From Streptomyces sp. NBC_00335 (GTDB lineage Bacteria > Actinomycetota > Actinomycetes > Streptomycetales > Streptomycetaceae), in assembly GCF_036127095.1 (NCBI RefSeq), contig NZ_CP108006.1:2790001-2854000 (forward strand): a stretch of DNA of 64,000 bases, given 5' to 3'. This document shows positions 1-64,000 of this stretch, piece by piece. The translations under genes were made by a program, and so were the position numbers. The notes below the pieces were generated by a model. It was not told the DNA's origin, ran no database searches, and saw only the letters and a list, made by a program, of their open reading frames with translations. Within the stretch, counting starts at the first letter, position 1. Every line of letters begins with the position of its first letter.

Positions 1-524
1 GAGGACGTAGTGACCTTCAGCGGGCCCGCGATCCGGTCCGCCCGAACCGATCCGGAGGAGGTCCTGACGGTGGCGGCGGCCACCCCCGCCACCGTGACGC
101 GACCACTGCTGCTCCCGGCCGTGACCGTGGCGGAGGCCGGCACCTCCAGCCGGTAGTCGACGGAACAGCGGCCGGAGCAATTGCCGTTGGTCAGGGTCAG
201 TACGCCGTCGGAGAGCCGCTGGGCGGGCTCGGGCACGGTGTCGCCGCGGTAATGGACGGTACGGCGGACGGTGACGCCCGGGCCTGAACCGGCGACCACC
301 TCGATGGATCCGCTGCCGGCGTCCGACACGTCGACCGCGGTGACGGCCCCGGCCACCGTGGCATCGGCGCTCGCCGTCTTCTCCGGGCCCCCGCGGGAGA
401 CGAGCGTGCCCACGGAGCAGCCCGTCAGCAGGAGTCCCGCGGCGAGGGCCGCGGCGCCGTACCCGGCGGCGGTCGTGAAGGTGACGGTGGCCCTGGTACC
501 GCGCGTACGCGTCTTCGTGGTCAT
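1..524 (-). CDS. Secreted lipoprotein, DUF4097-like, truncated by window edge
   Basis: The gene reads leftwards from an ATG at 524 and runs off the window, so about 174 residues are visible and the C-terminus is missing. The N-terminus is charged, then hydrophobic, and ends in a lipobox LLLTGC with the lipidated cysteine near residue 36, so the mature protein should be anchored on the outer face of the membrane. The remainder is rich in Val, Thr, Ser and Gly in short alternating stretches (for example VTVAGVAAATVRTSSGSV), which is typical of DUF4097 or adhesin-like beta-helix proteins. A CSGRC pair could form a disulfide. Function is unknown. The family assignment is by pattern only. The same fold type recurs at 28269-29231. 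Confidence 0.72.
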   Translation of the reverse strand, partial: MTTKTRTRGTRATVTFTTAAGYGAAALAAGLLLTGCSVGTLVSRGGPEKTASADATVAGAVTAVDVSDAGSGSIEVVAGSGPGVTVRRTVHYRGDTVPEPAQRLSDGVLTLTNGNCSGRCSVDYRLEVPASATVTAGSSSGRVTVAGVAAATVRTSSGSVRADRIAGPLKVTTS

Positions 525-681
525 ACCGTCGATCGTGCCCGCGCGGTGGCCGCGGGGGCATGGTGCACGTGCCCGGATCCTGGGTGGGGTTAACCCCCCG
601 ACGAGCGGGGCGGCCTGGGGGGCGTCCGCACAGTAGCGCCGTGCGCGTCGCGAGGCGGGCGGGACTTTGCGGACACGCCCT

Positions 682-876
682 GGGTGTCTTGCCGATCAGC
701 CCGGATCAGGGAGCGGTGTCTGACGCGCGCGATCGCAAGGCGGACGAGGGAGTCGACGCGACTGGAGCCCCCCCTGCTCGAACGAAGCCGAGAGCGTGGG
801 GAAGTCGGCGAGTGACGACAACACGGCGAGCCTACGCGGCAGGCGCCGCGAGCCCGGCCTGATCGGCAAGACGCCC
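682..876. mobile_element. Candidate MITE with 18-bp imperfect terminal inverted repeats
   Basis: Bases 682-699 (GGGTGTCTTGCCGATCAG) are the reverse complement of 859-876 with a single mismatch. The element is 195 bp and is flanked on both sides by CCT (679-681 and 877-879), a possible 3-bp target duplication. No open frame inside resembles a transposase. It ends just beyond the sseA stop codon (878-880), so it sits in the 354-bp gap between sseA and the lipoprotein. The rest of that gap (525-681) holds two short palindromes, GCACGTGC near 564 and GGGGTTAACCCC at 586-597, which probably belong to the lipoprotein promoter region. The MITE call is inference from the ends. Confidence 0.45.
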
Positions 877-877
877 C

Positions 878-1741
878 CTAGCTCCCCCGCACGACCGGCC
901 TGTCCGGGGACGGCATGCCCCACTCACTCCAAGAGCCGTCGTACACCGCGAGGTTCTCGTACCCGGCGAGGTCCGCGCCGAGCGCGAGCACGCAGGCCGT
1001 GACCCCGGAGCCGCAGCTGAAGTACAGCCGCTCCCGCTCCCCCGCTGCCGCCCCGAAGGCCGCGCGGAGTTCGGCGGCGGGGCGCATCAGCCCATCGGGG
1101 CGCTGCAGTTCCCCGAAGGGGAGGCTGACCGCGCCCGGCATGTGGCCCCCGCGCAGGCCCGGGCGGGGTTCGGGGGCGGTTCCGGCGAAGCGTTCGCGGG
1201 TCCGGGCGTCGAGCACCGCGGCGGCCGGATCGGACAAGGCCGCCGACACGGTGGCCGCGTCGACCACCAGCCCGGCGCGGGGCCGGGCCGCGAAGGAGCC
1301 GCGCGGGCCCTCGTACCCCGGCGGGCGCTCCTCCACCGGCCGGCCCGCGGCGACCCAGGCGGGCAGCCCGCCGTCGAGGACGGCGACCCGGTCGAAGCCC
1401 ATGGCGCGCAGCATCCACCAGGCGCGGGCGCTGGAGTAGATCCCGGCGCCGTCGTACGCGACGACCGTGCCGCCGTCGTCGACACCGAGGGCGCGCATCG
1501 CCTCGGCGAAGGCGGCGGGTCCGGGCATGGTGTGCGGGGCGGCGGCGGTGTGGTCGGACAGCGCGCCGTCGAGGTCGAAGGGACGGGCCCCCGGAATCCG
1601 CCGGTCCGCGTCGCGGTGCGCCCCGACGGAGGCGTCGAAGACGACGAGCCCGGGTATACCGAGGCGCTCCGCGAGCCAGTCGCCATCAACGAGGGGACCG
1701 GGCGGCACGAGGGAGCGGGATCGGGAACGGGCTGTGTCCAT
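878..1741 (-). CDS. sseA: 3-mercaptopyruvate / thiosulfate sulfurtransferase (tandem rhodanese)
   Basis: The protein has 287 residues and two rhodanese domains, a catalytically inactive N-terminal one and an active C-terminal one, which is the normal length for the SseA/TST family. The active-site loop near residue 243 reads CGSGVTA. Mercaptopyruvate sulfurtransferases have this loop, whereas thiosulfate-specific rhodaneses usually carry CRKGV, so 3-mercaptopyruvate is the likelier sulfur donor. The conserved stretches VVAYDGAG, DARTRERFAG and GHMPGAVSLPF are present. The enzyme is cytosolic and moves sulfane sulfur to cyanide or thiols. It stands alone: the start at 1741 faces a repeat-filled spacer and the stop abuts a possible MITE. 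Confidence 0.88.
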   Translation of the reverse strand: MDTARSRSRSLVPPGPLVDGDWLAERLGIPGLVVFDASVGAHRDADRRIPGARPFDLDGALSDHTAAAPHTMPGPAAFAEAMRALGVDDGGTVVAYDGAGIYSSARAWWMLRAMGFDRVAVLDGGLPAWVAAGRPVEERPPGYEGPRGSFAARPRAGLVVDAATVSAALSDPAAAVLDARTRERFAGTAPEPRPGLRGGHMPGAVSLPFGELQRPDGLMRPAAELRAAFGAAAGERERLYFSCGSGVTACVLALGADLAGYENLAVYDGSWSEWGMPSPDRPVVRGS

Positions 1742-1866
1742 ACGGCACCTCCGGCAGAAGTCGGCGGGTCACCCGGGCAAGATCGACGACCCGCCGCCCA
1801 TCCTCCCCTCCCCCACCCCACTTCCTGCGAACGCATCCGCTTCGGGCACGCATTACCCGCCACGGG

Positions 1867-1992
1867 CCTGCCAGATCCAGCCCCGCCGACGTTCAATGCA
1901 CCCGCCTTGGGGCGCGTTGCCCGCGGCGGACCTGCCCCATCCAGCCCCGCCGGCCCTTGACGCGCGAGGTCCGGGGCGAAGCCCCGGGTCCT
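1867..1992. repeat. Two degenerate copies of the intergenic palindromic repeat
   Basis: The core CCAGCCCCGCCG appears twice (about 1877 and 1941), each followed by a decayed form of the CGTTTGAGGCGCGGGGTCCGG tail. The second copy keeps GGTCCGGGGCGAAGCCCCGG almost intact. These lie in the 562-bp spacer between sseA and the glycosyltransferase, in which no gene is visible. They belong to the same family as the copies at 2030, 8776, 15125 and 24035. Confidence 0.6.
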
Positions 1993-2029
1993 ACGAGGCC
2001 GACGAACCGCCGCCCATCCCCCGTGCACG

Positions 2030-2165
2030 TGACCGGCGGGGCTCGGCAAATCCAGCCTCGCCGGCGTTTGAGGCGCGGGGTCCGGGGCGGAGCCTCGGGT
2101 CTTTCGGGTCCGGGGCAACCCGGGGAACGGTGGAAGGGCGGGTAGGGGACCCCGCGCAGCGGCTC
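2030..2165. repeat. Intergenic palindromic repeat, near-complete copy
   Basis: An imperfect stem at 2032-2068 (CCGGCGGGGCTCGG pairing with CCAGCCTCGCCGG) is followed by GTTTGAGGCGCGGGGTCC, a second small stem CCGGGGCGGAGCCTCGG, and the block GGAACGGTGGAAGGGCGGG then CCCCGCGCAGCGGC. The order of blocks is the same in the other copies in this window. Function is unknown. The stems could act as transcript ends or mRNA stabilisers. Confidence 0.7.
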
Positions 2166-2303
2166 CGGGGCGCGCCCGCGCCGCCCGGGAAGAACCGGCG
2201 CGGCGGTACCGGGAGCCGCGCCGGACGGCCCGGGCTCCGGGCCGGGGGCGTGCGCGACCGGTAGGCGCAGGTCCCGCGGAGCACAGACGCGGCCCGCCGG
2301 GAG

Positions 2304-3671
2304 CTAAGGGCAGCCGCCCGGCCGGGCGAAGAGGGCCACGCGGGCACCACGCACACCCGTCACGGAGCACAGGTCGAAGGAGGAGACGAGCATCTGACGT
2401 TTCACCGCCTCCGCCGGGTAGCCGTCCACCGGCTGCCCCACCGGGTCGAGCAGCGCGACCACCCGCTCGACGGCCGGATCCAGCAGGGCCGCCTGGATCT
2501 CCTCCGGAGTCCGCTCCACGCCCTGCAGGCTCCGCGAAGCTGCCGGGGTCCGGGACAGCGCGAGGTCGCGGAGGGGTCCGTAGGTCTCCGGCGAGGACAA
2601 CAGCCATTCGCGCCGCCGCGAGGGCATGAACAGCACCGCGTCGCCCGGGCGTGCGAGTTCCCCGACGGCCGCCGCCACGGCCCGCGCGTCGTCCTTGCGG
2701 CTCTCGGGGGTACGCAGCCACGCGGACCAGAACCCGACCGGGACCAGCAGGACCCCGACCAGCGGCCACACCCACCACCCCCGCGCCGTGGCGAGCCGCG
2801 CCCCCACGAGCAGGGCGAGGCCGGCGAGGGCGTAGAGGACGTACCGGTCCACGTACCAGGGGTGCACCAGCGAGACCGCGAGCAGCAGCCCGGGCGGCAG
2901 CAGCGCCAGCGGCAGGGCGACCCGTACGAGTTCCCGCGCGGCTCCCCGCGCCAGGAGCAGCGAGGCGGCCGCGAGGACCCCGTACGCCGCCCAGTCCTGC
3001 CAGCTCGGCCGCCCGAGCCAGCCCAGCTGCTGCTGCGCCTGCCGCGCGCTGACCAGGGCGAGCGGCAACAGGGCGGCCACCACGGCCCCGGCGGCGAGCC
3101 GCCAGCCGCGCGAGCGCCACGCGGCGAACGCGTGCGCGGGCAGCGCCAGTACGGCGAACTCGTGCAGCCAGCACCCCAGCACCAGCACCACGGCGTAGGC
3201 GACCCAGCACTCGCGCAGCATCAGGTACGTGGCCCAGACGACGGCCGCGGCGACGAACGCGTACGAGCGCCCCTCCTGGGCGTACATCTGCACGGGCGGC
3301 AACAGGGCGTACGCGACCCCGGCCAGCAGCGCGACCCGGCCGGACCGGCCCGCCCGGTCGGGGCCGCCGGACTGTCCGGATCCCCCGGGTACGCCCGGCC
3401 CGCGCCCCCCGCCACCGTCCGCACCGCGCACCGCACCCGTCAGGTGGTGGGCCACCGCGGCCACGCCGGATGCGGCGAGGGCGGTGGCGGCCACCGAGGG
3501 GAGGCGCAGGGACCAGAGGCCGGGGCCGGGGGTGTCGCCCGTCGCCGCGAAGACCGCGTGCATCAGCAGGTAGTAGAGGCCGTGCACGGCGTCGACCTGG
3601 CCGAGCAGTTCCCAGAGCTGCCCGAGCGGCCGGTGCGCGACCTGCCACGTGACGGACTCGTCGCGCCACAT
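2304..3671 (-). CDS. Polytopic GT-C type glycosyltransferase / mannosyltransferase-like membrane protein
   Basis: The ATG-started frame gives 455 residues with about ten hydrophobic segments. Close to the N-terminus is MWRDES, the acidic DE motif found in the first periplasmic loop of GT39/ArnT-like GT-C enzymes that take sugars from polyprenyl-phosphate donors. The C-terminal 120 residues form a soluble domain. Oddly, the motif normally follows a first membrane helix. That helix (WLPPLTALALGLWGL) is encoded directly upstream in the same frame, back to a TAG at 3771-3773, but the extension contains no ATG, GTG or TTG. An ATG about 30 bp farther out lies in another frame. The true start may be non-canonical or the 5' end frameshifted. 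Substrate is unknown. Confidence 0.7.
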   Translation of the reverse strand: MWRDESVTWQVAHRPLGQLWELLGQVDAVHGLYYLLMHAVFAATGDTPGPGLWSLRLPSVAATALAASGVAAVAHHLTGAVRGADGGGGRGPGVPGGSGQSGGPDRAGRSGRVALLAGVAYALLPPVQMYAQEGRSYAFVAAAVVWATYLMLRECWVAYAVVLVLGCWLHEFAVLALPAHAFAAWRSRGWRLAAGAVVAALLPLALVSARQAQQQLGWLGRPSWQDWAAYGVLAAASLLLARGAARELVRVALPLALLPPGLLLAVSLVHPWYVDRYVLYALAGLALLVGARLATARGWWVWPLVGVLLVPVGFWSAWLRTPESRKDDARAVAAAVGELARPGDAVLFMPSRRREWLLSSPETYGPLRDLALSRTPAASRSLQGVERTPEEIQAALLDPAVERVVALLDPVGQPVDGYPAEAVKRQMLVSSFDLCSVTGVRGARVALFARPGGCP

Positions 3672-3835
3672 CGAGCCGCCCCGCGAGAGGCCCCAGAGGC
3701 CGAGTGCGAGAGCGGTGAGCGGCGGCAGCCAGCGCCAAGGGGCGAAGCGGCGGATGTCGGCCTCCGGGTGCTATCCGTGCGGGTGGTGCTGACTCCATAC
3801 TCGGGGTTCGAGCCGGATACCTGCGGGGGTGGGGC

Positions 3836-4492
3836 GTGCGAGCACGTGGTGGGCGAGTGGGCTGGGCGACGGCGGCCGTGGCGCTGGCGGTGGTGGCGGC
3901 CCTGGGCGGGTGCTCCTCCGGAGGGTCGAAGGACGGGGCCTCACCGGCACCGAACACGAGCACGGGCCAGGGCTCCGGCCCCGCCACGAGCACCCCGTCC
4001 GGTACGGCGACGGACGCCCCGGGGACGCCGTCTCCCGGTCAGAGCGCCGGCCAGAGCCCGGACCCGGGCACCGGCACGACCGCTCCCGCCCCGCGGCCCG
4101 CGCCGAGCACCTCCGCGCCCGCGCCCGCCCCCAGCGTCTCGCCGCCCGGCGCCGGCGAGACGCTCGTCGCGGTCACCCGTAGCGGGGGCATCGCCGGTAA
4201 GAACAGCACCTTGATCATCAAGGGTGACGGATCGTTCCTCCGGCTCAACGCGAAGGCCGAGACGGTCGACCGCGACAAGCTCTCGGCGTCCGCCCTCGCG
4301 AAGCTGCGCACCGCACTCCAGAAGGCGGACTTTCCCCGCCTGCCGCGGATCTCGATGCCCGAACAGCCGGTCTTCGACTCGTTCACGTACGCCTTCCGGC
4401 ACGGTGGCTACGAGGTCGCCGCCGACCAGAGCACGCTGCCGCGACCCCTGCAGGGGGTCCTGAGCGCCCTGCCGCCCTTCGAGCCGCGCTGA
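3836..4492 (+). CDS. Small Ser/Thr/Pro-rich lipoprotein, unknown function
   Basis: The 218-residue protein starts at GTG 3836, preceded by a purine-rich GGGGGTGGGG. A hydrophobic segment ends in lipobox ALGGC with Cys26. Residues 27-105 are a low-complexity linker of Ser, Thr, Pro, Gly and Ala that would span the cell wall. The remaining 110 residues form a compact domain beginning GETLVAVTRSGGIAG and ending in FEPR. Such a layout is typical of actinobacterial surface lipoproteins with a small binding domain. The gene is divergent from the GT-C glycosyltransferase across about 165 bp, so the two may share a control region. No enzymatic motif is recognisable. Confidence 0.75.
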   Translation: MRARGGRVGWATAAVALAVVAALGGCSSGGSKDGASPAPNTSTGQGSGPATSTPSGTATDAPGTPSPGQSAGQSPDPGTGTTAPAPRPAPSTSAPAPAPSVSPPGAGETLVAVTRSGGIAGKNSTLIIKGDGSFLRLNAKAETVDRDKLSASALAKLRTALQKADFPRLPRISMPEQPVFDSFTYAFRHGGYEVAADQSTLPRPLQGVLSALPPFEPR

Positions 4493-4562
4493 AAGCACGT
4501 CGAACACACCGCATGCAGTGCACGCACCGCACGCACCGCATGCACCGACCGGGCCTGCCGAG

Positions 4563-4585
4563 CCGATCCGATCCGATCCGATCCG
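4563..4585. repeat. Pentanucleotide microsatellite (CCGAT)n
   Basis: Four tandem CCGAT units and a partial fifth lie between the lipoprotein stop and the convergent TetR gene. Just upstream (4508-4550) is a looser run of CGCACCGCA-type repeats. No gene lies in this 124-bp spacer. Confidence 0.75.
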
Positions 4586-4616
4586 TCCCCCTACCGCCCC
4601 GTCCCTTACCGCCCCG

Positions 4617-5273
4617 TCACAGCCCCGTCCCCGCCGCCGTGATCTCCCGCAGCCGCCGGTCCAGGTACCCGCGCAGCAGGACCGCCATGTCCACGCCCCC
4701 GGGGTCCAGCACCCACTGGATCTGGAACCCGTCCATCACCGCGATGATTTCGCGGCCGACGGCCTCGCAGTCCGTGTCCGCCCGTACCTCGCCGCGCTCC
4801 ACGCCCGCCCGGATCAGGTCGACGCTGTAGCCGAGGACCCGGTCGTAGCGCTGCCGGAAGTAGGCGTGCGCGGGGTGGCCCGGGTTCCCGGACTCGCCGA
4901 CCAGCGTGTTGTACATCCGTACGAGACCGGGCCGGCGGGCGTTGTCCTCGGCGAGGGCGACCACCGCGGCGAAGTGCGCGGCGACCGAGGGGACCTCCTC
5001 GGCGGGCCCGCTGAAGAGCCGCTCGACATCGTGCTGCTCGCTCTGCGCCAGGACGGACAGCAGCAGGTCCTCCTTGCCGCGGAAGTGGTGCAGCAGGCCG
5101 CCCTGGGTGATCCCGCAGTCGTTGGCGATCCGGGCGAGCGAGGAGGCGTGGAAGCCCCACTGCGCGAAGTGCTCGACGGCGGTGTCGAGGATCTTCTGCC
5201 GACGGGCGTCGCCCACCGCATACCCGCCCCGCGCGGCTGCCTTGGGGGCCGTTCGACCCTTGTCCTGTGCCAT
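4617..5273 (-). CDS. TetR-family transcriptional regulator
   Basis: The 218-residue protein carries an N-terminal TetR DNA-binding domain at about residues 22-70 (RRQKILDTAVEHFAQWG, then the helix-turn-helix CGITQGGLLHHFRGKEDLL). The C-terminal domain is the variable ligand-binding part, in which MDGFQIQWVLDP is characteristic of TetR_C-type regulators. The start at 5273 (MAQDKG) is chosen because the frame stays open far upstream into the divergent gene. The gene is divergently transcribed from an MFS transporter and GH3 glycosidase, with an inverted repeat between them. The likely role is repression of that sugar locus until its ligand binds. Confidence 0.88.
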   Translation of the reverse strand: MAQDKGRTAPKAAARGGYAVGDARRQKILDTAVEHFAQWGFHASSLARIANDCGITQGGLLHHFRGKEDLLLSVLAQSEQHDVERLFSGPAEEVPSVAAHFAAVVALAEDNARRPGLVRMYNTLVGESGNPGHPAHAYFRQRYDRVLGYSVDLIRAGVERGEVRADTDCEAVGREIIAVMDGFQIQWVLDPGGVDMAVLLRGYLDRRLREITAAGTGL

Positions 5274-5335
5274 GCGGCCCACCCTAAACCCGGCCGTTTC
5301 CGGCCATCCTGACGGAGTGATCCAGCTCACCATAT

Positions 5336-5361
5336 GAAAACCTAGTGAGTGCACGGTTTTC
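5336..5361. promoter_or_regulatory. Candidate TetR operator
   Basis: GAAAACC at 5336-5342 and GGTTTTC at 5355-5361 are perfect 7-bp inverted arms separated by 12 bp. The site is central in the TetR/MFS divergent promoter region and is unusually AT-rich for this genome. Assignment to this regulator is by position. Confidence 0.55.
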
Positions 5362-5421
5362 GCGCCTACGGTGAAACCGCCCGGTCGGCGACGAGGCCGA
5401 CGCGGAGACGTTGGAGCCCCC

Positions 5422-6813
5422 ATGCCGCTCACGCAGGACCCCGGACGCGCACTCGACGCCACCGACCGACCCGATCCGGCCACGCCGGCCAACTCCCCGA
5501 CCAACACCCCGGTCAACGCCCTGGTCAACGCCCCGGCCGCCTTCCCAGCGGATGCACCCACCGGCGCACCGGCGACCCCCGCAGACACCCCGGCGAACGC
5601 CCCCGCCAAGCTGATCTTCGGCCTGGTCGCCGCCCAGCTCGGCGTCTGCATCGCCGTCTTCACCCCGATCGTGGTGACCCTCGCCCTGCGCGTGGCCCAG
5701 ATCGTCCCGGAGGCGGAGCGCGGGGCCGCCCTCGGCAAGGTGCTCTCCGTCGGAGCGCTCCTCGCCCTCGTCGGCAACCCGCTCTTCGGCGCCCTGTCCG
5801 ACCGCACGACCAGCCGGTTCGGCCGCCGCCGCCCCTGGCTCGTGGGCGGCATGGCGGTCGCCGCCGTCGGGCTGACCGTCGTCGGCCTCGGCTCCAGCGT
5901 CACCGCGCTGCTCATCGGCTGGGCCATCGCGCAGCTCGGCTGCAACGCCGCCCTGTGCATGGTCACCGCCTGCATCCCGGACCTGATCCCGGACCACCAG
6001 CGCGGCCGCGTCTCCGGCATGGTCGGCATGATGCTGTCCGTCTCGATGGTGGCGGGCAGCTTCCTCGCGCACCTCTTCACGGACAACATGGCGCTGGCCT
6101 TCATCGTCCCGGCCGTCGTCGGCGTCCTCGGGGTGTGCGTGCTGGCCGCCGTGATGCCCGACCGGCCGGCCCGCGCCGAGTCCGTGGCCCCGTACGGCTT
6201 CAGGGAGTTCCTGCACAGCTTCTGGGTGAATCCGCGCAAGAACCCCGACTACTCGTGGAACTTCGCGAGCAGGTTCCTGGTCTTCATCGGCATCGCTTGC
6301 GTGACCAGCTACCAGGTCTACTTCCTGATGGACCGCCTCGGGGTCGCCGAGGGCGAGGTCGCCTCGAAGATGTTCACCACCACCCTGGTCACCGTCGGCG
6401 GCGTGGTGGCCGGCTCCCTCGCCGGCGGCTGGCTGTCCGACGCCACCGGCCGCCGCAAGCCCTTCGTGCTCGCCTCCGCCTTCGTCATCGGCATCGGGCT
6501 GCTGCTGATCGCCACCGCGGGCACCTTCGGGATGTTCCTCTTCGCCGTGGCCGTCTTCGGCTTCGGCGAGGGCCTCTACCTCGCGGTCGACGTGGCGCTC
6601 GCCGCCGCCGTCCTGCCCGACCCGGAGACGGCTGCCAAGGACATGGGCGTGCTGAACATCGCCAACGCCCTCCCGCAGTCACTGGTCCCGATGCTCGCGC
6701 CGTTCGTCCTCGCCATCGGCGGAGGGGGCAACTACGGCGCCCTCTTCCTCGTCGGCGGCATCGCGGCGGCCGTCGGCGCCGCCCTCGTCCAGCTGATCCG
6801 CTCCGTCAAATGA
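5422..6813 (+). CDS. MFS transporter
   Basis: The 463-residue protein has a Thr/Pro/Ala-rich N-terminal tail of about 60 residues and then twelve predicted membrane helices. The loop between helices 2 and 3 reads GALSDRTTSRFGRRRPW, the DRxxxRxGRRRPW form of the MFS signature found in sugar porters of the GPH and sucrose-permease type, which suggests a glycoside substrate. The start is the ATG at 5422, close behind the operator. It lies upstream of a GH3 beta-glycosidase in the same direction (158-bp gap), so the pair probably imports a beta-glucoside and hydrolyses it inside the cell under TetR control. Confidence 0.85.
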   Translation: MPLTQDPGRALDATDRPDPATPANSPTNTPVNALVNAPAAFPADAPTGAPATPADTPANAPAKLIFGLVAAQLGVCIAVFTPIVVTLALRVAQIVPEAERGAALGKVLSVGALLALVGNPLFGALSDRTTSRFGRRRPWLVGGMAVAAVGLTVVGLGSSVTALLIGWAIAQLGCNAALCMVTACIPDLIPDHQRGRVSGMVGMMLSVSMVAGSFLAHLFTDNMALAFIVPAVVGVLGVCVLAAVMPDRPARAESVAPYGFREFLHSFWVNPRKNPDYSWNFASRFLVFIGIACVTSYQVYFLMDRLGVAEGEVASKMFTTTLVTVGGVVAGSLAGGWLSDATGRRKPFVLASAFVIGIGLLLIATAGTFGMFLFAVAVFGFGEGLYLAVDVALAAAVLPDPETAAKDMGVLNIANALPQSLVPMLAPFVLAIGGGGNYGALFLVGGIAAAVGAALVQLIRSVK

Positions 6814-6971
6814 CGGCCCGGCACCCGACCGGACCCGCCGCCGCCCACGCACCCGGCCCCGCGCCCTCTCCCTCGTGCTCGCACTCGCACTCGCCCGCGC
6901 CCTCTCCCTCGCCCGATCAGTCGTCCACCCCCGCGACCTCCCGCACGACCGACCTCCTCAGGAGTCCTGCC

Positions 6972-8774
6972 ATGAACGCCACCCCGACGCCCCCGACCAC
7001 CCCCGCCCACGCCGACCCCGCAGCCCCGCTCCCCTACCGGGACGCCACCCTCCCCGTCGACGACCGCGTCGAGGACCTGCTCTCCCGCATGACCCTGGAG
7101 GAGAAGGCCGGCCAGCTCTTCCACTCGATGCTGATGATGAACCCGGACGGAACCCCGGTCACCGAGACCGACGGCTCGATCCTCCCGTTCACCACCCCCG
7201 AGCTGATCGAGGGCCGCCACCTCACCCACTTCAACCTCCTCGGCAGCTACGGCGCCCGCGAGATGGCGACGTGGCAGAACGCCGTCCAGGAGATGGCCGC
7301 CGGCACCCGCCTCGGCATCCCGGTGACCCTGTCGACCGACCCCCGGCACTCCTTCACCGACAACGTCGGCGCCTCCTTCAACGCCGGCGCCTTCTCCGCC
7401 TGGCCCGAGGCCATCGGACTGGCCGCGATAGGCGACCCGGAGCTGGTCTTCGAGTTCGCCGACATCATGCGGCGCGAGTACCTCTCCGTCGGCTTCCGCG
7501 TCGCCCTGCACCCGCAGATCGACCTGGCCACGGAGCCGCGCTGGGCCCGCCAGTCGGGCACCTTCGGCTCGGACGCGAAGCTGACGGGCGAGCTCGTCCA
7601 GGCCTACGTACGGGGCCTGCAGGGCGAGACGCTCGGCGCGGCCTCGGTCTCCGCGATGGTCAAGCACTTCCCCGGCGGCGGCCCGCAGAAGGACGGCGAG
7701 GACCCGCACTTCGCGCACGGCAAGGAGCAGATCTACCCGGGCGGGATGCGCGAGCACCACCTGGAGCCCTTCAAGGCGGCCATCGCGGCCGGCTGCTCGC
7801 AGATGATGCCGTACTACGGCCAGCCCATCGGCACCGACTGGGAAGAGGTCGGCTTCGGCTTCAACAAGGGCGTCGTGACCGGCCTGCTCCGCGAGGAGCT
7901 CGGCTTCCAGGGCATCGTGTGCACCGACTGGGGCCTGCTCACCGAGTCGACGATCTTCGGCGAGCCGCACCCGGCCCGCGCCTGGGGCCTGGAGCACCTG
8001 AGCGTGTCCGAGCGGGCGGCCCGCGCGCTGGAGGCGGGCTCGGACCAGTTCGGCGGCGAGCAGTGCCCCGCGGTCATCGTGGAGATGGTCCGCTCGGGCC
8101 GGGTCACCGAGGCCCGGATCGACGCGTCCGTACGCCGGCTGCTGCGCGAGAAGTTCGTCCTCGGCCTCTTCGAGAACCCGTACGTGGACCCGGACGTGGC
8201 GGCCGAGACGGTCGGCCGCGCCGACTTCACGGCGGCCGGCGCGGCGGCCCAGCGGCGCTCCCTGACGGTGCTCGCCAACACCGGGAAGACCCTGCCGGTC
8301 TCCGGCCGGCCGAAGCTGTACGTCAAGGACGTGGACGCGGAGGTCGCGGCGGCGTACGGGGACGTCGTGTCCGACCCGGCCGAGGCGGACCTGGCGGTGC
8401 TGCGGCTGCGCACCCCGCACGAGCCCCGCACCAACATCTTCGAGTCGTTCTTCCACTCGGGTTCGCTGGCCTTCCCCGAGCCGGAGCTCACCGAGATCCT
8501 GTCCCTCCTGGACACCGTCCCGACCCTGGTCTGCATCAACCTGGAGCGGGCCGCGGTGATCCCCGAGATCGCGGAGCGGGCGGCGGCGCTGATCGCGGAC
8601 TACGGGGCTTCGGACGCCGCGCTCCTGGACGTGGCCTTCGGCAGGGCGGCCGCCGGGGGGCGGCTGCCCTTCGAGCTCCCGCGCTCCATGGAGGCGGTGG
8701 CGGCCTCCCGCCCGGACGTCCCGAACGACACCGAGAACCCGGTGTTCCCGTACGGCCACGGCCTGACCCTGTAG
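6972..8774 (+). CDS. Glycoside hydrolase family 3 beta-glycosidase, cytosolic
   Basis: The 600-residue protein starts at ATG 6972 behind AGGAG (6960-6964). No signal peptide is present, so it should act inside the cell. The GH3 N-terminal TIM barrel is clear: DRVEDLLSRMTLEEKAGQLF at the start, KHFPGGGPQKDGEDPH as substrate loop, and VCTDWG, whose Asp is the expected nucleophile. The C-terminal alpha/beta domain carries the usual GASDAALLDVAFG and ends PVFPYGHGLTL. The family covers beta-glucosidase and beta-xylosidase, so the precise sugar is not resolved. It follows the MFS transporter, and the pair fits uptake and cleavage of a plant-derived beta-linked saccharide. Confidence 0.88.
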   Translation: MNATPTPPTTPAHADPAAPLPYRDATLPVDDRVEDLLSRMTLEEKAGQLFHSMLMMNPDGTPVTETDGSILPFTTPELIEGRHLTHFNLLGSYGAREMATWQNAVQEMAAGTRLGIPVTLSTDPRHSFTDNVGASFNAGAFSAWPEAIGLAAIGDPELVFEFADIMRREYLSVGFRVALHPQIDLATEPRWARQSGTFGSDAKLTGELVQAYVRGLQGETLGAASVSAMVKHFPGGGPQKDGEDPHFAHGKEQIYPGGMREHHLEPFKAAIAAGCSQMMPYYGQPIGTDWEEVGFGFNKGVVTGLLREELGFQGIVCTDWGLLTESTIFGEPHPARAWGLEHLSVSERAARALEAGSDQFGGEQCPAVIVEMVRSGRVTEARIDASVRRLLREKFVLGLFENPYVDPDVAAETVGRADFTAAGAAAQRRSLTVLANTGKTLPVSGRPKLYVKDVDAEVAAAYGDVVSDPAEADLAVLRLRTPHEPRTNIFESFFHSGSLAFPEPELTEILSLLDTVPTLVCINLERAAVIPEIAERAAALIADYGASDAALLDVAFGRAAAGGRLPFELPRSMEAVAASRPDVPNDTENPVFPYGHGLTL

Positions 8775-8775
8775 C

Positions 8776-8930
8776 CCTGCGGGGCCGTCCCCTACCCGCC
8801 CTTCCACCGTTCCCCGGGCCGCCCCGGACCAGTGAAGACCCCGGGGCTCCGCCCCGGACCCCGCGCCTCAAACGCCGTCGAGGCTGGATTTCCCAGCCCG
8901 TCGGCGTTTGAATCGCAGGCCCGGGGGCAA
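8776..8930. repeat. Intergenic palindromic repeat, inverted copy
   Basis: The family blocks appear in reverse order: the CCCGCCCTTCCACCGTTCCC block near 8798, GGGGCTCCGCCCCGGACC, GCGCCTCAAACGCC, then the stem AACGCCGTCGAGGCTGG with CCAGCCCGTCGGCGTT at about 8870-8908. It fills most of the 257-bp gap between the GH3 gene and the two-component system and may end the GH3 transcript. Confidence 0.7.
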
Positions 8931-9031
8931 GGGCTCGGGCAACGAACCCCGCGCAGCGAACCCGTCATAGCCGGAGCTCGACCGCTCCTCTACGCTGCAC
9001 CCCTACCACGCGGGATCTTCAGGGGCGGGAC

Positions 9032-9771
<740 letters not shown>

Positions 9772-9775
<4 letters not shown>

Positions 9776-10866
9776 GCGGCCACCGGCCGCAGGGACAGCG
9801 GCCGCCCGGGGTGCTGCGGCCCTTCTCCCCGTTCTCGATCAAGACCAAGCTGGGCACGCTCGTGGTGGTGTCGGTCTTCATCACCACGGGCCTGCTGATG
9901 GTGGCGCTGCGCACGGCCACCGAAGTGCGCTTCATCACGGTGTTCTCGGTGATCGCCTCGATGCTGATCACCCAGTTCGTGGCGCACAGCCTGACGGCGC
10001 CGCTGGACGACATGACCACCGTGGCCCGGGCGATATCCCACGGGGACTACACCCGCCGGGTGCGCGGGGCGGGCCGCCGCGACGAGTTGGGCGACCTGGC
10101 CGCCACCATCAATCTGATGGCGGACGACCTGGAGGCGGTGGACCGGCACCGCAAGGAGCTCGTCGCCAACGTCTCGCACGAGCTGCGCACCCCGATCGCG
10201 GCCCTGCGGGCGGTACTGGAGAACGTGGTGGACGGGGTCTCCGCCGCCGACCCGGAGACCATGCGCACGGCCCTGAAGCAGACCGAGCGGCTCGGCCGGC
10301 TGGTGGAGACCCTGCTGGACCTCTCCCGCGTGGACAACGGGGTGGTGCCGCTGCGGGCCCGCCGCTTCGAGGTGTGGCCGTACCTGTCGGGGGTGCTGAA
10401 GGAGTCGGGCCTGGCGGCCGCCGGCCGGCCGGGGCTGTCCTCCGGCTCGGGCGGGCACACCCGCAACGACGTCCACCTCCACCTGGACGTCTCCCCGCCG
10501 GACCTGACGGCGTACGCGGACGCCGAGCGGCTGCACCAGGTGGTGGCGAACCTGATCGACAACGCGGTCAAGCACAGCCCCCCGCACGGCCGGGTCACGG
10601 TCCACGCCCGGGCGGGCGACGCGCCCGGGGGCCTGGTGCTCGAAGTGCGGGACGAAGGTCCCGGAATTCCGGAGGCCGAGCGCCACCGGGTCTTCGAGCG
10701 GTTCAACCGGGGCAGCGCGAGGGGCGGCGACGGCGGCACGGGCCTGGGCCTGGCCATCGCCCGCTGGGCGGTCGGCCTGCACGGGGGCCACATCGGAGTG
10801 GCCGAATCCTCACGGGGCTGCCGGATCCTTGTCACACTTCCGGGCAGCTCGCAGGCGTCCAGTTGA
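9772..10866 (+). CDS. Sensor histidine kinase, partner of the upstream response regulator
   Basis: GTG at 9772 overlaps the regulator stop (GTGA). The 364-residue protein has two membrane helices at about residues 24-70 with almost no extracellular loop, so it probably senses through the membrane or inside the cell. A HAMP linker (APLDDMTTVARAISHGDY) follows. The HisKA phosphoacceptor box reads ANVSHELRTPIAALR, and the ATPase domain shows NLIDNAVKHS, DEGPGIPE, and GGTGLGLAIAR. It should autophosphorylate on the box histidine and pass phosphate to Asp70 of the regulator. The signal is unknown. Confidence 0.92.
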
Positions 10867-11123
10867 CGTAGGGTTCGAGTGGGAAGGACATGATCTCGGC
10901 CACACGCGCCGGGGTCCGTCAGGGGTGCGAAGCCAGGGGGCCGCAACCGCGGTGCCTCCTGCCCGAACCACGCTTGTTTCCCGCCATTCCTGGTGGTGAA
11001 ACCCGCCGTTCGATGTGACCTACGCGACGTAAGTCCCGCCCGGTCTGCATCTCACGGCCCGGGAGGCGTAGCCTTTATTCCCGCTGTCCATACCTTGTGA
11101 AGCGGAAGAGGGCGGTTGCCGCC

Positions 11124-14100
11124 GTGTCGCCACAGTCCCCCAGTAACTCGAGCACCACGACCGAAGCAGCAGGAGACGGGAAGAACCCCGCCCCGGGCTT
11201 CGGCGCGAATGAGTGGCTCGTCGACGAGATCTATCAGCAGTACCTCCAGGACCCGAACTCGGTCGACCGGGCCTGGTGGGACTTCTTCGCCGACTACAAG
11301 CCGGGTGGCGCTGTCGCTCCGGTGAAGGCGGATAAGCCCACGGACCGGCCCGCTCCCCCCGCCGCGACGACGACGGACGGCGCCTCCGCACAGGCCGCCG
11401 CCCCCGTCACCGCCACGGCACCGCAGGCTTCCGACGCCGCCGCATCGGGGGCGGCCACGCAGGCCACCTCCGGCGCCGCGCCCACGACGCCCGTGTCAGC
11501 ACCTGCCCCTGTACCTGCCACCCCCTCTGGTGCCCCTGCTGTGACTGTCACCTCCCAGGCCCCGGCCGCCGCCGCACCGGCAGCCCCCGCCTCCCAGGCC
11601 GCTCCGGCCACCACCCCCTCCGTAGCCCCGCAGAAGGCCGCGCCCGCCACCGAGGCCCCTGCCGGCCCCGAACTGGTGACGCTCCGCGGCCCGGCGGCTG
11701 CCGTGGTCAAGAACATGAACGCCTCGCTGGAAGTGCCGACGGCCACGTCCGTCCGCGCCGTCCCGGTGAAGCTGCTGTTCGACAACCGCATCGTCATCAA
11801 CAACCACCTCAAGCGCGCCCGGGGCGGGAAGATCTCCTTCACCCACCTCATCGGCTTCGCGATGGTGCAGGCCATCAAGGCCATGCCGTCCATGAACTAC
11901 TCCTTCGCGGAGAAGGACGGCAAGCCGACCCTGGTCAAGCCGGAGCACATCAACTTCGGCCTCGCGATCGACCTGGTGAAGCCCAACGGCGACCGCCAGC
12001 TCGTCGTCGCCGGCATCAAGAAGGCCGAGACCCTCAACTTCTTCGAGTTCTGGCAGGCCTACGAGGACATCGTCCGCCGGGCCCGCATCGGCAAGCTGAC
12101 GATGGACGACTTCACCGGGGTGACGGTCTCCCTGACCAACCCCGGCGGCCTGGGCACCGTCCACTCCGTGCCCCGCCTGATGCCCGGACAGTCGGTCATC
12201 ATGGGCGTCGGCTCCATGGACTACCCCGCCGAGTTCCAGGGCACCTCGCAGGACACCCTGAACAAGCTGGGCATCTCCAAGGTCATGACCCTGACCTCGA
12301 CCTACGACCACCGGGTCATCCAGGGCGCGGCCTCCGGCGAGTTCCTGCGGATCGTCGCGAACATGCTGCTCGGCGAGAGCGGCTTCTACGACGACGTCTT
12401 CGAGGCGCTGCGCATCCCGTACGAGCCGGTCCGCTGGCTCCGGGACATCGACGCCTCGCACGACGACGACGTCACGAAGGCCGCCCGCGTCTTCGAGCTG
12501 ATCCACTCCTACCGGGTCCGCGGCCACGTCATGGCCGACACCGACCCGCTGGAGTACAAGCAGCGCAAGCACCCCGACCTCGACATCACCGAGCACGGCC
12601 TCACCCTGTGGGACCTGGAGCGCGAGTTCGCGGTCGGCGGCTTCTCCGGCAAGTCGATGATGAAGCTGCGCGACATCCTCGGCGTGCTGCGCGACTCGTA
12701 CTGCCGCACCACCGGCGTCGAGTTCATGCACATCCAGGACCCCAAGCAGCGCCGCTGGATCCAGGACCGCATCGAGCGCCCGCACTCCAAGCCGGAGCGC
12801 GAGGAGCAGCTGCGCATCCTGCGCCGCCTGAACGCGGCGGAGGCCTTCGAGACCTTCCTGCAGACGAAGTACGTCGGCCAGAAGCGCTTCTCCCTGGAGG
12901 GCGGCGAGTCCGTCATCCCGCTGCTCGACGCCGTCATCGACTCGGCCGCCGAGGCCCGCCTCGAAGAGGTCGCGATCGGCATGGCCCACCGCGGCCGCCT
13001 GAACGTGCTCGCGAACATCGTCGGCAAGTCGTACGCGCAGATCTTCCGCGAGTTCGAGGGCAACCTCGACCCGAAGTCCATGCACGGCTCCGGCGACGTC
13101 AAGTACCACCTGGGCGCCAACGGCACCTTCACGGGCCTGGACGGGGAGCAGATCAAGGTCTCGCTCGTCGCCAACCCCTCGCACCTGGAGGCGGTGGACC
13201 CGGTCCTGGAGGGCGTCGTCCGCGCCAAGCAGGACATCATCAACAAGGGCGGCACGGACTTCACGGTCCTGCCCGTCGCCCTGCACGGCGACGCGGCCTT
13301 CGCGGGCCAGGGCGTCGTCGCCGAGACGCTGAACATGTCGCAGCTGCGCGGCTACCGCACCGGCGGCACCGTGCACGTGGTCATCAACAACCAGGTCGGC
13401 TTCACCGCCGCCCCGGAGTCCTCGCGTTCCTCGATGTACGCGACCGACGTCGCCCGCATGATCGAGGCGCCGATCTTCCACGTGAACGGCGACGACCCGG
13501 AAGCGGTCGTCCGCATTGCCCGCCTGGCCTTCGAGTTCCGCCAGGCGTTCAACAAGGACGTGGTCATCGACCTCATCTGCTACCGCCGCCGCGGTCACAA
13601 CGAGTCGGACAACCCGGCGTTCACCCAGCCGCTGATGTACGACCTGATCGACAAGAAGCGCTCGGTGCGCAAGCTGTACACCGAGTCCCTCATCGGTCGC
13701 GGCGACATCACCCTGGAAGAGGCGGAGCAGGCGCTCCAGGACTTCCAGGGCCAGCTGGAGAAGGTCTTCGCGGAGGTCCGCGAGGCCGCCACGCAGCCCG
13801 CGGCCGCCCTGGTGGCGCCCGCCCAGGTCGCGCAGGAGTTCCCGGTCGCCGTGAACACCGCGATCTCCCAGGAGGTCGTCAAGCGGATCGCCGAGGCCCA
13901 GGTCAACATCCCGGACACGGTCACCGTCCACCCGCGTCTGCTGCCGCAGCTGCAGCGCCGCGCGGCGATGATCGACGACGGCACCATCGACTGGGGCATG
14001 GGCGAGACCCTGGCCTTCGGTTCGCTGCTGATGGAGGGCACCCCGGTCCGGCTGTCCGGCCAGGACTCCCGCCGCGGCACCTTCGGCCAGCGCCACGCGG

Positions 14101-15050
14101 TCCTCATCGACCGGGAGACCGGCGAGGACTACACCCCGCTGCTCTACCTCGCGGACGACCAGGCCCGCTACAACGTCTACGACTCGCTGCTCTCCGAGTA
14201 CGCGGCCATGGGCTTCGAGTACGGCTACTCGCTGGCCCGCCCGGACGCGCTGGTCCTCTGGGAGGCCCAGTTCGGCGACTTCGTCAACGGCGCGCAGACC
14301 GTCGTCGACGAGTTCATCTCCTCGGCCGAGCAGAAGTGGGGCCAGACGTCCGGCGTCACGCTCCTCCTCCCGCACGGGTACGAGGGCCAGGGCCCGGACC
14401 ACTCCTCCGCCCGCCCGGAGCGCTTCCTGCAGATGTGCGCGCAGGACAACATGACGGTCGCGATGCCGACCCTTCCGTCGAACTACTTCCACCTCCTGCG
14501 GTGGCAGGTCCACAACCCGCACCACAAGCCGCTCATCGTCTTCACCCCGAAGTCGATGCTGCGTCTGAAGGCGGCGGCGTCGAAGGCGGAGGAGTTCACG
14601 ACCGGTTCGTTCCGTCCGGTCATCGGCGACACGCGGGTCTCCTCCGGAGCCGGTGACCCGAACGACATCCGCAAGGTCGTCTTCTGCGCGGGCAAGGTCT
14701 ACTACGACCTCGAGGCCGAGCGGGAGAAGCGCGGCATCACGGACACCGCGATCATCCGCATCGAGCGCCTGTACCCCCTCCCGGGTGCGGAGCTCCAGGC
14801 GGAGATCGCCAAGTTCCCGAACGCGGCGAAGTACATCTGGGCCCAGGAGGAGCCGGCGAACCAGGGCGCGTGGCCCTTCATCGCGCTCAACCTGATCGAC
14901 CACCTCGACCTGGCGGTCGGCGCGGACATCCCGGCCGGCGAGCGCCTGCGCCGCATCTCCCGCCCGCACGGCTCGTCCCCGGCGGTCGGCTCGGCCAAGC
15001 GCCACCAGGCGGAGCAGCAGCTCCTCCTGAACGAGGTCTTCGAGGCCTGA
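11124..15050 (+). CDS. kgd: Multifunctional 2-oxoglutarate dehydrogenase (E1/E2 fusion, Kgd)
   Basis: The 1308-residue protein is the actinobacterial fusion. An N-terminal E1 helix ([19 protein letters not shown]) is followed by an Ala/Pro/Thr linker (about residues 60-190). The E2 succinyltransferase core, with catalytic [11 protein letters not shown], ends near residue 410. The thiamine-diphosphate E1o part follows, with [16 protein letters not shown] and [14 protein letters not shown]. It decarboxylates 2-oxoglutarate for the TCA cycle, working with lipoamide components encoded elsewhere. In relatives a GarA/OdhI FHA protein inhibits it. The start at GTG 11124 (MSPQSPS, behind GAAGAGGG) fits known homologues better than GTG 11097. 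The 257 bp upstream hold a plausible TAGCCT -10 element near 11069. Confidence 0.95.
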
Positions 15051-15069
15051 GCACTGCGCTTGCTCGAAC

Positions 15070-15109
15070 CCGGAAGGCCCGGCCCCCCTCGGGGGGCCGG
15101 GCCTTCCGG
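15070..15109 (+). terminator. Strong hairpin terminator after kgd
   Basis: Perfect 19-bp inverted arms (15070-15088 and 15091-15109) with a 2-base loop lie 20 bp past the kgd stop. There is no T-run, as is common for Streptomyces terminators. Confidence 0.8.
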
Positions 15110-15124
15110 CGATCCGGTCCGCTT

Positions 15125-15240
15125 ACGCCGGCGAGGCTGGTTTTCCAGCCCGTCCGGCGTTTGAGGACCGGGGTCCGGGGCGGAGCCCCGGGGAACGGTG
15201 GAAGGGCGGGCAGGGGGCGGCCCCGCGCAGCGGCCCACCC
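15125..15240. repeat. Intergenic palindromic repeat copy
   Basis: The stem 15125-15140 / 15145-15160 (ACGCCGGCGAGGCTGG, loop TTTT) is followed by TTTGAGGACCGGGGTCC, the GGGGCGGAGCCCCGG stem and the GGAACGGTGGAAGGGCGGG block, ending at CCCCGCGCAGCGGC. It is wedged between the kgd terminator and the 3' end of the convergent gene. Confidence 0.75.
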
Positions 15241-15242
15241 CG

Positions 15243-16469
15243 TCAGCCGGACGCGTACGGAGCCAGGTTCGGGTGCGCCGCACACCAGGCCAGCCGGTCC
15301 CGCTCGACCACCCCGCGGGCCACCGCATACCGAGACCCCGGCGCCGGCACCCCGTCCATGCCCCGCTCCGCCGCAACCATCGCCCCGACGAACACCCGCC
15401 CACCGCCGGTGAGTTCCGGGCACGCGTCCAGGACGGGCAGCACCGCCGCCACCTGAGCCCGCACCCGCGCGTGCTGCGCCCAAGCCCCCCTGGCCCCGTA
15501 GAGCGCCGCGCGCTGCCAGTAGCCCGCCAGCCCGAGGTGCGCGTACGCGCCCCGCAGGAGCCCCTCCAGCGGCCGTGGATCGGCCCGCCAGGGTGCCCAG
15601 TACCGCGCGGAGCCGTCGGCGGTGTGCAGCGGGAGCGCCTCCGCCAGGGCCGCCAGCTTGCCGTGCTGCACCTCGAACACGAGGGTCGCGGCCAGCGCGG
15701 GCGGCGGCTGCGCCCGCGCCAGGACGGAGCCCGCCGCCGCGGGCAGGGTTCCGCCGTAGGACCGGGAGCTGCCGGACAGCGGGACCACGCAGCGCAGCAG
15801 CAGCCCGGCCTCCTCCGCGCGGGCGGTGTTGTAGCGCCTCAGCAGGGTGAGGGCTCCGGACCACTGGGTGTCCCAGCGCTTGTGCCCCCTGGGGGTGAGC
15901 CGGCGCGCGGCGGGCACCGTACCCGAGGCGCGGTACGGGTCCAAGTCGTCCAGGGCGGTCCGCCCGTCGGGCAGTGCGTGCAGGGCCAGCGCCTCCGGGC
16001 TCCCGGGGTCCCAGGAGCCCTCGCTCAGGGCGAGCGGGCCCGGCCGGTCGGGGCGCAGCACTCCGAGGGTGGGCAGCGCGAGGCGTCCGTGCGCGGGCCG
16101 CAGCGTGATCTTGAAGCCGATCCCGGCGCGCAGCGCCGCGGCGGCGGCGAGCGCCCCGAGGTGTCCGAGGTCGGCGGGCGGCCCGTGCCGCGTGCGCAGC
16201 CGGCGCAGCGTCTCCTCGGCCCACACCCCGGTGGCCGGATAGTGCACCACGTCGGCCACCGCAGCGGGGTCCCGGCGCCCGGCCTCCTCCAGCAGGGCCC
16301 AGTGCTCGGCCGCCTCCCCGGTACGGGCGGCGGGCAGCGCCCCGAGCTCCCGCAGCAGCCACAGCCGCCGGGCCCGCCGTACGCCGCGCACGAGCGCGGT
16401 CCCTTCGGCGGACGGCTCGGTGGAACCGAGTGCCCGCAGCACGCCGTCGCTCGGCTCGGGGTGATCCAT
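15243..16469 (-). CDS. aKG-HExxH peptide beta-hydroxylase-like protein with altered metal motif
   Basis: The 408-residue protein starts at ATG 16469. Several stretches match my memory of the 'HEXXH motif domain' family, since renamed aKG-HExxH peptide hydroxylases: RYWAPWRADPRPLEGLLRG, GAYAHLGLAGYW, and the region before it where members carry LVHEFQHSKLNAL. Here that site reads LVFEVQHGKLAAL: the first metal-binding His is Phe (codon TTC), while Glu and the second His remain. The enzyme may thus be inactive or bind metal differently. No precursor peptide or radical SAM gene is adjacent. It is convergent with kgd, which consumes the same 2-oxoglutarate co-substrate, though this may be coincidence. 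Family assignment is from memory and moderately sure. Confidence 0.55.
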   Translation of the reverse strand: MDHPEPSDGVLRALGSTEPSAEGTALVRGVRRARRLWLLRELGALPAARTGEAAEHWALLEEAGRRDPAAVADVVHYPATGVWAEETLRRLRTRHGPPADLGHLGALAAAAALRAGIGFKITLRPAHGRLALPTLGVLRPDRPGPLALSEGSWDPGSPEALALHALPDGRTALDDLDPYRASGTVPAARRLTPRGHKRWDTQWSGALTLLRRYNTARAEEAGLLLRCVVPLSGSSRSYGGTLPAAAGSVLARAQPPPALAATLVFEVQHGKLAALAEALPLHTADGSARYWAPWRADPRPLEGLLRGAYAHLGLAGYWQRAALYGARGAWAQHARVRAQVAAVLPVLDACPELTGGGRVFVGAMVAAERGMDGVPAPGSRYAVARGVVERDRLAWCAAHPNLAPYASG

Positions 16470-16614
16470 GCATACCTCCCGCCGCGGACCCTCCATCCCT
16501 GCCCGGGAGAGGGGCTCCGCGAACGGCGGAAAGCGGTCAGGTCCGGCCGCGGCGGGGCGGCGGATTATCCTGGCGTGACACACCCGAACACCCGACCACC
16601 GCACGGAGCCCGAC

Positions 16615-16800
16615 TTGTACTTCACCGATCGCGGCATCGAGGAGCTGGAGAAGCGGCGCGGCGAGGAGGAGGTCACCTTCGAGTGGCTCGCCGAGCAGCT
16701 GCGCGCCTTCGTCGACCTGAACCCGGACTTCGAGGTCCCGGTGGAACGCCTCGCCACCTGGCTGGCCCGCCTGGACGACGAGGACGAGGACGACGAGTAG
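16615..16800 (+). CDS. DUF6104 family small acidic protein
   Basis: The 61-residue protein starts at TTG 16615 with GGAG at 16605-16608. It begins MYFTDRGIEELEKRR and ends in a strongly acidic tail DDEDEDDE. The whole chain is predicted helical and cytosolic. It matches the small family that is conserved near kgd and sodN in Streptomyces. Function is unknown. It is convergent with sodN, and the two share the terminator at 16839-16875. Confidence 0.8.
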   Translation: MYFTDRGIEELEKRRGEEEVTFEWLAEQLRAFVDLNPDFEVPVERLATWLARLDDEDEDDE

Positions 16801-16838
16801 GACGAGGACGACGAGGACGCGCAGGACGCGCGGCACGA

Positions 16839-16875
16839 CGAAGGGGCCCGACCGCAGTGCGGTCGGGCCCCTTCG
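16839..16875. terminator. Bidirectional hairpin terminator
   Basis: Arms CGAAGGGGCCCGACCGC (16839-16855) and its complement (16859-16875) form a 17-bp stem between the convergent DUF6104 and sodN genes. On the sodN side the hairpin would close the 3' UTR. Confidence 0.8.
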
Positions 16876-16917
16876 TCATCGTCCCGCGGGACAAGGCCGA
16901 TCAGGCGAGGAGCCTGA
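16839..16917 (-). ncRNA. Candidate s-SodF-type sRNA from the sodN 3' UTR
   Basis: In S. coelicolor the sodN transcript is processed to a roughly 90-nt 3' UTR RNA that pairs with sodF mRNA and silences the iron enzyme when nickel is present. Here the sodN stop codon is followed by a stem GATCAGGC/GCCTGATC (bases 16899-16906 and 16912-16919) whose 5-base loop reads UCCUC on the sodN strand, an anti-Shine-Dalgarno sequence, and about 25 bases later by the terminator. The size and the exposed loop fit that role. sodF is not in the window, so pairing cannot be checked here. Confidence 0.45.
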
Positions 16918-17313
16918 TCAGGCGGCCTTGGTCTCCCAGAAGATGCGGTCGATCTCGGCGATGAGCTCCAGCGCCTTGGCGCCGGTCGCCGGGTCGTTCG
17001 ACGCCTTGGCGGCCGAGAGGGCCTTCAGGGTGTCGTTGACCAGGGTGTGCAGCTGCGGGTACTTCTCGAAGTGCGGCGGCTTGAAGTAGTCGCTCCACAG
17101 CACGGAAACGTGGTGCTTCGCGAGCTCGGCGCGCTGCTCCTTGATGGTGATGGCGCGCGCGCGGAAGTCGGCGTCGTCGTTGGCCTGGTACTTCTCCTGC
17201 ACGGCCTTGACGGACTCGGCCTCGATGCGGGCCTGGGCAGGGTCGTACACGCCGCACGGAAGATCGCAGTGGGCGGAGACCTTCGCCTTGGGGGCGAAGA
17301 GGCGGGAAAGCAT
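16918..17313 (-). CDS. sodN: Nickel superoxide dismutase precursor
   Basis: The 131-residue precursor starts at ATG 17313 behind GAGGAGG. The first 14 residues form the leader that must be cut to free His15, after which the nickel hook HCDLPCGVYDP begins, with Cys2, Cys6 and the amino-terminal His of the mature enzyme as ligands. The rest is the four-helix bundle. It converts superoxide to oxygen and peroxide in the cytoplasm as a hexamer. Maturation needs the SodX protease encoded divergently 194 bp away. In Streptomyces, nickel induces sodN and represses the iron-type sodF. Confidence 0.97.
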   Translation of the reverse strand: MLSRLFAPKAKVSAHCDLPCGVYDPAQARIEAESVKAVQEKYQANDDADFRARAITIKEQRAELAKHHVSVLWSDYFKPPHFEKYPQLHTLVNDTLKALSAAKASNDPATGAKALELIAEIDRIFWETKAA

Positions 17314-17506
17314 GGAGTTTGTCCTCCTCGTGATCGTCTTCTCAAGGGGGAGATTACTCCGTGAGAAAGACGATTTCGCGGGCGCCCCCGTGCGGTTGGG
17401 ACAAAAGTCCAGGGGTGTGCCCGGGCCGGTGACCGAATGTACGGAAGAGTGCGGCAGCATGCGGGGTGGCACGAAGAGTGGTCGGGCGCGGTCAAGGAGG
17501 TCTCGG

Positions 17507-17974
17507 ATGGCGGGGAGCACGCGCTCGCGCGGCCGGACGCGGGAGTGGGAATCGCCGTTGAAGCAGATCGGCACCGTGGAGGTGAGCGGCCCCTCGATGG
17601 CGCCGACCCTGGAGAGCGGGGACCAGGTTCTGGTCCGCTACGGGGCACCCGTGCGGCCGGGCCACGTGGTGGTGCTGCGCCACCCCTTCCAGCAGGACCT
17701 GCTGGTCGTCAAGCGGGCGGTGGAGCGGCGCCCGGGCGGCTGGTGGGTGCTGGGCGACAACCCGTACAACGAGACGGGCGACAGCACGGACTACGGGGCG
17801 GTCCCCGACGAGCTCGTGCTGGCGACCGCGGTGGCCCGCTTCCGGCCGCGCCCCCGGCCGGAGCACGCGGCGCAGGATCAGCGCTCGGTGAGGGCGTGGC
17901 TCTCCTGGGCTTCCTCGGCGCTGCGCCCGCTGCGGGCGGACCCCTCGGCCTCCAGGCGCTTGCGGGCGCGGTAG
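17507..17974 (+). CDS. sodX: Nickel-type superoxide dismutase maturation protease (S26 family)
   Basis: The 155-residue protein starts at ATG 17507 with AAGGAGG six bases upstream. The S26 signal-peptidase motifs are in order: catalytic Ser30 in VSGPSMAPTL, catalytic Lys69 in LLVVKRAVERR, and LGDNPYNETGDSTDYG. There is no membrane anchor, as expected for the SodX branch that trims the SodN leader in the cytoplasm. It is divergent from sodN. Its last 97 bp overlap the convergent CGNR gene, and the extra C-terminal tail (SWASSALRPLRADPS) looks like read-through beyond the usual protease end. Confidence 0.92.
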   Translation: MAGSTRSRGRTREWESPLKQIGTVEVSGPSMAPTLESGDQVLVRYGAPVRPGHVVVLRHPFQQDLLVVKRAVERRPGGWWVLGDNPYNETGDSTDYGAVPDELVLATAVARFRPRPRPEHAAQDQRSVRAWLSWASSALRPLRADPSASRRLRAR

Positions 17975-18507
17975 GCGGCGACGTTGGCGCGCGTGGCGCA
18001 CCGGTCGGAGCAGTAGCGCCGGGAGCGGTTGGTGGAGGTGTCGAGGTAGGCGTTGCGGCAGGGCGGGGCCTGGCAGAGGCCGAGCCGGTCGGGGCCGTGC
18101 TCGGTGAGGTGGAAGGCCAGCCCGAAGCACGCGATCGCGGCGTAGCCCGCGGAGGCGTTGGAGGGGTGGTCGGCCAGGTGGATGTGCCAGTGCGGGCCGC
18201 CGTGCTCACCGACCGTCTCGTGGCCGGAAACCTGGGGGCTGACCGGGAACTCCATGAGCAGGGAGTTCAGCAGGTCGACGGCGAGGACGTGGTCGCCGCC
18301 GTCGGCGGCCTCGAAGACGGTGCGCAGCCGGCCGCGGACGTTGCGGAAGCGGGTGACGTCACCGTCCGTGACCCGGCGGGCCATCTGCACGCTGGCGCCG
18401 AAGAGGGCGCGGACGGCGTCCACTGAGGTCAGCGAGTCCTTGTTGCGGGCCGGCTCCTCGGTGTTGACCAGGCGCACGGCATAGTCCGAGTAATGGGCCA
18501 GTTCCAC
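17878..18507 (-). CDS. ABATE-domain / CGNR zinc-finger regulator
   Basis: The 209-residue protein has the N-terminal ABATE domain (about residues 1-130) and a C-terminal CGNR-type zinc finger: LCQAPPCRNAYLDTS, then RRYCSDRCATRANVAAYRARK. The name-giving CGNR is CATR here, a frequent variant. The finger is thought to bind DNA, so this is probably a transcriptional regulator of stress or metabolism genes. It is convergent with sodX and divergent from the methyltransferase that follows. The target is unknown. Confidence 0.85.
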   Translation of the reverse strand: MELAHYSDYAVRLVNTEEPARNKDSLTSVDAVRALFGASVQMARRVTDGDVTRFRNVRGRLRTVFEAADGGDHVLAVDLLNSLLMEFPVSPQVSGHETVGEHGGPHWHIHLADHPSNASAGYAAIACFGLAFHLTEHGPDRLGLCQAPPCRNAYLDTSTNRSRRYCSDRCATRANVAAYRARKRLEAEGSARSGRSAEEAQESHALTER

Positions 18508-18586
18508 TTGTAGTCCTTACGGCTGCGGATTAGTGTCTCCGGTAACGGCTGAGACATGTTCGAGGGTATTACGCGTGGAGGATTTC

Positions 18587-19423
18587 GTGGCGGATACGGC
18601 AAGCTCTGATACGGCACGCCCCGAGACCGCATCGTCCGGTACGGCATCGCCCGACGGCTCCGGTACGGCATCGCCCGACCGCGGGAACTGGCAGGCCTGG
18701 CAGGACAGCTGGGACCGCCAGCAGGAGTGGTACATGCCGGACCGCGAGGAGCGGTTCCGCGTGATGCTGGACATGGTGGAGGCGCTGGTCGGCTCCGCCC
18801 CCCGGGTGCTCGATCTCGCGTGCGGTACGGGAAGCATCACGGACCGCGTCCTGAAGCGGTTCCCGCAATCCACCAGTACGGGAGTCGATCTGGACCCCGC
18901 GCTGTTGACGATCGCCCGGGGCCACTTCGCGGGCGACCCCCGCGTCACCTTCGTGACCGCCGACCTCAAGGACCCGGACTGGCGCTCGGCCCTCCCCCAC
19001 GACTCTTACGACGCCGTCCTGACGGCCACCGCCCTGCACTGGCTGCCGAGCAAGGACCTCGCCGTCCTCTACGGGCAGCTCCCGTCCCTGCTGCGCGTCG
19101 GCGGGGTGTTCATGAACGCCGACCACATGCCCGACCCCACCACCCCTCGGATCAACGCCGCCGAGCGCGCCCACCGGCACGGCGGCATGGACCGGGCGAA
19201 GGCGGCCGGGGCGCTGGACTGGCGCGAGTGGTGGGAGCTCGCGGCCGGCGACCCGGAGCTCGCCGAGCCGACGAAGGCCCGCTTCGAGATCTACGGGGAT
19301 CACGCCGACGGCGACACCCCTCCGGAGTCCTGGCACGCGGCCACGCTGCGCGACGCCGGCTTCGCGGAGGCCCGTACGGTCTGGCGCTCGCCCTCCGACG
19401 GGCTGGTGCTGGCGCTGAAGTAG
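18587..19423 (+). CDS. Class I SAM-dependent methyltransferase
   Basis: The start at GTG 18587 is set by GGAGG at 18577-18581. A GTG at 18533 would add 18 residues. The 278-residue product has a low-complexity N-terminal tail (about 30 residues of TASSDTARPETASSGTASP type) encoded partly by two tandem copies of a 21-bp unit. The Rossmann fold then shows motif I VLDLACGTGS, GVDLDPALL and the acidic motif VTADLKD, followed by DAVLTATALHWLP. The acceptor substrate is unknown. It faces a bidirectional terminator. Confidence 0.82.
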   Translation: MADTASSDTARPETASSGTASPDGSGTASPDRGNWQAWQDSWDRQQEWYMPDREERFRVMLDMVEALVGSAPRVLDLACGTGSITDRVLKRFPQSTSTGVDLDPALLTIARGHFAGDPRVTFVTADLKDPDWRSALPHDSYDAVLTATALHWLPSKDLAVLYGQLPSLLRVGGVFMNADHMPDPTTPRINAAERAHRHGGMDRAKAAGALDWREWWELAAGDPELAEPTKARFEIYGDHADGDTPPESWHAATLRDAGFAEARTVWRSPSDGLVLALK

Positions 19424-19455
19424 GCCGGGGCCCGCAGCGCGGGCCGGTCATGCGC

Positions 19456-19487
19456 GAGGGGCGGTACGGATGTCCGTACCGCCCCTC
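19456..19487. terminator. Bidirectional terminator between methyltransferase and ABC operon
   Basis: A perfect 15-bp stem (19456-19470 / 19473-19487, GAGGGGCGGTACGGA) with a 2-base loop lies between the two convergent transcription units. Confidence 0.8.
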
Positions 19488-19507
19488 ACGCGTGGAACGC
19501 CGCCGTC

Positions 19508-20271
<764 letters not shown>

Positions 20272-20275
<4 letters not shown>

Positions 20276-21222
20276 TTCGCCACCTCCGTACGGCGGAACA
20301 TGTTCAGGTTGGCGCGCAGCCGCTGGAGCGGCGTGGGCGGCAGGGAGCGCAGCGAACCGCGTGCGTAGCGGCGCTCCAGGTAGTACTGGCCGACGCTGAA
20401 CACGCTGGTCAGGGCCAGGTACCAGATGGAGGCGACGAACAGCATCTCCATGATGGCGCCGGCCGTGGACCCGATGTTCGACGAGGCCCGCAGGAGCTCC
20501 GTGTACTGGACCGCGGACACCAGGGACGAGGTCTTCAGCATGTTGATGAACTCGTTGCCCGACGGCGGGATGATCACGCGCATCGCCTGCGGGAGCACCA
20601 CGCGGCGCATCGTCTGCGTCTGGGTCATGCCCAGCGCGTGCGAGGCCTCGCTCTGGCCCTCGTCGACGGACTGGATGCCCGCACGGACGATCTCCGCCAT
20701 GTACGCGCCCTCGTTCAGGCCGAGGCCCAGGAGCGCGACCATGAACGGGGTCATCAGTTCGACGGTCTCTTGCTTGTAGATCGGTCCGAGGTTCACGTAC
20801 TGGAAGATCAGCGACAGGTTGAACCACACCAGCAGCTGTACGTAGACCGGGGTACCGCGGAAGAACCAGATGTAGAGCCACGCGACGGTGTTCGTCACCG
20901 GGTTCTTCGAGAGACGCATGACCGCGAAGAGGATGCCGAGCACCAGGCCCAGCGCCATCGCGGACACACTGATGATCACCGTGTTGCCCAGGCCGGCGAT
21001 GATCGAGGGATCGAAGAGCTTGTCTCCGACCGTCTTCCAGATCACGTTGCCCTGCGAGAAGGCGTAAACCAGCCAGCCCAGCAGTACGACGACCACCGCA
21101 CCGCTGATCCAGCGGCCGTAGTGCCGCACGGGAATTGCCTTGATGGCCTCGTACGGGGTACCCGAGGCGCCGGGTCCGGCCGGCGGGGTTGCGGCCGGAC
21201 CCTTGTCGATCTTGTCAGTCAC
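20272..21222 (-). CDS. Polar amino acid ABC transporter, permease subunit
   Basis: The 316-residue protein has a cytosolic N-terminal tail, about five to six membrane helices of the HisM/GlnP type and the coupling (EAA) loop [18 protein letters not shown]. One permease gene is present, so the transporter probably uses a homodimer, unlike the GluC/GluD pair of Corynebacterium. It lies between the binding protein (69-bp gap) and the ATPase (4-bp overlap). Confidence 0.9.
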
Positions 21223-21291
21223 AATGACTGCCCTTCAGTGGAGCTCAGGAACCAGGGACCGGGGGCACGTGCGCCCGCCGGTCCGCACGGG

Positions 21292-22239
21292 TCACTTGCC
21301 TGCGTTGACCGTCGCCGACTGCACGGCGCTGTCCTTGACGTTCCACTTCTCCAGGACCTTGGCGTAGGAGCCGTCCTTGATGATCGCGTCGAGGGCCTGC
21401 TTCAGGGCGTCGCGCAGCTGGGTGTTCTCCTTGCTGACGCCGATGCCGAAGAGGCCGACGTCGGACTGCGCGCCGCCGACCTCGAAGTCGTTGCCGCCGC
21501 CCGAGGTCTTCGCGATGTACGCGGCGACCGGGAAGTCGTTCAGGTCGGCCACGGCGCCGCCGGCCTTGACGCGGGTCTGGGCCTCGGCGTCGGTGTCGAA
21601 GGACTCGATGGTGAGCTTCTTGTCACCGCACTTCGTGGCCTGGGCCTTGAAGGTGTCTTCGTAGATCGTGCCGCGCTGGACGGCGACGGTCTTGCCGCAG
21701 AGGTCGTCGAGGGACTTGATGCCCTGCGGGTTGCCCTTCTTGACGAGGAGCGAGACGCCGGAGGAGAAGTAGTCGACGAAGTCGATCCCCTTGCCGATCT
21801 GCTTGCCCTCGTCGTCGAGGCCCTTCTGGCGCTTCTCGTTGTCCGTGACCGAGGACATGATCGCGTCCTGGCGGCCGGAGTAGATCGAGGTGATCAGACC
21901 GTCGAAGCTGCCCGAGGTGAACTCGAACTTCACACCGAGCTGCTTGCCCAGGGCCTCGGCGATGTCGGGGTCGACACCGACGATCTTGCCGCCCTCGGTG
22001 AACTCCATCGGCGCGTACGCCGCGTCCGTGCCGACCTTGATGACACCCGCGTCCTGGATCTTCTTCGGCAGAGCCGAGAAGAGGGGGGCGGCGTTGGACT
22101 TCGTGGCGTCGCCGGACCCCTTCTTCTCCGTCTGGTCTCCACAGCCGGTGAGGATCAGGGCGCCGGCGACCGCGATCGCGCCGACCGCGGCGATCCGGGA
22201 CCGGGCGGCGGTCGTACGACGGGTGGTGCTTGCGGTCAT
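21292..22239 (-). CDS. Polar amino acid ABC transporter, substrate-binding lipoprotein
   Basis: The start at ATG 22239 follows GGAGGA. The 315-residue product has an Arg-rich N-terminus, a lipobox ILTGC near residue 33 and then a family 3 periplasmic-type binding domain: IKVGTDAAYAPMEFTEGGK, GVDPDIAEALGKQLG, then the Arg/Asp pocket regions VAVQRGTIYED and VADLNDFP. Family 3 proteins bind glutamate, glutamine, arginine or histidine. The exact ligand is not settled. It is the first gene of the operon. Confidence 0.92.
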   Translation of the reverse strand: MTASTTRRTTAARSRIAAVGAIAVAGALILTGCGDQTEKKGSGDATKSNAAPLFSALPKKIQDAGVIKVGTDAAYAPMEFTEGGKIVGVDPDIAEALGKQLGVKFEFTSGSFDGLITSIYSGRQDAIMSSVTDNEKRQKGLDDEGKQIGKGIDFVDYFSSGVSLLVKKGNPQGIKSLDDLCGKTVAVQRGTIYEDTFKAQATKCGDKKLTIESFDTDAEAQTRVKAGGAVADLNDFPVAAYIAKTSGGGNDFEVGGAQSDVGLFGIGVSKENTQLRDALKQALDAIIKDGSYAKVLEKWNVKDSAVQSATVNAGK

Positions 22240-22763
22240 GAGCTGGTTCCTCCGGCAGGTGGAAAGCATCGATATGCGGTCGGGCACGCCCCATCGAGTG
22301 TCGCGACCTTGTGTGATTAGGGGCATCTTGCCATTCGGACTGAGTCATTCAGGCAGCCCGTCAGGTCAAAATCGGATAACGGCAGCCGCTTCGTACCCAA
22401 CAGGACTGCGGACAAGGCCCCTCAGAGCCGCACGAACGGCCGTGACCTGGGCCTTTTGCCGCACTATTTACGGCGCGTCTCGCCCATCGGACAGAGAGGT
22501 TTGGACTTTTCGCCAAAACCGGGACAAGGAGCTTATGGTCGAGCGGGAATCGACTCGTCTGGGTGAGTGTTCTTCGGGTAGAACAGATCCTTACACCCCT
22601 CATCCGGGGCTCAGGGCGCGCGTGCGGCGCGCCCGCGCGTACGAACCTCCCCTTCACGGAGACGGGCCTACAACCGTCGTCGTGAAGACGGACGCGGTGC
22701 CCGCCCACCCCTTAACCAGGAGTGGCCACCCTCAACGATTCAAAGACTTAAGGGGTTAAGACA
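22240..22763. other. Divergent intergenic region between ABC operon and malic enzyme
   Basis: The 524-bp stretch holds no convincing gene. It must contain promoters for both divergent units. Two palindromes are visible: GTTCT-N6-AGAAC at 22569-22584 and a GC-rich GGGCGCGC/GCGCGCCC pair near 22615-22635. Either could be a binding site or an attenuator-like stem in the long malic enzyme leader. Confidence 0.5.
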
Positions 22764-23966
22764 GTGGCAGCGGAGATCGTCAATCCTCGCAGCGACAGCG
22801 TGACGGACAACAACCCGGATGCGGTGTTCGCGCTGCACCGGGGCGGCAAGATGGCCATCGTGGCCACCGTGCCGGTCCACAACAAGGACGACCTGTCCCT
22901 GGCGTACACGCCCGGCGTTGCGAAGGTCTGCAGCGCCATTGCCGAGCAGCCCGAGCTCGTGAACGAGTACACCTGGAAGTCCAACGTGGTCGCCGTCGTC
23001 ACCGACGGTACGGCCGTGCTCGGACTCGGTGACATCGGGCCGGAAGCCTCCCTCCCCGTGATGGAGGGCAAGGCCATTCTCTTCAAGCAGTTCGGTGGCG
23101 TCGACGCGGTTCCGATCGCGCTCGCCACCAAGGACACGGACGAGATCATCGAGACCGTGATCCGCCTCGCGCCGTCCTTCGGCGGGGTGAACCTGGAGGA
23201 CATCTCGGCGCCCCGCTGCTTCGAGATCGAGCGCCGCCTCCAGGAGGCGCTGGACATCCCGATCTTCCACGACGACCAGCACGGCACGGCCATCGTGACG
23301 CTGGCCGCCATGCGCAACGCCGCGAAGCTCACGGGTCGGACCCTCGCCGACCTGCGCGCCGTGATCTCGGGCGCCGGCGCCGCCGGCATCGCGATCGCCA
23401 AGATCCTCGTGGACGCGGGCATCGGCGACGTCTGCGTCACCGACCGCAAGGGCGTCGTCTCCGCCGACCGCTCCGACCTGACGGACGTCAAGGCGGAGAT
23501 CGCGGGCCTGACGAACAAGACCGGCCAGAGCGGTTCCCTGGAGAGCGCCCTCGCGGGCGCGGACGTCTTCATCGGCGTCTCCGGCGGTACGGTCCCCGAG
23601 GCCGCGGTGGCGACGATGGCGAAGGACTGCTTCGTCTTCGCCATGGCCAACCCGAACCCGGAGGTCCACCCCGACGTCGCGCACAAGTACGCGGCGGTCG
23701 TGGCCACGGGCCGCTCGGACTTCCCGAACCAGATCAACAACGTGCTGGCGTTCCCCGGCATCTTCGCGGGCGCGCTGAAGGTCCGCGCGACCCGGATCAC
23801 CGAGGGCATGAAGATCGCCGCCGCCGACGCCATCGCCGGCGTCGTGGGTGACGAGCTCGCCGCCGACTACGTGATCCCCTCGCCGTTCGACACCCGCGTC
23901 GCCGAGGCCGTCACGGCCGCGGTCGCCGCGGCGGCGAAGGCCGACGGCGTGGCCCGCCTGGCGTAG
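22764..23966 (+). CDS. Malic enzyme, NAD(P)-dependent
   Basis: The 400-residue protein starts at GTG 22764 behind AAGGGGTTAAG. Its length is that of the short bacterial malic enzymes without the phosphotransacetylase domain. The N-terminal malic domain shows LAYTPGVAKVC and GDIGPEASLPVMEGK with FGGVDAVPI. Metal and substrate residues lie in DDQHGTAIVTLA, and the Rossmann domain shows ISGAGAAGIAIAKI. It oxidatively decarboxylates malate to pyruvate, giving NADPH or NADH. I recall that the S. coelicolor enzyme at this locus is NADP-dependent. The sequence alone does not decide. It is monocistronic. Confidence 0.92.
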   Translation: MAAEIVNPRSDSVTDNNPDAVFALHRGGKMAIVATVPVHNKDDLSLAYTPGVAKVCSAIAEQPELVNEYTWKSNVVAVVTDGTAVLGLGDIGPEASLPVMEGKAILFKQFGGVDAVPIALATKDTDEIIETVIRLAPSFGGVNLEDISAPRCFEIERRLQEALDIPIFHDDQHGTAIVTLAAMRNAAKLTGRTLADLRAVISGAGAAGIAIAKILVDAGIGDVCVTDRKGVVSADRSDLTDVKAEIAGLTNKTGQSGSLESALAGADVFIGVSGGTVPEAAVATMAKDCFVFAMANPNPEVHPDVAHKYAAVVATGRSDFPNQINNVLAFPGIFAGALKVRATRITEGMKIAAADAIAGVVGDELAADYVIPSPFDTRVAEAVTAAVAAAAKADGVARLA

Positions 23967-23987
23967 TCGCTGCACTGACTGAACGAG

Positions 23988-24022
23988 GAGGGGCCCGGCC
24001 GCACCATTCGGCCGGGCCCCTT
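23988..24022 (+). terminator. Intrinsic terminator after malic enzyme
   Basis: Arms GGGGCCCGGCCG (23990-24001) and CGGCCGGGCCCC (24009-24020) with a 7-base loop are followed by TTT, about 25 bp past the stop codon. Confidence 0.85.
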
Positions 24023-24034
24023 TCCGTTCCCCGC

Positions 24035-24160
24035 GCCGGCGGGGCTGGATGTATCCAGCCCCGCCGGCGTTTGAGGCGCGGGTCTGGGCGGAGCCCAGGG
24101 AACGGTGGAAGGGCGGGTAGGGGACAGCCCCGCAGGGCCCCGCCCCCACAGCCGGGCAGG
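24035..24160. repeat. Intergenic palindromic repeat, best-preserved stem
   Basis: The stem is perfect here: GCCGGCGGGGCTGGAT at 24035-24050 pairs with 24053-24068. The family tail follows: GTTTGAGGCGCGGGTC, a small GGGCGGAGCCC stem, and GGAACGGTGGAAGGGCGGG with GGGGACAGCCCCGC. It lies directly behind the malic enzyme terminator. Confidence 0.8.
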
Positions 24161-24284
24161 AGGCGGCTCAGCCGCAGGGCATGGCCGCAGGCCGTGGCCA
24201 CACCGCCGCCCGGCCCCCGAACAGCCGCCCGCCGGGCCGGACCAGGCCTGGATCCCAGGCCTACCGACCGGTAGCCTCGCGGCC

Positions 24285-25247
24285 ATGTTCGCTGCCTACG
24301 CCGCCCGAATCGACCGTGACCAGCCCCTGAACGGCCTCGTGCTGGGCGAACGCCCAGCCCCGCAGGCCCGCCCCGGCTGGGTGACCGTGAACGTCAAGGC
24401 CGCCTCCCTCAACCACCACGACCTGTGGTCACTGCGCGGAGTCGGCCTCGGCGAGGACAAGCTCCCCATGATCCTCGGCTGCGACGCCGCCGGGATCGAC
24501 CAAGACGGCAACGAGGTCGTCCTGCACTCCGTGATCGGCCAGACCGGCCACGGGGTCGACCCCGACGAGCCCCGCTCCATCCTGACCGAGCGCTACCAGG
24601 GCACCTTCGCCGAGCAGGTCACCGTCCCCGCGTGGAACGTCCTGCGCAAGCCCGCCGAGCTCTCCTTCGAGCAGGCCGCCTGCCTGCCCACCGCCTGGCT
24701 CACCGCGTACCGAATGCTCTTCACCAACGCCGGCGTCCGCCCCGGGGACTCCGTCCTGGTCCAGGGCGCGGGCGGCGGCGTCGCCACCGCCGCCATCGTC
24801 CTCGGCAAGGCCGCCGGCCTGCGGGTCTTCGCGACCAGCCGGGACGAGGCCAAGCGCAAGCGCGCCGTCGAACTGGGCGCCGTGGAGGCCTACGAGCCCG
24901 GCGCGCGGCTCCCCCAGAGGGTCGACGCCGTCATCGAGACGGTCGGCGCCGCCACCTGGTCGCACTCGGTCAAGTCCCTGCGCCCCGGCGGCACCCTGGT
25001 CATCTCCGGCGCCACCAGCGGGGACCGCCCGGCCCACGCCGAGCTGACCCGGATCTTCTTCCTGGAACTCAAGGTGGTCGGCTCCACGATGGGCTCGAAG
25101 GACGAGCTGGAGGACCTGCTGTCCTTCTGCGCGACGACCGGGGTCCGCCCCGTGATCGACGAGACCCTGCCGCTGGACCGGGCCCGCGAGGGCTTCGCGA
25201 AGCTGGAGTCCGGCGACCTCTTCGGCAAGATCGTCCTCACCGTCTAG
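24285..25247 (+). CDS. Zinc-binding dehydrogenase / quinone oxidoreductase-like MDR protein
   Basis: The 320-residue protein has the GroES-like N-terminal domain (VNVKAASLNHHDLWSLRG) and an NADPH-binding Rossmann domain (DSVLVQGAGGGVATAAI), followed by IETVGAATWSHSVKSLRPGG. The structural zinc cysteines of true alcohol dehydrogenases are missing, which fits the quinone oxidoreductase or enoyl-reductase branch. It starts at ATG 24285 right after a weak CGGCC spacer. No pathway partner is adjacent, so the substrate is unknown. Confidence 0.82.
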   Translation: MFAAYAARIDRDQPLNGLVLGERPAPQARPGWVTVNVKAASLNHHDLWSLRGVGLGEDKLPMILGCDAAGIDQDGNEVVLHSVIGQTGHGVDPDEPRSILTERYQGTFAEQVTVPAWNVLRKPAELSFEQAACLPTAWLTAYRMLFTNAGVRPGDSVLVQGAGGGVATAAIVLGKAAGLRVFATSRDEAKRKRAVELGAVEAYEPGARLPQRVDAVIETVGAATWSHSVKSLRPGGTLVISGATSGDRPAHAELTRIFFLELKVVGSTMGSKDELEDLLSFCATTGVRPVIDETLPLDRAREGFAKLESGDLFGKIVLTV

Positions 25248-25298
25248 AAGCCAGGGCCGCCGTAGCCCGCACCACCACCACCGCCACCGCCGCGCCGA

Positions 25299-25344
25299 TG
25301 TCAATGTGGGTTGACACCCTCCCGTATGTCAACCTACATTGACA
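25299..25344. promoter_or_regulatory. Twin mirror-image operator sites
   Basis: TGTCAATGTGGGTTGACA (25299-25316) and TGTCAACCTACATTGACA (25327-25344) each have TGTCAA/TTGACA arms around a 6-bp centre. The second is the reverse complement of the first with one mismatch. Their centres are 28 bp apart, and the second ends three bases before the ATG at 25348. TTGACA could also serve as a -35 element, so binding would block transcription. The small HTH protein encoded next is the natural candidate ligand. Confidence 0.65.
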
Positions 25345-25347
25345 CCC

Positions 25348-25557
25348 ATGACGGAAGCTACCGATCTGGCCGAGCGCGCCGGTGACCGTGACCCGCGCGT
25401 CGGCCTGCGTGCCGTGGCCGCCCTCCGGCGACTGCTGGAGCAACTGGAAGCCGTACAGGTACGCGGGGCCCGCGCGCAGGGCTGGTCCTGGCAGGAGATC
25501 GCGGCCGAGCTGGGCGTCAGCCGGCAGGCCGTACACAAGAAGCACGGGAGGCTCTGA
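25348..25557 (+). CDS. Small helix-turn-helix protein
   Basis: The 69-residue protein begins MTEATDLAERAG. Its C-terminal half is a clear helix-turn-helix: GWSWQEIAAELGVSRQAVHKKHG, of the sigma-70 region 4/HTH_23 kind, and the N-terminal half (RAVAALRRLLEQLEAVQVR) is a likely dimerisation helix. There is almost no leader between the operators and the ATG, so the mRNA may be leaderless or start close to the ATG. The stop overlaps the start of the Clp-N gene (TGATG), so the two are translated together. Autoregulation is inferred from position. Confidence 0.8.
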   Translation: MTEATDLAERAGDRDPRVGLRAVAALRRLLEQLEAVQVRGARAQGWSWQEIAAELGVSRQAVHKKHGRL

Positions 25558-26072
25558 TGTTCGAACGCTTCACCCAGGACGCCCGCTCCACCGTGACGGG
25601 CGCGATCGTCGAGGCCGAGCGGACCGGGGCGCAGCGGGTCGGCGAGGAGCACCTGCTCCTCTCCCTGCTCTCACTGGGCGCGCTCGACCCCTTGGGCGTC
25701 GACCGGGCCGCGGTCTCCGCCGACCTGGCGGCCGCCCGCCGCCGGGGCGGGATGTCCAAGGCCGACGAGGAGGCCCTCGCGGGCCTCGGCATCGACCTCA
25801 CGGAGATCGTCACCCGCATCGAGGAGACCCACGGCGAGGGCGCCCTGTCGGGCCCCGCCCCGCGCAGCCGCTCCGGCCGCACCCGCTTCACCCCGGGCGC
25901 CAAGAAGATCCTGGAGCAGTCCCTGCGCATCGCCCTGGGCCGCAAGGAGCGCCACATCTCCACCCTCCACCTGCTCCTCGCCCTCCTCTCCCGCCCCGGC
26001 ACACCCGCAGAGGTCCTCACGGACCACGGAGTCACCTACGCGGGAGCCGAGGCGGCCCTGACCGGCCGATAG
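25557..26072 (+). CDS. Clp N-terminal (ClpR repeat) domain protein without ATPase
   Basis: The 171-residue protein contains two Clp-N repeats like those at the N-terminus of ClpA/ClpC: MFERFTQDARSTVTGAIVEA with GEEHLLLSLL (residues 1-60), then RFTPGAKKILEQSLRIALG with HISTLHLLLALLS (residues 104-150). No AAA+ module follows. Stand-alone Clp-N proteins can act as adaptors or as ligand-sensing partners. Translational coupling with the upstream HTH protein suggests one functional unit. Target and signal are unknown. Confidence 0.82.
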   Translation: MFERFTQDARSTVTGAIVEAERTGAQRVGEEHLLLSLLSLGALDPLGVDRAAVSADLAAARRRGGMSKADEEALAGLGIDLTEIVTRIEETHGEGALSGPAPRSRSGRTRFTPGAKKILEQSLRIALGRKERHISTLHLLLALLSRPGTPAEVLTDHGVTYAGAEAALTGR

Positions 26073-26173
26073 GCGGACACACCCCTTCCGATCATTTCGC
26101 TGCCGCGTACAACCATCGGCCCGGCCGGTGAGTCTTGTACGGCGAAAAGAACGTTTCTCCAGGGGGTTGTCCC

Positions 26174-27322
26174 GTGAAGTTGTCCCGTCTCGCCGCAGCG
26201 ATCACCACCGCCGCCCTGGCTCCGGCCGTCCTGCTCGCGTCCCCGGCCTTTGCCACCGGGCAGGGGTCCGCAGCGCCCGCCGATACGACGGCTCCGACCG
26301 CAGCCGACAAGGCCGGCGAGGACCAGGCCGAGCAGGACCGCAAGACCATCCTCGCGATCATCGCCGACCCGATGGCCAGCGCGTACATGAAGGAAGCGGG
26401 CCACAAGGCCATCGCCGACGGTCCGGCGGCCATGCGCAAGTTCATCGAGAAGGACCAGCACACGATCCGCCGCGACGACTACCGGGTCCTCATCGCCCGA
26501 CTGGCGAACGACGCCGGTCCCGGCCTGAAGGAGGGGATCAGGAACATCTTCGAGATCGACGCGACCCTGGAGCAGCTGATCCACTTCTACGAGGTCACCC
26601 AGCACGAGCTGCGCGACGACGACAACAAGGTCGAGATCTCCAGGCTGGTCGGCACCGGTGGCCCCGTGGTGAGGGAAGAGGGCAAGAAGGCCCTGAAGGG
26701 CACTCCCGCCGACCGCATCGCCTTCCTGAAGACGGGGCGGTACCTCGCGCAGGCCGAAGACGATCGGGTCGAGCTCGCCCGCATCGACGAGGGCTGGGAC
26801 GGACCCATCCTGAGCGAGGCGATCGGCAAGCTCCTCAACGGTTCCCCCACCCCGGCCGAGCTGCGCCACTTCCTCGAAGTGACCCAGTACGAACTGCGCG
26901 ACCAGGACAACCGTGTCGCGATCGCGAAGATCATCGACGGCGGGGGCCCGGAAGTGGCCAAGGCCGGCCGCGCCGCGCTGGCGGGTACGGCCGCCGACCG
27001 CACCGAGTTCCTGAAGACGGGCCAGCACGAGGCGCGCGCCAAGGACAAGAAGGCCCAGGAGGACAAGGACAAGGAGGAGGGGGAGGCCAAGCCCACGCCC
27101 ACTCCCACGCCCGCTCCCTCCCCCGGCTCTTCCGGCACCGACACCGACACCGAGACCGGCCCCGGGAACACCGCTGTCACCCCCCAGGGCGGCAGCGGCC
27201 CCCTCGCCACGACCGGCGCCGGTGACACCGGCTGGATCGTGGGCGGTGCGGGCACCGCGCTCGTCGCCGGCGCGGGCCTCCTGCTCGCAGCCCGGATGCG
27301 CCGGGCCGGCTCCACGAGCTGA
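26174..27322 (+). CDS. Secreted ALF-repeat protein with LAxTG sortase signal
   Basis: The start GTG 26174 gives a 382-residue protein with a Sec signal peptide (cleavage near ASPAFATG). The middle carries several ALF-type repeats: PMASAYMKEAGHKAI, GPGLKEGIRNIF, GPVVREEGKKALKG and GPEVAKAGRAALAG, each in a block of roughly 50 residues. A charged Lys/Glu region and a Pro/Thr linker follow. The C-terminus has PLATTGAG, a hydrophobic helix and a short Arg tail, which is a class E sortase signal of LAxTG type. The protein should be covalently linked to the cell wall. Function of ALF repeats is unknown. Confidence 0.85.
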   Translation: MKLSRLAAAITTAALAPAVLLASPAFATGQGSAAPADTTAPTAADKAGEDQAEQDRKTILAIIADPMASAYMKEAGHKAIADGPAAMRKFIEKDQHTIRRDDYRVLIARLANDAGPGLKEGIRNIFEIDATLEQLIHFYEVTQHELRDDDNKVEISRLVGTGGPVVREEGKKALKGTPADRIAFLKTGRYLAQAEDDRVELARIDEGWDGPILSEAIGKLLNGSPTPAELRHFLEVTQYELRDQDNRVAIAKIIDGGGPEVAKAGRAALAGTAADRTEFLKTGQHEARAKDKKAQEDKDKEEGEAKPTPTPTPAPSPGSSGTDTDTETGPGNTAVTPQGGSGPLATTGAGDTGWIVGGAGTALVAGAGLLLAARMRRAGSTS

Positions 27323-27339
27323 GCCCGGCCGCGTCCGAG

Positions 27340-27383
27340 CCGTATCGCCTCAGCCCTGAGGGCCGAGGGCCGAGGCGATACGG
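27340..27383. terminator. Hairpin overlapping the 3' end of padR-like gene
   Basis: CCGTATCGCCTC (27340-27351) pairs with GAGGCGATACGG (27372-27383). The right arm lies inside the last codons of the convergent PadR-like gene. It is placed to stop transcription from the ALF gene. Confidence 0.6.
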
Positions 27384-28267
27384 GCGGCCGCGTCCGCCAG
27401 GTGGCTACGGGCCTGCGCCAGCTGGTCGTCGCCGATCCCCCGGTCGCGGGCCGCGTCGCGGATGTCGTCGCGGAAGCGGTCCAGCAGCCGGTCCAGGTCA
27501 CGGGCCGGGTCACCCGTCGTCGGTACGTCCCGAGCCCAGTCCGTGTCGGGCGCGGCCGACGGGGCGGCGGCCGACGGAGCGGTGGGGGCCGTGGGGGCCG
27601 TGGGGTTCGTCGTAGCGCCGGAGCCGCCGAGCCAGGCTCCCGCCAGGCTGCCCAGGACTCCGCCCGACTTCGCGAACTGCTCCTGCAGCTGGCCGGCGAT
27701 CCGCTGGACCTCCTCGCGGGCCCGCTCCTGCGCCTCCTTGGCCTGACGGCGTGCCTGCTGGGCCTCCTCACGAGCCCGGCGGCTCTCGTCCTTCGCCCGG
27801 CGCGCCTGTTCCTTCCACTCGGCCTTGGCCTTGCGGAGCTCCTCCTTGGCGGCCTTCCAGGATTCGTCCTCCACCTGCGTGGCCGACGCGCTGGCCGCGG
27901 CCCGCAGTTCGCGCCGCAGGTCGCCCGCCGCGCCGCTCACGTCGGCGCGGATCTCGGCGGCCAGTTCGGAGACCGAGTCGCGGATCTCCAGTTCCAGATC
28001 GGCCAGTTCGCCGCCGCGGTCGGCCAGTTCGGCACGGCCCGCGTCGGTGATCGAATACACCTTGCGCCCGCCTTCGCTCGCGTGCGTGACCAGGCCCTCG
28101 GTCTCCAGCTTGGCCAGCCGCGGGTACACCGTGCCGGCGGAGGGTGCGTACAGCCCCTGGAAGCGCTCCTCCAGCAGCCGGATCACCTCGTACCCGTGGC
28201 GCGGGGCCTCGTCGAGCAGCTTGAGGAGGTAGAGGCGGAGGCGGCCGTGGGCGAAGACGGGCGGCAT
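27350..28267 (-). CDS. PadR-family transcriptional regulator with long coiled-coil extension
   Basis: The 305-residue protein has a typical PadR winged helix (residues 5-85: RLYLLKLLDEAPRHGYEVI and GTVYPRLAKLETEGLV). It then carries an unusually long charged helix (about residues 125-205, rich in EEARQARRQAKEAQ-type heptads) that predicts a coiled coil, a Thr/Pro/Ala linker and a C-terminal helical segment. It begins one base after the stop of the DUF4097 gene (TGACATG), so the two are co-translated. It probably represses its own operon through the AT-rich sites upstream. Confidence 0.88.
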   Translation of the reverse strand: MPPVFAHGRLRLYLLKLLDEAPRHGYEVIRLLEERFQGLYAPSAGTVYPRLAKLETEGLVTHASEGGRKVYSITDAGRAELADRGGELADLELEIRDSVSELAAEIRADVSGAAGDLRRELRAAASASATQVEDESWKAAKEELRKAKAEWKEQARRAKDESRRAREEAQQARRQAKEAQERAREEVQRIAGQLQEQFAKSGGVLGSLAGAWLGGSGATTNPTAPTAPTAPSAAAPSAAPDTDWARDVPTTGDPARDLDRLLDRFRDDIRDAARDRGIGDDQLAQARSHLADAAARIASALGPQG

Positions 28268-28268
28268 G

Positions 28269-29231
28269 TCAGAGCACCTTCTTGTCGAGCGCGAGCGGGG
28301 CGGCCGGGGCGCCGGACGGGTCCGCCGCCGGGCGGCGCAGCAGCGCGATGGAGCCGGAAACGGTGGTGGCGCGCAGGGTGCCGGTGCCGGCGCCCAGGGT
28401 GCCGGTGATCCGCTTGGCGCCCATCTGGCCCGAGACCCGCAGGTCTTCGAAGGCGTTGGAGACGCCGCCGGTGGCGGTGTTGGCCTCGACCCGGGCGTCG
28501 GCCGGGTGCGGGAGGCGGATGGCGACCTGCCCGGAAACGGAGTTGAGGGAGATGTCGACCGGCCGGGGCGCGGGCCGGTCGTCGAGGGCGAGGTCGATGA
28601 GCATGTCGCCGCTGACCGAGTCGGCCCGGACGTTGCCCACCGCGCCGTCGACGACCGTCAGGCCGCCGGACACGGAGTGGAATCCGAGCTCGCCGGTCAC
28701 GGACTGGGCCTCGACCCCGCCGGAGACGGTGTGCGCCTTGACCCGGCCGGACAGGCCGACGAGCGTGGTGTCTCCGGAGACCCCGTGGATGTCGGTGCCG
28801 CCGTCGATGCCGGAGACGAAGACGGTGGCGCTGACGGTGGCCAGCTGCACGCGGGTGGCGGCCGGGACCGTGAGGGTCACGGTCGCGCTGCGCTCCCATG
28901 CCTTGCGCCCGGAGGCGGAGGTGGACCAGGCCTTCCAGGGCTTGCTCTCGAACCACTGCTTGAGTCCCTGGGAGCCGTTCCAGGGGAGGTCCTCGTAGGA
29001 GACGGTGAGGGTCCCGCCCTCCTGCACCACGTGCAGGGGCGGCCCGTCCACCTCGGAGACCTCGAGGCGGGCCGGGCCCTCATCGGCGGCGACCACATTG
29101 ACCGTGCCGCCGGCCATCCGGACGCGGACCTCGGTCACCGGCTCCTCGAAGGCGAGCTTCTGCGGTCCGGCGACCGACCATGTTTCCTGCGGAGTCTGCG
29201 GACTCTGCGGATCCCGCGCTGCCTCTGCCAT
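28269..29231 (-). CDS. DUF4097 family beta-helix protein
   Basis: The 320-residue protein starts at ATG 29231 behind GAGGAGGG. Residues 130-300 form a run of beta-rung repeats with VSGDTTLVGLSGRV, SVTGELGFHSVSGG, ADSVSGDMLIDLA and NSVSGQVAIRLP, the pattern of DUF4097 bactofilin-like or adhesin-like beta-helices. No signal peptide is present, so it should be cytosolic and may be a partner of the PadR-like regulator. It is the first gene of the two-gene operon. Confidence 0.85.
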   Translation of the reverse strand: MAEAARDPQSPQTPQETWSVAGPQKLAFEEPVTEVRVRMAGGTVNVVAADEGPARLEVSEVDGPPLHVVQEGGTLTVSYEDLPWNGSQGLKQWFESKPWKAWSTSASGRKAWERSATVTLTVPAATRVQLATVSATVFVSGIDGGTDIHGVSGDTTLVGLSGRVKAHTVSGGVEAQSVTGELGFHSVSGGLTVVDGAVGNVRADSVSGDMLIDLALDDRPAPRPVDISLNSVSGQVAIRLPHPADARVEANTATGGVSNAFEDLRVSGQMGAKRITGTLGAGTGTLRATTVSGSIALLRRPAADPSGAPAAPLALDKKVL

Positions 29232-29265
29232 GGTGCTGACCCTCCTCGGCGTACATGCACGCAAC

Positions 29266-29299
29266 ATATCGCGTCTTCTGACCAACACGATATATCGCG
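29266..29299. promoter_or_regulatory. Candidate PadR operator with repeated ATATCGCG
   Basis: ATATCGCG occurs at 29266-29273 and 29292-29299, 26 bp apart. The second lies within a perfect palindrome CGATATATCG (29288-29297). These AT-rich boxes are conspicuous in this genome and sit 35-70 bp upstream of the DUF4097 start. A further inverted repeat GATGAT-N5-ATCATC (29324-29340) lies nearer the divergent gene at 29372. Confidence 0.5.
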
Positions 29300-29371
29300 G
29301 TTGAGGGAAGTCAAGCGCGTCAGGATGATCCAAAATCATCAGTTTGGGGCGTTTTGGCTTAGCGTGTGGGC

Positions 29372-30196
29372 ATGTCGATCTCCCACACCACGGCGGGCGG
29401 ACTCCTGCTCTGCCGCGCCGAACCCCTCGCCGCCCGACCCGCCGCGCACATCCTGCGCGAACGCCTGCTGCTGGCCCCCGCCGGCGAATGGAGCGTGCTG
29501 GTGCCCGAGGCCAAGCCCTGGATCGGCGGCGCGGAATCCGTGGCCGAAGTCCTGGCCGGCTGGGGTGCGGCGGTCGCGCTGAGCTCCAACTGGCCGGTGC
29601 TGAGCCTGTGGTGGGAAGAGGGCCGGACCGGCTTCGTGCTGTCCTCCGGATTCCGCCGGTCCGCGGCCTACGAGTGGGACGCGGCGGGCCGTCCGCACGG
29701 CGAGCGGGACGCCCCGGACGCAGACGCCATGCGGGTGCTGGCGGCGCGGCTCGGACTGGACCCGGTGCTGGACCTGGAGGAACTGGAGCGCCTCACCCGC
29801 CCCGACGCGGCGGCGGACGGCGAGTCCCGGCTGCTCGGCGTCATCGCGCTGCTGTCCCGCGCGGGGCTGGCGCTGCCGGCGGGCCTGAACCCGGGCGAAC
29901 CGGCCGACCGGCTGCGGGAGGCGGCCCGCGTCGCCCCGGCGGCGGAGCGGGTGGAGTGGGCGGGCTGGCGCGACACGGTCCGGGCGGAGCTCGCGGTGGT
30001 GGAGGACAGCCCGCTGGGCCCGTGGCTGCGGGGCCCCAAGGCCCGCCTGGCGGGCACGGCCCAACTGGCCGTCGGAGCGCCCCTGATGATGTGGGCGGCC
30101 CGCCGCCGCAGCCCGGGCTGGCTGGCCGCGGGCACCGTCCTGGTGACCCACGGCGCGGCCGCCCTGGCCTACGACCGGGCCCGCCGCCGGGCCTAG
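29372..30196 (+). CDS. Conserved hypothetical protein with C-terminal membrane segments
   Basis: The 274-residue protein starts at ATG 29372. A GTG two codons upstream is possible. The N-terminal 200 residues are soluble and contain WSVLVPEAKPW, LSLWWEEGRTGFVLSSG and an acidic middle. Two hydrophobic stretches near residues 230-270 (APLMMWAARRRSPGWLAAGTVLV) may anchor the C-terminus. I do not recognise a family with a known activity. It is divergent from the DUF4097/PadR operon and its 3' end touches the broken HxlR gene. Confidence 0.7.
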   Translation: MSISHTTAGGLLLCRAEPLAARPAAHILRERLLLAPAGEWSVLVPEAKPWIGGAESVAEVLAGWGAAVALSSNWPVLSLWWEEGRTGFVLSSGFRRSAAYEWDAAGRPHGERDAPDADAMRVLAARLGLDPVLDLEELERLTRPDAAADGESRLLGVIALLSRAGLALPAGLNPGEPADRLREAARVAPAAERVEWAGWRDTVRAELAVVEDSPLGPWLRGPKARLAGTAQLAVGAPLMMWAARRRSPGWLAAGTVLVTHGAAALAYDRARRRA

Positions 30197-30470
30197 AGCC
30201 GGTCGGCGCCGGCGCGCTCCCGGTCCGCCCGCTCCTGGGCCGCCAGGACCGCGTCGGCGTGGCGCGACGCCCAGGCGCCCAGGCGCCCATCGCGCGGATC
30301 GGGACCAGCAAGGCCTCGCCCGGCTCCGTCAGGGAGTAGTCCACCCTCGGCGGGGCCTGCGCATAAGCGCGGCGCTCCACCAGGCCGTTGGACTCCAGCC
30401 GGCGCAGCGCCTCGTTCAGGACCTTCGGGCCGATCCCGCCGATCCGGTCCATCCCGGTCCATGGCTCCAT
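30193..30470 (-). pseudogene. HxlR-family regulator remnant, frameshifted and 5'-truncated
   Basis: Reading leftwards from 30470, one frame gives IGGIGPKVLNEALRRLE, NGLVERRAYAQAPPRVDYSLT and AMGAWA, the recognition helix and wing of HxlR regulators. The sequence then continues as SRHADAVLAAQERADRE in another frame. The switch falls on an exact tandem duplication of CGCCCAGG (30268-30275 and 30276-30283). Deleting one copy restores a single frame. The usual first 30 residues of the family are missing upstream, where the oxidoreductase promoter lies. The gene therefore looks decayed, unless the 8-bp duplication is an assembly error. Confidence 0.7.
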
Positions 30471-30563
30471 CCTGCCTTCCCGATGCACACCGGACGGTGT
30501 GCATCGACCCGCCTGGCTTCGTCCCGAGCCCCCCTTCCACCCACTCGGACTCGGAGACACGGC

Positions 30564-31208
30564 ATGCGCATGGGAATCCTCGGTACCGGAGCAATGGCCA
30601 CCACCCTCGGCGGCGCCTGGGTGCGCGCCGGGCACGACGTGTACATCGGCGGTCGCGACGCCACCGCCGCCGCCCGCACCGCGCGGCGGACCGGCGCCGG
30701 CGGGTACGGGACCCTCGCACAGGCCGCGGCCCACGGCGAAGCCGTGCTCCTGGCCCTGCCCGCCGAGGTGGCGGCCGAGGTGGCCGCGCCGCTCGGGCCC
30801 GTCCTGGCCGGGCGGGTCCTGCTCGACTGCACGGTCCCCATGGCGCCGGGCGAGGGCGGCCCGACGCTGACCGGGGACGGCGCCTCCCGACTGGCCGGAG
30901 CCGTCCCCGGGGCGCACGTCGTCAAGGTGTTCGGGCTGGTGCACGAGAGCATCTGGACACTGGACGACCCCTCCTTCGAGGGCGCCCCGCTCTCCGTGCC
31001 CTTCTGCACCGACTCCCCCGAGGCGCTGCGGATCACCAGCGCGCTCGTCACCTCCATGGGCTGCACCCCGCTGCCCTGCGGGGGCCTCGACCGGGCCCGG
31101 CTGCTCGAAGCCACGGCGGTCTTCGCGATCGGCGCGTGGTGGCAGGGCGCCGAGGCCCGCTTCGCCTTCCCCTCACCCGCCCTCGCCCCCGGGGCCACCG
31201 ACGACTAG
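30564..31208 (+). CDS. NADP-binding reductase, F420-dependent NADP reductase-like
   Basis: The 214-residue protein starts at ATG 30564 behind GGAG. It opens with a Rossmann dinucleotide motif MGILGTGAMATTLGGAWV and continues IGGRDATAAA, consistent with NADP(H) binding. The body resembles the NADP oxidoreductase coenzyme F420-dependent family (HVVKVFGLVHESIW, PFCTDSPEALRITSALV). It is divergent from the HxlR remnant; such pairs are common, the regulator controlling the reductase. If the regulator is dead, the reductase may be unregulated. Substrate is unknown. Confidence 0.78.
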   Translation: MRMGILGTGAMATTLGGAWVRAGHDVYIGGRDATAAARTARRTGAGGYGTLAQAAAHGEAVLLALPAEVAAEVAAPLGPVLAGRVLLDCTVPMAPGEGGPTLTGDGASRLAGAVPGAHVVKVFGLVHESIWTLDDPSFEGAPLSVPFCTDSPEALRITSALVTSMGCTPLPCGGLDRARLLEATAVFAIGAWWQGAEARFAFPSPALAPGATDD

Positions 31209-31238
31209 GCGTCTCGGCAGGGGCGCCCGGACCCCGCC

Positions 31239-32183
31239 CTACGCCGCCAGCAGCGGGCTCGCGTTGCGCGCCAGCCAGGCGCGGTAGGGGGGAGTGCCCA
31301 GGGCCGCTTCGCGGTAGGCCGCGCGGAGGTCCTCGTACACCCCCTCGGACACCTGCGCGTGCACCCCGGGGCGGGTCGCGAGGAGGAGGCGTACGGCGAG
31401 CGGGTCGCCCGAGAGCGGCCGGATCGCCATGTCCTCGCGCGGTCCTGAGGTGGGTTGGCAGGGGGCGACGGCCTCGCCGGAGACGATCAGCGAGGCGGCC
31501 GTGTGGTAATCGGCGTGCAGCAGCTGCGGGTCGAGGCCGGCGCCCGCGAGGACCCGGCGCAGGCCGTCCCACTCCCCGTCCACCGACGGGTCCACGGTCC
31601 ACCGGTCGGCGGCGAGGTCGCGCAGCTCCACCACCGAGCGGGCCGCCGCAGGATGGTCCCGGGACATCGACACGAACTGCGGCTCGCGCTCCATCAGGAC
31701 CCGTAACTCCAGTCCGGGAGGCACCCGCAGCGGGCTGCCCTCCACCTCGTGCACGAAGGCCACGTCGAGCCGGCCCGCGGCCGTCATCCGCAGCAGCGCG
31801 TTGGCGGACACGTCGACCATCAGGTCGGTCTCCGTGTCGGGCAGCCGCCGGTGCAGCCGCCGCAGCCAGCCGGGCAGGGCGCGGCTGGCCGTCGAGCCGA
31901 TCCGCAGCCGGGGCCCCTGGGACAGCGCCCGGGCCTCCGCGACGAGGGCGGCCATCTCGGCCAGGAGCGGCCGCGCCCGCCCGAGTATGGTGCGCCCGAA
32001 GGGAGTCGGCCGGCATCCGGTGCGCTCACGCAGGAACAGTTCCCCGTCCAGGGCGCGTTCGATGCGCCGCAGCTGGGTCGTCAGGGAGGGCTGGCTCACG
32101 CCGAGCTGCCGGGCGGCCTTGTGCAGGCTGCCGGCGTCGGCGATGGCGCACAGGGCGCGCAGGTGCCTGACCTCAAGCTCCAT
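31239..32183 (-). CDS. snpR: LysR-type regulator of the adjacent secreted protease
   Basis: The 314-residue LysR protein has the N-terminal helix-turn-helix (MELEVRHLRALCAIADAGSLHKAARQ shortened here, followed by LGVSQPSLTTQLRRIE) and a substrate-binding-protein-like effector domain with RLRIGSTASRAL. It is divergent from snapalysin, which is the classical snpR/snpA (mprR/prt) arrangement in Streptomyces, where the LysR protein activates the protease gene. The start at 32183 excludes a 43-residue upstream extension that would overlap the operator. Symbol given by context. Confidence 0.82.
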   Translation of the reverse strand: MELEVRHLRALCAIADAGSLHKAARQLGVSQPSLTTQLRRIERALDGELFLRERTGCRPTPFGRTILGRARPLLAEMAALVAEARALSQGPRLRIGSTASRALPGWLRRLHRRLPDTETDLMVDVSANALLRMTAAGRLDVAFVHEVEGSPLRVPPGLELRVLMEREPQFVSMSRDHPAAARSVVELRDLAADRWTVDPSVDGEWDGLRRVLAGAGLDPQLLHADYHTAASLIVSGEAVAPCQPTSGPREDMAIRPLSGDPLAVRLLLATRPGVHAQVSEGVYEDLRAAYREAALGTPPYRAWLARNASPLLAA

Positions 32184-32276
32184 GCCCCGAGAGTAGGCCG
32201 GTGCGAGCCGACCGCACCAGTAACCGGTATCCCCTCGAATCCCGCCATTCTCACGGTAGTTGGGCTTCCGAAATCC

Positions 32277-32301
32277 CCCCGATAGCCCGGCGTTATCGGG
32301 G
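32277..32301. promoter_or_regulatory. LysR-type operator between snpR and snpA
   Basis: CCCCGATA (32277-32284) and TATCGGGG (32294-32301) are perfect 8-bp inverted arms around 9 bp, and the inner TA-N9-TA fits the T-N11-A rule for LysR sites. It lies about 90 bp in front of each gene. Confidence 0.65.
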
Positions 32302-32389
32302 TCTGACATCATCCGCCGCCCCCTCCCGCTCCCGCAGACTCCGGTACCGAACGACCCCCCACAGCACCGGATGAGCAGGAGTCCCCCAC

Positions 32390-33049
32390 ATGCGCCACTC
32401 CCGCAAGACCACTCTGTCCGCCGTCGGCCTCGGCATCGCCGCCGTCCTCGGCGCCGTAGTCCCGGGCACGACCGCCACCGCCTCCGCCGGCGCCGGCAGC
32501 CCGAGCACGTACGCCGCGTACGAGCAGTCGAAGGAGAACCAGGCCGCCAACCGCGCCTTCTTCGAGGCCGTGCAGCGCTCGGTGGCCCAGCAGCGCGCCG
32601 CGACCCCGGGCCTGGCGGCCGTGACCGTCACCTACAACACCCGCAACGCGCCGAGCTTCCGCACCCAGATAGCGCGCTCCACGCAGATCTGGAACAGCTC
32701 GGTGACCAACGTCAAACTGCAGGAGGTGTCCTCGGGCGGGAACTTCGCGTACTACGAGGGCAACGACTCGCGCGGTTCGTACGCGAGCACGAACGGCCAC
32801 GGCCAGGGCTACATCTTCCTGGACTACCGGCAGAACCAGCAGTACAACTCCACCCGCGTGACCTCGCACGAGACCGGCCACGTGCTCGGTCTGCCGGACC
32901 ACTACTCGGGCCCGTGCAGCGAGCTGATGTCCGGCGGCGGCCCCGGCACCTCCTGCCAGAACGCCAACCCGAACTCCGCCGAGCGCTCGCGCGTCAACCA
33001 GCTGTGGGCGAACGGCCTCGTCGCGTCCGGCCTGGACGCGAAGGGCTAG
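32390..33049 (+). CDS. snpA: Snapalysin, secreted small zinc metalloprotease (M7)
   Basis: The 219-residue precursor has a Sec signal peptide (residues 1 to about 33, ending TATASAGA), a propeptide and a mature domain of about 135 residues. The zinc site is [12 protein letters not shown]: His160, His164 and Asp170 as ligands with catalytic Glu161, the aspzincin-like HExxHxxGxxD of family M7. The C-terminal [16 protein letters not shown] holds the Met-turn and a disulfide. The enzyme is exported and cleaves milk proteins and peptides in the medium. The stop codon lies within a CTAG shared with the stop of the gene on the other strand. Confidence 0.95.
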
Positions 33050-33330
33050 GCCCCCTCGGCCCGGGACCCTTCGATCGGGGACCCTTCGATCGGGGACCCC
33101 TCGGCCCGGGGCTCCTCGGCCCGGGGCTCCTCGTACCCGGGCTCGTACGCCGTGCACTCCCGGTTCCGGCAGGGACCGGGGGTCCACGCCGGGACGAAGA
33201 TCCCCAGGGACTTGCGCCGTCCCACCATCGTGTCGACGGGGCTCCCGCAAGCCGGGCACGACTGCTGGTCGTGCCCGGCCCGCGGGGCGACCGTCCCGTG
33301 CGCCTGCTGCTCCCGCTGTTCACCGGCCAT
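33046..33330 (-). CDS. Small zinc-ribbon-like protein with repetitive C-terminus
   Basis: The 94-residue protein has CPACG and CRNREC (residues 25-60), which could form a four-cysteine zinc ribbon, with [14 protein letters not shown] between. The last 30 residues are five-residue repeats ([25 protein letters not shown]) encoded by a 15-bp tandem array. The stop overlaps the convergent snpA stop. GGAGG lies only one base before the ATG, so a slightly different start is possible. Function is unknown. Confidence 0.65.
33051..33140. repeat. Six tandem 15-bp units inside the zinc-ribbon gene
   Basis: Units of the type ACCCTTCGATCGGGG (two identical, 33066-33095) and GCTCCTCGGCCCGGG run without gaps. 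Each encodes five residues, so copy number changes keep the frame. Confidence 0.85.
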
Positions 33331-33391
33331 ACCTCCACGGTAGGCCGGTTTCGCCGCTTCGGCGGGCCGGCAGCCGGACGCCGCAGAAGGG

Positions 33392-33976
33392 TCAGCGCTT
33401 GACCGCGTACGAGGTGACGACCTGGCCGCCGCCGAGGGCCTTGAACCCGGTCAGCTCCAGGGGGCGCGCCCCGAACCCGGCGCGCGACATCGGCATGCCG
33501 GTGCCGACGAAGACCGGGTAGGTCTTGACGACGAACGCGTCGATCTCGTCGATCAGCTGCCCCGCGAGGTCCGCTCCGCCGCACAGCCAGATGCCGAGCC
33601 CGTCCCGGGCCTTCAGCTCCCGGACCGCTCCCACCAGGTCGCCCTCGATCAGCCGGACCGCCGGGTCCGGCGCGGTGGTGAGCGAGCGCGAGACCACGTA
33701 CTGCTCGCGCATGTGCCCGTACGGGCTGGTCAGGCCCAGCTTGAGGCCGGGCTCGTACGTGCCGCGCCCCATGAGCACCGTGTCGAAGTGCTTGGGCTCG
33801 GCGTCCGCGATCCCGAGCTGGGCGCGCCCCGGGGCGGAGATGGTCTCCGGGTACTCGGCCTTGAGGTGATCGATGAACTCGCCGTCGAGGTGGCTGTAGA
33901 TGAAGTCGGCGTCGCCGTCCGGGGCCCCGATGAAGCCGTCGACCGAGGTGGCGACGAAGTACGTGAGCTTGCGCAA
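33392..33976 (-). CDS. Dihydrofolate reductase-like (RibD C-terminal domain) protein
   Basis: The start is TTG 33976, with GGAAGAG seven bases upstream (MRKLTYFVATSVDG). The 194-residue protein has the DHFR/RibD-C fold: an N-terminal VATSVDGFIG strand, VLMGRGTYE, IWLCGGADLAGQLIDEIDAF and the final VVTSYAVKR. Members of this family reduce pyrimidine-like or unidentified substrates with NADPH, and true folate activity is uncommon. It is a single gene, and the role is unknown. Confidence 0.85.
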   Translation of the reverse strand: MRKLTYFVATSVDGFIGAPDGDADFIYSHLDGEFIDHLKAEYPETISAPGRAQLGIADAEPKHFDTVLMGRGTYEPGLKLGLTSPYGHMREQYVVSRSLTTAPDPAVRLIEGDLVGAVRELKARDGLGIWLCGGADLAGQLIDEIDAFVVKTYPVFVGTGMPMSRAGFGARPLELTGFKALGGGQVVTSYAVKR

Positions 33977-34077
33977 GCGATTCTCTTCCGTTCGACAGTG
34001 CACCCCCATTGAGGCACGTCGATCAAAGTACTTCAGGTGAAGTGGTCTGGCAAGGGATCATCCGCCGGCGATCGGGA

Positions 34078-34677
34078 TCACTGCGGCTTGCGCCACATCG
34101 GCCACATCAGCGGCCCGTCCGGCAGCCGCACCGCCTCGCCCGTGAACTGCCAGCCCAGCCGCTCGTACAGCCCCTTGCTGCGCTCGCTGCTCGCCTCCAG
34201 GTACGCCGGCACGCCCTCGCGGTCGCAGCGCTCCAGCACCGGCCGGATCAGCTCCGTGCCCAGCCCCTCGCCCTGCCGCCCCGGGGCGACCGCGATCATC
34301 AGCAGGTACTCGTGTTCCTCCGCCATCGGGTGCACGGCGCCCGTGAGCCTGCCCACCAGCTCGCACCGCTCGTTGTCCGGGTCGGCCACGGCCCGCATCT
34401 TCGCCGGGACCTCGTCCTCGACGTGTTCGGCGTCCGGATCGCCCGCCGGGATCCGCAGCCACAGCGCCGCCGCCGAACCGTCCGCCGCGTAGTCGATCCG
34501 GCCCTCGGCCAGCGCCACGTCCACGAAGACGCCCAGGAACTTCCCGTGCACCGCGGCCCGGTGCTCCGGGTCCGGGAACACCCAGCTGCTCACCGGATCG
34601 CTGCGGAAGGCCTCGTCGAGCAGCCGCGCCACGGCATCCCGGTCCGACTGACCGGCTTGACGTATCTCCAGCACCAT
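34078..34677 (-). CDS. GNAT family N-acetyltransferase
   Basis: The 199-residue protein begins IRQAGQSDRDAVARLLDEAF and carries the acetyl-CoA loop IAVAPGRQGEGLGTELI (the Q/RxxGxG/A motif), followed by AYLEASSERSKGLYERLGW. This is the Streptomyces GNAT type with an extra mid-domain. The acceptor is unknown. It lies between the DHFR-like gene and the polyprenyl synthase but is separated by over 100 bp from each. Confidence 0.85.
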   Translation of the reverse strand: MVLEIRQAGQSDRDAVARLLDEAFRSDPVSSWVFPDPEHRAAVHGKFLGVFVDVALAEGRIDYAADGSAAALWLRIPAGDPDAEHVEDEVPAKMRAVADPDNERCELVGRLTGAVHPMAEEHEYLLMIAVAPGRQGEGLGTELIRPVLERCDREGVPAYLEASSERSKGLYERLGWQFTGEAVRLPDGPLMWPMWRKPQ

Positions 34678-34815
34678 GGGTCACACCCTTCACTTCACTC
34701 ACGCGTCAACAACCGTGAGCGATCCTAGAGTTGACCCACCGACGCAGAAAGGCCCGTTCCGGCACCGTGCGGTGCCGGAACAGGCCTCCGGGGCTTCCCC
34801 CTCGCCCCTACATGG

Positions 34816-35862
34816 CTACTTCGTACGCCGCGTCACGAACTCCGCCAGCGCCAGCAGTCCGCCCGCCGCCCCGAGGTCCGGGACGGCCCGCGACAGCTGC
34901 TGCACCGCCCGCCCCATCCGGTCGGCGGCATGGGCCTGCGCCCAGTCCCGCCCGCCGGCCCGCTCCACCGCCGCGGCCGCCCTGCCCACGTCGTCCCCGG
35001 TCATGGGGCCCGCGTACAGCGCGGCCAGCTCCTCCCCCGCCGCGGTGCCCGAGGTGAGGGCGGCCACGACCGGGAGGGACTTCTTGCGGGCCAGCAGATC
35101 GGCCCCGGCGGGTTTGCCGGTGTGGCCGGGGTCCCCCCAGATGCCGATCAGGTCGTCGATGAGCTGAAACGCCAGCCCGGCCTCCCGGCCGAAGGCGTCC
35201 ATGGCGTCGACCTCGTCCGGGCCGGCCCCCGCGTACAGCGCGCCGAGCGCGCACGCGCAGCCCAGCAGGGCCCCCGTCTTGGCCGTCGCCATGGTCAGGC
35301 ACTCGTCGAGCGAGACGCTGTGGCGCTGCTCGAAGGCGCAGTCCGCCTGCTGGCCCGCGCACAGTTCGACGATGCAGGCGGCGAGCCTCGCCGAGGCGGC
35401 CGCCGAGGCCGGGTGCGGGTCCTCGGCGAGCAGCCGCAGCGCGAGCGCCATCATGGCGTCGCCCGTGATGATCGCGTCCGACGTGCCGAAGACCGTCCAG
35501 GCCGTCGGCCGGCCGCGCCTGCGCACGTCCTTGTCGATGACGTCGTCGTGCAGCAGCGTGAAGTTGTGCGCCAGCTCCACGGCCACGGCCGGCCGTACGG
35601 CCTCCGCGGCGAACCCGTCCCCGCGCAGGGCCTGCGCGGCGGCGAGCACCAGGGCGGGGCGGATGGCCTTGCCGGCGCTGCCCGCCGCCGGGGTGCCGTC
35701 CTCCCGCTCCCAGCCGAAGTGGTACATCGCCACGTGCCGCATCGAGCCCGGCAGGCTCTCCACGGTCCGGCGCAGTTCCGGGTTGACCGTTTCCCTCGTC
35801 CGCTCCAGCAGGACGGCGGCTTCCTGCCCCTCGCTGGTGGTGATCGCCTCAGTGGTCGACAT
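34816..35862 (-). CDS. Polyprenyl diphosphate synthase, likely encapsulin cargo
   Basis: The 348-residue trans-prenyltransferase has the first Asp-rich motif LLHDDVIDKDVRRRG and a second motif reading QLIDDLIGIWGDPG, DDxxG rather than DDxxD. KAIRPALVLAAAQAL marks the IPP-binding side. The N-terminal 50 residues before the core are moderately charged and include SLPGSMRHVAMYHFGW. The gene follows eshA by 78 bp on the same strand. Polyprenyl transferase is one of the recognised cargo classes of family 2B encapsulins, so its product may be made inside the shell. A long disordered loading tail is not evident, so encapsulation is inference. Chain length of the product is unknown. Confidence 0.85.
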   Translation of the reverse strand: MSTTEAITTSEGQEAAVLLERTRETVNPELRRTVESLPGSMRHVAMYHFGWEREDGTPAAGSAGKAIRPALVLAAAQALRGDGFAAEAVRPAVAVELAHNFTLLHDDVIDKDVRRRGRPTAWTVFGTSDAIITGDAMMALALRLLAEDPHPASAAASARLAACIVELCAGQQADCAFEQRHSVSLDECLTMATAKTGALLGCACALGALYAGAGPDEVDAMDAFGREAGLAFQLIDDLIGIWGDPGHTGKPAGADLLARKKSLPVVAALTSGTAAGEELAALYAGPMTGDDVGRAAAAVERAGGRDWAQAHAADRMGRAVQQLSRAVPDLGAAGGLLALAEFVTRRTK

Positions 35863-35940
35863 GGCGTGTGCGCTCCGTCCCGTCCTGTCCCGTCCTGCCT
35901 CGTGCCCATCGCCCCGGCGTCGGCGCCGGAGCCGGCCGGG

Positions 35941-37347
35941 TCAGCTCCAGCGGGCGATCTCGACGTTCTCCAGGACGCCGAGCGCGTCCGGCACCAGCAC
36001 CGCGGCGGAGAAGTAGGTGGTGACCAGGTAGGAGATGATCGCCTGCTCGCTGATCCCCATGAACCGCACCGAGGTGCTCGGCTCGATCTCGTCCGGGATC
36101 CCGGGCTGGTGCAGGCCGATCACGCCCGACTCGTCCTCGCCGGTGCGCATGCAGAGGATGGAGGTCGTACGGGCGTCGCTGATCGGGATCTTGTTGGACG
36201 GGAACATCGGGACCCCGCGCCAGGACGGCACCCGGTGCCCGCCGATCTCGACCGACTCCGGGTACAGCCCGCGCTTGTTGCACTCGCGCCCGAAGGCGGC
36301 GATGGCCTTGGGGTGCGCCAGGAAGAACTTGGAGCCGCGCCGCATGCTGAGCAGCTGGTCCATGTCGTCGGGGCTGGGCGCGCCGTCGTGGGACTGGATG
36401 CGCTGGTCGTAGTCGGCGTTGTGCAGGAGGCCGAAGTCGCGGTTGTTGAGCATCTCGTGCTCCTGGCGCTCGCGCAGCGCCTCGACCGTGAGCCTGAGCT
36501 GCTGCTCGGTCTGGTTCATCGGCTGGTTGTACAGGTCGGCGACTCGGGTGTGGACGCGCAGAACCGTTTGCGCGATGGAGAGTTCGTACTCGCGCGGCCG
36601 GGCCTCGTAGTCCACGAAGGTGCCCGGCAGCACGGCCTCGCCCTGGTGGCCGGCGGAGAGGTCGATCGCGGCCTCGCCGTACTTGTTGGTGCGCTGCTCC
36701 GGCAGGGCCCGTACGGAATCCAGGTGCGCCCGCAGCGAGTCGACGCGGTCGGCGAGGATCTGGAAGTCCTGGCGGGAGAGGACGAGCACGGTGCCGGCGG
36801 TGGCGGCGCGGGCGGTGTACTCCCAGATGGCCTCCTCGTCGACGAGGGAGCCCTCGCCGAAGAAGGCCCCGTCGGCGACGGTCTGCAGGACGGCGTCATC
36901 GCCGTAGGGACCGGGGCCGATCTGGTCGATGCGCCCGTGGGCGAGCAGGAACACCTTGTCGGCGGGGCTGCCGAAGGAGGTGAGCTCCTGGCCCGGCTCG
37001 AAGTCGATCTGGTGGCAGCGCGCGGCGAGTTCGGCCAGCGCGTCGGGGTCGTCGTAGTCGCGCAGAACCGGGAGCTCCCCCAGCTCCGCCGGAATCACCT
37101 GGACCTGCGTGCCGGTCTTGATGAACTCCACGATGCCGTTGCCGACGGAGTAGCTCAGCCGCCGGTTGACGCGGTACGTGCCGCCCTGGACGGACACCCA
37201 GGGGAGCATCTTCAGGAGCCACCGCGAGGTGATCTCCTGCATCTGCGGCGCGGACTTGGTCGTGGTTGCCAAGTTCCGCGCGGCCGATGTCCCCAGACTG
37301 CGCTGCGGTGCCTGGGTCTCGGATTCGGAACCTGCCTGGACCGACAT
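35941..37347 (-). CDS. eshA: EshA, family 2B encapsulin shell protein with cyclic-nucleotide-binding domain
   Basis: The 468-residue protein matches EshA. Residues 1-100 start the HK97-like shell fold ([20 protein letters not shown]). Residues about 100-215 form an inserted cNMP-binding domain with [11 protein letters not shown] (Glu165) and [10 protein letters not shown] (Arg180) at the phosphate cassette. The remainder is the rest of the shell fold, with [40 protein letters not shown] and ending NVEIARWS. Family 2B encapsulins self-assemble into nanocompartments. EshA is known to affect antibiotic production and development in Streptomyces. It is followed by a polyprenyl synthase and is divergent from nsrR. 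Confidence 0.93.
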
Positions 37348-37533
37348 GAATTTTCCCTTCGATCACTCCATGAATCTGCGGAAGGAGCCTTTCAGCACGG
37401 ACCGTGGTCGGACCATTACACAAAAGGGTGGGATTACTCCGTCCGTGGCTGGGCACTCTCTTGAGCTCAACTCCCGCCCCACGGGACACTTGGACCCCAC
37501 TCGTTTCAGCCATCCGCACGGCGGCCGCCGTTT

Positions 37534-37558
37534 AAATTTGCACGGTGGATGCAAGTTT
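37534..37558. promoter_or_regulatory. Candidate NsrR operator
   Basis: AAATTTGCA (37534-37542) and TGCAAGTTT (37550-37558) are inverted with one mismatch around a 7-bp centre. The arrangement is compatible with the 11-1-11 symmetry of Streptomyces NsrR sites, centred on 37546. It is 15 bp upstream of the nsrR ATG and about 185 bp from the eshA start on the other side. Confidence 0.6.
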
Positions 37559-37572
37559 TCTACGCTGGACCC

Positions 37573-38025
37573 ATGCGGCTGACCCGATTCACCGACCTCG
37601 CCCTGCGCGTCCTGATGCGTCTGGCCGTCGCGGAGGCGGACCTCCCGACCACCCGCGACGTGGCGGCGACCATGGAGGTCCCGTACACCCACACCGCGAA
37701 AGTGGTCGCCAAGCTGCAGCATCTCGGTCTGGTCGAAGCCCGCCGCGGACGCGGCGGCGGCCTCACCCTGACCCCCGCCGGGCGCGCCGCCTCGGTGGGC
37801 GGGGTGGTCCGCGAGCTGGAGGGCGCCGGCGACGTCGTGGACTGCGACGGCGCCGTCGCATGCCCACTGCGGAGCGCGTGCATCCTGCGCGGGGCGCTCC
37901 GCCGGGCCCAGGAGGCCTTCTTCGCCTCCCTGGACCCGCTGACGGTGAACGACCTGGTCGCAGCCCCGACCGGGCCGCTCCTGCTGGGCATTTCGGGCGG
38001 ATCGACCGGGGCCGGAAGACCCTGA
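37573..38025 (+). CDS. nsrR: Rrf2-family nitric oxide sensor NsrR
   Basis: The 150-residue protein has the Rrf2 winged helix (MRLTRFTDLALRVLMRLAV; TTRDVAATMEVPYTHTAKV) and three cysteines Cys91, Cys97 and Cys103 in CDGAVACPLRSAC, plus Asp8. NsrR of S. coelicolor holds a [4Fe-4S] cluster with three such cysteines in C-x5-C-x5-C spacing and an Asp at position 8, so the match is exact in layout. Nitric oxide destroys the cluster and releases DNA. It represses itself and the flavohaemoglobin gene that follows. Confidence 0.92.
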   Translation: MRLTRFTDLALRVLMRLAVAEADLPTTRDVAATMEVPYTHTAKVVAKLQHLGLVEARRGRGGGLTLTPAGRAASVGGVVRELEGAGDVVDCDGAVACPLRSACILRGALRRAQEAFFASLDPLTVNDLVAAPTGPLLLGISGGSTGAGRP

Positions 38026-38193
38026 CGACGCAGGCCGGATGGCCGGTTCGCACCGGCACCGGGCCCGCATAGCCTGACGTCCATAGACACTTCGAACAGA
38101 GATCCGTATCACTGCAGACGCCCGCAACCCTGCCCATAAATACGCATCTCACATTCCAGTTCTGCGACCCATCCCGACCCGAGGAGTCACCCG

Positions 38194-39390
38194 ATGCTTT
38201 CCGAGAAGTCGACCGCGACCGTACGAGCCACCCTGCCCGCCGTGGGCGCGGCCATCGGCGACATCACGGAGCTCTTCTACGGGAAGCTCTTCGCGGCCCA
38301 CCCCGAACTGATCCGCGACCTCTTCAACCGCGGCAACCAGAACGCCGGCCTGCAGAAGCAGGCCCTCGCCGGCTCCATCGCCGCCTTCGCCACTCACCTC
38401 GTGGACCACCCGGACGCCCGCCCCGACGTCATGCTGGGCCGGATAGCCCACAAGCACGCCTCGCTCGGCGTCACCCGCGAGCAGTACCCGATCGTCCACA
38501 AGCACCTCTTCGAGGCCATCGTGGAGATCCTCGGCGAAGCCGTCACCCCCGAGGTCGCCGAAGCCTGGGACGAGGTCTACTGGCTCATGGCGAACGCCCT
38601 CATCACCATCGAGGAACGCCTCTACGCCGAGCAGCAGGTCCTCGCCGGCGACGTCTGGCGCACCTGGACGGTCGCCGCCCGCGTCGAGGAGACCGCGGAC
38701 TGCACCACCTTCCACCTCACCCCCGCCGACAACGCCCCGGCGCCGTCGTTCAAGCCGGGCCAGTACGTCTCCGTCCAGGTCGAACTGGCCGACGGCGCAC
38801 GCCAGATCCGCCAGTACAGCCTCTCCAGCGCCCCCGGCTCCCCCACCCGCTCCATCACCGTCAAGCGGGTCCACGGCCCCGCCGCCACCGGCCCCGACGG
38901 CGAGGTCTCCAACCACCTCCACGCCCACATCCGCACCGGCGACACCCTGCGCGTCTCCATCCCCTACGGCGACCTGGTCCTCCAGGACACCACCGCGCCC
39001 GTCATCCTCGCCTCGGCGGGCATCGGCTGCACCCCGATGCTCTCCATGCTGGAACACCTCGCCGACACCGCCCACACCGCCCCGGTCACCGTCCTGCACG
39101 CCGACCGCTCCCCCGCCGACCACGCCCTGCGCACCGGCCACCGCGACCTCACCGCCAAACTCCCCGACGCCGCCGCCCACTTCTGGTACGAAGCCGACGC
39201 CGAGCCCGGCGACCACGAAGGCCGCCTCGACCTCGCCGCCATCCCCGTCGCCCCCGGCACCAAGGCCTACCTCTGCGGCCCCCTCCCCTTCATGCGGGCG
39301 GCCCGCGAACAGCTCATCACCAAGGGCGTCGCCCCCGCCGACATCCACTACGAGGTCTTCGGCCCCGACCTCTGGCTCGCCTCGGCGTGA
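38194..39390 (+). CDS. hmp: Flavohaemoglobin, nitric oxide dioxygenase
   Basis: The 398-residue protein starts behind CGAGGAG. The globin domain covers residues 1-140 with proximal His in HKHASLGVTREQYPIVHKHL and the usual ELFYGKLFAAHPEL. The FAD domain (RQYSLSSAP) and NAD domain (ILASAGIGCTPMLSML; YLCGPLPFMRA) follow. It oxidises NO to nitrate with O2 and NADH. An AT-rich AAATACGCATCT stretch about 45 bp upstream is a weak NsrR half site. The gene follows nsrR in the same direction across 168 bp. Confidence 0.95.
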   Translation: MLSEKSTATVRATLPAVGAAIGDITELFYGKLFAAHPELIRDLFNRGNQNAGLQKQALAGSIAAFATHLVDHPDARPDVMLGRIAHKHASLGVTREQYPIVHKHLFEAIVEILGEAVTPEVAEAWDEVYWLMANALITIEERLYAEQQVLAGDVWRTWTVAARVEETADCTTFHLTPADNAPAPSFKPGQYVSVQVELADGARQIRQYSLSSAPGSPTRSITVKRVHGPAATGPDGEVSNHLHAHIRTGDTLRVSIPYGDLVLQDTTAPVILASAGIGCTPMLSMLEHLADTAHTAPVTVLHADRSPADHALRTGHRDLTAKLPDAAAHFWYEADAEPGDHEGRLDLAAIPVAPGTKAYLCGPLPFMRAAREQLITKGVAPADIHYEVFGPDLWLASA

Positions 39391-39483
39391 ACCGTGCGCC
39401 GGGTGCGCGCCCTTGCGACGGAATGACCGCTTCCATTAAGCGTTGAGTAACCGAGTGACTACTCACAGCAAAAGGAGGCGGTC

Positions 39484-40074
39484 ATGTCCGTACCCCTGTC
39501 CGCGGACCGGTTCATCGGCGCCCTGAAGGCCGAGGGCCTGACGGTCGTCGAAGTCGGCGGCTGGCGCACCCGCAACCGCAACCACAAGGGCCCCTGGGGC
39601 CCGGTGCACGGGGTGATGCTCCACCACACCGTCACGCACGGGACCGCGTACACCGTCAGGCTCTGCCGCGACGGTGACGCGGCCCTCCCCGGCCCGCTCT
39701 GCCACGGCGTGATCACCAAGGACGGCCGGGTCCACCTGGTCGGCCACGGCCGCACCAACCACGCCGGCGCGGGCGACTCCGACGTCCTGGCGGCGGTGAT
39801 CGCCGAGAAGCGCCTCCCGCCCGACCAGCACGCGAACACCGACGGCAACCGCCACTTCTACGGCTTCGAATGCGAAAACCTCGGCGACGGCGAGGACCCC
39901 TGGCCGGCCCCCCAACTCGACGCCATGGCCCGCGCGTCCGCCGCCCTGTGCCGCGCCCACGGCTGGACCGCCCGCTCGGTCATCGGCCACCTCGAATGGC
40001 GCCCGGGCAAGATCGACCCGAAGGGCTTCACGATGGCCTCGATGCGCACCCGCGTCGAGGAGCGCCTGAAGTAG
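39484..40074 (+). CDS. N-acetylmuramoyl-L-alanine amidase / PGRP-like (amidase_2)
   Basis: The start ATG 39484 follows AAAGGAGG. The 196-residue protein has no signal peptide. The type 2 amidase zinc ligands are visible: His in GVMLHHTVTHG, the H of GRTNHAGAG, and the late RSVIGHLEWRPGKIDP. This is the architecture of phage endolysins and PGRP-like amidases that cut the peptide from muramic acid. No holin or other phage genes lie around it, so it is probably a domesticated or cytosolic peptidoglycan-recycling enzyme. Confidence 0.85.
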   Translation: MSVPLSADRFIGALKAEGLTVVEVGGWRTRNRNHKGPWGPVHGVMLHHTVTHGTAYTVRLCRDGDAALPGPLCHGVITKDGRVHLVGHGRTNHAGAGDSDVLAAVIAEKRLPPDQHANTDGNRHFYGFECENLGDGEDPWPAPQLDAMARASAALCRAHGWTARSVIGHLEWRPGKIDPKGFTMASMRTRVEERLK

Positions 40075-40254
40075 CCCCCGGCCGACGGCCCGGCCGACCG
40101 CCCGGCCGGCCGCCGTACAGCAGGGAGACCATGGCGTGGTGGACCGAGGGCGGTGACCGGGAACCCTCTTCGAGGGTCTGGAGCCGACACCCGCCGGCAC
40201 TGACTCCCCGCCCTCCCTGCGCGGGCGCGGAACACAGCGGCACACAATGGGCGG

Positions 40255-41175
40255 GTGGAACATCCAGTCGACCCCGGCACCGGCACACGCCCCGACGCCG
40301 GCCCCGAGCTGATCCTGCGCCCCCGCCCGGCCTCGCCGTTGCGGGAGGTCCGCGACGAGCGGTTCGAGGCGCACGGGGTCCGGCTGCTGCTCAAGCGGGA
40401 CGATCTGGTGCATCCGGAGCTGCCCGGCAACAAGTGGCGCAAGCTCGCGCCGAATCTGCGGGCCGCCCTCGCGGGCGGACACCCGGAGCTCGTGACCTTC
40501 GGCGGGGCCTACTCCAACCACCTCCGGGCCACCGCCGCGGCCGGCCGGCTGCTGGGGCTGGCGACCGTGGGGATCGTACGGGGGGACGAGCTCGCGGGGC
40601 GGCCGCTGAACGACTCGCTGGCCCGGTGCGCGGCGGACGGCATGCGGCTGCACTTCGTGACCCGGTCGGCCTACCGGGACAAGGCCGGGCTCCCCGCACT
40701 GGCGGGCGCGGAGGGGGCCTACGTGATCCCCGAGGGCGGCAGCAACGCGCTCGCGCTGCACGGCTGCGCCGAGCTGGGCCGCGAGCTGAGCGGTGCCTGC
40801 GACGTGGCCGCGGTGGCCTGCGGCACCGGGGGCACCCTGGCCGGGCTGGCGGCGGGGCTCGGCGCGGGCGGGCGGGCGCTGGGAGTTCCGGTGGTCGGGG
40901 GCGGCTTCCTGGAGGCGGAGATACGTTCCCTCCAGGCGGCCGCGTTCGGCGGTCCGGCGGGCGACTGGTCGCTGGCCGAGGGCTACGCCCACGGCGGCTA
41001 CGGCCGCGTCCCCGCCGGGCTGGCGGAGTTCGCGGCGGACTTCGAGTCCCGCCACGGCCTGCCGGTGGAGCGGATCTACGTGGCGAAGCTCCTCTGGGCC
41101 CTGCTCGACCTGACCCGCGCGGGCGCCTTCCCCCGCGGCACCGCCCTGGCGGCGGTCGTCACGGGCCGCCCGTAA
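40255..41175 (+). CDS. PLP-dependent ACC deaminase / D-cysteine desulfhydrase-like enzyme
   Basis: The 306-residue protein starts at GTG 40255. The pyridoxal phosphate lysine lies in LPGNKWRKLAPNL, the phosphate-binding Ser region is TFGGAYSNHLRATAAAG, and the glycine loop is ACGTGGTLAGLAAG. The overall type is that of the AcdS/DcyD branch of fold-type II enzymes. True ACC deaminases carry specific residues that cannot be decided by eye, so D-cysteine desulfhydrase activity is equally possible. Confidence 0.82.
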   Translation: MEHPVDPGTGTRPDAGPELILRPRPASPLREVRDERFEAHGVRLLLKRDDLVHPELPGNKWRKLAPNLRAALAGGHPELVTFGGAYSNHLRATAAAGRLLGLATVGIVRGDELAGRPLNDSLARCAADGMRLHFVTRSAYRDKAGLPALAGAEGAYVIPEGGSNALALHGCAELGRELSGACDVAAVACGTGGTLAGLAAGLGAGGRALGVPVVGGGFLEAEIRSLQAAAFGGPAGDWSLAEGYAHGGYGRVPAGLAEFAADFESRHGLPVERIYVAKLLWALLDLTRAGAFPRGTALAAVVTGRP

Positions 41176-41218
41176 GCCCCACCCCCGGCCCCGCCCCCGG
41201 CTGCCCTCCGGCCCGGCC

Positions 41219-42796
41219 TCAGCCCGCTTCCTCCCGGTACGCCGCCGCCTCCTCCAGGTCCAGGCGGCGCAGCAGGGCCCGCAGCATCTCGTCGTCGATG
41301 CGGCGGGCGTCGCGCAGGGAGACGAAGACCTCGCGTTCCGCCGCGATCATCTCCCCCGCCAGGCGGCGGTAGACGTCGTCCGCGGACTCCCCCGTCACCG
41401 CGTTGACCTCGCCCAGCCGCTCCCACACGGCGTTGCGCCGCCGCTCCAGCACCGTGCGCAGCCGGTCCGCCAGTGGGGGCGGCAGTGCGTTCGAGGGGGA
41501 GGCCAGGAGTTCCGTCAGGCGGTCCTCCGCCGCCCGCGAGGCCTCGCTCTGGGCCTGGGCCTCCGCCAGGGTCTCGGCGTGGGTGTCCTTGGCCGGCAGC
41601 CGCAGCAGCCGGATCAGCGGCGGCAGGGTCAGGCCCTGGACCACCAGGGTGCCGATCACGGTGGTGAAGGTCAGGAAGAGGATCAGGTTCCGGTGCGGCA
41701 CGCCGACCGGCACGGAGAAGGCGATCGCCAGCGAGACCACGCCCCGCATGCCGGCCCAGCCCACGATGACCGGCGCCTTCCAGCTCGTCTCCGGCTCGCG
41801 CGCGCGGATCCGGGGCGAGAGCCTCGGCAGGAACGTCGCCGGGAAGACCCAGGCGAAGCGGGCCGCCACCACGACGAGGAACACGACCACCGCGTAGCCC
41901 GCCGCGGCCGCGCCCTCGTACTCCCCCAGCCCCTGCAGCACCACCGGCAACTGGAGCCCGATCAGCGCGAAGACCACCGATTCGAGGATGAAGGCGACCA
42001 CCTTCCAGACCGCCTCCTCCTGGAGCCGGGTCGCGAAGTCGACCTGCCAGTTGCGGTGCCCGAGGTACAGCGCGACCACCACGACCGCCAGTACTCCGGA
42101 CGCGTGCACCCGCTCCGCGGCCGCGTAGGCCACGAAGGGGATCAGCAGCGACAGGGTGTTCTGCAGGAGCGGTTCGCGCAGCTTCGTGCGCAGGACGTGG
42201 ATCGGGACCATGAGCAGCAGGCCGACCGCGACACCGCCGACCGAGGCCAGCAGGAACTCCCGGATCCCGTCCGTCCAGCCGGCGCTCGCCCCGACCGCCG
42301 CCGCCAGCGCGACCTTGAAGGCGGTGATCGCGGTGGCGTCGTTGACCAGGGACTCACCCTGGAGGATGGTCGTGATCCGGTTCGGCAGTCCGAGCTTGCG
42401 GGCGATGGCCGTCGCCGCGACCGCGTCGGGCGGGGCGATGACCGCCCCCAGCACCAGTGCCACCGGCAGCGAGAGCCCCGGCACCAGCAGGTACGCCGCG
42501 TACCCGACGGCGACGGTCGCGAAGAGCACGTACCCCACGGAGAGCAGCGCCACGGGCCGGATGTTCGCCCGCAGGTCCAGGTACGAGCTGTCCACCGCGG
42601 CCGTGTAGAGCAGCGGCGGGAGCAGCAGGGGCAGCACGATGTGCGGGTCCAGGCCGTACTCGGGCACGCCCGGCACGTAGGCCGCGGCCAGTCCGGCGGC
42701 GACCAGCAGAAGCGGCGCGGGCACCGGGGTGCGGCGGGCCAGGCCCGCGACGACCGCACAGCCGGCGACCAGCGCCACCAGCGGCAATACCTCCAT
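41219..42796 (-). CDS. CPA1 family Na+/H+ antiporter
   Basis: The 525-residue protein has about twelve membrane helices and a cytosolic C-terminal domain of about 120 residues rich in Arg, Glu and Ala. The sodium/proton signature is at APPDAVAATAIARKLG, followed by SLVNDATAITAFKVALA, and GWAGMRGVVSLAIAFSVP is the later conserved Arg region. It exchanges sodium or potassium for protons across the cytoplasmic membrane. It is divergent from the small UBP finger gene. Confidence 0.9.
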   Translation of the reverse strand: MEVLPLVALVAGCAVVAGLARRTPVPAPLLLVAAGLAAAYVPGVPEYGLDPHIVLPLLLPPLLYTAAVDSSYLDLRANIRPVALLSVGYVLFATVAVGYAAYLLVPGLSLPVALVLGAVIAPPDAVAATAIARKLGLPNRITTILQGESLVNDATAITAFKVALAAAVGASAGWTDGIREFLLASVGGVAVGLLLMVPIHVLRTKLREPLLQNTLSLLIPFVAYAAAERVHASGVLAVVVVALYLGHRNWQVDFATRLQEEAVWKVVAFILESVVFALIGLQLPVVLQGLGEYEGAAAAGYAVVVFLVVVAARFAWVFPATFLPRLSPRIRAREPETSWKAPVIVGWAGMRGVVSLAIAFSVPVGVPHRNLILFLTFTTVIGTLVVQGLTLPPLIRLLRLPAKDTHAETLAEAQAQSEASRAAEDRLTELLASPSNALPPPLADRLRTVLERRRNAVWERLGEVNAVTGESADDVYRRLAGEMIAAEREVFVSLRDARRIDDEMLRALLRRLDLEEAAAYREEAG

Positions 42797-42859
42797 CGAA
42801 GATCATCCTCGCTTGAGTCATGTCATCCCGTGCGCCCGCACCTCAGTACGCTGGCCATC

Positions 42860-43120
42860 ATGAGCGAGTGCACCCACGTTCCCGAACTGCCGCGCCCCGA
42901 GCCGGTCCCGCTTGCCCAGACCTGCCCCGAATGTCTGGCACTCGGCAGCCATCCGGTCCAGCTCCGCTTGTGCCTGGGGTGCGGGCACGTCGGCTGCTGC
43001 GACTCCTCGCCCCACCGGCACGCCACGGCGCACCACCGGGAGACCGGACATCCGGTGATGCGCAGCTTCGAACCGGGTGAGACCTGGCGATGGTGTTTTG
43101 TCGACGGTTCGATCGTCTGA
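42860..43120 (+). CDS. UBP-type zinc finger protein
   Basis: The 86-residue protein is a single zf-UBP domain. Zinc ligands lie in SECTHVPEL, TCPECLALGSH, LCLGCGHVGCCDSS and HATAHHRETGHPV. The last part (ETWRWCFVDGSIV) matches the end of the domain. In eukaryotes the fold binds the ubiquitin C-terminus. Bacterial versions have no known partner. It stands alone upstream of the anti-sigma gene. Confidence 0.88.
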   Translation: MSECTHVPELPRPEPVPLAQTCPECLALGSHPVQLRLCLGCGHVGCCDSSPHRHATAHHRETGHPVMRSFEPGETWRWCFVDGSIV

Positions 43121-43356
43121 AGTGGGGTAGATCAACCCTCCGCCGGTTCCCCTGATTTGGGCCCGCAGACCCCTAGCCACTGTGCGTCCCCATGGGCTTA
43201 CCATCAGTCACTGGTCGCAGGTACGGCCTCGCGGCCAGCTCTGTGCAGCTAAGTTCAAAGGGGTTCTGCACCCTCCGACAGGGGTGCCGCGACACGATCG
43301 CCCGGATCGCGATAGCGTCACCGGCGAACAGAGCTCGTACCACCTTGGAGGTGAGG

Positions 43357-43770
43357 GTGTCCCAGATCGCAGGCGAGCCCGGGACCCAGGACTTCGTGGA
43401 AGTCCGGCTGCCCGCTGCGGGTGCCTACCTGTCTGTGCTGCGGACGGCCACGGCCGGCCTCGCGGCACGTTTGGACTTCACCCTCGACGAGATCGAGGAC
43501 CTCCGCATCGCGGTGGACGAGGCCTGCGCGATCCTGCTCCAGCAGGCCGTGCCCGGCTCCGTCCTCAGCTGCGTCTTCCGGTTGGTCGACGACTCGCTGG
43601 AGGTGACCGTCTCCGCCCCGACCACCGACGGCCGGGCACCGGAGCGCGACACGTTCGCGTGGACGGTCCTCTCGGCACTCGCCGGGAAGGTCGAGGCCAC
43701 GGTCGAGGAGAACAAGACGGTGAGCATCAGCCTCTACAAACAGCGCGGCGCGGGACCAGGCCCGGCGTGA
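43357..43770 (+). CDS. ushX: Anti-sigma factor of SigH (RsbW/SpoIIAB-type ATPase)
   Basis: The start is GTG 43357 with GGAGG at 43347-43351, giving 137 residues. The GHKL fold is visible: FTLDEIEDLRIAVDEACAILLQ is the Asn/Glu-box helix with Glu and Asp in place of Asn, and ENKTVSISLYKQ ends the domain. It overlaps sigH by 4 bp (GTGA). In S. coelicolor the protein (also RsbH or PrsH) binds and inhibits SigH until stress or development releases it. Confidence 0.88.
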   Translation: MSQIAGEPGTQDFVEVRLPAAGAYLSVLRTATAGLAARLDFTLDEIEDLRIAVDEACAILLQQAVPGSVLSCVFRLVDDSLEVTVSAPTTDGRAPERDTFAWTVLSALAGKVEATVEENKTVSISLYKQRGAGPGPA

Positions 43771-44852
43771 GCGGCGGGGAGGTCCCGGTGCGGGGCGGGG
43801 ATCGGCCCCGGGTAGGACACGAGGTCGACGGCGGCATTCCGGAGCAGCAGCACGCCCGGCCGCACCCGGCTGACACGGATGCGGAAAACGGCTTTTTGGA
43901 CTCGGCGGAGCGACGGGCGGGCCCTGTGAGCGAGAACCAGCACGACCAAACACTGCCGGTCCAGCCACCGGGGGCCGCTGCCACGGCCCCGCCGGTGACC
44001 CCGGCCTCGGACACACCGTCCACGGACGCATCTGCCGCGGACACCCCCGGAGCCTTCGCGGCCCCGGTGTTCACCGCGCCGTTGCCACTCCCGGATCCGC
44101 GCGACCGCAGCGGCGCGCGGGCCCTGTTCATCGAGCTCCGGGCGCTGCCCGACGGCTCGACGGAGAAGGCGGAGCTGCGCAACCGGCTCGTACGGATGCA
44201 CCTGCCGCTGGTCGAGCACCTGGCCCGGCGCTTCCGCAACCGCGGCGAGCCGCTGGACGACCTGACCCAGGTCGCCACCATCGGTCTGATCAAGTCGGTG
44301 GACCGCTTCGACCCGGACCGCGGGGTCGAGTTCTCCACGTACGCCACGCCCACGGTGGTCGGCGAGATCAAGCGCCACTTCCGCGACAAGGGCTGGGCCG
44401 TACGGGTCCCCCGGCGCCTGCAGGAGCTGCGGCTCTCGCTGACCACGGCGACGGCGGAACTGTCCCAGCAGCACGGCCGCTCCCCCACGGTGCACGAACT
44501 GGCCGAACGGCTGGGGATCTCCGAGGAGGAGGTGCTGGAGGGCCTGGAATCGGCCAACGCCTACAGCACGCTCTCGCTGGACGTCCCGGACACCGACGAC
44601 GAGTCGCCGGCGGTCGCGGACACCCTGGGCTCGGAGGACGAGGCACTGGAAGGCGTCGAGTACCGCGAGTCCCTCAAGCCGCTGCTCGAAGGACTGCCTC
44701 CGCGCGAGAAGCGGATCCTGTTGCTGCGGTTCTTCGGCAACATGACCCAGTCGCAGATCGCCCAGGAGGTCGGCATCTCCCAGATGCACGTCTCCCGGCT
44801 GCTGGCCCGCACCCTGGCCCAGCTCCGCGAAAAGCTCCTGGTCGAGGAGTAG
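43767..44852 (+). CDS. sigH: SigB-type RNA polymerase sigma factor SigH
   Basis: The 361-residue protein has a long N-terminal extension of about 115 residues rich in Pro, Ala and Thr. Region 2 follows (RLVRMHLPLVEHLARRF; DLTQVATIGLIKSVDRFDP; GVEFSTYATPTVVGEIKRHF), then region 3 (VPRRLQELRLSL; VHELAERLGIS) and region 4 (LPPREKRILLLRFFGNMTQ; IAQEVGISQMHVSRLLART). Starting at GTG 43767 gives the 4-bp overlap with ushX. A GTG at 43926 (VSENQHD) could yield a shorter form, and S. coelicolor SigH is known in several lengths. It directs osmotic-stress and development genes. Confidence 0.93.
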   Translation: MSGGEVPVRGGDRPRVGHEVDGGIPEQQHARPHPADTDAENGFLDSAERRAGPVSENQHDQTLPVQPPGAAATAPPVTPASDTPSTDASAADTPGAFAAPVFTAPLPLPDPRDRSGARALFIELRALPDGSTEKAELRNRLVRMHLPLVEHLARRFRNRGEPLDDLTQVATIGLIKSVDRFDPDRGVEFSTYATPTVVGEIKRHFRDKGWAVRVPRRLQELRLSLTTATAELSQQHGRSPTVHELAERLGISEEEVLEGLESANAYSTLSLDVPDTDDESPAVADTLGSEDEALEGVEYRESLKPLLEGLPPREKRILLLRFFGNMTQSQIAQEVGISQMHVSRLLARTLAQLREKLLVEE

Positions 44853-44907
44853 GCCGAGCAGTAGGCCGAGGAGTGGAAGGCCTCGTGGAAAAAGCCGGTC
44901 GTACGGG

Positions 44908-45342
44908 CTATCGGGCCTGCTCCGCGGGTCCGATGCCCAGCGCTTCGGTCGCCTTGGGGTTCACCAGGAGGGCCGTGACGGCCACCGCGGTCAGGGCCAG
45001 CGCCACGGCGGCCGCCTTCATCGCCCCTTCCGCGCCCCACAGCATCCAGGCGACCGGCAGCGACATCAGCTGGGTTATCAGCGCCGGGCCGCGGCTCCAG
45101 CGGCGGCGCAGGAGCAGTCCGCGCGCCGCGACCAGCGGCAGCGCGGCCAGGACCAGCAGGGTGACCCCGCCGGTGAGGGCCTGCACGGGGTCGGCGCCCC
45201 CGGCGACCCCCGTGTACAGATCGGCGACGCCGGGCCCGGCCAGGGCCAGCCCCTCCAGCGCGGTGAGCGCGGCGGCCGCGGTCAGCCTGCGGGGCAGCGC
45301 GGCGGGGACGGCGGACTCGGTGGGGGTGGGCTTCGTACTCAC
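44908..45342 (-). CDS. Small integral membrane protein
   Basis: The start is GTG 45342 (MSTKPTPTES), giving 144 residues with four hydrophobic segments: LTAAAALTALEGLALAG, LTGGVTLLVLAALPLVAA, LITQLMSLPVAWMLWG and AVALALTAVAVTALLV. The C-terminus KATEALGIGPAEQ is cytosolic. Function is unknown. It is convergent with sigH and divergent from the lipid kinase gene. Confidence 0.75.
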   Translation of the reverse strand: MSTKPTPTESAVPAALPRRLTAAAALTALEGLALAGPGVADLYTGVAGGADPVQALTGGVTLLVLAALPLVAARGLLLRRRWSRGPALITQLMSLPVAWMLWGAEGAMKAAAVALALTAVAVTALLVNPKATEALGIGPAEQAR

Positions 45343-45427
45343 CCCAGCAGGGTAGCCGCGCCCCTCCCGCACCCGGAGGGGACGGCCAGTATGGGCGGCG
45401 CCGGAAGGGGTCGGTAGGCTGACGCCC

Positions 45428-46393
45428 ATGCGTGCACTCCTCGTGGCCAACCCAGCAGCGACGACGACCAGTGCGCGCACGCGCGACGTCCTGACCCACG
45501 CCCTCGCCAGCGAGATGAAGCTGGAAGCGGTCACCACCGAATACCGCGGCCACGCCCGGGACCTGGGCCGCAGGGCGGCCGAGACCGGCATGGACCTGGT
45601 GGTGGCCCTCGGCGGCGACGGCACCGTCAACGAAGTGGTCAACGGACTGCTGCACGAGGGACCCGATCCGGACCGGCTGCCCGGGCTCGCGGTGGTCCCC
45701 GGCGGCTCCACCAATGTCTTCGCCCGCGCGCTCGGCCTGCCCAACGACGCGGTCGAGGCGACCGGCGCCCTGCTGGACGCACTGCGCGAGCGGCGCGAGC
45801 GGACGGTCGGCCTGGGACTCGCGGCCGGCACCCCGGGCACGGAGGACGAGTCGGTTCCGGCGCGCTGGTTCACCTTCTGCGCGGGCTTCGGCTTCGACGC
45901 GGGCGTGGTGGGCCGCGTCGAACAGCAGCGGGAACGGGGCAAGCGTTCGACCCATGCCCTGTACGTGCGACAGCTGATGCGCCAGTTCTGGGAAGAGCCC
46001 AACCGCCGGCACGGCATGGTGACGCTGGAGCGGCCCGGCGCGGATCCGGTGACGGATCTGGTGCTGTCGATAGTGTGCAACACGTCACCCTGGACATACC
46101 TGGGCAACCGGCCGCTTTACGCCTCCCCGGAGGCGTCGTTCGATACTGCGCTTGACGTATTGGCACTGGACCGTTTGTCAACTCCGGCGGTCGCTCGCTA
46201 CGCGACACAGCTCCTGACCTCGACTCCTGAGCGTGGTCCGCACGGCAAGCATGCGGTGTCTCTGCACGATCTGACGGACTTCACCTTGCATTCCAAGGTG
46301 CCGCTTCCGTTCCAGATGGACGGAGACCACCTCGGGCTGCGCACCAGCGTTCGGTTCACAGGCGTACGCCGTGCACTGCGTGTGATTGTGTGA
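45428..46393 (+). CDS. Diacylglycerol kinase family lipid kinase
   Basis: The 321-residue protein begins MRALLVANPAATTTSART. The nucleotide-binding loop of the DAGK catalytic domain is VVALGGDGTVNEVVNGLL, followed by VVPGGSTNVFARALGLP. The C-terminal beta-sandwich has AGFGFDAGVVGRVEQ and VPLPFQMDGDHLG. Members phosphorylate diacylglycerol or related lipids for recycling. The exact acceptor is unknown. A single-gene unit. Confidence 0.9.
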   Translation: MRALLVANPAATTTSARTRDVLTHALASEMKLEAVTTEYRGHARDLGRRAAETGMDLVVALGGDGTVNEVVNGLLHEGPDPDRLPGLAVVPGGSTNVFARALGLPNDAVEATGALLDALRERRERTVGLGLAAGTPGTEDESVPARWFTFCAGFGFDAGVVGRVEQQRERGKRSTHALYVRQLMRQFWEEPNRRHGMVTLERPGADPVTDLVLSIVCNTSPWTYLGNRPLYASPEASFDTALDVLALDRLSTPAVARYATQLLTSTPERGPHGKHAVSLHDLTDFTLHSKVPLPFQMDGDHLGLRTSVRFTGVRRALRVIV

Positions 46394-46725
46394 GCGGAAG
46401 GGCCGAAAGGCCTTTCACTCGAACGTTTACACGCCGGTCCACCCCTAGGAAGTAGGGCTGTGACCTAGTAGACACCGACGAATCAAAAAAAACTTTCCGG
46501 AAGGGGTTGTATCCCCGTCCGAGGTTTGCGAATCTCTACATGGCGATCGGGACAGCCCGCAGAACCCGGCACCCACACAGACCGCCAGAACCCCTCCACG
46601 AATCTCCGGCCTCCCAGGGCGACTTTTTGACCAAACTGGGTGGTCTCCCTTCCCTCACGAAGGGATTCGTGAAAGCGTTCACATTCACAAGCAACCTGCC
46701 CGCAATACAAGGAGATGGAGCAGCC
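46394..46725 (+). other. Upstream region of wblE
   Basis: The 332 bp between the lipid kinase and wblE hold no supported gene. Visible are an A-rich run at 46485-46493 next to TTTCCGGAA, and the strong ribosome site AAGGAGATGGAG before 46726. The reading frame upstream of wblE stays open back to 46507 but has no coding character. A long regulated leader is likely. Confidence 0.5.
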
Positions 46726-46983
46726 ATGGACTGGCGTCACAACGCCGTTTGCCGCGAGGAAGACCCGGAACTCTTCTTCCCCATCGGCAACACCGGTCCT
46801 GCGCTGCTGCAGATCGAGGAAGCCAAGGCCGTCTGCCGCCGTTGCCCCGTCATGGAGCAGTGCCTGCAGTGGGCGCTCGAGTCCGGTCAGGACTCCGGTG
46901 TCTGGGGCGGTCTCAGCGAGGACGAGCGCCGCGCAATGAAGCGCCGCGCCGCTCGCAATCGGGCGCGCAACGCAACCGCCTGA
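46726..46983 (+). CDS. wblE: WhiB-family iron-sulfur protein WblE
   Basis: The 85-residue protein has four cysteines Cys9, Cys37, Cys40 and Cys46, the cluster ligands in the pattern C-x27-C-x2-C-x5-C. The turn GVWGGLSEDERR and a basic C-terminal tail (MKRRAARNRARN) follow. Length and sequence type match WblE, the Streptomyces orthologue of mycobacterial WhiB1. Such proteins bind the principal sigma factor region 4 and control transcription, and the [4Fe-4S] cluster can react with nitric oxide. Confidence 0.95.
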   Translation: MDWRHNAVCREEDPELFFPIGNTGPALLQIEEAKAVCRRCPVMEQCLQWALESGQDSGVWGGLSEDERRAMKRRAARNRARNATA

Positions 46984-47048
46984 CATCGACTTTCGAGCCT
47001 CGAGCCGCAGCGCGTAGTACCCATATAAGCGCTCAGCAACGTGCTCTC

Positions 47049-47083
47049 GAACCCCGTACCGAAAACCATTCGGTACGGGGTTC
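47049..47083. terminator. Hairpin terminator between wblE and the convergent kinase
   Basis: Perfect 15-bp arms GAACCCCGTACCGAA (47049-47063) and its complement (47069-47083) surround a 5-base loop, about 65 bp past the wblE stop. Confidence 0.82.
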
Positions 47084-47142
47084 AGTGCTGTCCGGACCCC
47101 GGCCGGAGCCCTGGGCGTCACCCTGAGTGACCGGACGGTGCG

Positions 47143-48612
47143 CTACTTCTGCGGGCTGGCCGGTATGTCGAGGACGACCTTGGTGCCGCGCGGCTCGGAC
47201 GCCACCATGTCGAAGGTCCCTCCGAGTTCGCCCTCGACCAGGGTCCGCACGATCTGCAGCCCGAGGTTGCCGGCCCGCTGCGGGTCGAACCCCTCGGGCA
47301 GACCGCAGCCGTCGTCGACCACCGAGATCAGCAGCCGGGCGTCGTCGCGGCCGGTGCCCGAGCGGGCCGCGGACACCTCCACGGTGCCGCCCTCGCCCTG
47401 TGTGAAGGCGTGCTCCAGGGCGTTCTGGAGGATCTCCGTCAGCACCATCGACAGCGGGGTGGCGACCTCCGCGTCCAGGATTCCGAAGCGGCCGGTGCGG
47501 CGGCAGTCGACCTTGCCCGGGGAGATCTCGGAGACCATCGCGATCACGCGGTCGGCGATCTCGTCGAACTCGACCCGCTCGTCCAGGTTCTGAGAAAGCG
47601 TCTCGTGCACGATCGCGATCGAACCGACGCGGCGGACGGCTTCGTTCAGCGCCTCGCGCCCCTGCGGCGAATCCATGCGGCGGGCCTGCAGGCGCAAGAG
47701 CGCGGCCACGGTCTGGAGGTTGTTCTTGACCCGGTGGTGGATCTCCCGGATGGTCGCGTCCTTGGTGATCAATTCACGTTCGCGACGGCGCAGTTCCGTG
47801 ACGTCGCGGCACAGGACGAGCGAGCCGATCCGGGTGCCCTTGGGCTTGAGCGGGATGGCCCGCAGCTGGATGACCCCGCCGCTGCCCTCGGCCTCGGTCT
47901 CGCGCGGGGCCCAGCCGCTGGCGAGTTTGACCAGGGCCTCGTCCACCGGGCCGCGGGAGGGCGCGAGTTCGGAGGTGATGGTGCCCAGGTGCTGGCCGAC
48001 CAGGTCGGAGGCGAGGCCGAGCCGGTGGTAGGCGGAGAGCGCGTTCGGGGACGCGTACGTCACCACGCCCTCGGCGTCGAGCCTGATCAGGCCGTCGCCC
48101 ACGCGCGGGGAGGCGTCCATGTCGACCTGCTGCCCGGGGAACGGGAAGGAGCCCGCCGCGATCATCTGGGCCAGGTCGGAGGCGGACTGGAGGTAGGTGA
48201 GCTCCAGCCGGCTGGGTGTACGCACAGTGAGCAGGTTGGTATTGCGCGCGATCACTCCGAGGACCCTGCCCTCGCGGCGCACGGGGATCGACTCGACGCG
48301 GACCGGCACCTCCTCGCGCCACTCCGGGTCTCCCTCGCGCACGATGCGGCCCTCGTCGAGCGCGGCGTCGAGCAGCGGGCGGCGGCCGCGCGGGACCAGA
48401 TGGCCGACCATGTCGTCCTGGTACGAGGTGGGGCCGGTGTTCGGGCGCATCTGCGCGACCGAGACGTACCGGCTGCCGTCGAGGGTGGGAACCCACAGCA
48501 CGAGGTCGGCGAAGGAGAGGTCGGAGAGCAGCTGCCACTCCGAGACCAGCAGGTGGAGCCACTCCAGGTCGGTTTCACTGAGAGCGGTGTGCTGGCGTAC
48601 GAGGTCGTTCAT
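47143..48612 (-). CDS. PdtaS-type cytosolic sensor histidine kinase
   Basis: The 489-residue protein has no membrane segment. The N-terminal GAF-like H_kinase_N domain covers residues 1-140 (MNDLVRQHTALSETDLEWL). A PAS domain lies at about 165-275. The HisKA_2 box reads IREIHHRVKNNLQTVAALL, and the ATPase domain has LTEILQNALEHAF, VVDDGCGLPEGF and NLGLQIVRTLV. This is the layout of mycobacterial PdtaS, which pairs with an antiterminator-type regulator encoded elsewhere. ATG 48612 is chosen, though a GTG three codons upstream is possible. Confidence 0.9.
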   Translation of the reverse strand: MNDLVRQHTALSETDLEWLHLLVSEWQLLSDLSFADLVLWVPTLDGSRYVSVAQMRPNTGPTSYQDDMVGHLVPRGRRPLLDAALDEGRIVREGDPEWREEVPVRVESIPVRREGRVLGVIARNTNLLTVRTPSRLELTYLQSASDLAQMIAAGSFPFPGQQVDMDASPRVGDGLIRLDAEGVVTYASPNALSAYHRLGLASDLVGQHLGTITSELAPSRGPVDEALVKLASGWAPRETEAEGSGGVIQLRAIPLKPKGTRIGSLVLCRDVTELRRRERELITKDATIREIHHRVKNNLQTVAALLRLQARRMDSPQGREALNEAVRRVGSIAIVHETLSQNLDERVEFDEIADRVIAMVSEISPGKVDCRRTGRFGILDAEVATPLSMVLTEILQNALEHAFTQGEGGTVEVSAARSGTGRDDARLLISVVDDGCGLPEGFDPQRAGNLGLQIVRTLVEGELGGTFDMVASEPRGTKVVLDIPASPQK

Positions 48613-49340
48613 GGAGGGCACGTGGCGAGCGTACCCCGGGTACGGGCCATGACTTTCCTCAGCGCAATCCTTCGGAGTATCCAGGAGACCCCCCTTCCGC
48701 GTAGGCTTGGAGGAAGTGACGGGAACACGGGTCTCGTCATTGGATGGACAGAACAGATTGGTCTAGTCCACAATTGCATCAAAGCTTCCGCCCTCCCCGC
48801 ACAGGAGGACGGATCGAGGTAAGCCGCGCGCTCTGCCCTGACCGCGCGTCACCTCCCACCGGCCGTCGGGCACCGCACACCCGTCGACCGTAAGTACTCC
48901 GGGCTACGGTGCCGGGCGGGCTGAGGGTCCCGTTCGGCACCGTGGCCCAGAGGAACGTGCGCATCCAGCGGGCCGTGCGCCCTCGGAGGGCGGCCCCACT
49001 GCGGCCAGGCCCCCGTCGCCGGCTCCGCCACCGCTTCCAGTTCCTCCCCCGCCCCGCGCCGTCGCGCGCCCGCCGGGACGTCCCCCCGCAGCCCCGCTCC
49101 GGCGCCCACGCGCGCCCGTACCGCCCCACGCGTCCGCATCCCGCGAAAGGGGGTGGGCCTCGGCATCAAGGGGGCACAGGGGGCCCTCTGGGCGGCGTAC
49201 GCGGGCCACCCACCGGACACCGGGGGGATCGGCGTACCGGAGCACGCGGGCGGGGCCGCCTTCACGGGAGGCCGGAGCGGCGGATCCGGACCACCATGGA
49301 GTGTGCGAAGACCCCGGCAACGGGGCCCCGCCTCTGCTAG
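48613..49340. other. Gene-poor region with a solitary dre-like site
   Basis: Over 700 bp between the kinase and nagB hold no convincing gene: several frames are open on both strands, but all show shuffled Arg/Gly/Pro-rich composition without start signals. At 48757-48772 ATTGGTCTAGTCCACA matches the DasR dre consensus at 13 of 16 positions, as many as the site in front of nagB. It lies 145 bp upstream of the kinase start and over 600 bp from nagB. Confidence 0.5.
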
Positions 49341-49356
49341 ATTGGTCTATACCACA
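49341..49356. promoter_or_regulatory. dre site (DasR operator) of nagB
   Basis: ATTGGTCTATACCACA contains the perfect palindrome TGGTCTATACCA and matches the dre consensus ACTGGTCTAGACCACT at 13 of 16. It ends 29 bp before the nagB GTG. Repression by DasR and release by glucosamine-6-phosphate are established in S. coelicolor. Confidence 0.88.
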
Positions 49357-49385
49357 TCGTCACACTCCAGATCGGCAGGCCCCGC

Positions 49386-50171
49386 GTGGAAGTTGTCATC
49401 GTCCCGGACGCCAAGGCAGGCGGCGAGCTCATCGCGGAGGCCATGGCCGCCCTGGTCCGCCGCAAGCCCGACGCCCTGCTCGGCGTGGCGACCGGCTCTA
49501 CCCCGCTGCCCATCTACGAGGCGCTCGCCGCCAAGGTCAAGGCCGGACAGGTCGACGCCTCCAAGGCCCGGGTCTGCCAGCTCGACGAGTACGTCGGCCT
49601 GCCGGCCGGGCACCCGGAGTCCTACCGCGCGGTCGTCCTGCGCGAGGTCGTGGAGCCGCTGGGCCTGTCCGAGGCCTCCTTCATGGGCCCCGACGGCTCG
49701 GCCGAGGACATCGTCGGCGCCTGCGACGCCTACGACCGCGCCCTCGCCGCGGCCGGCGGCGTGGACCTCCAGCTCCTGGGCATCGGCACGGACGGGCACA
49801 TCGGCTTCAACGAGCCCTGCTCCTCCCTCGCCTCCCGCACCCGCATCAAGACGCTGACGGAGCAGACCCGCGTGGACAACGCGCGCTTCTTCGACAACGA
49901 CATCGAGCAGGTGCCCCACCACGTCATCACCCAGGGCATCGGCACCATCCTCGATGCCCGCCACCTGGTCCTGCTGGCCACCGGCGAGGGCAAGGCCGAG
50001 GCCGTCGCGCAGACCGTCGAGGGCCCGCTGTCCGCCCTCGTACCGGCCTCCGCGCTCCAGCTGCACCGCCACGCCACGGTGATCGTGGACGAGGCCGCCG
50101 CGTCGAAGCTGAAGCTGGCGGACTACTTCCGCCACACCTACGCCAACAAGCCGGCCTGGCAGGGTCTGTAG
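49386..50171 (+). CDS. nagB: Glucosamine-6-phosphate deaminase
   Basis: The 261-residue protein starts at GTG 49386. Family motifs are LLGVATGSTPLPIYEAL (phosphate loop), VCQLDEYVGLPAGHPESY, LLGIGTDGHIGFNEP with the catalytic Asp and His, and VDNARFFDN. It converts GlcN-6-P to fructose-6-P and ammonia, the last step feeding chitin-derived sugars into glycolysis. Single gene under a dre site. Confidence 0.96.
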   Translation: MEVVIVPDAKAGGELIAEAMAALVRRKPDALLGVATGSTPLPIYEALAAKVKAGQVDASKARVCQLDEYVGLPAGHPESYRAVVLREVVEPLGLSEASFMGPDGSAEDIVGACDAYDRALAAAGGVDLQLLGIGTDGHIGFNEPCSSLASRTRIKTLTEQTRVDNARFFDNDIEQVPHHVITQGIGTILDARHLVLLATGEGKAEAVAQTVEGPLSALVPASALQLHRHATVIVDEAAASKLKLADYFRHTYANKPAWQGL

Positions 50172-50186
50172 ACACGTAGAGCGGTG

Positions 50187-50234
50187 ATACGGCGAAGGCC
50201 GGGCCTCCTCTGGGAGGCCCGGCCTTCGCCGTAT
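50187..50234 (+). terminator. Terminator after nagB
   Basis: Perfect 22-bp arms (50187-50208 and 50213-50234, with ACGGCGAAGGCCGGGCC at the core) and a 4-base loop begin 16 bp past the stop. Confidence 0.85.
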
Positions 50235-50266
50235 GGCCGTGTCGCCGTTTCGCCCGCCGGAAGCGG

Positions 50267-50303
50267 CGGAGCCGGGCACCCCCGTGACGGGTGCCCGGCT
50301 CCG
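50267..50303 (-). terminator. Terminator of the das operon
   Basis: CGGAGCCGGGCACCC (50267-50281) pairs with 50289-50303 around a 7-base loop, 30 bp beyond the dasD stop on the minus strand. Confidence 0.75.
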
Positions 50304-50332
50304 GTCCGTGCGGCCGGCGGTCGCCTCTCGCG

Positions 50333-51823
50333 CTAGACCCCCGCGATGATCTCGGCGGCAGCCCTTCCGCACACCCGGGCGGCCCCGTGCGTCGCGATGT
50401 GCAGCGCACCCCGCGGCTCGGCCCGCGGCAGGCCCATCTCGACCACGATCGTCTTCGGCCGCGCCGCGACGAGCGCGTCCAGCGCCTCGGTCATCCAGGG
50501 GTGCCGGTGCGCGTCGCGGACCACCGCGACGACGGTGCGGTTCCCCGCGGCGGCCAGGACGTCGGCGGCGGTCGAACCCTGCGGGAACACGCCCGACTCG
50601 GTGCCCGGGATCAGCGCGGACACTTCCCCGGCCACCCCCCACGGGGTCTCGTCGCCGACCGCGATGTTCGCGACGGGGGTGAGCGTGGCGATGTACGGGG
50701 CGTTCACCGGGGCGGCCGCCTTGGGCGAGCCCGTCACGACCACCGCGCGGCGGGCCGCCGCCAGTCCGATGCCGGGCGCGCTGCTCCCCTCCGGCCGCGC
50801 GCCCTGACGGACCTGACGGGTCCACTCGGCCAGCGAACGGACGCGGGCGGCGGCCTCGGCGAGCCGCTCCTCGGGGAGCGCACCCTCGCGGACGGCCGCG
50901 ACCAGCGCGTCGCGCAGCCTCAGCACGGTGCCCTCGTCGGCGAGCCCGCCGCCGACGCAGATGGCGTCGGCGCCGGCCGCGATGGCCAGCACCGAGCCGC
51001 GCTCGATGCCGTACGTCCCGGCGATGGCGTTCATCTCCATGCCGTCGGTGACGATCAGGCCCTCGTAGCCGAGCTCCTTGCGCAGCAGACCGGTCAGGAT
51101 CTGCGGGCTGAGGGTGGCCGGGCGGGTCGGGTCCAGGGCGGGCACCAGGATGTGGGCGCTCATGACGGCCTTGGTGCCGGCCTCGATGGCGGCCCGGAAC
51201 GGTACGAGTTCCCGCGCGGCCAGGGTTTCGAGGTCCACGTCGATGCGCGGCAGCGCGTGGTGCGAGTCGACGTTGGTGTCGCCGTGGCCCGGGAAGTGCT
51301 TGGTGCAGGCGGCGACGCCGGCGGCCTGGAGGCCCTCGACGTACGCGGCGGTGTGCCGGGCGGCGAGGTGGGTGTCGGCGCCGAAGGACCGTACGCCGAT
51401 GACCGGGTTGTCCGGGTTGGAGTTCACGTCCGCGGACGGGGCCCAGTTGAGGTTGACCCCGCACTCGGCGAGCCGGCGGCCCAGCTCGCGGGCCACGTCG
51501 CGGGTCAGGTCCACGTCGTCCACGGCGCCGAGGGCCAGGTTGCCGGGGAAGGAGGAGCCGCCCCGGACCTCCAGACGGGTGACGTCGCCGCCCTCCTCGT
51601 CGATGGCGACGAGCACGTCGTCGCGCTCCCTGCGCAGCTGCGCGGTCAGCGCGGCGAGCTGCTCGGGCGAGGTGATGTTGCGGCCGAAGAGGCCGACGGC
51701 GGTGAGGCCTTCGGCGACCTGGCGGAGCAGCCAGGCGGGGGCGGTGGTGCCCTCGAAGCCGGGCTGGAGGACCGCCAGGGCGTCCCGGGTCAGGGTGTCT
51801 GTGCGGTGCGCAAGGACAGTCAT
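50333..51823 (-). CDS. dasD: GH3 beta-N-acetylglucosaminidase
   Basis: The 496-residue cytosolic enzyme has the NagZ-like GH3 motif KHFPGHGDTNVDSHHALP, in which the Asp-His dyad acts as acid/base, and the nucleophile region GLIVTDGMEMNAIAG. A C-terminal domain of about 150 residues follows, as in two-domain NagZ proteins. It hydrolyses imported N,N'-diacetylchitobiose to GlcNAc. It ends the dasABC operon, 6 bp after dasC, and would be under DasR. Confidence 0.92.
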   Translation of the reverse strand: MTVLAHRTDTLTRDALAVLQPGFEGTTAPAWLLRQVAEGLTAVGLFGRNITSPEQLAALTAQLRRERDDVLVAIDEEGGDVTRLEVRGGSSFPGNLALGAVDDVDLTRDVARELGRRLAECGVNLNWAPSADVNSNPDNPVIGVRSFGADTHLAARHTAAYVEGLQAAGVAACTKHFPGHGDTNVDSHHALPRIDVDLETLAARELVPFRAAIEAGTKAVMSAHILVPALDPTRPATLSPQILTGLLRKELGYEGLIVTDGMEMNAIAGTYGIERGSVLAIAAGADAICVGGGLADEGTVLRLRDALVAAVREGALPEERLAEAAARVRSLAEWTRQVRQGARPEGSSAPGIGLAAARRAVVVTGSPKAAAPVNAPYIATLTPVANIAVGDETPWGVAGEVSALIPGTESGVFPQGSTAADVLAAAGNRTVVAVVRDAHRHPWMTEALDALVAARPKTIVVEMGLPRAEPRGALHIATHGAARVCGRAAAEIIAGV

Positions 51824-51829
51824 GGGCCG

Positions 51830-52735
51830 TTATCCCTTCACGGCGCCGGCGGTCATGCCGCCGACGGCCTTGCGCTGGAGGAAGACGAAGATGAGCAGCA
51901 CCGGGACCGCGAAGAGCGAGGAAGCGGCCATGGTGGCGCCCCAGTCGTTGCCGAAGGCCGTCTGGAACTGGGTCAGCCACAGCGGCAGGGTCTGCGCGGT
52001 CTTCTCCTTGTGCAGGATCAGGACCATCGCGAACTCGTTCCAGGCCGTGATGAAGCCGAAGAGCGAGGTGGACATCAGGCCGGGGGCCAGCAGCGGGAAG
52101 ATCACCTTGCGGAAGGCCTGGCCGCGGGTGCAGCCGTCGATCTGGGCGGCTTCCTCCAGGGTCACCGGGACCGCGGCGATGAAGCCGCGCAGGGTCCAGA
52201 TGGTGAAGGGCAGGACCATCACGAAGTAGATCGCGGTCAGCACGCCGAGGTTGTTCAGCATCTCGGCGTCGCGGACGATCATGTACATCGCGATGACCAT
52301 GACCTCCCAGGGCGCCATCTGAGCCAGCATCACGGCGAGTACGAGGCCCTTGCGGCCCTTGAACTTCATCCGGGCGATGGCGAAGCTCGCGGCGAGGGCG
52401 ACGAGCAGGGCCAGCGCGACGGCTCCGACGGTGACGATCAGGCTGTTCGTGACGTAGGTCCAGAACAGGTCGACGCCGGTGGCCTTGGTGAAGTTGTCCA
52501 GCGTCGGGGTGAAGACGAAGACGGGGTCCTTGGAGAGGATCTCGCTGGACGGCTTGAGCGCCGAGGAGAACATCCAGTAGACGGGGAAGATGAAGAGGAG
52601 GGCCAGGAGCAGGGCGCCGATGTTCTTGGCGACGGCACCGGGGCGGATCGGCCGGCGGTTGCGCACCTGTGCGGGCTTCACGGACGGCGCGGGGTTCGCG
52701 GACGGCGCGGGCTTCGGGGCGGTGGTGGTGGTCAC
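51830..52735 (-). CDS. dasC: Chitobiose ABC transporter permease DasC
   Basis: GTG 52735 overlaps the dasB stop by 4 bp. The 301-residue protein begins with a Pro/Ala/Thr tail (APKPAPSANPAPSVKPA) with short repeats, then six membrane helices of the MalG type. The coupling loop reads VTLEEAAQIDGCTRGQAFRKV. It forms the inner-membrane channel with DasB. The ATPase (MsiK in Streptomyces) is not encoded here. Confidence 0.94.
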   Translation of the reverse strand: MTTTTAPKPAPSANPAPSVKPAQVRNRRPIRPGAVAKNIGALLLALLFIFPVYWMFSSALKPSSEILSKDPVFVFTPTLDNFTKATGVDLFWTYVTNSLIVTVGAVALALLVALAASFAIARMKFKGRKGLVLAVMLAQMAPWEVMVIAMYMIVRDAEMLNNLGVLTAIYFVMVLPFTIWTLRGFIAAVPVTLEEAAQIDGCTRGQAFRKVIFPLLAPGLMSTSLFGFITAWNEFAMVLILHKEKTAQTLPLWLTQFQTAFGNDWGATMAASSLFAVPVLLIFVFLQRKAVGGMTAGAVKG

Positions 52736-53754
52736 TGCTCCTCCTCCTGCTTCAGGATCAGACGGAAGTAGAAGGACATGACGATCACGAGCATCAGGAT
52801 CGTCAGGACGGAGATCGCCGCGGCCAGACCGTAGTGGAACTGGCTCTGGCCCTCGACGTAGGCGAAGACGGGCAGGATCTCGGAGCCCCGGTCGGGACCG
52901 CCGGCCTTCATCGCGTACACCTGGGTGAAGGCCTTGAAGACCCAGATCACCTCGAGGAACGTGGTGACGAGGAAGAACGACTTGAGGTTCGGGAAGACGA
53001 CCTTCCAGAAGGTCTGCCAGCCGTTGGCGCCGTCCATCCGGGCCGCCTCGTACAGCTCGCCGCTGACGGTGGTCAGTCCGGCGTACATGTTGAGGGCGAC
53101 GAAGGGGATCGAGCCCCAGACCACCAGGACCGTCACGATCACGAGGGTGGCGAAGCCGGTCTCGAACCAGTTGTGCTGGTCGTAGCCGGAGAAGCCGAGC
53201 GTGCGCATCAGCCAGTTCATGACGCCGAACTGCTCGTCGAACAGCCACTGGAAGACGGTCACGGAGGCGACGATCGGCATGGCCCAGGCCATCACCAGCG
53301 CCATCGACAGGACCAGGCGCATCCACTTGCCGAGCTTGTTCAGCAGGATGCCGATGAGGCTGCCGAGGATCATGATCAGCGCGACGTTGGCCGCGGTGAA
53401 GGCGAAGCTTCGGGCGACGACGGTCCAGAACTGCGAGTCGCCCAGCAGCTGGGTGTAGTTGTCCAGACCGGTGAACGGCGACTTCCGCTGGATGAACTCG
53501 ATCTTGTCGACCTTCTGGAACGACAGGATGATGTTCTTGATCAGCGGATACAGCAGCAGGCCCGCCATGCTGAGCACGGCCGGCCCGACGAGGAGGTAGG
53601 GCCACCACCCTGCCGGGAGCGACTTTCTGCCCCCGCGAGGAGACGTGGACGCTGCCCCGGCTCCGGCGGGCGGCGGCGTCTTGGCCACCCCGACGGACTT
53701 CTGTGGTGCGTCCTGTGGAGCGGAGGTCGCCGCTCCCTGGGAGTGCACGGTCAT
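52732..53754 (-). CDS. dasB: Chitobiose ABC transporter permease DasB
   Basis: The start is ATG 53754 behind GAGGAAG. The 340-residue protein has a 45-residue Ala/Pro/Ser tail and six to seven membrane helices of the MalF type. The coupling loop is SGELYEAARMDGANGWQTF. It ends KQEEEQ, where the stop overlaps dasC. Confidence 0.94.
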   Translation of the reverse strand: MTVHSQGAATSAPQDAPQKSVGVAKTPPPAGAGAASTSPRGGRKSLPAGWWPYLLVGPAVLSMAGLLLYPLIKNIILSFQKVDKIEFIQRKSPFTGLDNYTQLLGDSQFWTVVARSFAFTAANVALIMILGSLIGILLNKLGKWMRLVLSMALVMAWAMPIVASVTVFQWLFDEQFGVMNWLMRTLGFSGYDQHNWFETGFATLVIVTVLVVWGSIPFVALNMYAGLTTVSGELYEAARMDGANGWQTFWKVVFPNLKSFFLVTTFLEVIWVFKAFTQVYAMKAGGPDRGSEILPVFAYVEGQSQFHYGLAAAISVLTILMLVIVMSFYFRLILKQEEEQ

Positions 53755-53935
53755 GTCTGGCTTCCTCGCGGTTGACTGTGGCGACCCGCACCCGCTTCCC
53801 CGCTCGGAGCAGGCGGCGCTTACTTCTGTCAATGCGCGACCGGGGGCGCGGCGGGCGCTCAGGGCGCCCGCCGCACCCCCCGGTGCGATCACTACTGGTA
53901 CTGCGGTACCGCGGTACCGCAAGTGGTGCCGGGTG

Positions 53936-55213
53936 TTACTTGTTGATGCGGTTCGCGATCTCGGCGTCCGCGTCCGCGCCGGCCTTCGCCGGGTCGGTGC
54001 CGTTCAGGACCTTGGTCATGAAGTCCTTGATCGGGTTCGGCTCGGTCTCGACGTTCGCCCAGCCCGCGGTCACCGGGGTGATCTTGCCGTTGGCGCCGGC
54101 CTTGGCCATGGCCTCGGCGAAGGAGCCCGCCGGCGGGGCGAAGTTCGCGCCCACCTGGTTCGGGAGCAGCGCGCCCTTGGTCTCGGCGGCGTACTTGGTC
54201 ATCTGGTCCTTGCCTGCGGCGAGGGCCAGCCACTCCTTGGCGAGGTCCTTGTTCTTGGAGCGCTCGGCGATCGCCAGGTTCGAGCCACCGAGGAAGACGG
54301 TGCCCGGCTTGTCGGCGGTCTTGCCCGGGATCGGGAAGTAACCGAAGTCGGCTTCCTTGCCCGCGTCCTTCAGCGCCTTCTCCGCGCCGCCGGCCTCCCA
54401 GCCGAGACCGATCCAGGACGAGACGCCGCCCTTGGGAACGATGTCGACGGACTGCTGCGGGGTCGCCTCGTCCTTGTCCTTCGGGGCGGTGGAGAAGGAC
54501 TGGAGCTTCTTGTAGAAGTCCATCGCGGAAGCGGCCTGGGGGGTGGCGAGGCCACCCTTCCACTTGGCGCCGTCCTTGGTGGCGAGGTCGCCGCCCTCGT
54601 CCCAGACGAAGCCCGCGAGGACGTACCAGCTCTGGCCGGGCAGGTAGATCGGCTGCGACTTCGGGTCGGCCGCCTTCAGCTTCTCCAGACCGGCGACCCA
54701 CTCGTCGCGGGTGGTCGGCGGGGTGACGCCGGCCTTCGCGTAGGCCTTCTTGTCGTAGATGACGACGCGGTTGGCCGCGTACCACGGAGCCGAGTAGAGC
54801 TTGCCGTCGATCTCGGCCGAGGCCAGCATGCCCTTCGCCCAGGCGTCCGCTCCGAGCTTCGCCTTGTCCTTGGTCAGCTCGGCGAGGCCGCCCGTGACCG
54901 CGTAACCGGCGGTCTGGGTGTTGCCGAGCTCCAGGACGTCCGGCGGGGTGTCCTCGGAGAGGGCCGTCGTGACCTTCTCCTGGATGCCCTTCCACTGCTG
55001 CGTCTCGACCTTGACCGTGACACCGGGGTGCTTGGCCGAGAACTCGGCGTTGACCGCATCGATCCAGGCCTTCGGCGCGGAGCCGTCCATCACCCAGACG
55101 GTGATCTCCTTGGGGCCGTCGGCCTTGGCCTTACCGTCGCCGCCGTTGCCGCACGCCGCGACTCCGGCCATCATGCCAACGACACTGACCGCCACGATGA
55201 GCTTGCGCTTCAC
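53936..55213 (-). CDS. dasA: Chitobiose-binding lipoprotein DasA
   Basis: The start GTG 55213 lies behind GAGGAGGG. The 425-residue family 1 binding protein has a lipobox GVAACG (Cys near residue 21), then KEITVWVMDGSAPKAWIDAV and the sugar-pocket regions LGNTQTAGYA and WVDEGGDLA-type segment (VWDEGGDLATKDG). In S. coelicolor DasA binds N,N'-diacetylchitobiose and affects development. It is the first gene of the dasABCD operon. Confidence 0.95.
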   Translation of the reverse strand: MKRKLIVAVSVVGMMAGVAACGNGGDGKAKADGPKEITVWVMDGSAPKAWIDAVNAEFSAKHPGVTVKVETQQWKGIQEKVTTALSEDTPPDVLELGNTQTAGYAVTGGLAELTKDKAKLGADAWAKGMLASAEIDGKLYSAPWYAANRVVIYDKKAYAKAGVTPPTTRDEWVAGLEKLKAADPKSQPIYLPGQSWYVLAGFVWDEGGDLATKDGAKWKGGLATPQAASAMDFYKKLQSFSTAPKDKDEATPQQSVDIVPKGGVSSWIGLGWEAGGAEKALKDAGKEADFGYFPIPGKTADKPGTVFLGGSNLAIAERSKNKDLAKEWLALAAGKDQMTKYAAETKGALLPNQVGANFAPPAGSFAEAMAKAGANGKITPVTAGWANVETEPNPIKDFMTKVLNGTDPAKAGADADAEIANRINK

Positions 55214-55310
55214 GCCACCCTCCTCAGGGATGCTGCCTGCAACTTCCCTTGCCCGCCGCGGTGACTCAAAAAGCACCAAGTACTGCCCGTGGGGCCGGGA
55301 TCTGATCCAT

Positions 55311-55326
55311 ATTGGTGTAGACCAGT
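55311..55326. promoter_or_regulatory. dre site 1 of dasA
   Basis: ATTGGTGTAGACCAGT matches dre at 13 of 16 positions. It lies about 100 bp upstream of the dasA start in the divergent dasA/dasR region. Confidence 0.85.
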
Positions 55327-55334
55327 AGCTGGAG

Positions 55335-55350
55335 CTTGGCCTAGACCTTT
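55335..55350. promoter_or_regulatory. dre site 2 of dasA
   Basis: CTTGGCCTAGACCTTT matches the dre consensus at 11 of 16 positions. Its centre is 24 bp from that of site 1. Two dre sites in front of dasA are also known in S. coelicolor. Confidence 0.75.
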
Positions 55351-55470
55351 AGGGGTGTCAAGGGTCTAATGAGCGGGTGCTCGGTCCGTTATCGGACCGA
55401 CACCTGGGGGAGGGAGGAGGCCTGCCCTCCCTCCCGTGTCACGATGTGACCGCACATATCGGAGGAGCCG

Positions 55471-56274
55471 GTGACGGCAACGAAACTGGAGTCGGGAAGG
55501 CGGGCGGCGATGGCCACCGAAGGGGCGATCACGGAGCCGGACAGCGGGGCGGCCACCCGCACGGCACGCGTGCCCAAGTACTACCGGCTCAAGCGCCACT
55601 TGCTCGATATGACCGAAACCCTTCCACCGGGCACACCGGTGCCGCCCGAGCGCACGCTGGCGGCCGAGTTCGACACCTCCCGCACCACGGTGCGACAGGC
55701 TCTCCAGGAGCTCGTCGTCGAGGGACGGCTGGAGCGGATCCAGGGCAAGGGCACCTTCGTCGCCAAGCCGAAGGTCTCCCAGCCGCTCCAACTCTCCTCG
55801 TACACCGAGGACATGAGGGCCCAGGGCCTGGAACCCACCTCCCAGCTCCTGGACATCGGCTACGTGACGGCCGACGACACCCTCGCCGGCCTCCTCAAGA
55901 TCGCCACCGGCGGCCGGGTCCTGCGCATCGAACGCCTCCGCCTGGCCAGCGGAGAGCCGATGGCCATCGAGACCACGCACCTGTCCGCCAAGCGCTTCCC
56001 CGCGCTGCGCCGTTCGCTGGTCAAGTACACCTCCCTCTACACCGCCCTCGCCGAGGTGTACGACGTGCGCCTCGCCGAAGCGGAGGAGACCATCGAGACC
56101 TCGCTGGCCACCCCGCGCGAGGCCGGACTGCTCGGCACCGACGTCGGACTGCCGATGCTGCTGCTTTCCCGCCATTCGCTGGACACCGACGGGGAGCCCG
56201 TCGAGTGGGTGCGTTCCGTATACCGCGGCGATCGTTACAAGTTCGTCGCCCGACTCCAGCGCCCCGCCGTCTGA
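55471..56274 (+). CDS. dasR: GntR/HutC-family regulator DasR
   Basis: The protein has the GntR winged helix ([34 protein letters not shown]) and a UTRA effector domain ([29 protein letters not shown]) that binds GlcN-6-P. It closely resembles DasR, global regulator of GlcNAc uptake, antibiotic production and development. GTG 55471 is supported by GGAGG five bases upstream (267 aa). ATG 55510 would give 254 residues, the length of the S. coelicolor protein. Either is possible. Confidence 0.94.
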
Positions 56275-56387
56275 ATCTTGTAGTTGACTCTCGTTCCGCT
56301 ATACGGACGGGGGGTTACGTCCAGCGGGCGGTCCCCCGTAGATTCCCTGCGCCATTACGCAGATGATCAACGAGGGGACGACGGATC

Positions 56388-58655
56388 ATGACGGAACCAG
56401 GACCGGAAGCAACACCGGCCGAAGCAACACGGGCCGTACGGGACGCGGCGAGTCCGGGCATCACGCCGGGCTCGCCTTCTCCATCAGGGGGCATGTCCCC
56501 CAAAGCCGTGGCCGCGTGGGTGCTCGTCGGCCTCGTGGGGGCCATCGGCTGGGGCGTGCTGGCGCTCTCGCGCGGCGAGGAGATCTCGGCCGCCTGGCTG
56601 CTCGCCGCCGCACTGGGTTCGTACGCGATCGGCTACCGCTTCTACGCGCGCTTCATCGCGAACCGCGTCCTGAAGGTGGACAAGACCCGCGCCACCCCGG
56701 CCGAACGCCTTGACAACGGTGTCGACTTCCACCCGACCGACCGACGCGTGCTTTTCGGCCATCACTTCGCCGCCATCGCCGGCGCCGGACCGCTCGTGGG
56801 TCCCGTACTCGCCTCGCAGATGGGCTACCTGCCCGGCACCATCTGGATCGTCGTCGGCGTGATCTTCGCGGGCGCCGTCCAGGACATGGTCACGCTCTTC
56901 TTCTCCACCCGGCGCAACGGCCGTTCGCTCGGCCAGATGGCCCGGGACGAGATCGGCCCGGTCGGCGGCGCCGCCGCGCTGGTCGGCGTCTTCGCCATCA
57001 TGATCATCCTGCTGGCCGTACTGGCCCTGGTCATCGTCAACGCGCTGGCGCACTCCCCGTGGGGCGTCTTCTCCATCGGCATGACCATCCCGATCGCCCT
57101 CTTCATGGGCTTCTACCTGCGCGTCCTGCGCCCGGGCAAGGTCACCGAGGTCTCCGTCGTCGGTGTCGCGCTGCTGCTGCTCGCCATCGTCGCGGGCGGC
57201 TGGGTCGCCGAGTCCTCGCTGGCGGACACCTTCACCCTGGAGAAGGAGACGCTGGTCATCTGGATGGTCGCCTACGGCTTCGTGGCGTCCGTCCTGCCGG
57301 TGTGGATGCTGCTCGCCCCGCGCGACTACCTCTCCACCTTCATGAAGGTGGGCACCATCGGGCTGCTCGCCGTGGGCGTGGTCATCGCCATGCCGACGCT
57401 GAAGATGCCCGCGGTCACCGACTTCGCCTCGCGCGGCGACGGCCCCGTCTTCGCCGGGTCGATGTTCCCGTTCGTCTTCATCACCATCGCCTGCGGAGCC
57501 CTGTCCGGCTTCCACTCCCTGGTCTCCTCGGGCACCACCCCGAAGATGATCCAGAAGGAGACCCAGGTCAGGGTCATCGGCTACGGCGCGATGCTGACCG
57601 AGTCCTTCGTCGCCATCATGGCGATCATCGCGGCCTGCATCATCGACCCGGGCCTGTACTTCGCCATCAACTCCCCCGGCGGCGTCGTCGGCGCCACCGT
57701 CGAGACGGCCTCGCAGGCCGTGACGAACTTCGGCTTCGCCATCTCCCCCGAGGCCCTCACCCAGGCCGCGAAGGACGTGGAGGAAACCAGCCTGCTGTCC
57801 CGTACGGGCGGCGCGCCGACCTTCGCCCTCGGCATGTCGGAGATCTTCTCCGCCGTGATCGGCGGCACCGCGATGAAGGCCTTCTGGTACCACTTCGCGA
57901 TCATGTTCGAGGCCCTGTTCATCCTGACCACGGTCGACGCGGGCACCCGCGTGGGCCGGTTCATGCTCCAGGACACCCTCGGCAACGTGCACAAGTCCTT
58001 CAAGGACGTCAGCTGGAAGCCGGGCGTCTGGTTCGCCAGCGCGATCGTCGTCGGCGGCTGGGGCTACTTCCTGTGGGTCGGCGTCAAGGACCCGCTGGGC
58101 GGCATCAACCAGCTCTTCCCGCTGTTCGGCATCGCGAACCAGCTCCTCGCGGCGGTCGCCCTGGCCGTCTGCACCACCCTGCTGATCAAGTCGGGCCGGC
58201 TCAAGTGGGCCTGGGTGACGGGCGTTCCGCTGGCCTGGGACCTGGCCGTCACGCTCACCGCCAGCTACCAGAAGATCTTCTCCGACAACCCGAAGATCGG
58301 CTTCTTCGCGCAGCGGGACGTCTACCAGGACGGCATCGACGCGGGCAAGGTCCTCAAGCCCGCCAAGAACATGGACGAGATGCACACCGTGGTCACCAAC
58401 GCCACGGTGGACGGCGTCCTGTCGGTGTTCTTCGCCCTGCTGATCATCATCGTGCTCGTGGACGCGGCCCGGACCTGCTTCAAGGCCATCCGCAAGCCCG
58501 AGTCCGTCACCCTGGTCGAGGTCCCGTGGACCGAGTCCAAGCTCGTCGCCCCGGCCGGGCTCATCCCGACCGCCGAGGAGCGCGCGGAGCTCGCCGCTGC
58601 CGGCCTCGACTCGGGCGGCGGCCGGGTGGAGGAGTCCGTGCGGGAACCCGCGTGA
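56388..58655 (+). CDS. cstA: CstA family carbon starvation / pyruvate-peptide transporter
   Basis: The 755-residue protein has about sixteen to eighteen membrane helices and the CstA signatures FGHHFAAIAGAGPLVGPV, GSYAIGYRFYARFIANR and SGTTPKMIQKETQVR. A hydrophilic N-terminal tail of about 35 residues is present. CstA proteins import pyruvate or peptides when carbon is scarce. It overlaps the small partner gene by 4 bp. Confidence 0.93.
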   Translation: MTEPGPEATPAEATRAVRDAASPGITPGSPSPSGGMSPKAVAAWVLVGLVGAIGWGVLALSRGEEISAAWLLAAALGSYAIGYRFYARFIANRVLKVDKTRATPAERLDNGVDFHPTDRRVLFGHHFAAIAGAGPLVGPVLASQMGYLPGTIWIVVGVIFAGAVQDMVTLFFSTRRNGRSLGQMARDEIGPVGGAAALVGVFAIMIILLAVLALVIVNALAHSPWGVFSIGMTIPIALFMGFYLRVLRPGKVTEVSVVGVALLLLAIVAGGWVAESSLADTFTLEKETLVIWMVAYGFVASVLPVWMLLAPRDYLSTFMKVGTIGLLAVGVVIAMPTLKMPAVTDFASRGDGPVFAGSMFPFVFITIACGALSGFHSLVSSGTTPKMIQKETQVRVIGYGAMLTESFVAIMAIIAACIIDPGLYFAINSPGGVVGATVETASQAVTNFGFAISPEALTQAAKDVEETSLLSRTGGAPTFALGMSEIFSAVIGGTAMKAFWYHFAIMFEALFILTTVDAGTRVGRFMLQDTLGNVHKSFKDVSWKPGVWFASAIVVGGWGYFLWVGVKDPLGGINQLFPLFGIANQLLAAVALAVCTTLLIKSGRLKWAWVTGVPLAWDLAVTLTASYQKIFSDNPKIGFFAQRDVYQDGIDAGKVLKPAKNMDEMHTVVTNATVDGVLSVFFALLIIIVLVDAARTCFKAIRKPESVTLVEVPWTESKLVAPAGLIPTAEERAELAAAGLDSGGGRVEESVREPA

Positions 58656-58849
58656 CGCGCCTGCGCCACGTGCTGGGCCGGGCCCGGTACTTCGTACGGG
58701 AGTTCTCGGGCGAGGCGGCCTACGACCGCTACGTCGCCCATGCCCGTACGCACGACCCCGACGCCGAGGTCCAGTCGCGCCGGGACTTCGAGCGGGCCCG
58801 TACGGACGCCCGCGAGGGCGATCCGCGCGAAGGGTTCCGCTGCTGCTGA
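58652..58849 (+). CDS. YbdD/YjiX family (DUF466) small protein
   Basis: GTG 58652 overlaps the cstA stop (GTGA). The 65-residue protein has the family core YDRYVAHARTHDPDAE and ends EGFRCC, close to the CPRCC-type end seen in other members. It is basic and cytosolic. Nearly all CstA genes have such a partner, thought to modulate the transporter. Confidence 0.88.
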   Translation: MTRLRHVLGRARYFVREFSGEAAYDRYVAHARTHDPDAEVQSRRDFERARTDAREGDPREGFRCC

Positions 58850-58862
58850 ACCGGTCGGCTCC

Positions 58863-58906
58863 GAGGGCCGCCGCTTTCCGTCCACCCGACGGAACGCGGC
58901 GGCCCC
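58863..58906 (+). terminator. Terminator of the cstA operon
   Basis: GAGGGCCGCCGC (58863-58874) pairs with GCGGCGGCCCCTC-type sequence (58896-58908), and an inner CCGT/ACGG pair lengthens the stem. It lies 14 bp past the small gene. Confidence 0.65.
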
Positions 58907-58935
58907 TCGTCTTGCCCTGGCGCACACTCGGAGCC

Positions 58936-59433
58936 ATGGACATCATCATCAGGACGGCGGCGCCCGCCGAATACGAAGAGCTCGGCGAGATCACCGCCCG
59001 GGCCTACCTCGACGACGGACTGCTGCACTTCTCCGAGGACGACCCCTACCTGAGCCGGCTGCGCGATGTCGCCGGCCGGGCCCCCGACGGCGAGGTGCTC
59101 GTCGCGGAGTACGAGGGCACGCTGCTCGGCGGTGTGACCTTCGCCCCTCCCGGCAGCCCGCTGTGCGATATCGCCGGCCCCGGCGAGGCGGAGTTCCGGA
59201 TGCTGGCCGTCTCCCCGGCGGCGCGCGGACGCGGCGCGGGCGAGGCCCTCGTACGGGCCTGCGTGAGCCGCGCCCGGGAGCTGGAGGGCGTGGGCCACCT
59301 GGTGCTGTCGACCACGGAGAAGATGCTCGGGGCGCACCGGATCTACGACCGGCTGGGCTTCGTACGGACGCCGGAGCGGGACTGGTACCCGGTTCCGGGC
59401 CTCCCCCTGCTCACCTACCGACTGGAGCTCTAG
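58936..59433 (+). CDS. GNAT family N-acetyltransferase
   Basis: The 165-residue protein starts at ATG 58936 behind GGAG. The acetyl-CoA loop reads LAVSPAARGRGAGEALV, and AHRIYDRLGFVRTPE closes the fold. It is a compact single-domain GNAT. Its acceptor is unknown. It ends 24 bp before the first NrdR box of nrdA. Confidence 0.86.
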   Translation: MDIIIRTAAPAEYEELGEITARAYLDDGLLHFSEDDPYLSRLRDVAGRAPDGEVLVAEYEGTLLGGVTFAPPGSPLCDIAGPGEAEFRMLAVSPAARGRGAGEALVRACVSRARELEGVGHLVLSTTEKMLGAHRIYDRLGFVRTPERDWYPVPGLPLLTYRLEL

Positions 59434-59456
59434 GGCCTACCCCCGACGAGGGAGCG

Positions 59457-59504
59457 ACACAACATGTGGGGGCTACCGCAAGCACCGGCCCCCACATGTA
59501 TGCT
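59457..59504. promoter_or_regulatory. Two NrdR boxes in front of nrdA
   Basis: ACACAACATGTGGGGG (59457-59472) and CCCCCACATGTATGCT (59489-59504) share ACATGTGGGGG in opposite orientation. Their ACATGT centres are 32 bp apart, which is three helix turns and the usual spacing for a pair of 16-bp NrdR boxes. The two also form a perfect 12-bp stem with a 14-base loop. NrdR with bound dATP would repress nrdAB here. Confidence 0.75.
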
Positions 59505-59617
59505 CATGCTCGCTGTCGTCGCAGGGGAATCCGGTGAGAATCCGGAACTGTCCCGCAACGGTATGAAATGCACCGATCCGCTCGGCGCATCCGCAAGTCC
59601 GAGGACCTGTCGACAGT
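59505..59617 (+). promoter_or_regulatory. Cobalamin riboswitch of the nrdABS operon
   Basis: The conserved adenosylcobalamin aptamer is visible: GGGGAATCCGGTGAGAATCC followed by GGAACTGTCCCGCAACGGT, then GCAAGTCCGAGGACCTGTC at the 3' side. About 170 nt separate it from the nrdA start. In S. coelicolor the same operon is switched off by B12 when the B12-dependent class II reductase can work. Near the start codon GGGAGAGCTCCC (59774-59785) could hide the ribosome site in the bound state. Confidence 0.93.
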
Positions 59618-59788
59618 GCGCCCGGCTCGACCGAACCGGGTGCAGACACGTCCGGGCCTCGCGGTTGGGCCGGTGGACGCCACGTGGCACACGCGCACGG
59701 CCCTGCCAGGCACGCGCTCCCCCACGTGCGCCCCCTCGCGCCCCGCACCAACGGTGTTCCCGGAGCCGAGCGAGGGAGAGCTCCCCCC

Positions 59789-62173
59789 GTGACCATCGCG
59801 CCTTCCGCACCGCGCGCCGAGTCCGACCCGTCCGCCTATGAGGGTCCGGGGGCCGCGCTCCTGCGCACGCTCACCGAGCTGACCGCAGACCTGCCCGACA
59901 CCGACCCCGGCCGGGTCGCCGCCACCGCGCTGCGCGGCCGCAGCGCCGCCGCCGACGAGGCGGAGCTGCGTACGCTCGCCACCGAGGCCGCCGCCGGGCT
60001 GATCTCCGAGGACCCGGCCTACTCCCGCCTCGCCGCCCGCCTGTTGACGCTGGCCGTGCGCGACGAGGCCGCCGGCCAGGGCTCCACCTCCTTCTCCGGC
60101 TCCGTCGAGGTCGGCCACCGCGAGGGGCTGATCGCCGACCGCACCGCGGACTTCGTACGCCTGCACGCGAAGCGGCTCGACGCCCTGGTCGGGCACGCGC
60201 TCGCCGAGGGCGCCGACGACCGCTTCGGCTTCTTCGGCCTGCGCACCCTGCACAGCCGCTACCTGCTGCGCCACCCGATCACCCGCCAGGTCATCGAGAC
60301 CCCGCAGTACTTCATGCTGCGCGTGGCCTGCGGCCTCGCGGAGGACGAGTCGGTCCAGGCCGTCGAGGAAGTGGCCTCGCTCTACCGGCTGATGAGCCGC
60401 CTCGACTACCTGCCCTCCTCCCCCACCCTCTTCAACTCCGGCACCCGGCACCCGCAGATGTCCTCCTGCTACCTGCTGGACTCCCCGCTGGACGAGCTCG
60501 ACTCGATCTACGACCGCTACCACCAGGTCGCGCGCCTGTCCAAGCACGCCGGCGGCATCGGCCTCTCGTACTCCCGCATCCGCGCCCGCGGTTCGCTGAT
60601 CCGCGGTACCAACGGCCACTCCAACGGCATCGTGCCGTTCCTGAAGACCCTCGACGCCTCCGTCGCCGCCGTGAACCAGGGCGGCCGCCGCAAGGGCGCC
60701 GCCGCCGTCTACCTGGAGACCTGGCACGCGGACATCGAGGAGTTCCTGGAGCTCCGCGACAACACCGGCGAGGACCAGCGCCGTACGCACAACCTGAACC
60801 TGGCCCACTGGGTGCCGGACGAGTTCATGCGCCGCGTGAACGCCGACGCCGACTGGTCGCTGTTCTCCCCGGCCGACGTCCCCGAGCTGGTCGACCTGTG
60901 GGGCGACGAGTTCGACGCCGCCTACCGCAAGGCCGAGGCCTCGGGCCTGGCCCGCAAGACCATGCCCGCCCGCGACCTGTACGGCCGGATGATGCGCACC
61001 CTCGCGCAGACCGGCCAGGGCTGGATGACCTTCAAGGACGCCTCCAACCGCACGGCGAACCAGACCGCCGAGCCGGGCACCGTCGTCCACTCCTCGAACC
61101 TCTGCACCGAGATCATCGAGGTCACCAACGACGGCGAGACGGCCGTCTGCAACCTCGGCTCGGTCAACCTGGGCGCCTTCGTCGTGGACGGGGAGATCGA
61201 CTGGGAGCGCCTGGACGAGACCGTCCGCACCGCGGTCACCTTCCTCGACCGCGTCGTGGACATCAACTTCTACCCGACCGAGCAGGCGGGCCGCTCCAAC
61301 GCCCGCTGGCGTCCGGTGGGCCTGGGCGCGATGGGCCTCCAGGACGTCTTCTTCCAGCTGAAGCTGCCCTTCGACTCCCCCGAGGCGAAGGCCCTGTCCA
61401 CCAAGCTCTCCGAGCGCATCATGCTCGCGGCGTACGAGGCCTCGTGCGACCTGGCCGAGCGCAGCGGCCCGCTCCCCGCCTGGGAGCAGACCCGCACCGC
61501 CCGCGGCGTCCTGCACCCCGACCACTACGCGGTCGAGCTGAACTGGCCGGAGCGCTGGGACGCGCTGCGCGCCCGGGTCGCGAAGACCGGCATGCGCAAC
61601 TCGCTGCTCCTCGCGATCGCCCCGACGGCGACCATCGCCTCCATCGCGGGCGTCTACGAGTGCATCGAGCCGCAGGTCTCCAACCTCTTCAAGCGCGAGA
61701 CCCTGAGCGGGGAGTTCCTCCAGGTCAACGGCTACCTGGTGCAGGAGCTCAAGCGGCTCGGCGTCTGGGACGCCCAGACCCGCGAGGCGCTGCGCGAGTC
61801 CTCCGGCTCGGTCCAGGGCTTCGGCTGGATCCCGGCGGAGGTGCGCGACCTGTACCGCACGGCGTGGGAGATCCCGCAGCGCGCACTGATCGACATGGCG
61901 GCGGCCCGTACGCCCTTCCTCGACCAGTCGCAGTCGCTGAACCTGTTCCTGGAGACGCCCACCATCGGCAAGCTCAGCTCGATGTACGCGTACGCCTGGA
62001 AGCAGGGCCTGAAGACCACGTACTACCTGCGCTCCCGCCCCGCGACGAAGATCGCCCGCGCCGCCTCCGGCAGCACGGTCCCGGCGGCCGCCACCCCGCT
62101 CCCGCAGGCCGTCGACGCCGACGCGCTGGCCTGCTCCCTTGAAAACCCCGAGTCCTGCGAGGCCTGCCAGTAA
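59789..62173 (+). CDS. nrdA: Class Ia ribonucleotide reductase, large subunit
   Basis: The 794-residue protein starts at GTG 59789 behind GAGGGAGAG. Active-site residues are visible: the first redox Cys in QMSSCYLLDS (about 227), the radical cluster NLCTEI (Asn, Cys, Glu, about 436-440), the second redox Cys in TAVCNLGSVNL and the C-terminal shuttle ESCEACQ. The N-terminus lacks the KRDG-type ATP-cone that gives dATP inhibition in E. coli NrdA. It reduces ribonucleotides with NrdB, encoded next (TAATG overlap). Expression is set by NrdR and the cobalamin riboswitch. Confidence 0.96.
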   Translation: MTIAPSAPRAESDPSAYEGPGAALLRTLTELTADLPDTDPGRVAATALRGRSAAADEAELRTLATEAAAGLISEDPAYSRLAARLLTLAVRDEAAGQGSTSFSGSVEVGHREGLIADRTADFVRLHAKRLDALVGHALAEGADDRFGFFGLRTLHSRYLLRHPITRQVIETPQYFMLRVACGLAEDESVQAVEEVASLYRLMSRLDYLPSSPTLFNSGTRHPQMSSCYLLDSPLDELDSIYDRYHQVARLSKHAGGIGLSYSRIRARGSLIRGTNGHSNGIVPFLKTLDASVAAVNQGGRRKGAAAVYLETWHADIEEFLELRDNTGEDQRRTHNLNLAHWVPDEFMRRVNADADWSLFSPADVPELVDLWGDEFDAAYRKAEASGLARKTMPARDLYGRMMRTLAQTGQGWMTFKDASNRTANQTAEPGTVVHSSNLCTEIIEVTNDGETAVCNLGSVNLGAFVVDGEIDWERLDETVRTAVTFLDRVVDINFYPTEQAGRSNARWRPVGLGAMGLQDVFFQLKLPFDSPEAKALSTKLSERIMLAAYEASCDLAERSGPLPAWEQTRTARGVLHPDHYAVELNWPERWDALRARVAKTGMRNSLLLAIAPTATIASIAGVYECIEPQVSNLFKRETLSGEFLQVNGYLVQELKRLGVWDAQTREALRESSGSVQGFGWIPAEVRDLYRTAWEIPQRALIDMAAARTPFLDQSQSLNLFLETPTIGKLSSMYAYAWKQGLKTTYYLRSRPATKIARAASGSTVPAAATPLPQAVDADALACSLENPESCEACQ

Positions 62174-63186
62174 TGAGCTCCACCAACAAGAACCTGCTCG
62201 ACCCGGGCTTCGAACTGACCCTCCGCCCCATGCGCTACCCGGACTTCTACGAGCGCTACCGGGACGCGATCAAGAACACCTGGACCGTCGAGGAGGTCGA
62301 CCTCCACTCGGACGTCGCGGACCTCGCGAAGCTGACCCCGTCCGAGCAGCACATGATCGGCCGGCTGGTCGCGTTCTTCGCGACGGGCGACTCGATCGTC
62401 TCGAACAACCTGGTCCTCACCCTCTACAAGCACATCAACTCCCCGGAGGCGCGCCTGTACCTGTCGCGCCAGCTCTTCGAGGAGGCCGTGCACGTCCAGT
62501 TCTATCTGACGCTGCTCGACACCTACCTGCCCGACCCGGACGACCGCGCGGCCGCCTTCGACGCGGTCGAGGAGATCCCCTCGATCCGCGAGAAGGCGCA
62601 GTTCTGCTTCCGCTGGATGGACTCGGTCGAGAAGATCGACCGCCTGGAGACGGCCGCCGACCGCCGCCGCTTCCTGCTGAACCTGATCTGCTTCGCCGCG
62701 TGCATCGAGGGCCTGTTCTTCTACGGCGCCTTCGCGTACGTGTACTGGTTCCGCTCGCGCGGCCTGCTGCACGGCCTGGCGACAGGGACGAACTGGGTCT
62801 TCCGGGACGAAACCATGCACATGAACTTCGCGTTCGAGGTCGTGGACACCGTCCGCAAGGAGGAGCCGGAGCTCTTCGACGACGCTCTCCAGCAGCAGGT
62901 CGTCGACATGCTGAAGGAGGCCGTGGAGGCGGAGCTGCAGTTCGGCCGCGACCTGTGCGGCGACGGCCTGCCGGGCATGAACACCGAGTCGATGCGCGAG
63001 TACCTGGAGTGCGTCGCGGACCAGCGCCTGGTGCGCCTGGGCTTCCCGCCCATCTACGGCTCGCAGAACCCGTTCTCCTTCATGGAGCTCCAGGGCGTCC
63101 AGGAGCTGACGAACTTCTTCGAGCGCCGCCCGTCGGCCTACCAGGTCGCGGTCGAGGGCACGGTCGACCTGGACGAGGACTTCTAG
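62173..63186 (+). CDS. nrdB: Class Ia ribonucleotide reductase, small subunit
   Basis: The 337-residue diiron protein overlaps nrdA by one base. Metal ligands and the radical Tyr lie in FFATGDSIVSNNLV and FEEAVHVQFYLTLLDTYL (EExxHxxxY), and the second half has the later ligands in IEGLFFYGAFAYVY and RDETMHMNFAFEVV. The C-terminus ends VDLDEDF, the NrdA-binding tail. It generates the tyrosyl radical for NrdA. Confidence 0.96.
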   Translation: MSSTNKNLLDPGFELTLRPMRYPDFYERYRDAIKNTWTVEEVDLHSDVADLAKLTPSEQHMIGRLVAFFATGDSIVSNNLVLTLYKHINSPEARLYLSRQLFEEAVHVQFYLTLLDTYLPDPDDRAAAFDAVEEIPSIREKAQFCFRWMDSVEKIDRLETAADRRRFLLNLICFAACIEGLFFYGAFAYVYWFRSRGLLHGLATGTNWVFRDETMHMNFAFEVVDTVRKEEPELFDDALQQQVVDMLKEAVEAELQFGRDLCGDGLPGMNTESMREYLECVADQRLVRLGFPPIYGSQNPFSFMELQGVQELTNFFERRPSAYQVAVEGTVDLDEDF

Positions 63187-63306
63187 GGCTTCGTACTGCC
63201 TTGCCAGCGTCCCCGCCCATGGGGAGATCAACCTGGGTGACCAGGATTCGGGCGGGGGCGCTCTGCTGTTCGCGGCGGCGGTCCGTTCCTCGCCTACGCG
63301 CTGCTC

Positions 63307-63477
63307 GTGCCGGTGACACTGGCCGTCACCTCCGCGCTGCTGTCCTGGGTCCTGTGCCTGCTCGCGGCAGCCGTACTGGCCGCGTCCGTACGGCTGCTGA
63401 TCCGCCGGAAGGAGGACCGGGCCCATCAGCACCCCGGCTGGAGCGTGACGGCGACACGGGATCCGGAACTCGGCTGA
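63307..63477 (+). CDS. Possible small membrane protein, perhaps frameshifted at its 5' end
   Basis: From GTG 63307 a 56-residue frame reads VTLAVTSALLSWVLCLLAAAV then LLIRRKEDRAHQHPG, a hydrophobic helix pair with a charged tail. Upstream in the same frame is PFLAYALLVP, back to a TGA without a start. A plausible N-terminus GGGALLF lies in another frame, and removing two bases from the CGG run near 63277 would join them. It overlaps an opposite-strand frame, so only one may be real. Confidence 0.35.
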   Translation: MPVTLAVTSALLSWVLCLLAAAVLAASVRLLIRRKEDRAHQHPGWSVTATRDPELG

Positions 63478-63619
63478 CCGCAGCCCGGCCGGCCCTGCGC
63501 CCGGCGGCCGCTCGGATCTGGCGGTCGATGCGGCGCTCGCGCAGGGCTCCGTAGAGGGCCGGGGCCAGGAGGAGGGCGGCGAGGGCGAGGACGGCGAGGT
63601 AGTCGAGGAATGTGTTCAT
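63326..63619 (-). CDS. Small single-helix membrane protein
   Basis: The 97-residue frame starts at ATG 63619 with GGAG seven bases upstream: MNTFLDYLAVLALAALLLAP then YGALRERRIDRQIRAAAG. The first 45 residues look like a genuine small membrane protein of the kind found beside nrdS. The Arg/Pro-rich remainder overlaps the opposite frame and may be read-through. Divergent from nrdS. Confidence 0.45.
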   Translation of the reverse strand: MNTFLDYLAVLALAALLLAPALYGALRERRIDRQIRAAAGRRAGRAAVSRVPDPVSPSRSSRGADGPGPPSGGSAAVRTRPVRLPRAGTGPRTAARR

Positions 63620-63712
63620 GACTCCACTCTCGCCAGGACGGCCGAAACCCGACAGTGGCAGGACTGTCATGGAAGAGCGAATTACTGCCACACTTGCTGG
63701 CACACTGGACGC

Positions 63713-64000
63713 ATGCTGAAGCCTTCCTCCCTCAACAACGTGGCCGTGGCCGTGGTGAACGGGGTCACCCCCTTCGAGATGGGCATCTTCTGCGAGGTCT
63801 TCGGGATCGACCGCAGCGCCATGGGCCTGCCGACCTACGATTTCGCCGTCTGCGCGATGGAGGGCAATCCCGTCACCGTGGGCGACGGCCACTACAGCCT
63901 CACCCTCCCGTACGGACCCGACCGGCTGGAGGAGGCGGACCTGATCTGCCTCCCCGCCGACCGCCAGGCCCCCACCCGCGCGTACCCGGAGCCGCTGCTG
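63713..64000 (+). CDS. nrdS: NrdS, GlxA-type AraC family regulator (truncated by window edge)
   Basis: The first 96 residues begin MLKPSSLNNVAVAVVNGVTPFEMGIFCEVFG and run through YDFAVCAMEGNPVTVG and ADLICLPADRQ. This is the DJ-1/PfpI-like N-terminal domain of GlxA-type AraC regulators. The DNA-binding part lies beyond the edge. Position behind nrdAB matches nrdS of the Streptomyces nrdABS operon. The 526-bp gap to nrdB and a separate start suggest it may also have its own promoter. Confidence 0.8.
   Translation, partial: MLKPSSLNNVAVAVVNGVTPFEMGIFCEVFGIDRSAMGLPTYDFAVCAMEGNPVTVGDGHYSLTLPYGPDRLEEADLICLPADRQAPTRAYPEPLL

Follow-up and report, generated by a model that had tools for sequence, protein, structure and literature searches.

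The closest described relatives of the locus studied here are the PT operons, in which a family 2B encapsulin shell gene is paired with a polyprenyl transferase gene. Andreas and Giessen (2021; PMC8346489) describe a class of 900 such operons, and a polyprenyl diphosphate synthase is reported as the commonest neighbour of 2b shells (PMC8049743). The linked polyprenyl transferases are described in PMC8346489 as having disordered N-terminal domains of 50-100 residues, and the passages on these enzymes give no targeting motif. PT operons with two shell genes exist as well, and a two-component 2B shell, Enc1/Enc2, is described for S. lydicus (PDB 9bix and 9bje; PMC12407261).

The window, by which we mean the whole 64-kb stretch of DNA that was analysed, contains an operon that belongs to this published 2B PT class. 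It shares with the described operons (PMC8346489; NF041163 plus NF041169) the shell family, the synthase family, the gene order and an actinobacterial host, and with the S. lydicus system the family 2B shell, although it has a single shell gene where S. lydicus has a two-component shell. Since the pairing is already known and widespread, finding another such locus is in itself unremarkable. Its value lies in a strongly linked cargo candidate without the tail that has been proposed to load such enzymes. Furthermore, the compact two-gene unit is convenient for co-purification of shell and synthase, and the analysis corrects two recurring assumptions, namely that every such shell is EshA and that the cNMP-fold domain senses cyclic nucleotides.

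The shell-synthase operon

The operon and its 3' end comprise three features:

35941-37347, minus strand: family 2B encapsulin shell gene, 468 amino acids (NF041163, PF19307, PF00027)
34816-35862, minus strand: trans-polyprenyl diphosphate synthase gene, candidate cargo, 348 amino acids (NF041169, PF00348, DDVID, DDLIG)
34749-34788, minus strand: 18-pair hairpin, found by RNA folding, 3' of the synthase gene and ahead of an acetyltransferase gene

The synthase gene lies downstream of the shell gene on the same strand, across a gap of 78 bp (35863-35940). Judged by its sequence, the shell gene product is a predicted family 2B encapsulin shell protein: it scores 762.6 bits against the family 2B shell model NF041163 (cut-off 400), its HK97-type part matches PF19307 at residues 216-466 (459 bits), and the cNMP fold PF00027 is matched above its cut-off at residues 115-199, N-terminal to PF19307 and within an insertion of approximately residues 100-215.

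The synthase scores 486.7 bits against NF041169 ("family 2 encapsulin cargo protein polyprenyl transferase"; cut-off 450) and 364.1 bits, below the cut-off of 475, against NF045549, the model for the geranylgeranyl diphosphate synthase IdsB. PF00348 covers residues 62-284, and the protein has the all-helical fold and the two Asp-rich motifs of a trans-isoprenyl diphosphate synthase, DDVID at residues 106-110 and DDLIG at 236-240. Among its best 120 relatives, the named entries mostly carry the NCBI name of encapsulin cargo polyprenyl transferase, a few are named polyprenyl synthetase, and the metagenome entries are nameless. Phe101 stands five residues ahead of the first Asp motif, a placement that we take, under the chain-length rule, to indicate a C20 product; on this residue, the enzyme is probably a short-chain trans-polyprenyl diphosphate synthase of the GGPP type (C20).

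The region 34720-34815 folds at -55.2 kcal/mol (z -4.2), with none of 200 shuffles as good, and the hairpin within it is the probable transcription stop of the two-gene unit. It was not among the results of a pattern scan for terminators, and a promoter scan of 34600-37700 found none. Beyond the hairpin lies the acetyltransferase gene (34078-34677), while upstream and divergent from the operon are a gene for an Rrf2-type regulator (37549-38025) and then a flavohemoprotein gene (38194-39390). The best informative match of the Rrf2 family regulator is NsrR, with a score below the NsrR cut-off. Across 80 named relative loci, a relative of the acetyltransferase occurs somewhere in the locus in 54, of the Rrf2 regulator in 34 and of the flavohemoprotein in 35; as the flanks vary in this manner, the operon unit is shell plus synthase. 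Further along the window are a snapalysin protease gene (32390-33049, plus strand) and a divergent LysR-like ORF (31239-32312, minus strand), the latter assigned as a regulator by eye.

These results bear out much of a first-pass annotation made from the sequence, which had placed the two ORFs on one strand, 78 bp apart, described an HK97-type shell with an inserted cNMP-fold domain (upheld by NF041163, PF19307 and PF00027), read the second Asp motif as DDLIG and seen no terpene cyclase beside the operon; indeed, none of the seven PF19086 matches of the genome falls within the 64-kb window.

Linkage of shell and synthase across genomes

Shells and synthases were located by profile matches in 71 Streptomyces genomes, with distances taken from profile match to profile match. 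Each of the 52 synthases above the NF041169 cut-off is the immediate downstream neighbour of a 2B shell in the same orientation, at a distance of 51-472 nt, and one further linked synthase (G045) reaches the cut-off only through adding up the scores of its same-frame pieces. Conversely, none of the 75 paralogues of 395-425 bits in the same genomes is within 20 kb of a 2B shell. Between 425 and 450 bits, one of five synthases is linked (that of G045), and below 395 bits, among the at least 18 matches listed, four are 7-15 kb from a shell and none is adjacent. In a larger survey, 227 of 295 genomes hold an over-cut-off synthase, adjacency having been checked in the 71 genomes above.

At the named loci, the synthase follows the shell in 76 of 80, or in 76 of the 78 where the downstream sequence suffices (at L124 and L162 the contig ends right after the shell); these loci share species with those of the genome survey, so that the two linkage counts are not independent. 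Outside Streptomyces, the sample consisted of 13 of the 22 over-cut-off genomes together with 10 scoring below the cut-off. Ten of these 13 over-cut-off synthases are directly behind a shell, and the remaining three (L281, L287 and L288) have no shell within 4 kb, with full shells elsewhere in two of the three genomes (G409 and G308) and a partial match only in the third (G310). No below-cut-off synthase is linked (0/10), and G339, G332, G305 and G363 contain no shell match at all. The linkage of shell and synthase thus exceeds chance, and its tightness, combined with the NF041163 and NF041169 scores, supports the earlier pairing of this shell with the published polyprenyl cargo class.

Two shell genes in a row, as for a two-component shell, precede the synthase in five of the ten linked loci outside Streptomyces (L283, L284, L262, L267 and L269). 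At G000:C1:2077131-2079095, in the same genome as the window, an unlinked synthase paralogue (428 bits against NF041169) stands directly before a terpene cyclase match, with no shell.

The PT-linked shells form a single clade with an SH-aLRT of 100, a value also obtained in a FastTree run, from whose tree five incomplete shell pieces (L234, L235 twice, L236 and L237) were removed and the incomplete L233 is absent too. The window shell belongs to this clade and is probably of the eshB (SCO5249) type. In the 71 genomes, the clade comprises 58 full-length shells, of which 53 are followed by a synthase; four of the remaining five adjoin terpene cyclase genes, and one (L222) adjoins neither. Two of the four (L206 and L229) lie beside 2-MIB-synthase-like genes and a methyltransferase gene, and the other two (L196 and the divergent L207) beside what are presumably geosmin-synthase-like genes, the cyclases having been identified by BLAST comparison with this genome's 2-MIB synthase. 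The cyclase neighbours at L196, L206, L207 and L229 have the appearance of a cargo exchange within the PT-linked clade. Clade shells with neither a synthase nor a recognised cyclase adjacent were found at L129, L132 and L222, the first two with several kb of sequence; at L129, an acetyltransferase gene is directly behind the shell, and the synthase gene is therefore missing there.

These last three loci would fit a shell that acts as a regulatory or structural particle needing no cargo, with the synthase as an opportunistic neighbour, as would the developmental regulation of eshB in S. coelicolor described in PMC3878966. We consider such a particle improbable, given that a synthase is behind 53 of the 58 full-length clade shells and that four of the other five adjoin a terpene cyclase, which is another cargo class. 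The reading that we favour, with fair confidence, is that of a two-gene operon in which an eshB-type 2B shell is accompanied by a dedicated short-chain synthase as its most likely cargo. Neighbourhood does not prove encapsulation, which from the present evidence we would call reasonably probable.

The synthase leader and possible routes of loading

Two further features bear on how the synthase might be loaded:

35818-35862, minus strand: synthase leader, residues 1-15, ending in G-x-E-A (residues 12-15), delimited by the start-codon limit and by conservation
37255-37299, minus strand: shell N-terminal arm, residues 17-31, which has LGTSAAR in common with the terpene-cyclase cargo tag

The sole start codon after the shell stop leaves 15 residues ahead of the conserved core, and since the intergenic gap holds no in-frame start codon further upstream, the absence of a long tail is firm. 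In the AlphaFold2 model, pLDDT is below 50 at residues 1-9 only, a helix runs over residues 4-35 and the remainder is folded. The remark in the first-pass annotation that no long loading tail is evident was therefore correct, both the start-codon limit and the model pointing to a leader no longer than 15 residues. PDB 3nf2, a polyprenyl synthetase of S. coelicolor and the closest solved structure among the matches listed, shows approximately 44% identity with the window synthase, is akin in sequence to the unlinked paralogues and aligns from model residue 14; hence, residues 14-61, which Pfam leaves unannotated, are ordinary fold. In this the locus differs from the PT operons as PMC8346489 describes them: the stretch of 50-100 disordered N-terminal residues reported there, a trait that lies outside the NCBI model, is absent from the window synthase and from most of the linked relatives examined.

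Start-codon limits keep the leader below 50 residues in 41 of 53 linked Streptomyces synthases and at 20 or fewer in 16 of the 53, while at the named loci the leader cannot exceed 18 residues in 30 of 74. These upper limits are independent of the Shine-Dalgarno rule by which best-guess starts were assigned. With best-guess starts, the leader has at most 17 residues in 30 of the 53 linked synthases and 23-111 in the other 23, so longer tails do occur; in the 10 linked synthases outside Streptomyces it has 9-26. Tail length was considered as a mark of linkage and discarded, as the best-guess ranges of linked synthases (8-63, plus one of 111) and unlinked paralogues (12-62) overlap.

It had also been proposed to compare the N-terminal 50 residues with those of shell-unlinked homologues, identity of the two counting against the cargo idea. 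The objection holds in part: residues 16-62 are ordinary folded core that the unlinked paralogues have too, and L281, L287 and L288, the over-cut-off homologues with no shell close by, have leaders that resemble the linked ones. In 122 distinct linked synthases (129 before identical sequences were dropped), the end of the leader is conserved, with G12 in 84%, E14 in 87% and A15 in 98%, and the rest of it is variable; in 27 of the 79 unlinked paralogues of at least 395 bits, the same three positions reach 4%, 4% and 30%. The G-x-E-A stretch may be a short signal, or may simply reflect common descent.

A tag of the cyclase type was sought as well. Neither GLGT nor LGT-x-A occurs in any of the 122 distinct linked synthases, whereas GLGT is present in 26 of 47 cyclase-like ORFs at 73 loci with other shells, in several as GPTGLGTSAAR. 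Cyclases of the latter type were seen at L193, L197, L201 and L206, that of L206 carrying GPAGLGTSAARL. The shell N-terminal arm is present in 74 of 76 named shells and in 60 of 85 others, and it is possible that the cyclase tag GPTGLGTSAAR mimics this arm through the common LGTSAAR. In the literature searched, LGTSAAR appears as a cargo motif in PMC8346489 alone, whose passages on the motif draw no comparison with the shell. A coding pattern for GPTGLGT gave no match in the genome of the window; the pattern was too strict, as the form found in this genome's 2-MIB synthase is GPSGLGT. The luminal loop, named as a possible cargo-loading site in PMC12407261, differs slightly between PT-linked and 2-MIB shells.

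The proposed loading tail is missing here, and in 41 of the 53 linked relatives there is no room for a long one, from which it follows either that loading differs for this cargo class or that the synthase is not cargo. On the second view, the synthase would be an operon partner only, which stays in the cytoplasm or outside the shell and supplies the real cargo enzyme. This would agree with the lack of a tail, the absence of a cyclase-type tag from all 122 linked synthases, linked leaders no longer than those of unlinked paralogues, the similar leaders of shell-less over-cut-off homologues, and the ability of clade shells to lose the synthase or adjoin cyclases. We nevertheless think it unlikely: linkage in 52 of 52 against 0 of 75, together with G-x-E-A in linked synthases only, suggests a dedicated relation, and the two-gene unit holds no other candidate cargo gene.

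If the synthase is cargo, as we favour, it would be produced alongside the shell and end up within it. Unlike the terpene cyclases of related shells, it has no long disordered tail and no GPTGLGTSAAR-type tag, so any loading must rely on the short leader (no more than 15 residues), on the surface of the folded body or on capture while the shell assembles. The product would be a short linear isoprenoid, probably C20, destined for a pathway that is not encoded at the locus. Rather speculatively, 2B shells might use two loading codes, an arm-copying tag in the cyclase tail and, for the tail-less synthase, the G-x-E-A leader or the folded surface, with the shells of one clade swapping synthase and cyclase cargo.

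The cNMP-fold domain and the second shell of the genome

One stretch of the shell gene is central to the question of nucleotide binding:

36801-36836, minus strand: shell codons 171-182 in the phosphate-cassette region; Trp175 takes the place of the Arg of binding domains

When the shell is aligned by HMMER with cGMP-dependent protein kinase 1, the phosphate-cassette Arg is opposite Trp175, and the phosphate-binding Arg of a functional cyclic-nucleotide-binding domain is accordingly lacking in the window shell. All 133 clade shells have Trp at this position, as do 16 of 19 2-MIB shells and, among the other shells, 46 of 56. The first-pass annotation had described Glu165 and Arg180 as in place. 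Both letters are indeed present, but Arg180 is not the cyclic-phosphate Arg, whose position is held by Trp175; it is conserved in 132 of the 133 clade shells, yet five residues past that position. Glu165 is not conserved, the 133 clade shells having D in 72, E in 60 and a gap in one. Furthermore, a 2025 paper (PMC12407261) reports, in a passage citing a preprint, that the family 2B domain binds no cyclic nucleotide. The domain is thus predicted not to read cyclic nucleotides through the usual Arg, and a non-nucleotide ligand is possible.

These findings bear directly on the earlier suggestion that isoprenoid chains are built in an EshA-type, nucleotide-gated compartment. The match to PF00027 above its cut-off and the Glu at residue 165 speak for gating. 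Set against them are Trp at the phosphate-Arg position of every clade shell, the lack of cyclic-nucleotide binding reported in PMC12407261 and the presence of a different eshA-type locus in the genome, and we regard the suggestion as very improbable.

At that locus, genes for a 2-MIB synthase and a GPP C-methyltransferase come after a second 2B shell gene (G000:C1:781282-782631). Against PDB 9bhu, which we take to be the S. griseus shell, the second shell scores 872.8 bits and the window shell 674.5. The window shell was considered as an orthologue of EshA, the 2-MIB-associated shell; this was ruled out by the separate clades and by the eshA-type locus elsewhere, and the name EshA that the shell had been given is rejected on the same grounds. 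The likeness to the EshA/2-MIB encapsulin (9bhu) consists of the shell fold, the cNMP-fold insertion and the Trp at the phosphate-Arg position. The two differ in shell clade and in partner: the cargo of EshA is a 2-MIB synthase, long-tailed and tagged with GPSGLGT, whereas the partner in the window is a tail-less synthase.

In S. coelicolor, according to PMC3878966, eshB is SCO5249 and eshA, its paralogue, is SCO7699, and SCO5250 is listed in PMC7494193 as an isoprenoid-pathway gene that is 4.4-fold up on glucose. As judged by gene descriptions and gene order rather than by the S. coelicolor sequence, the window operon is most likely the counterpart of SCO5249-SCO5250.
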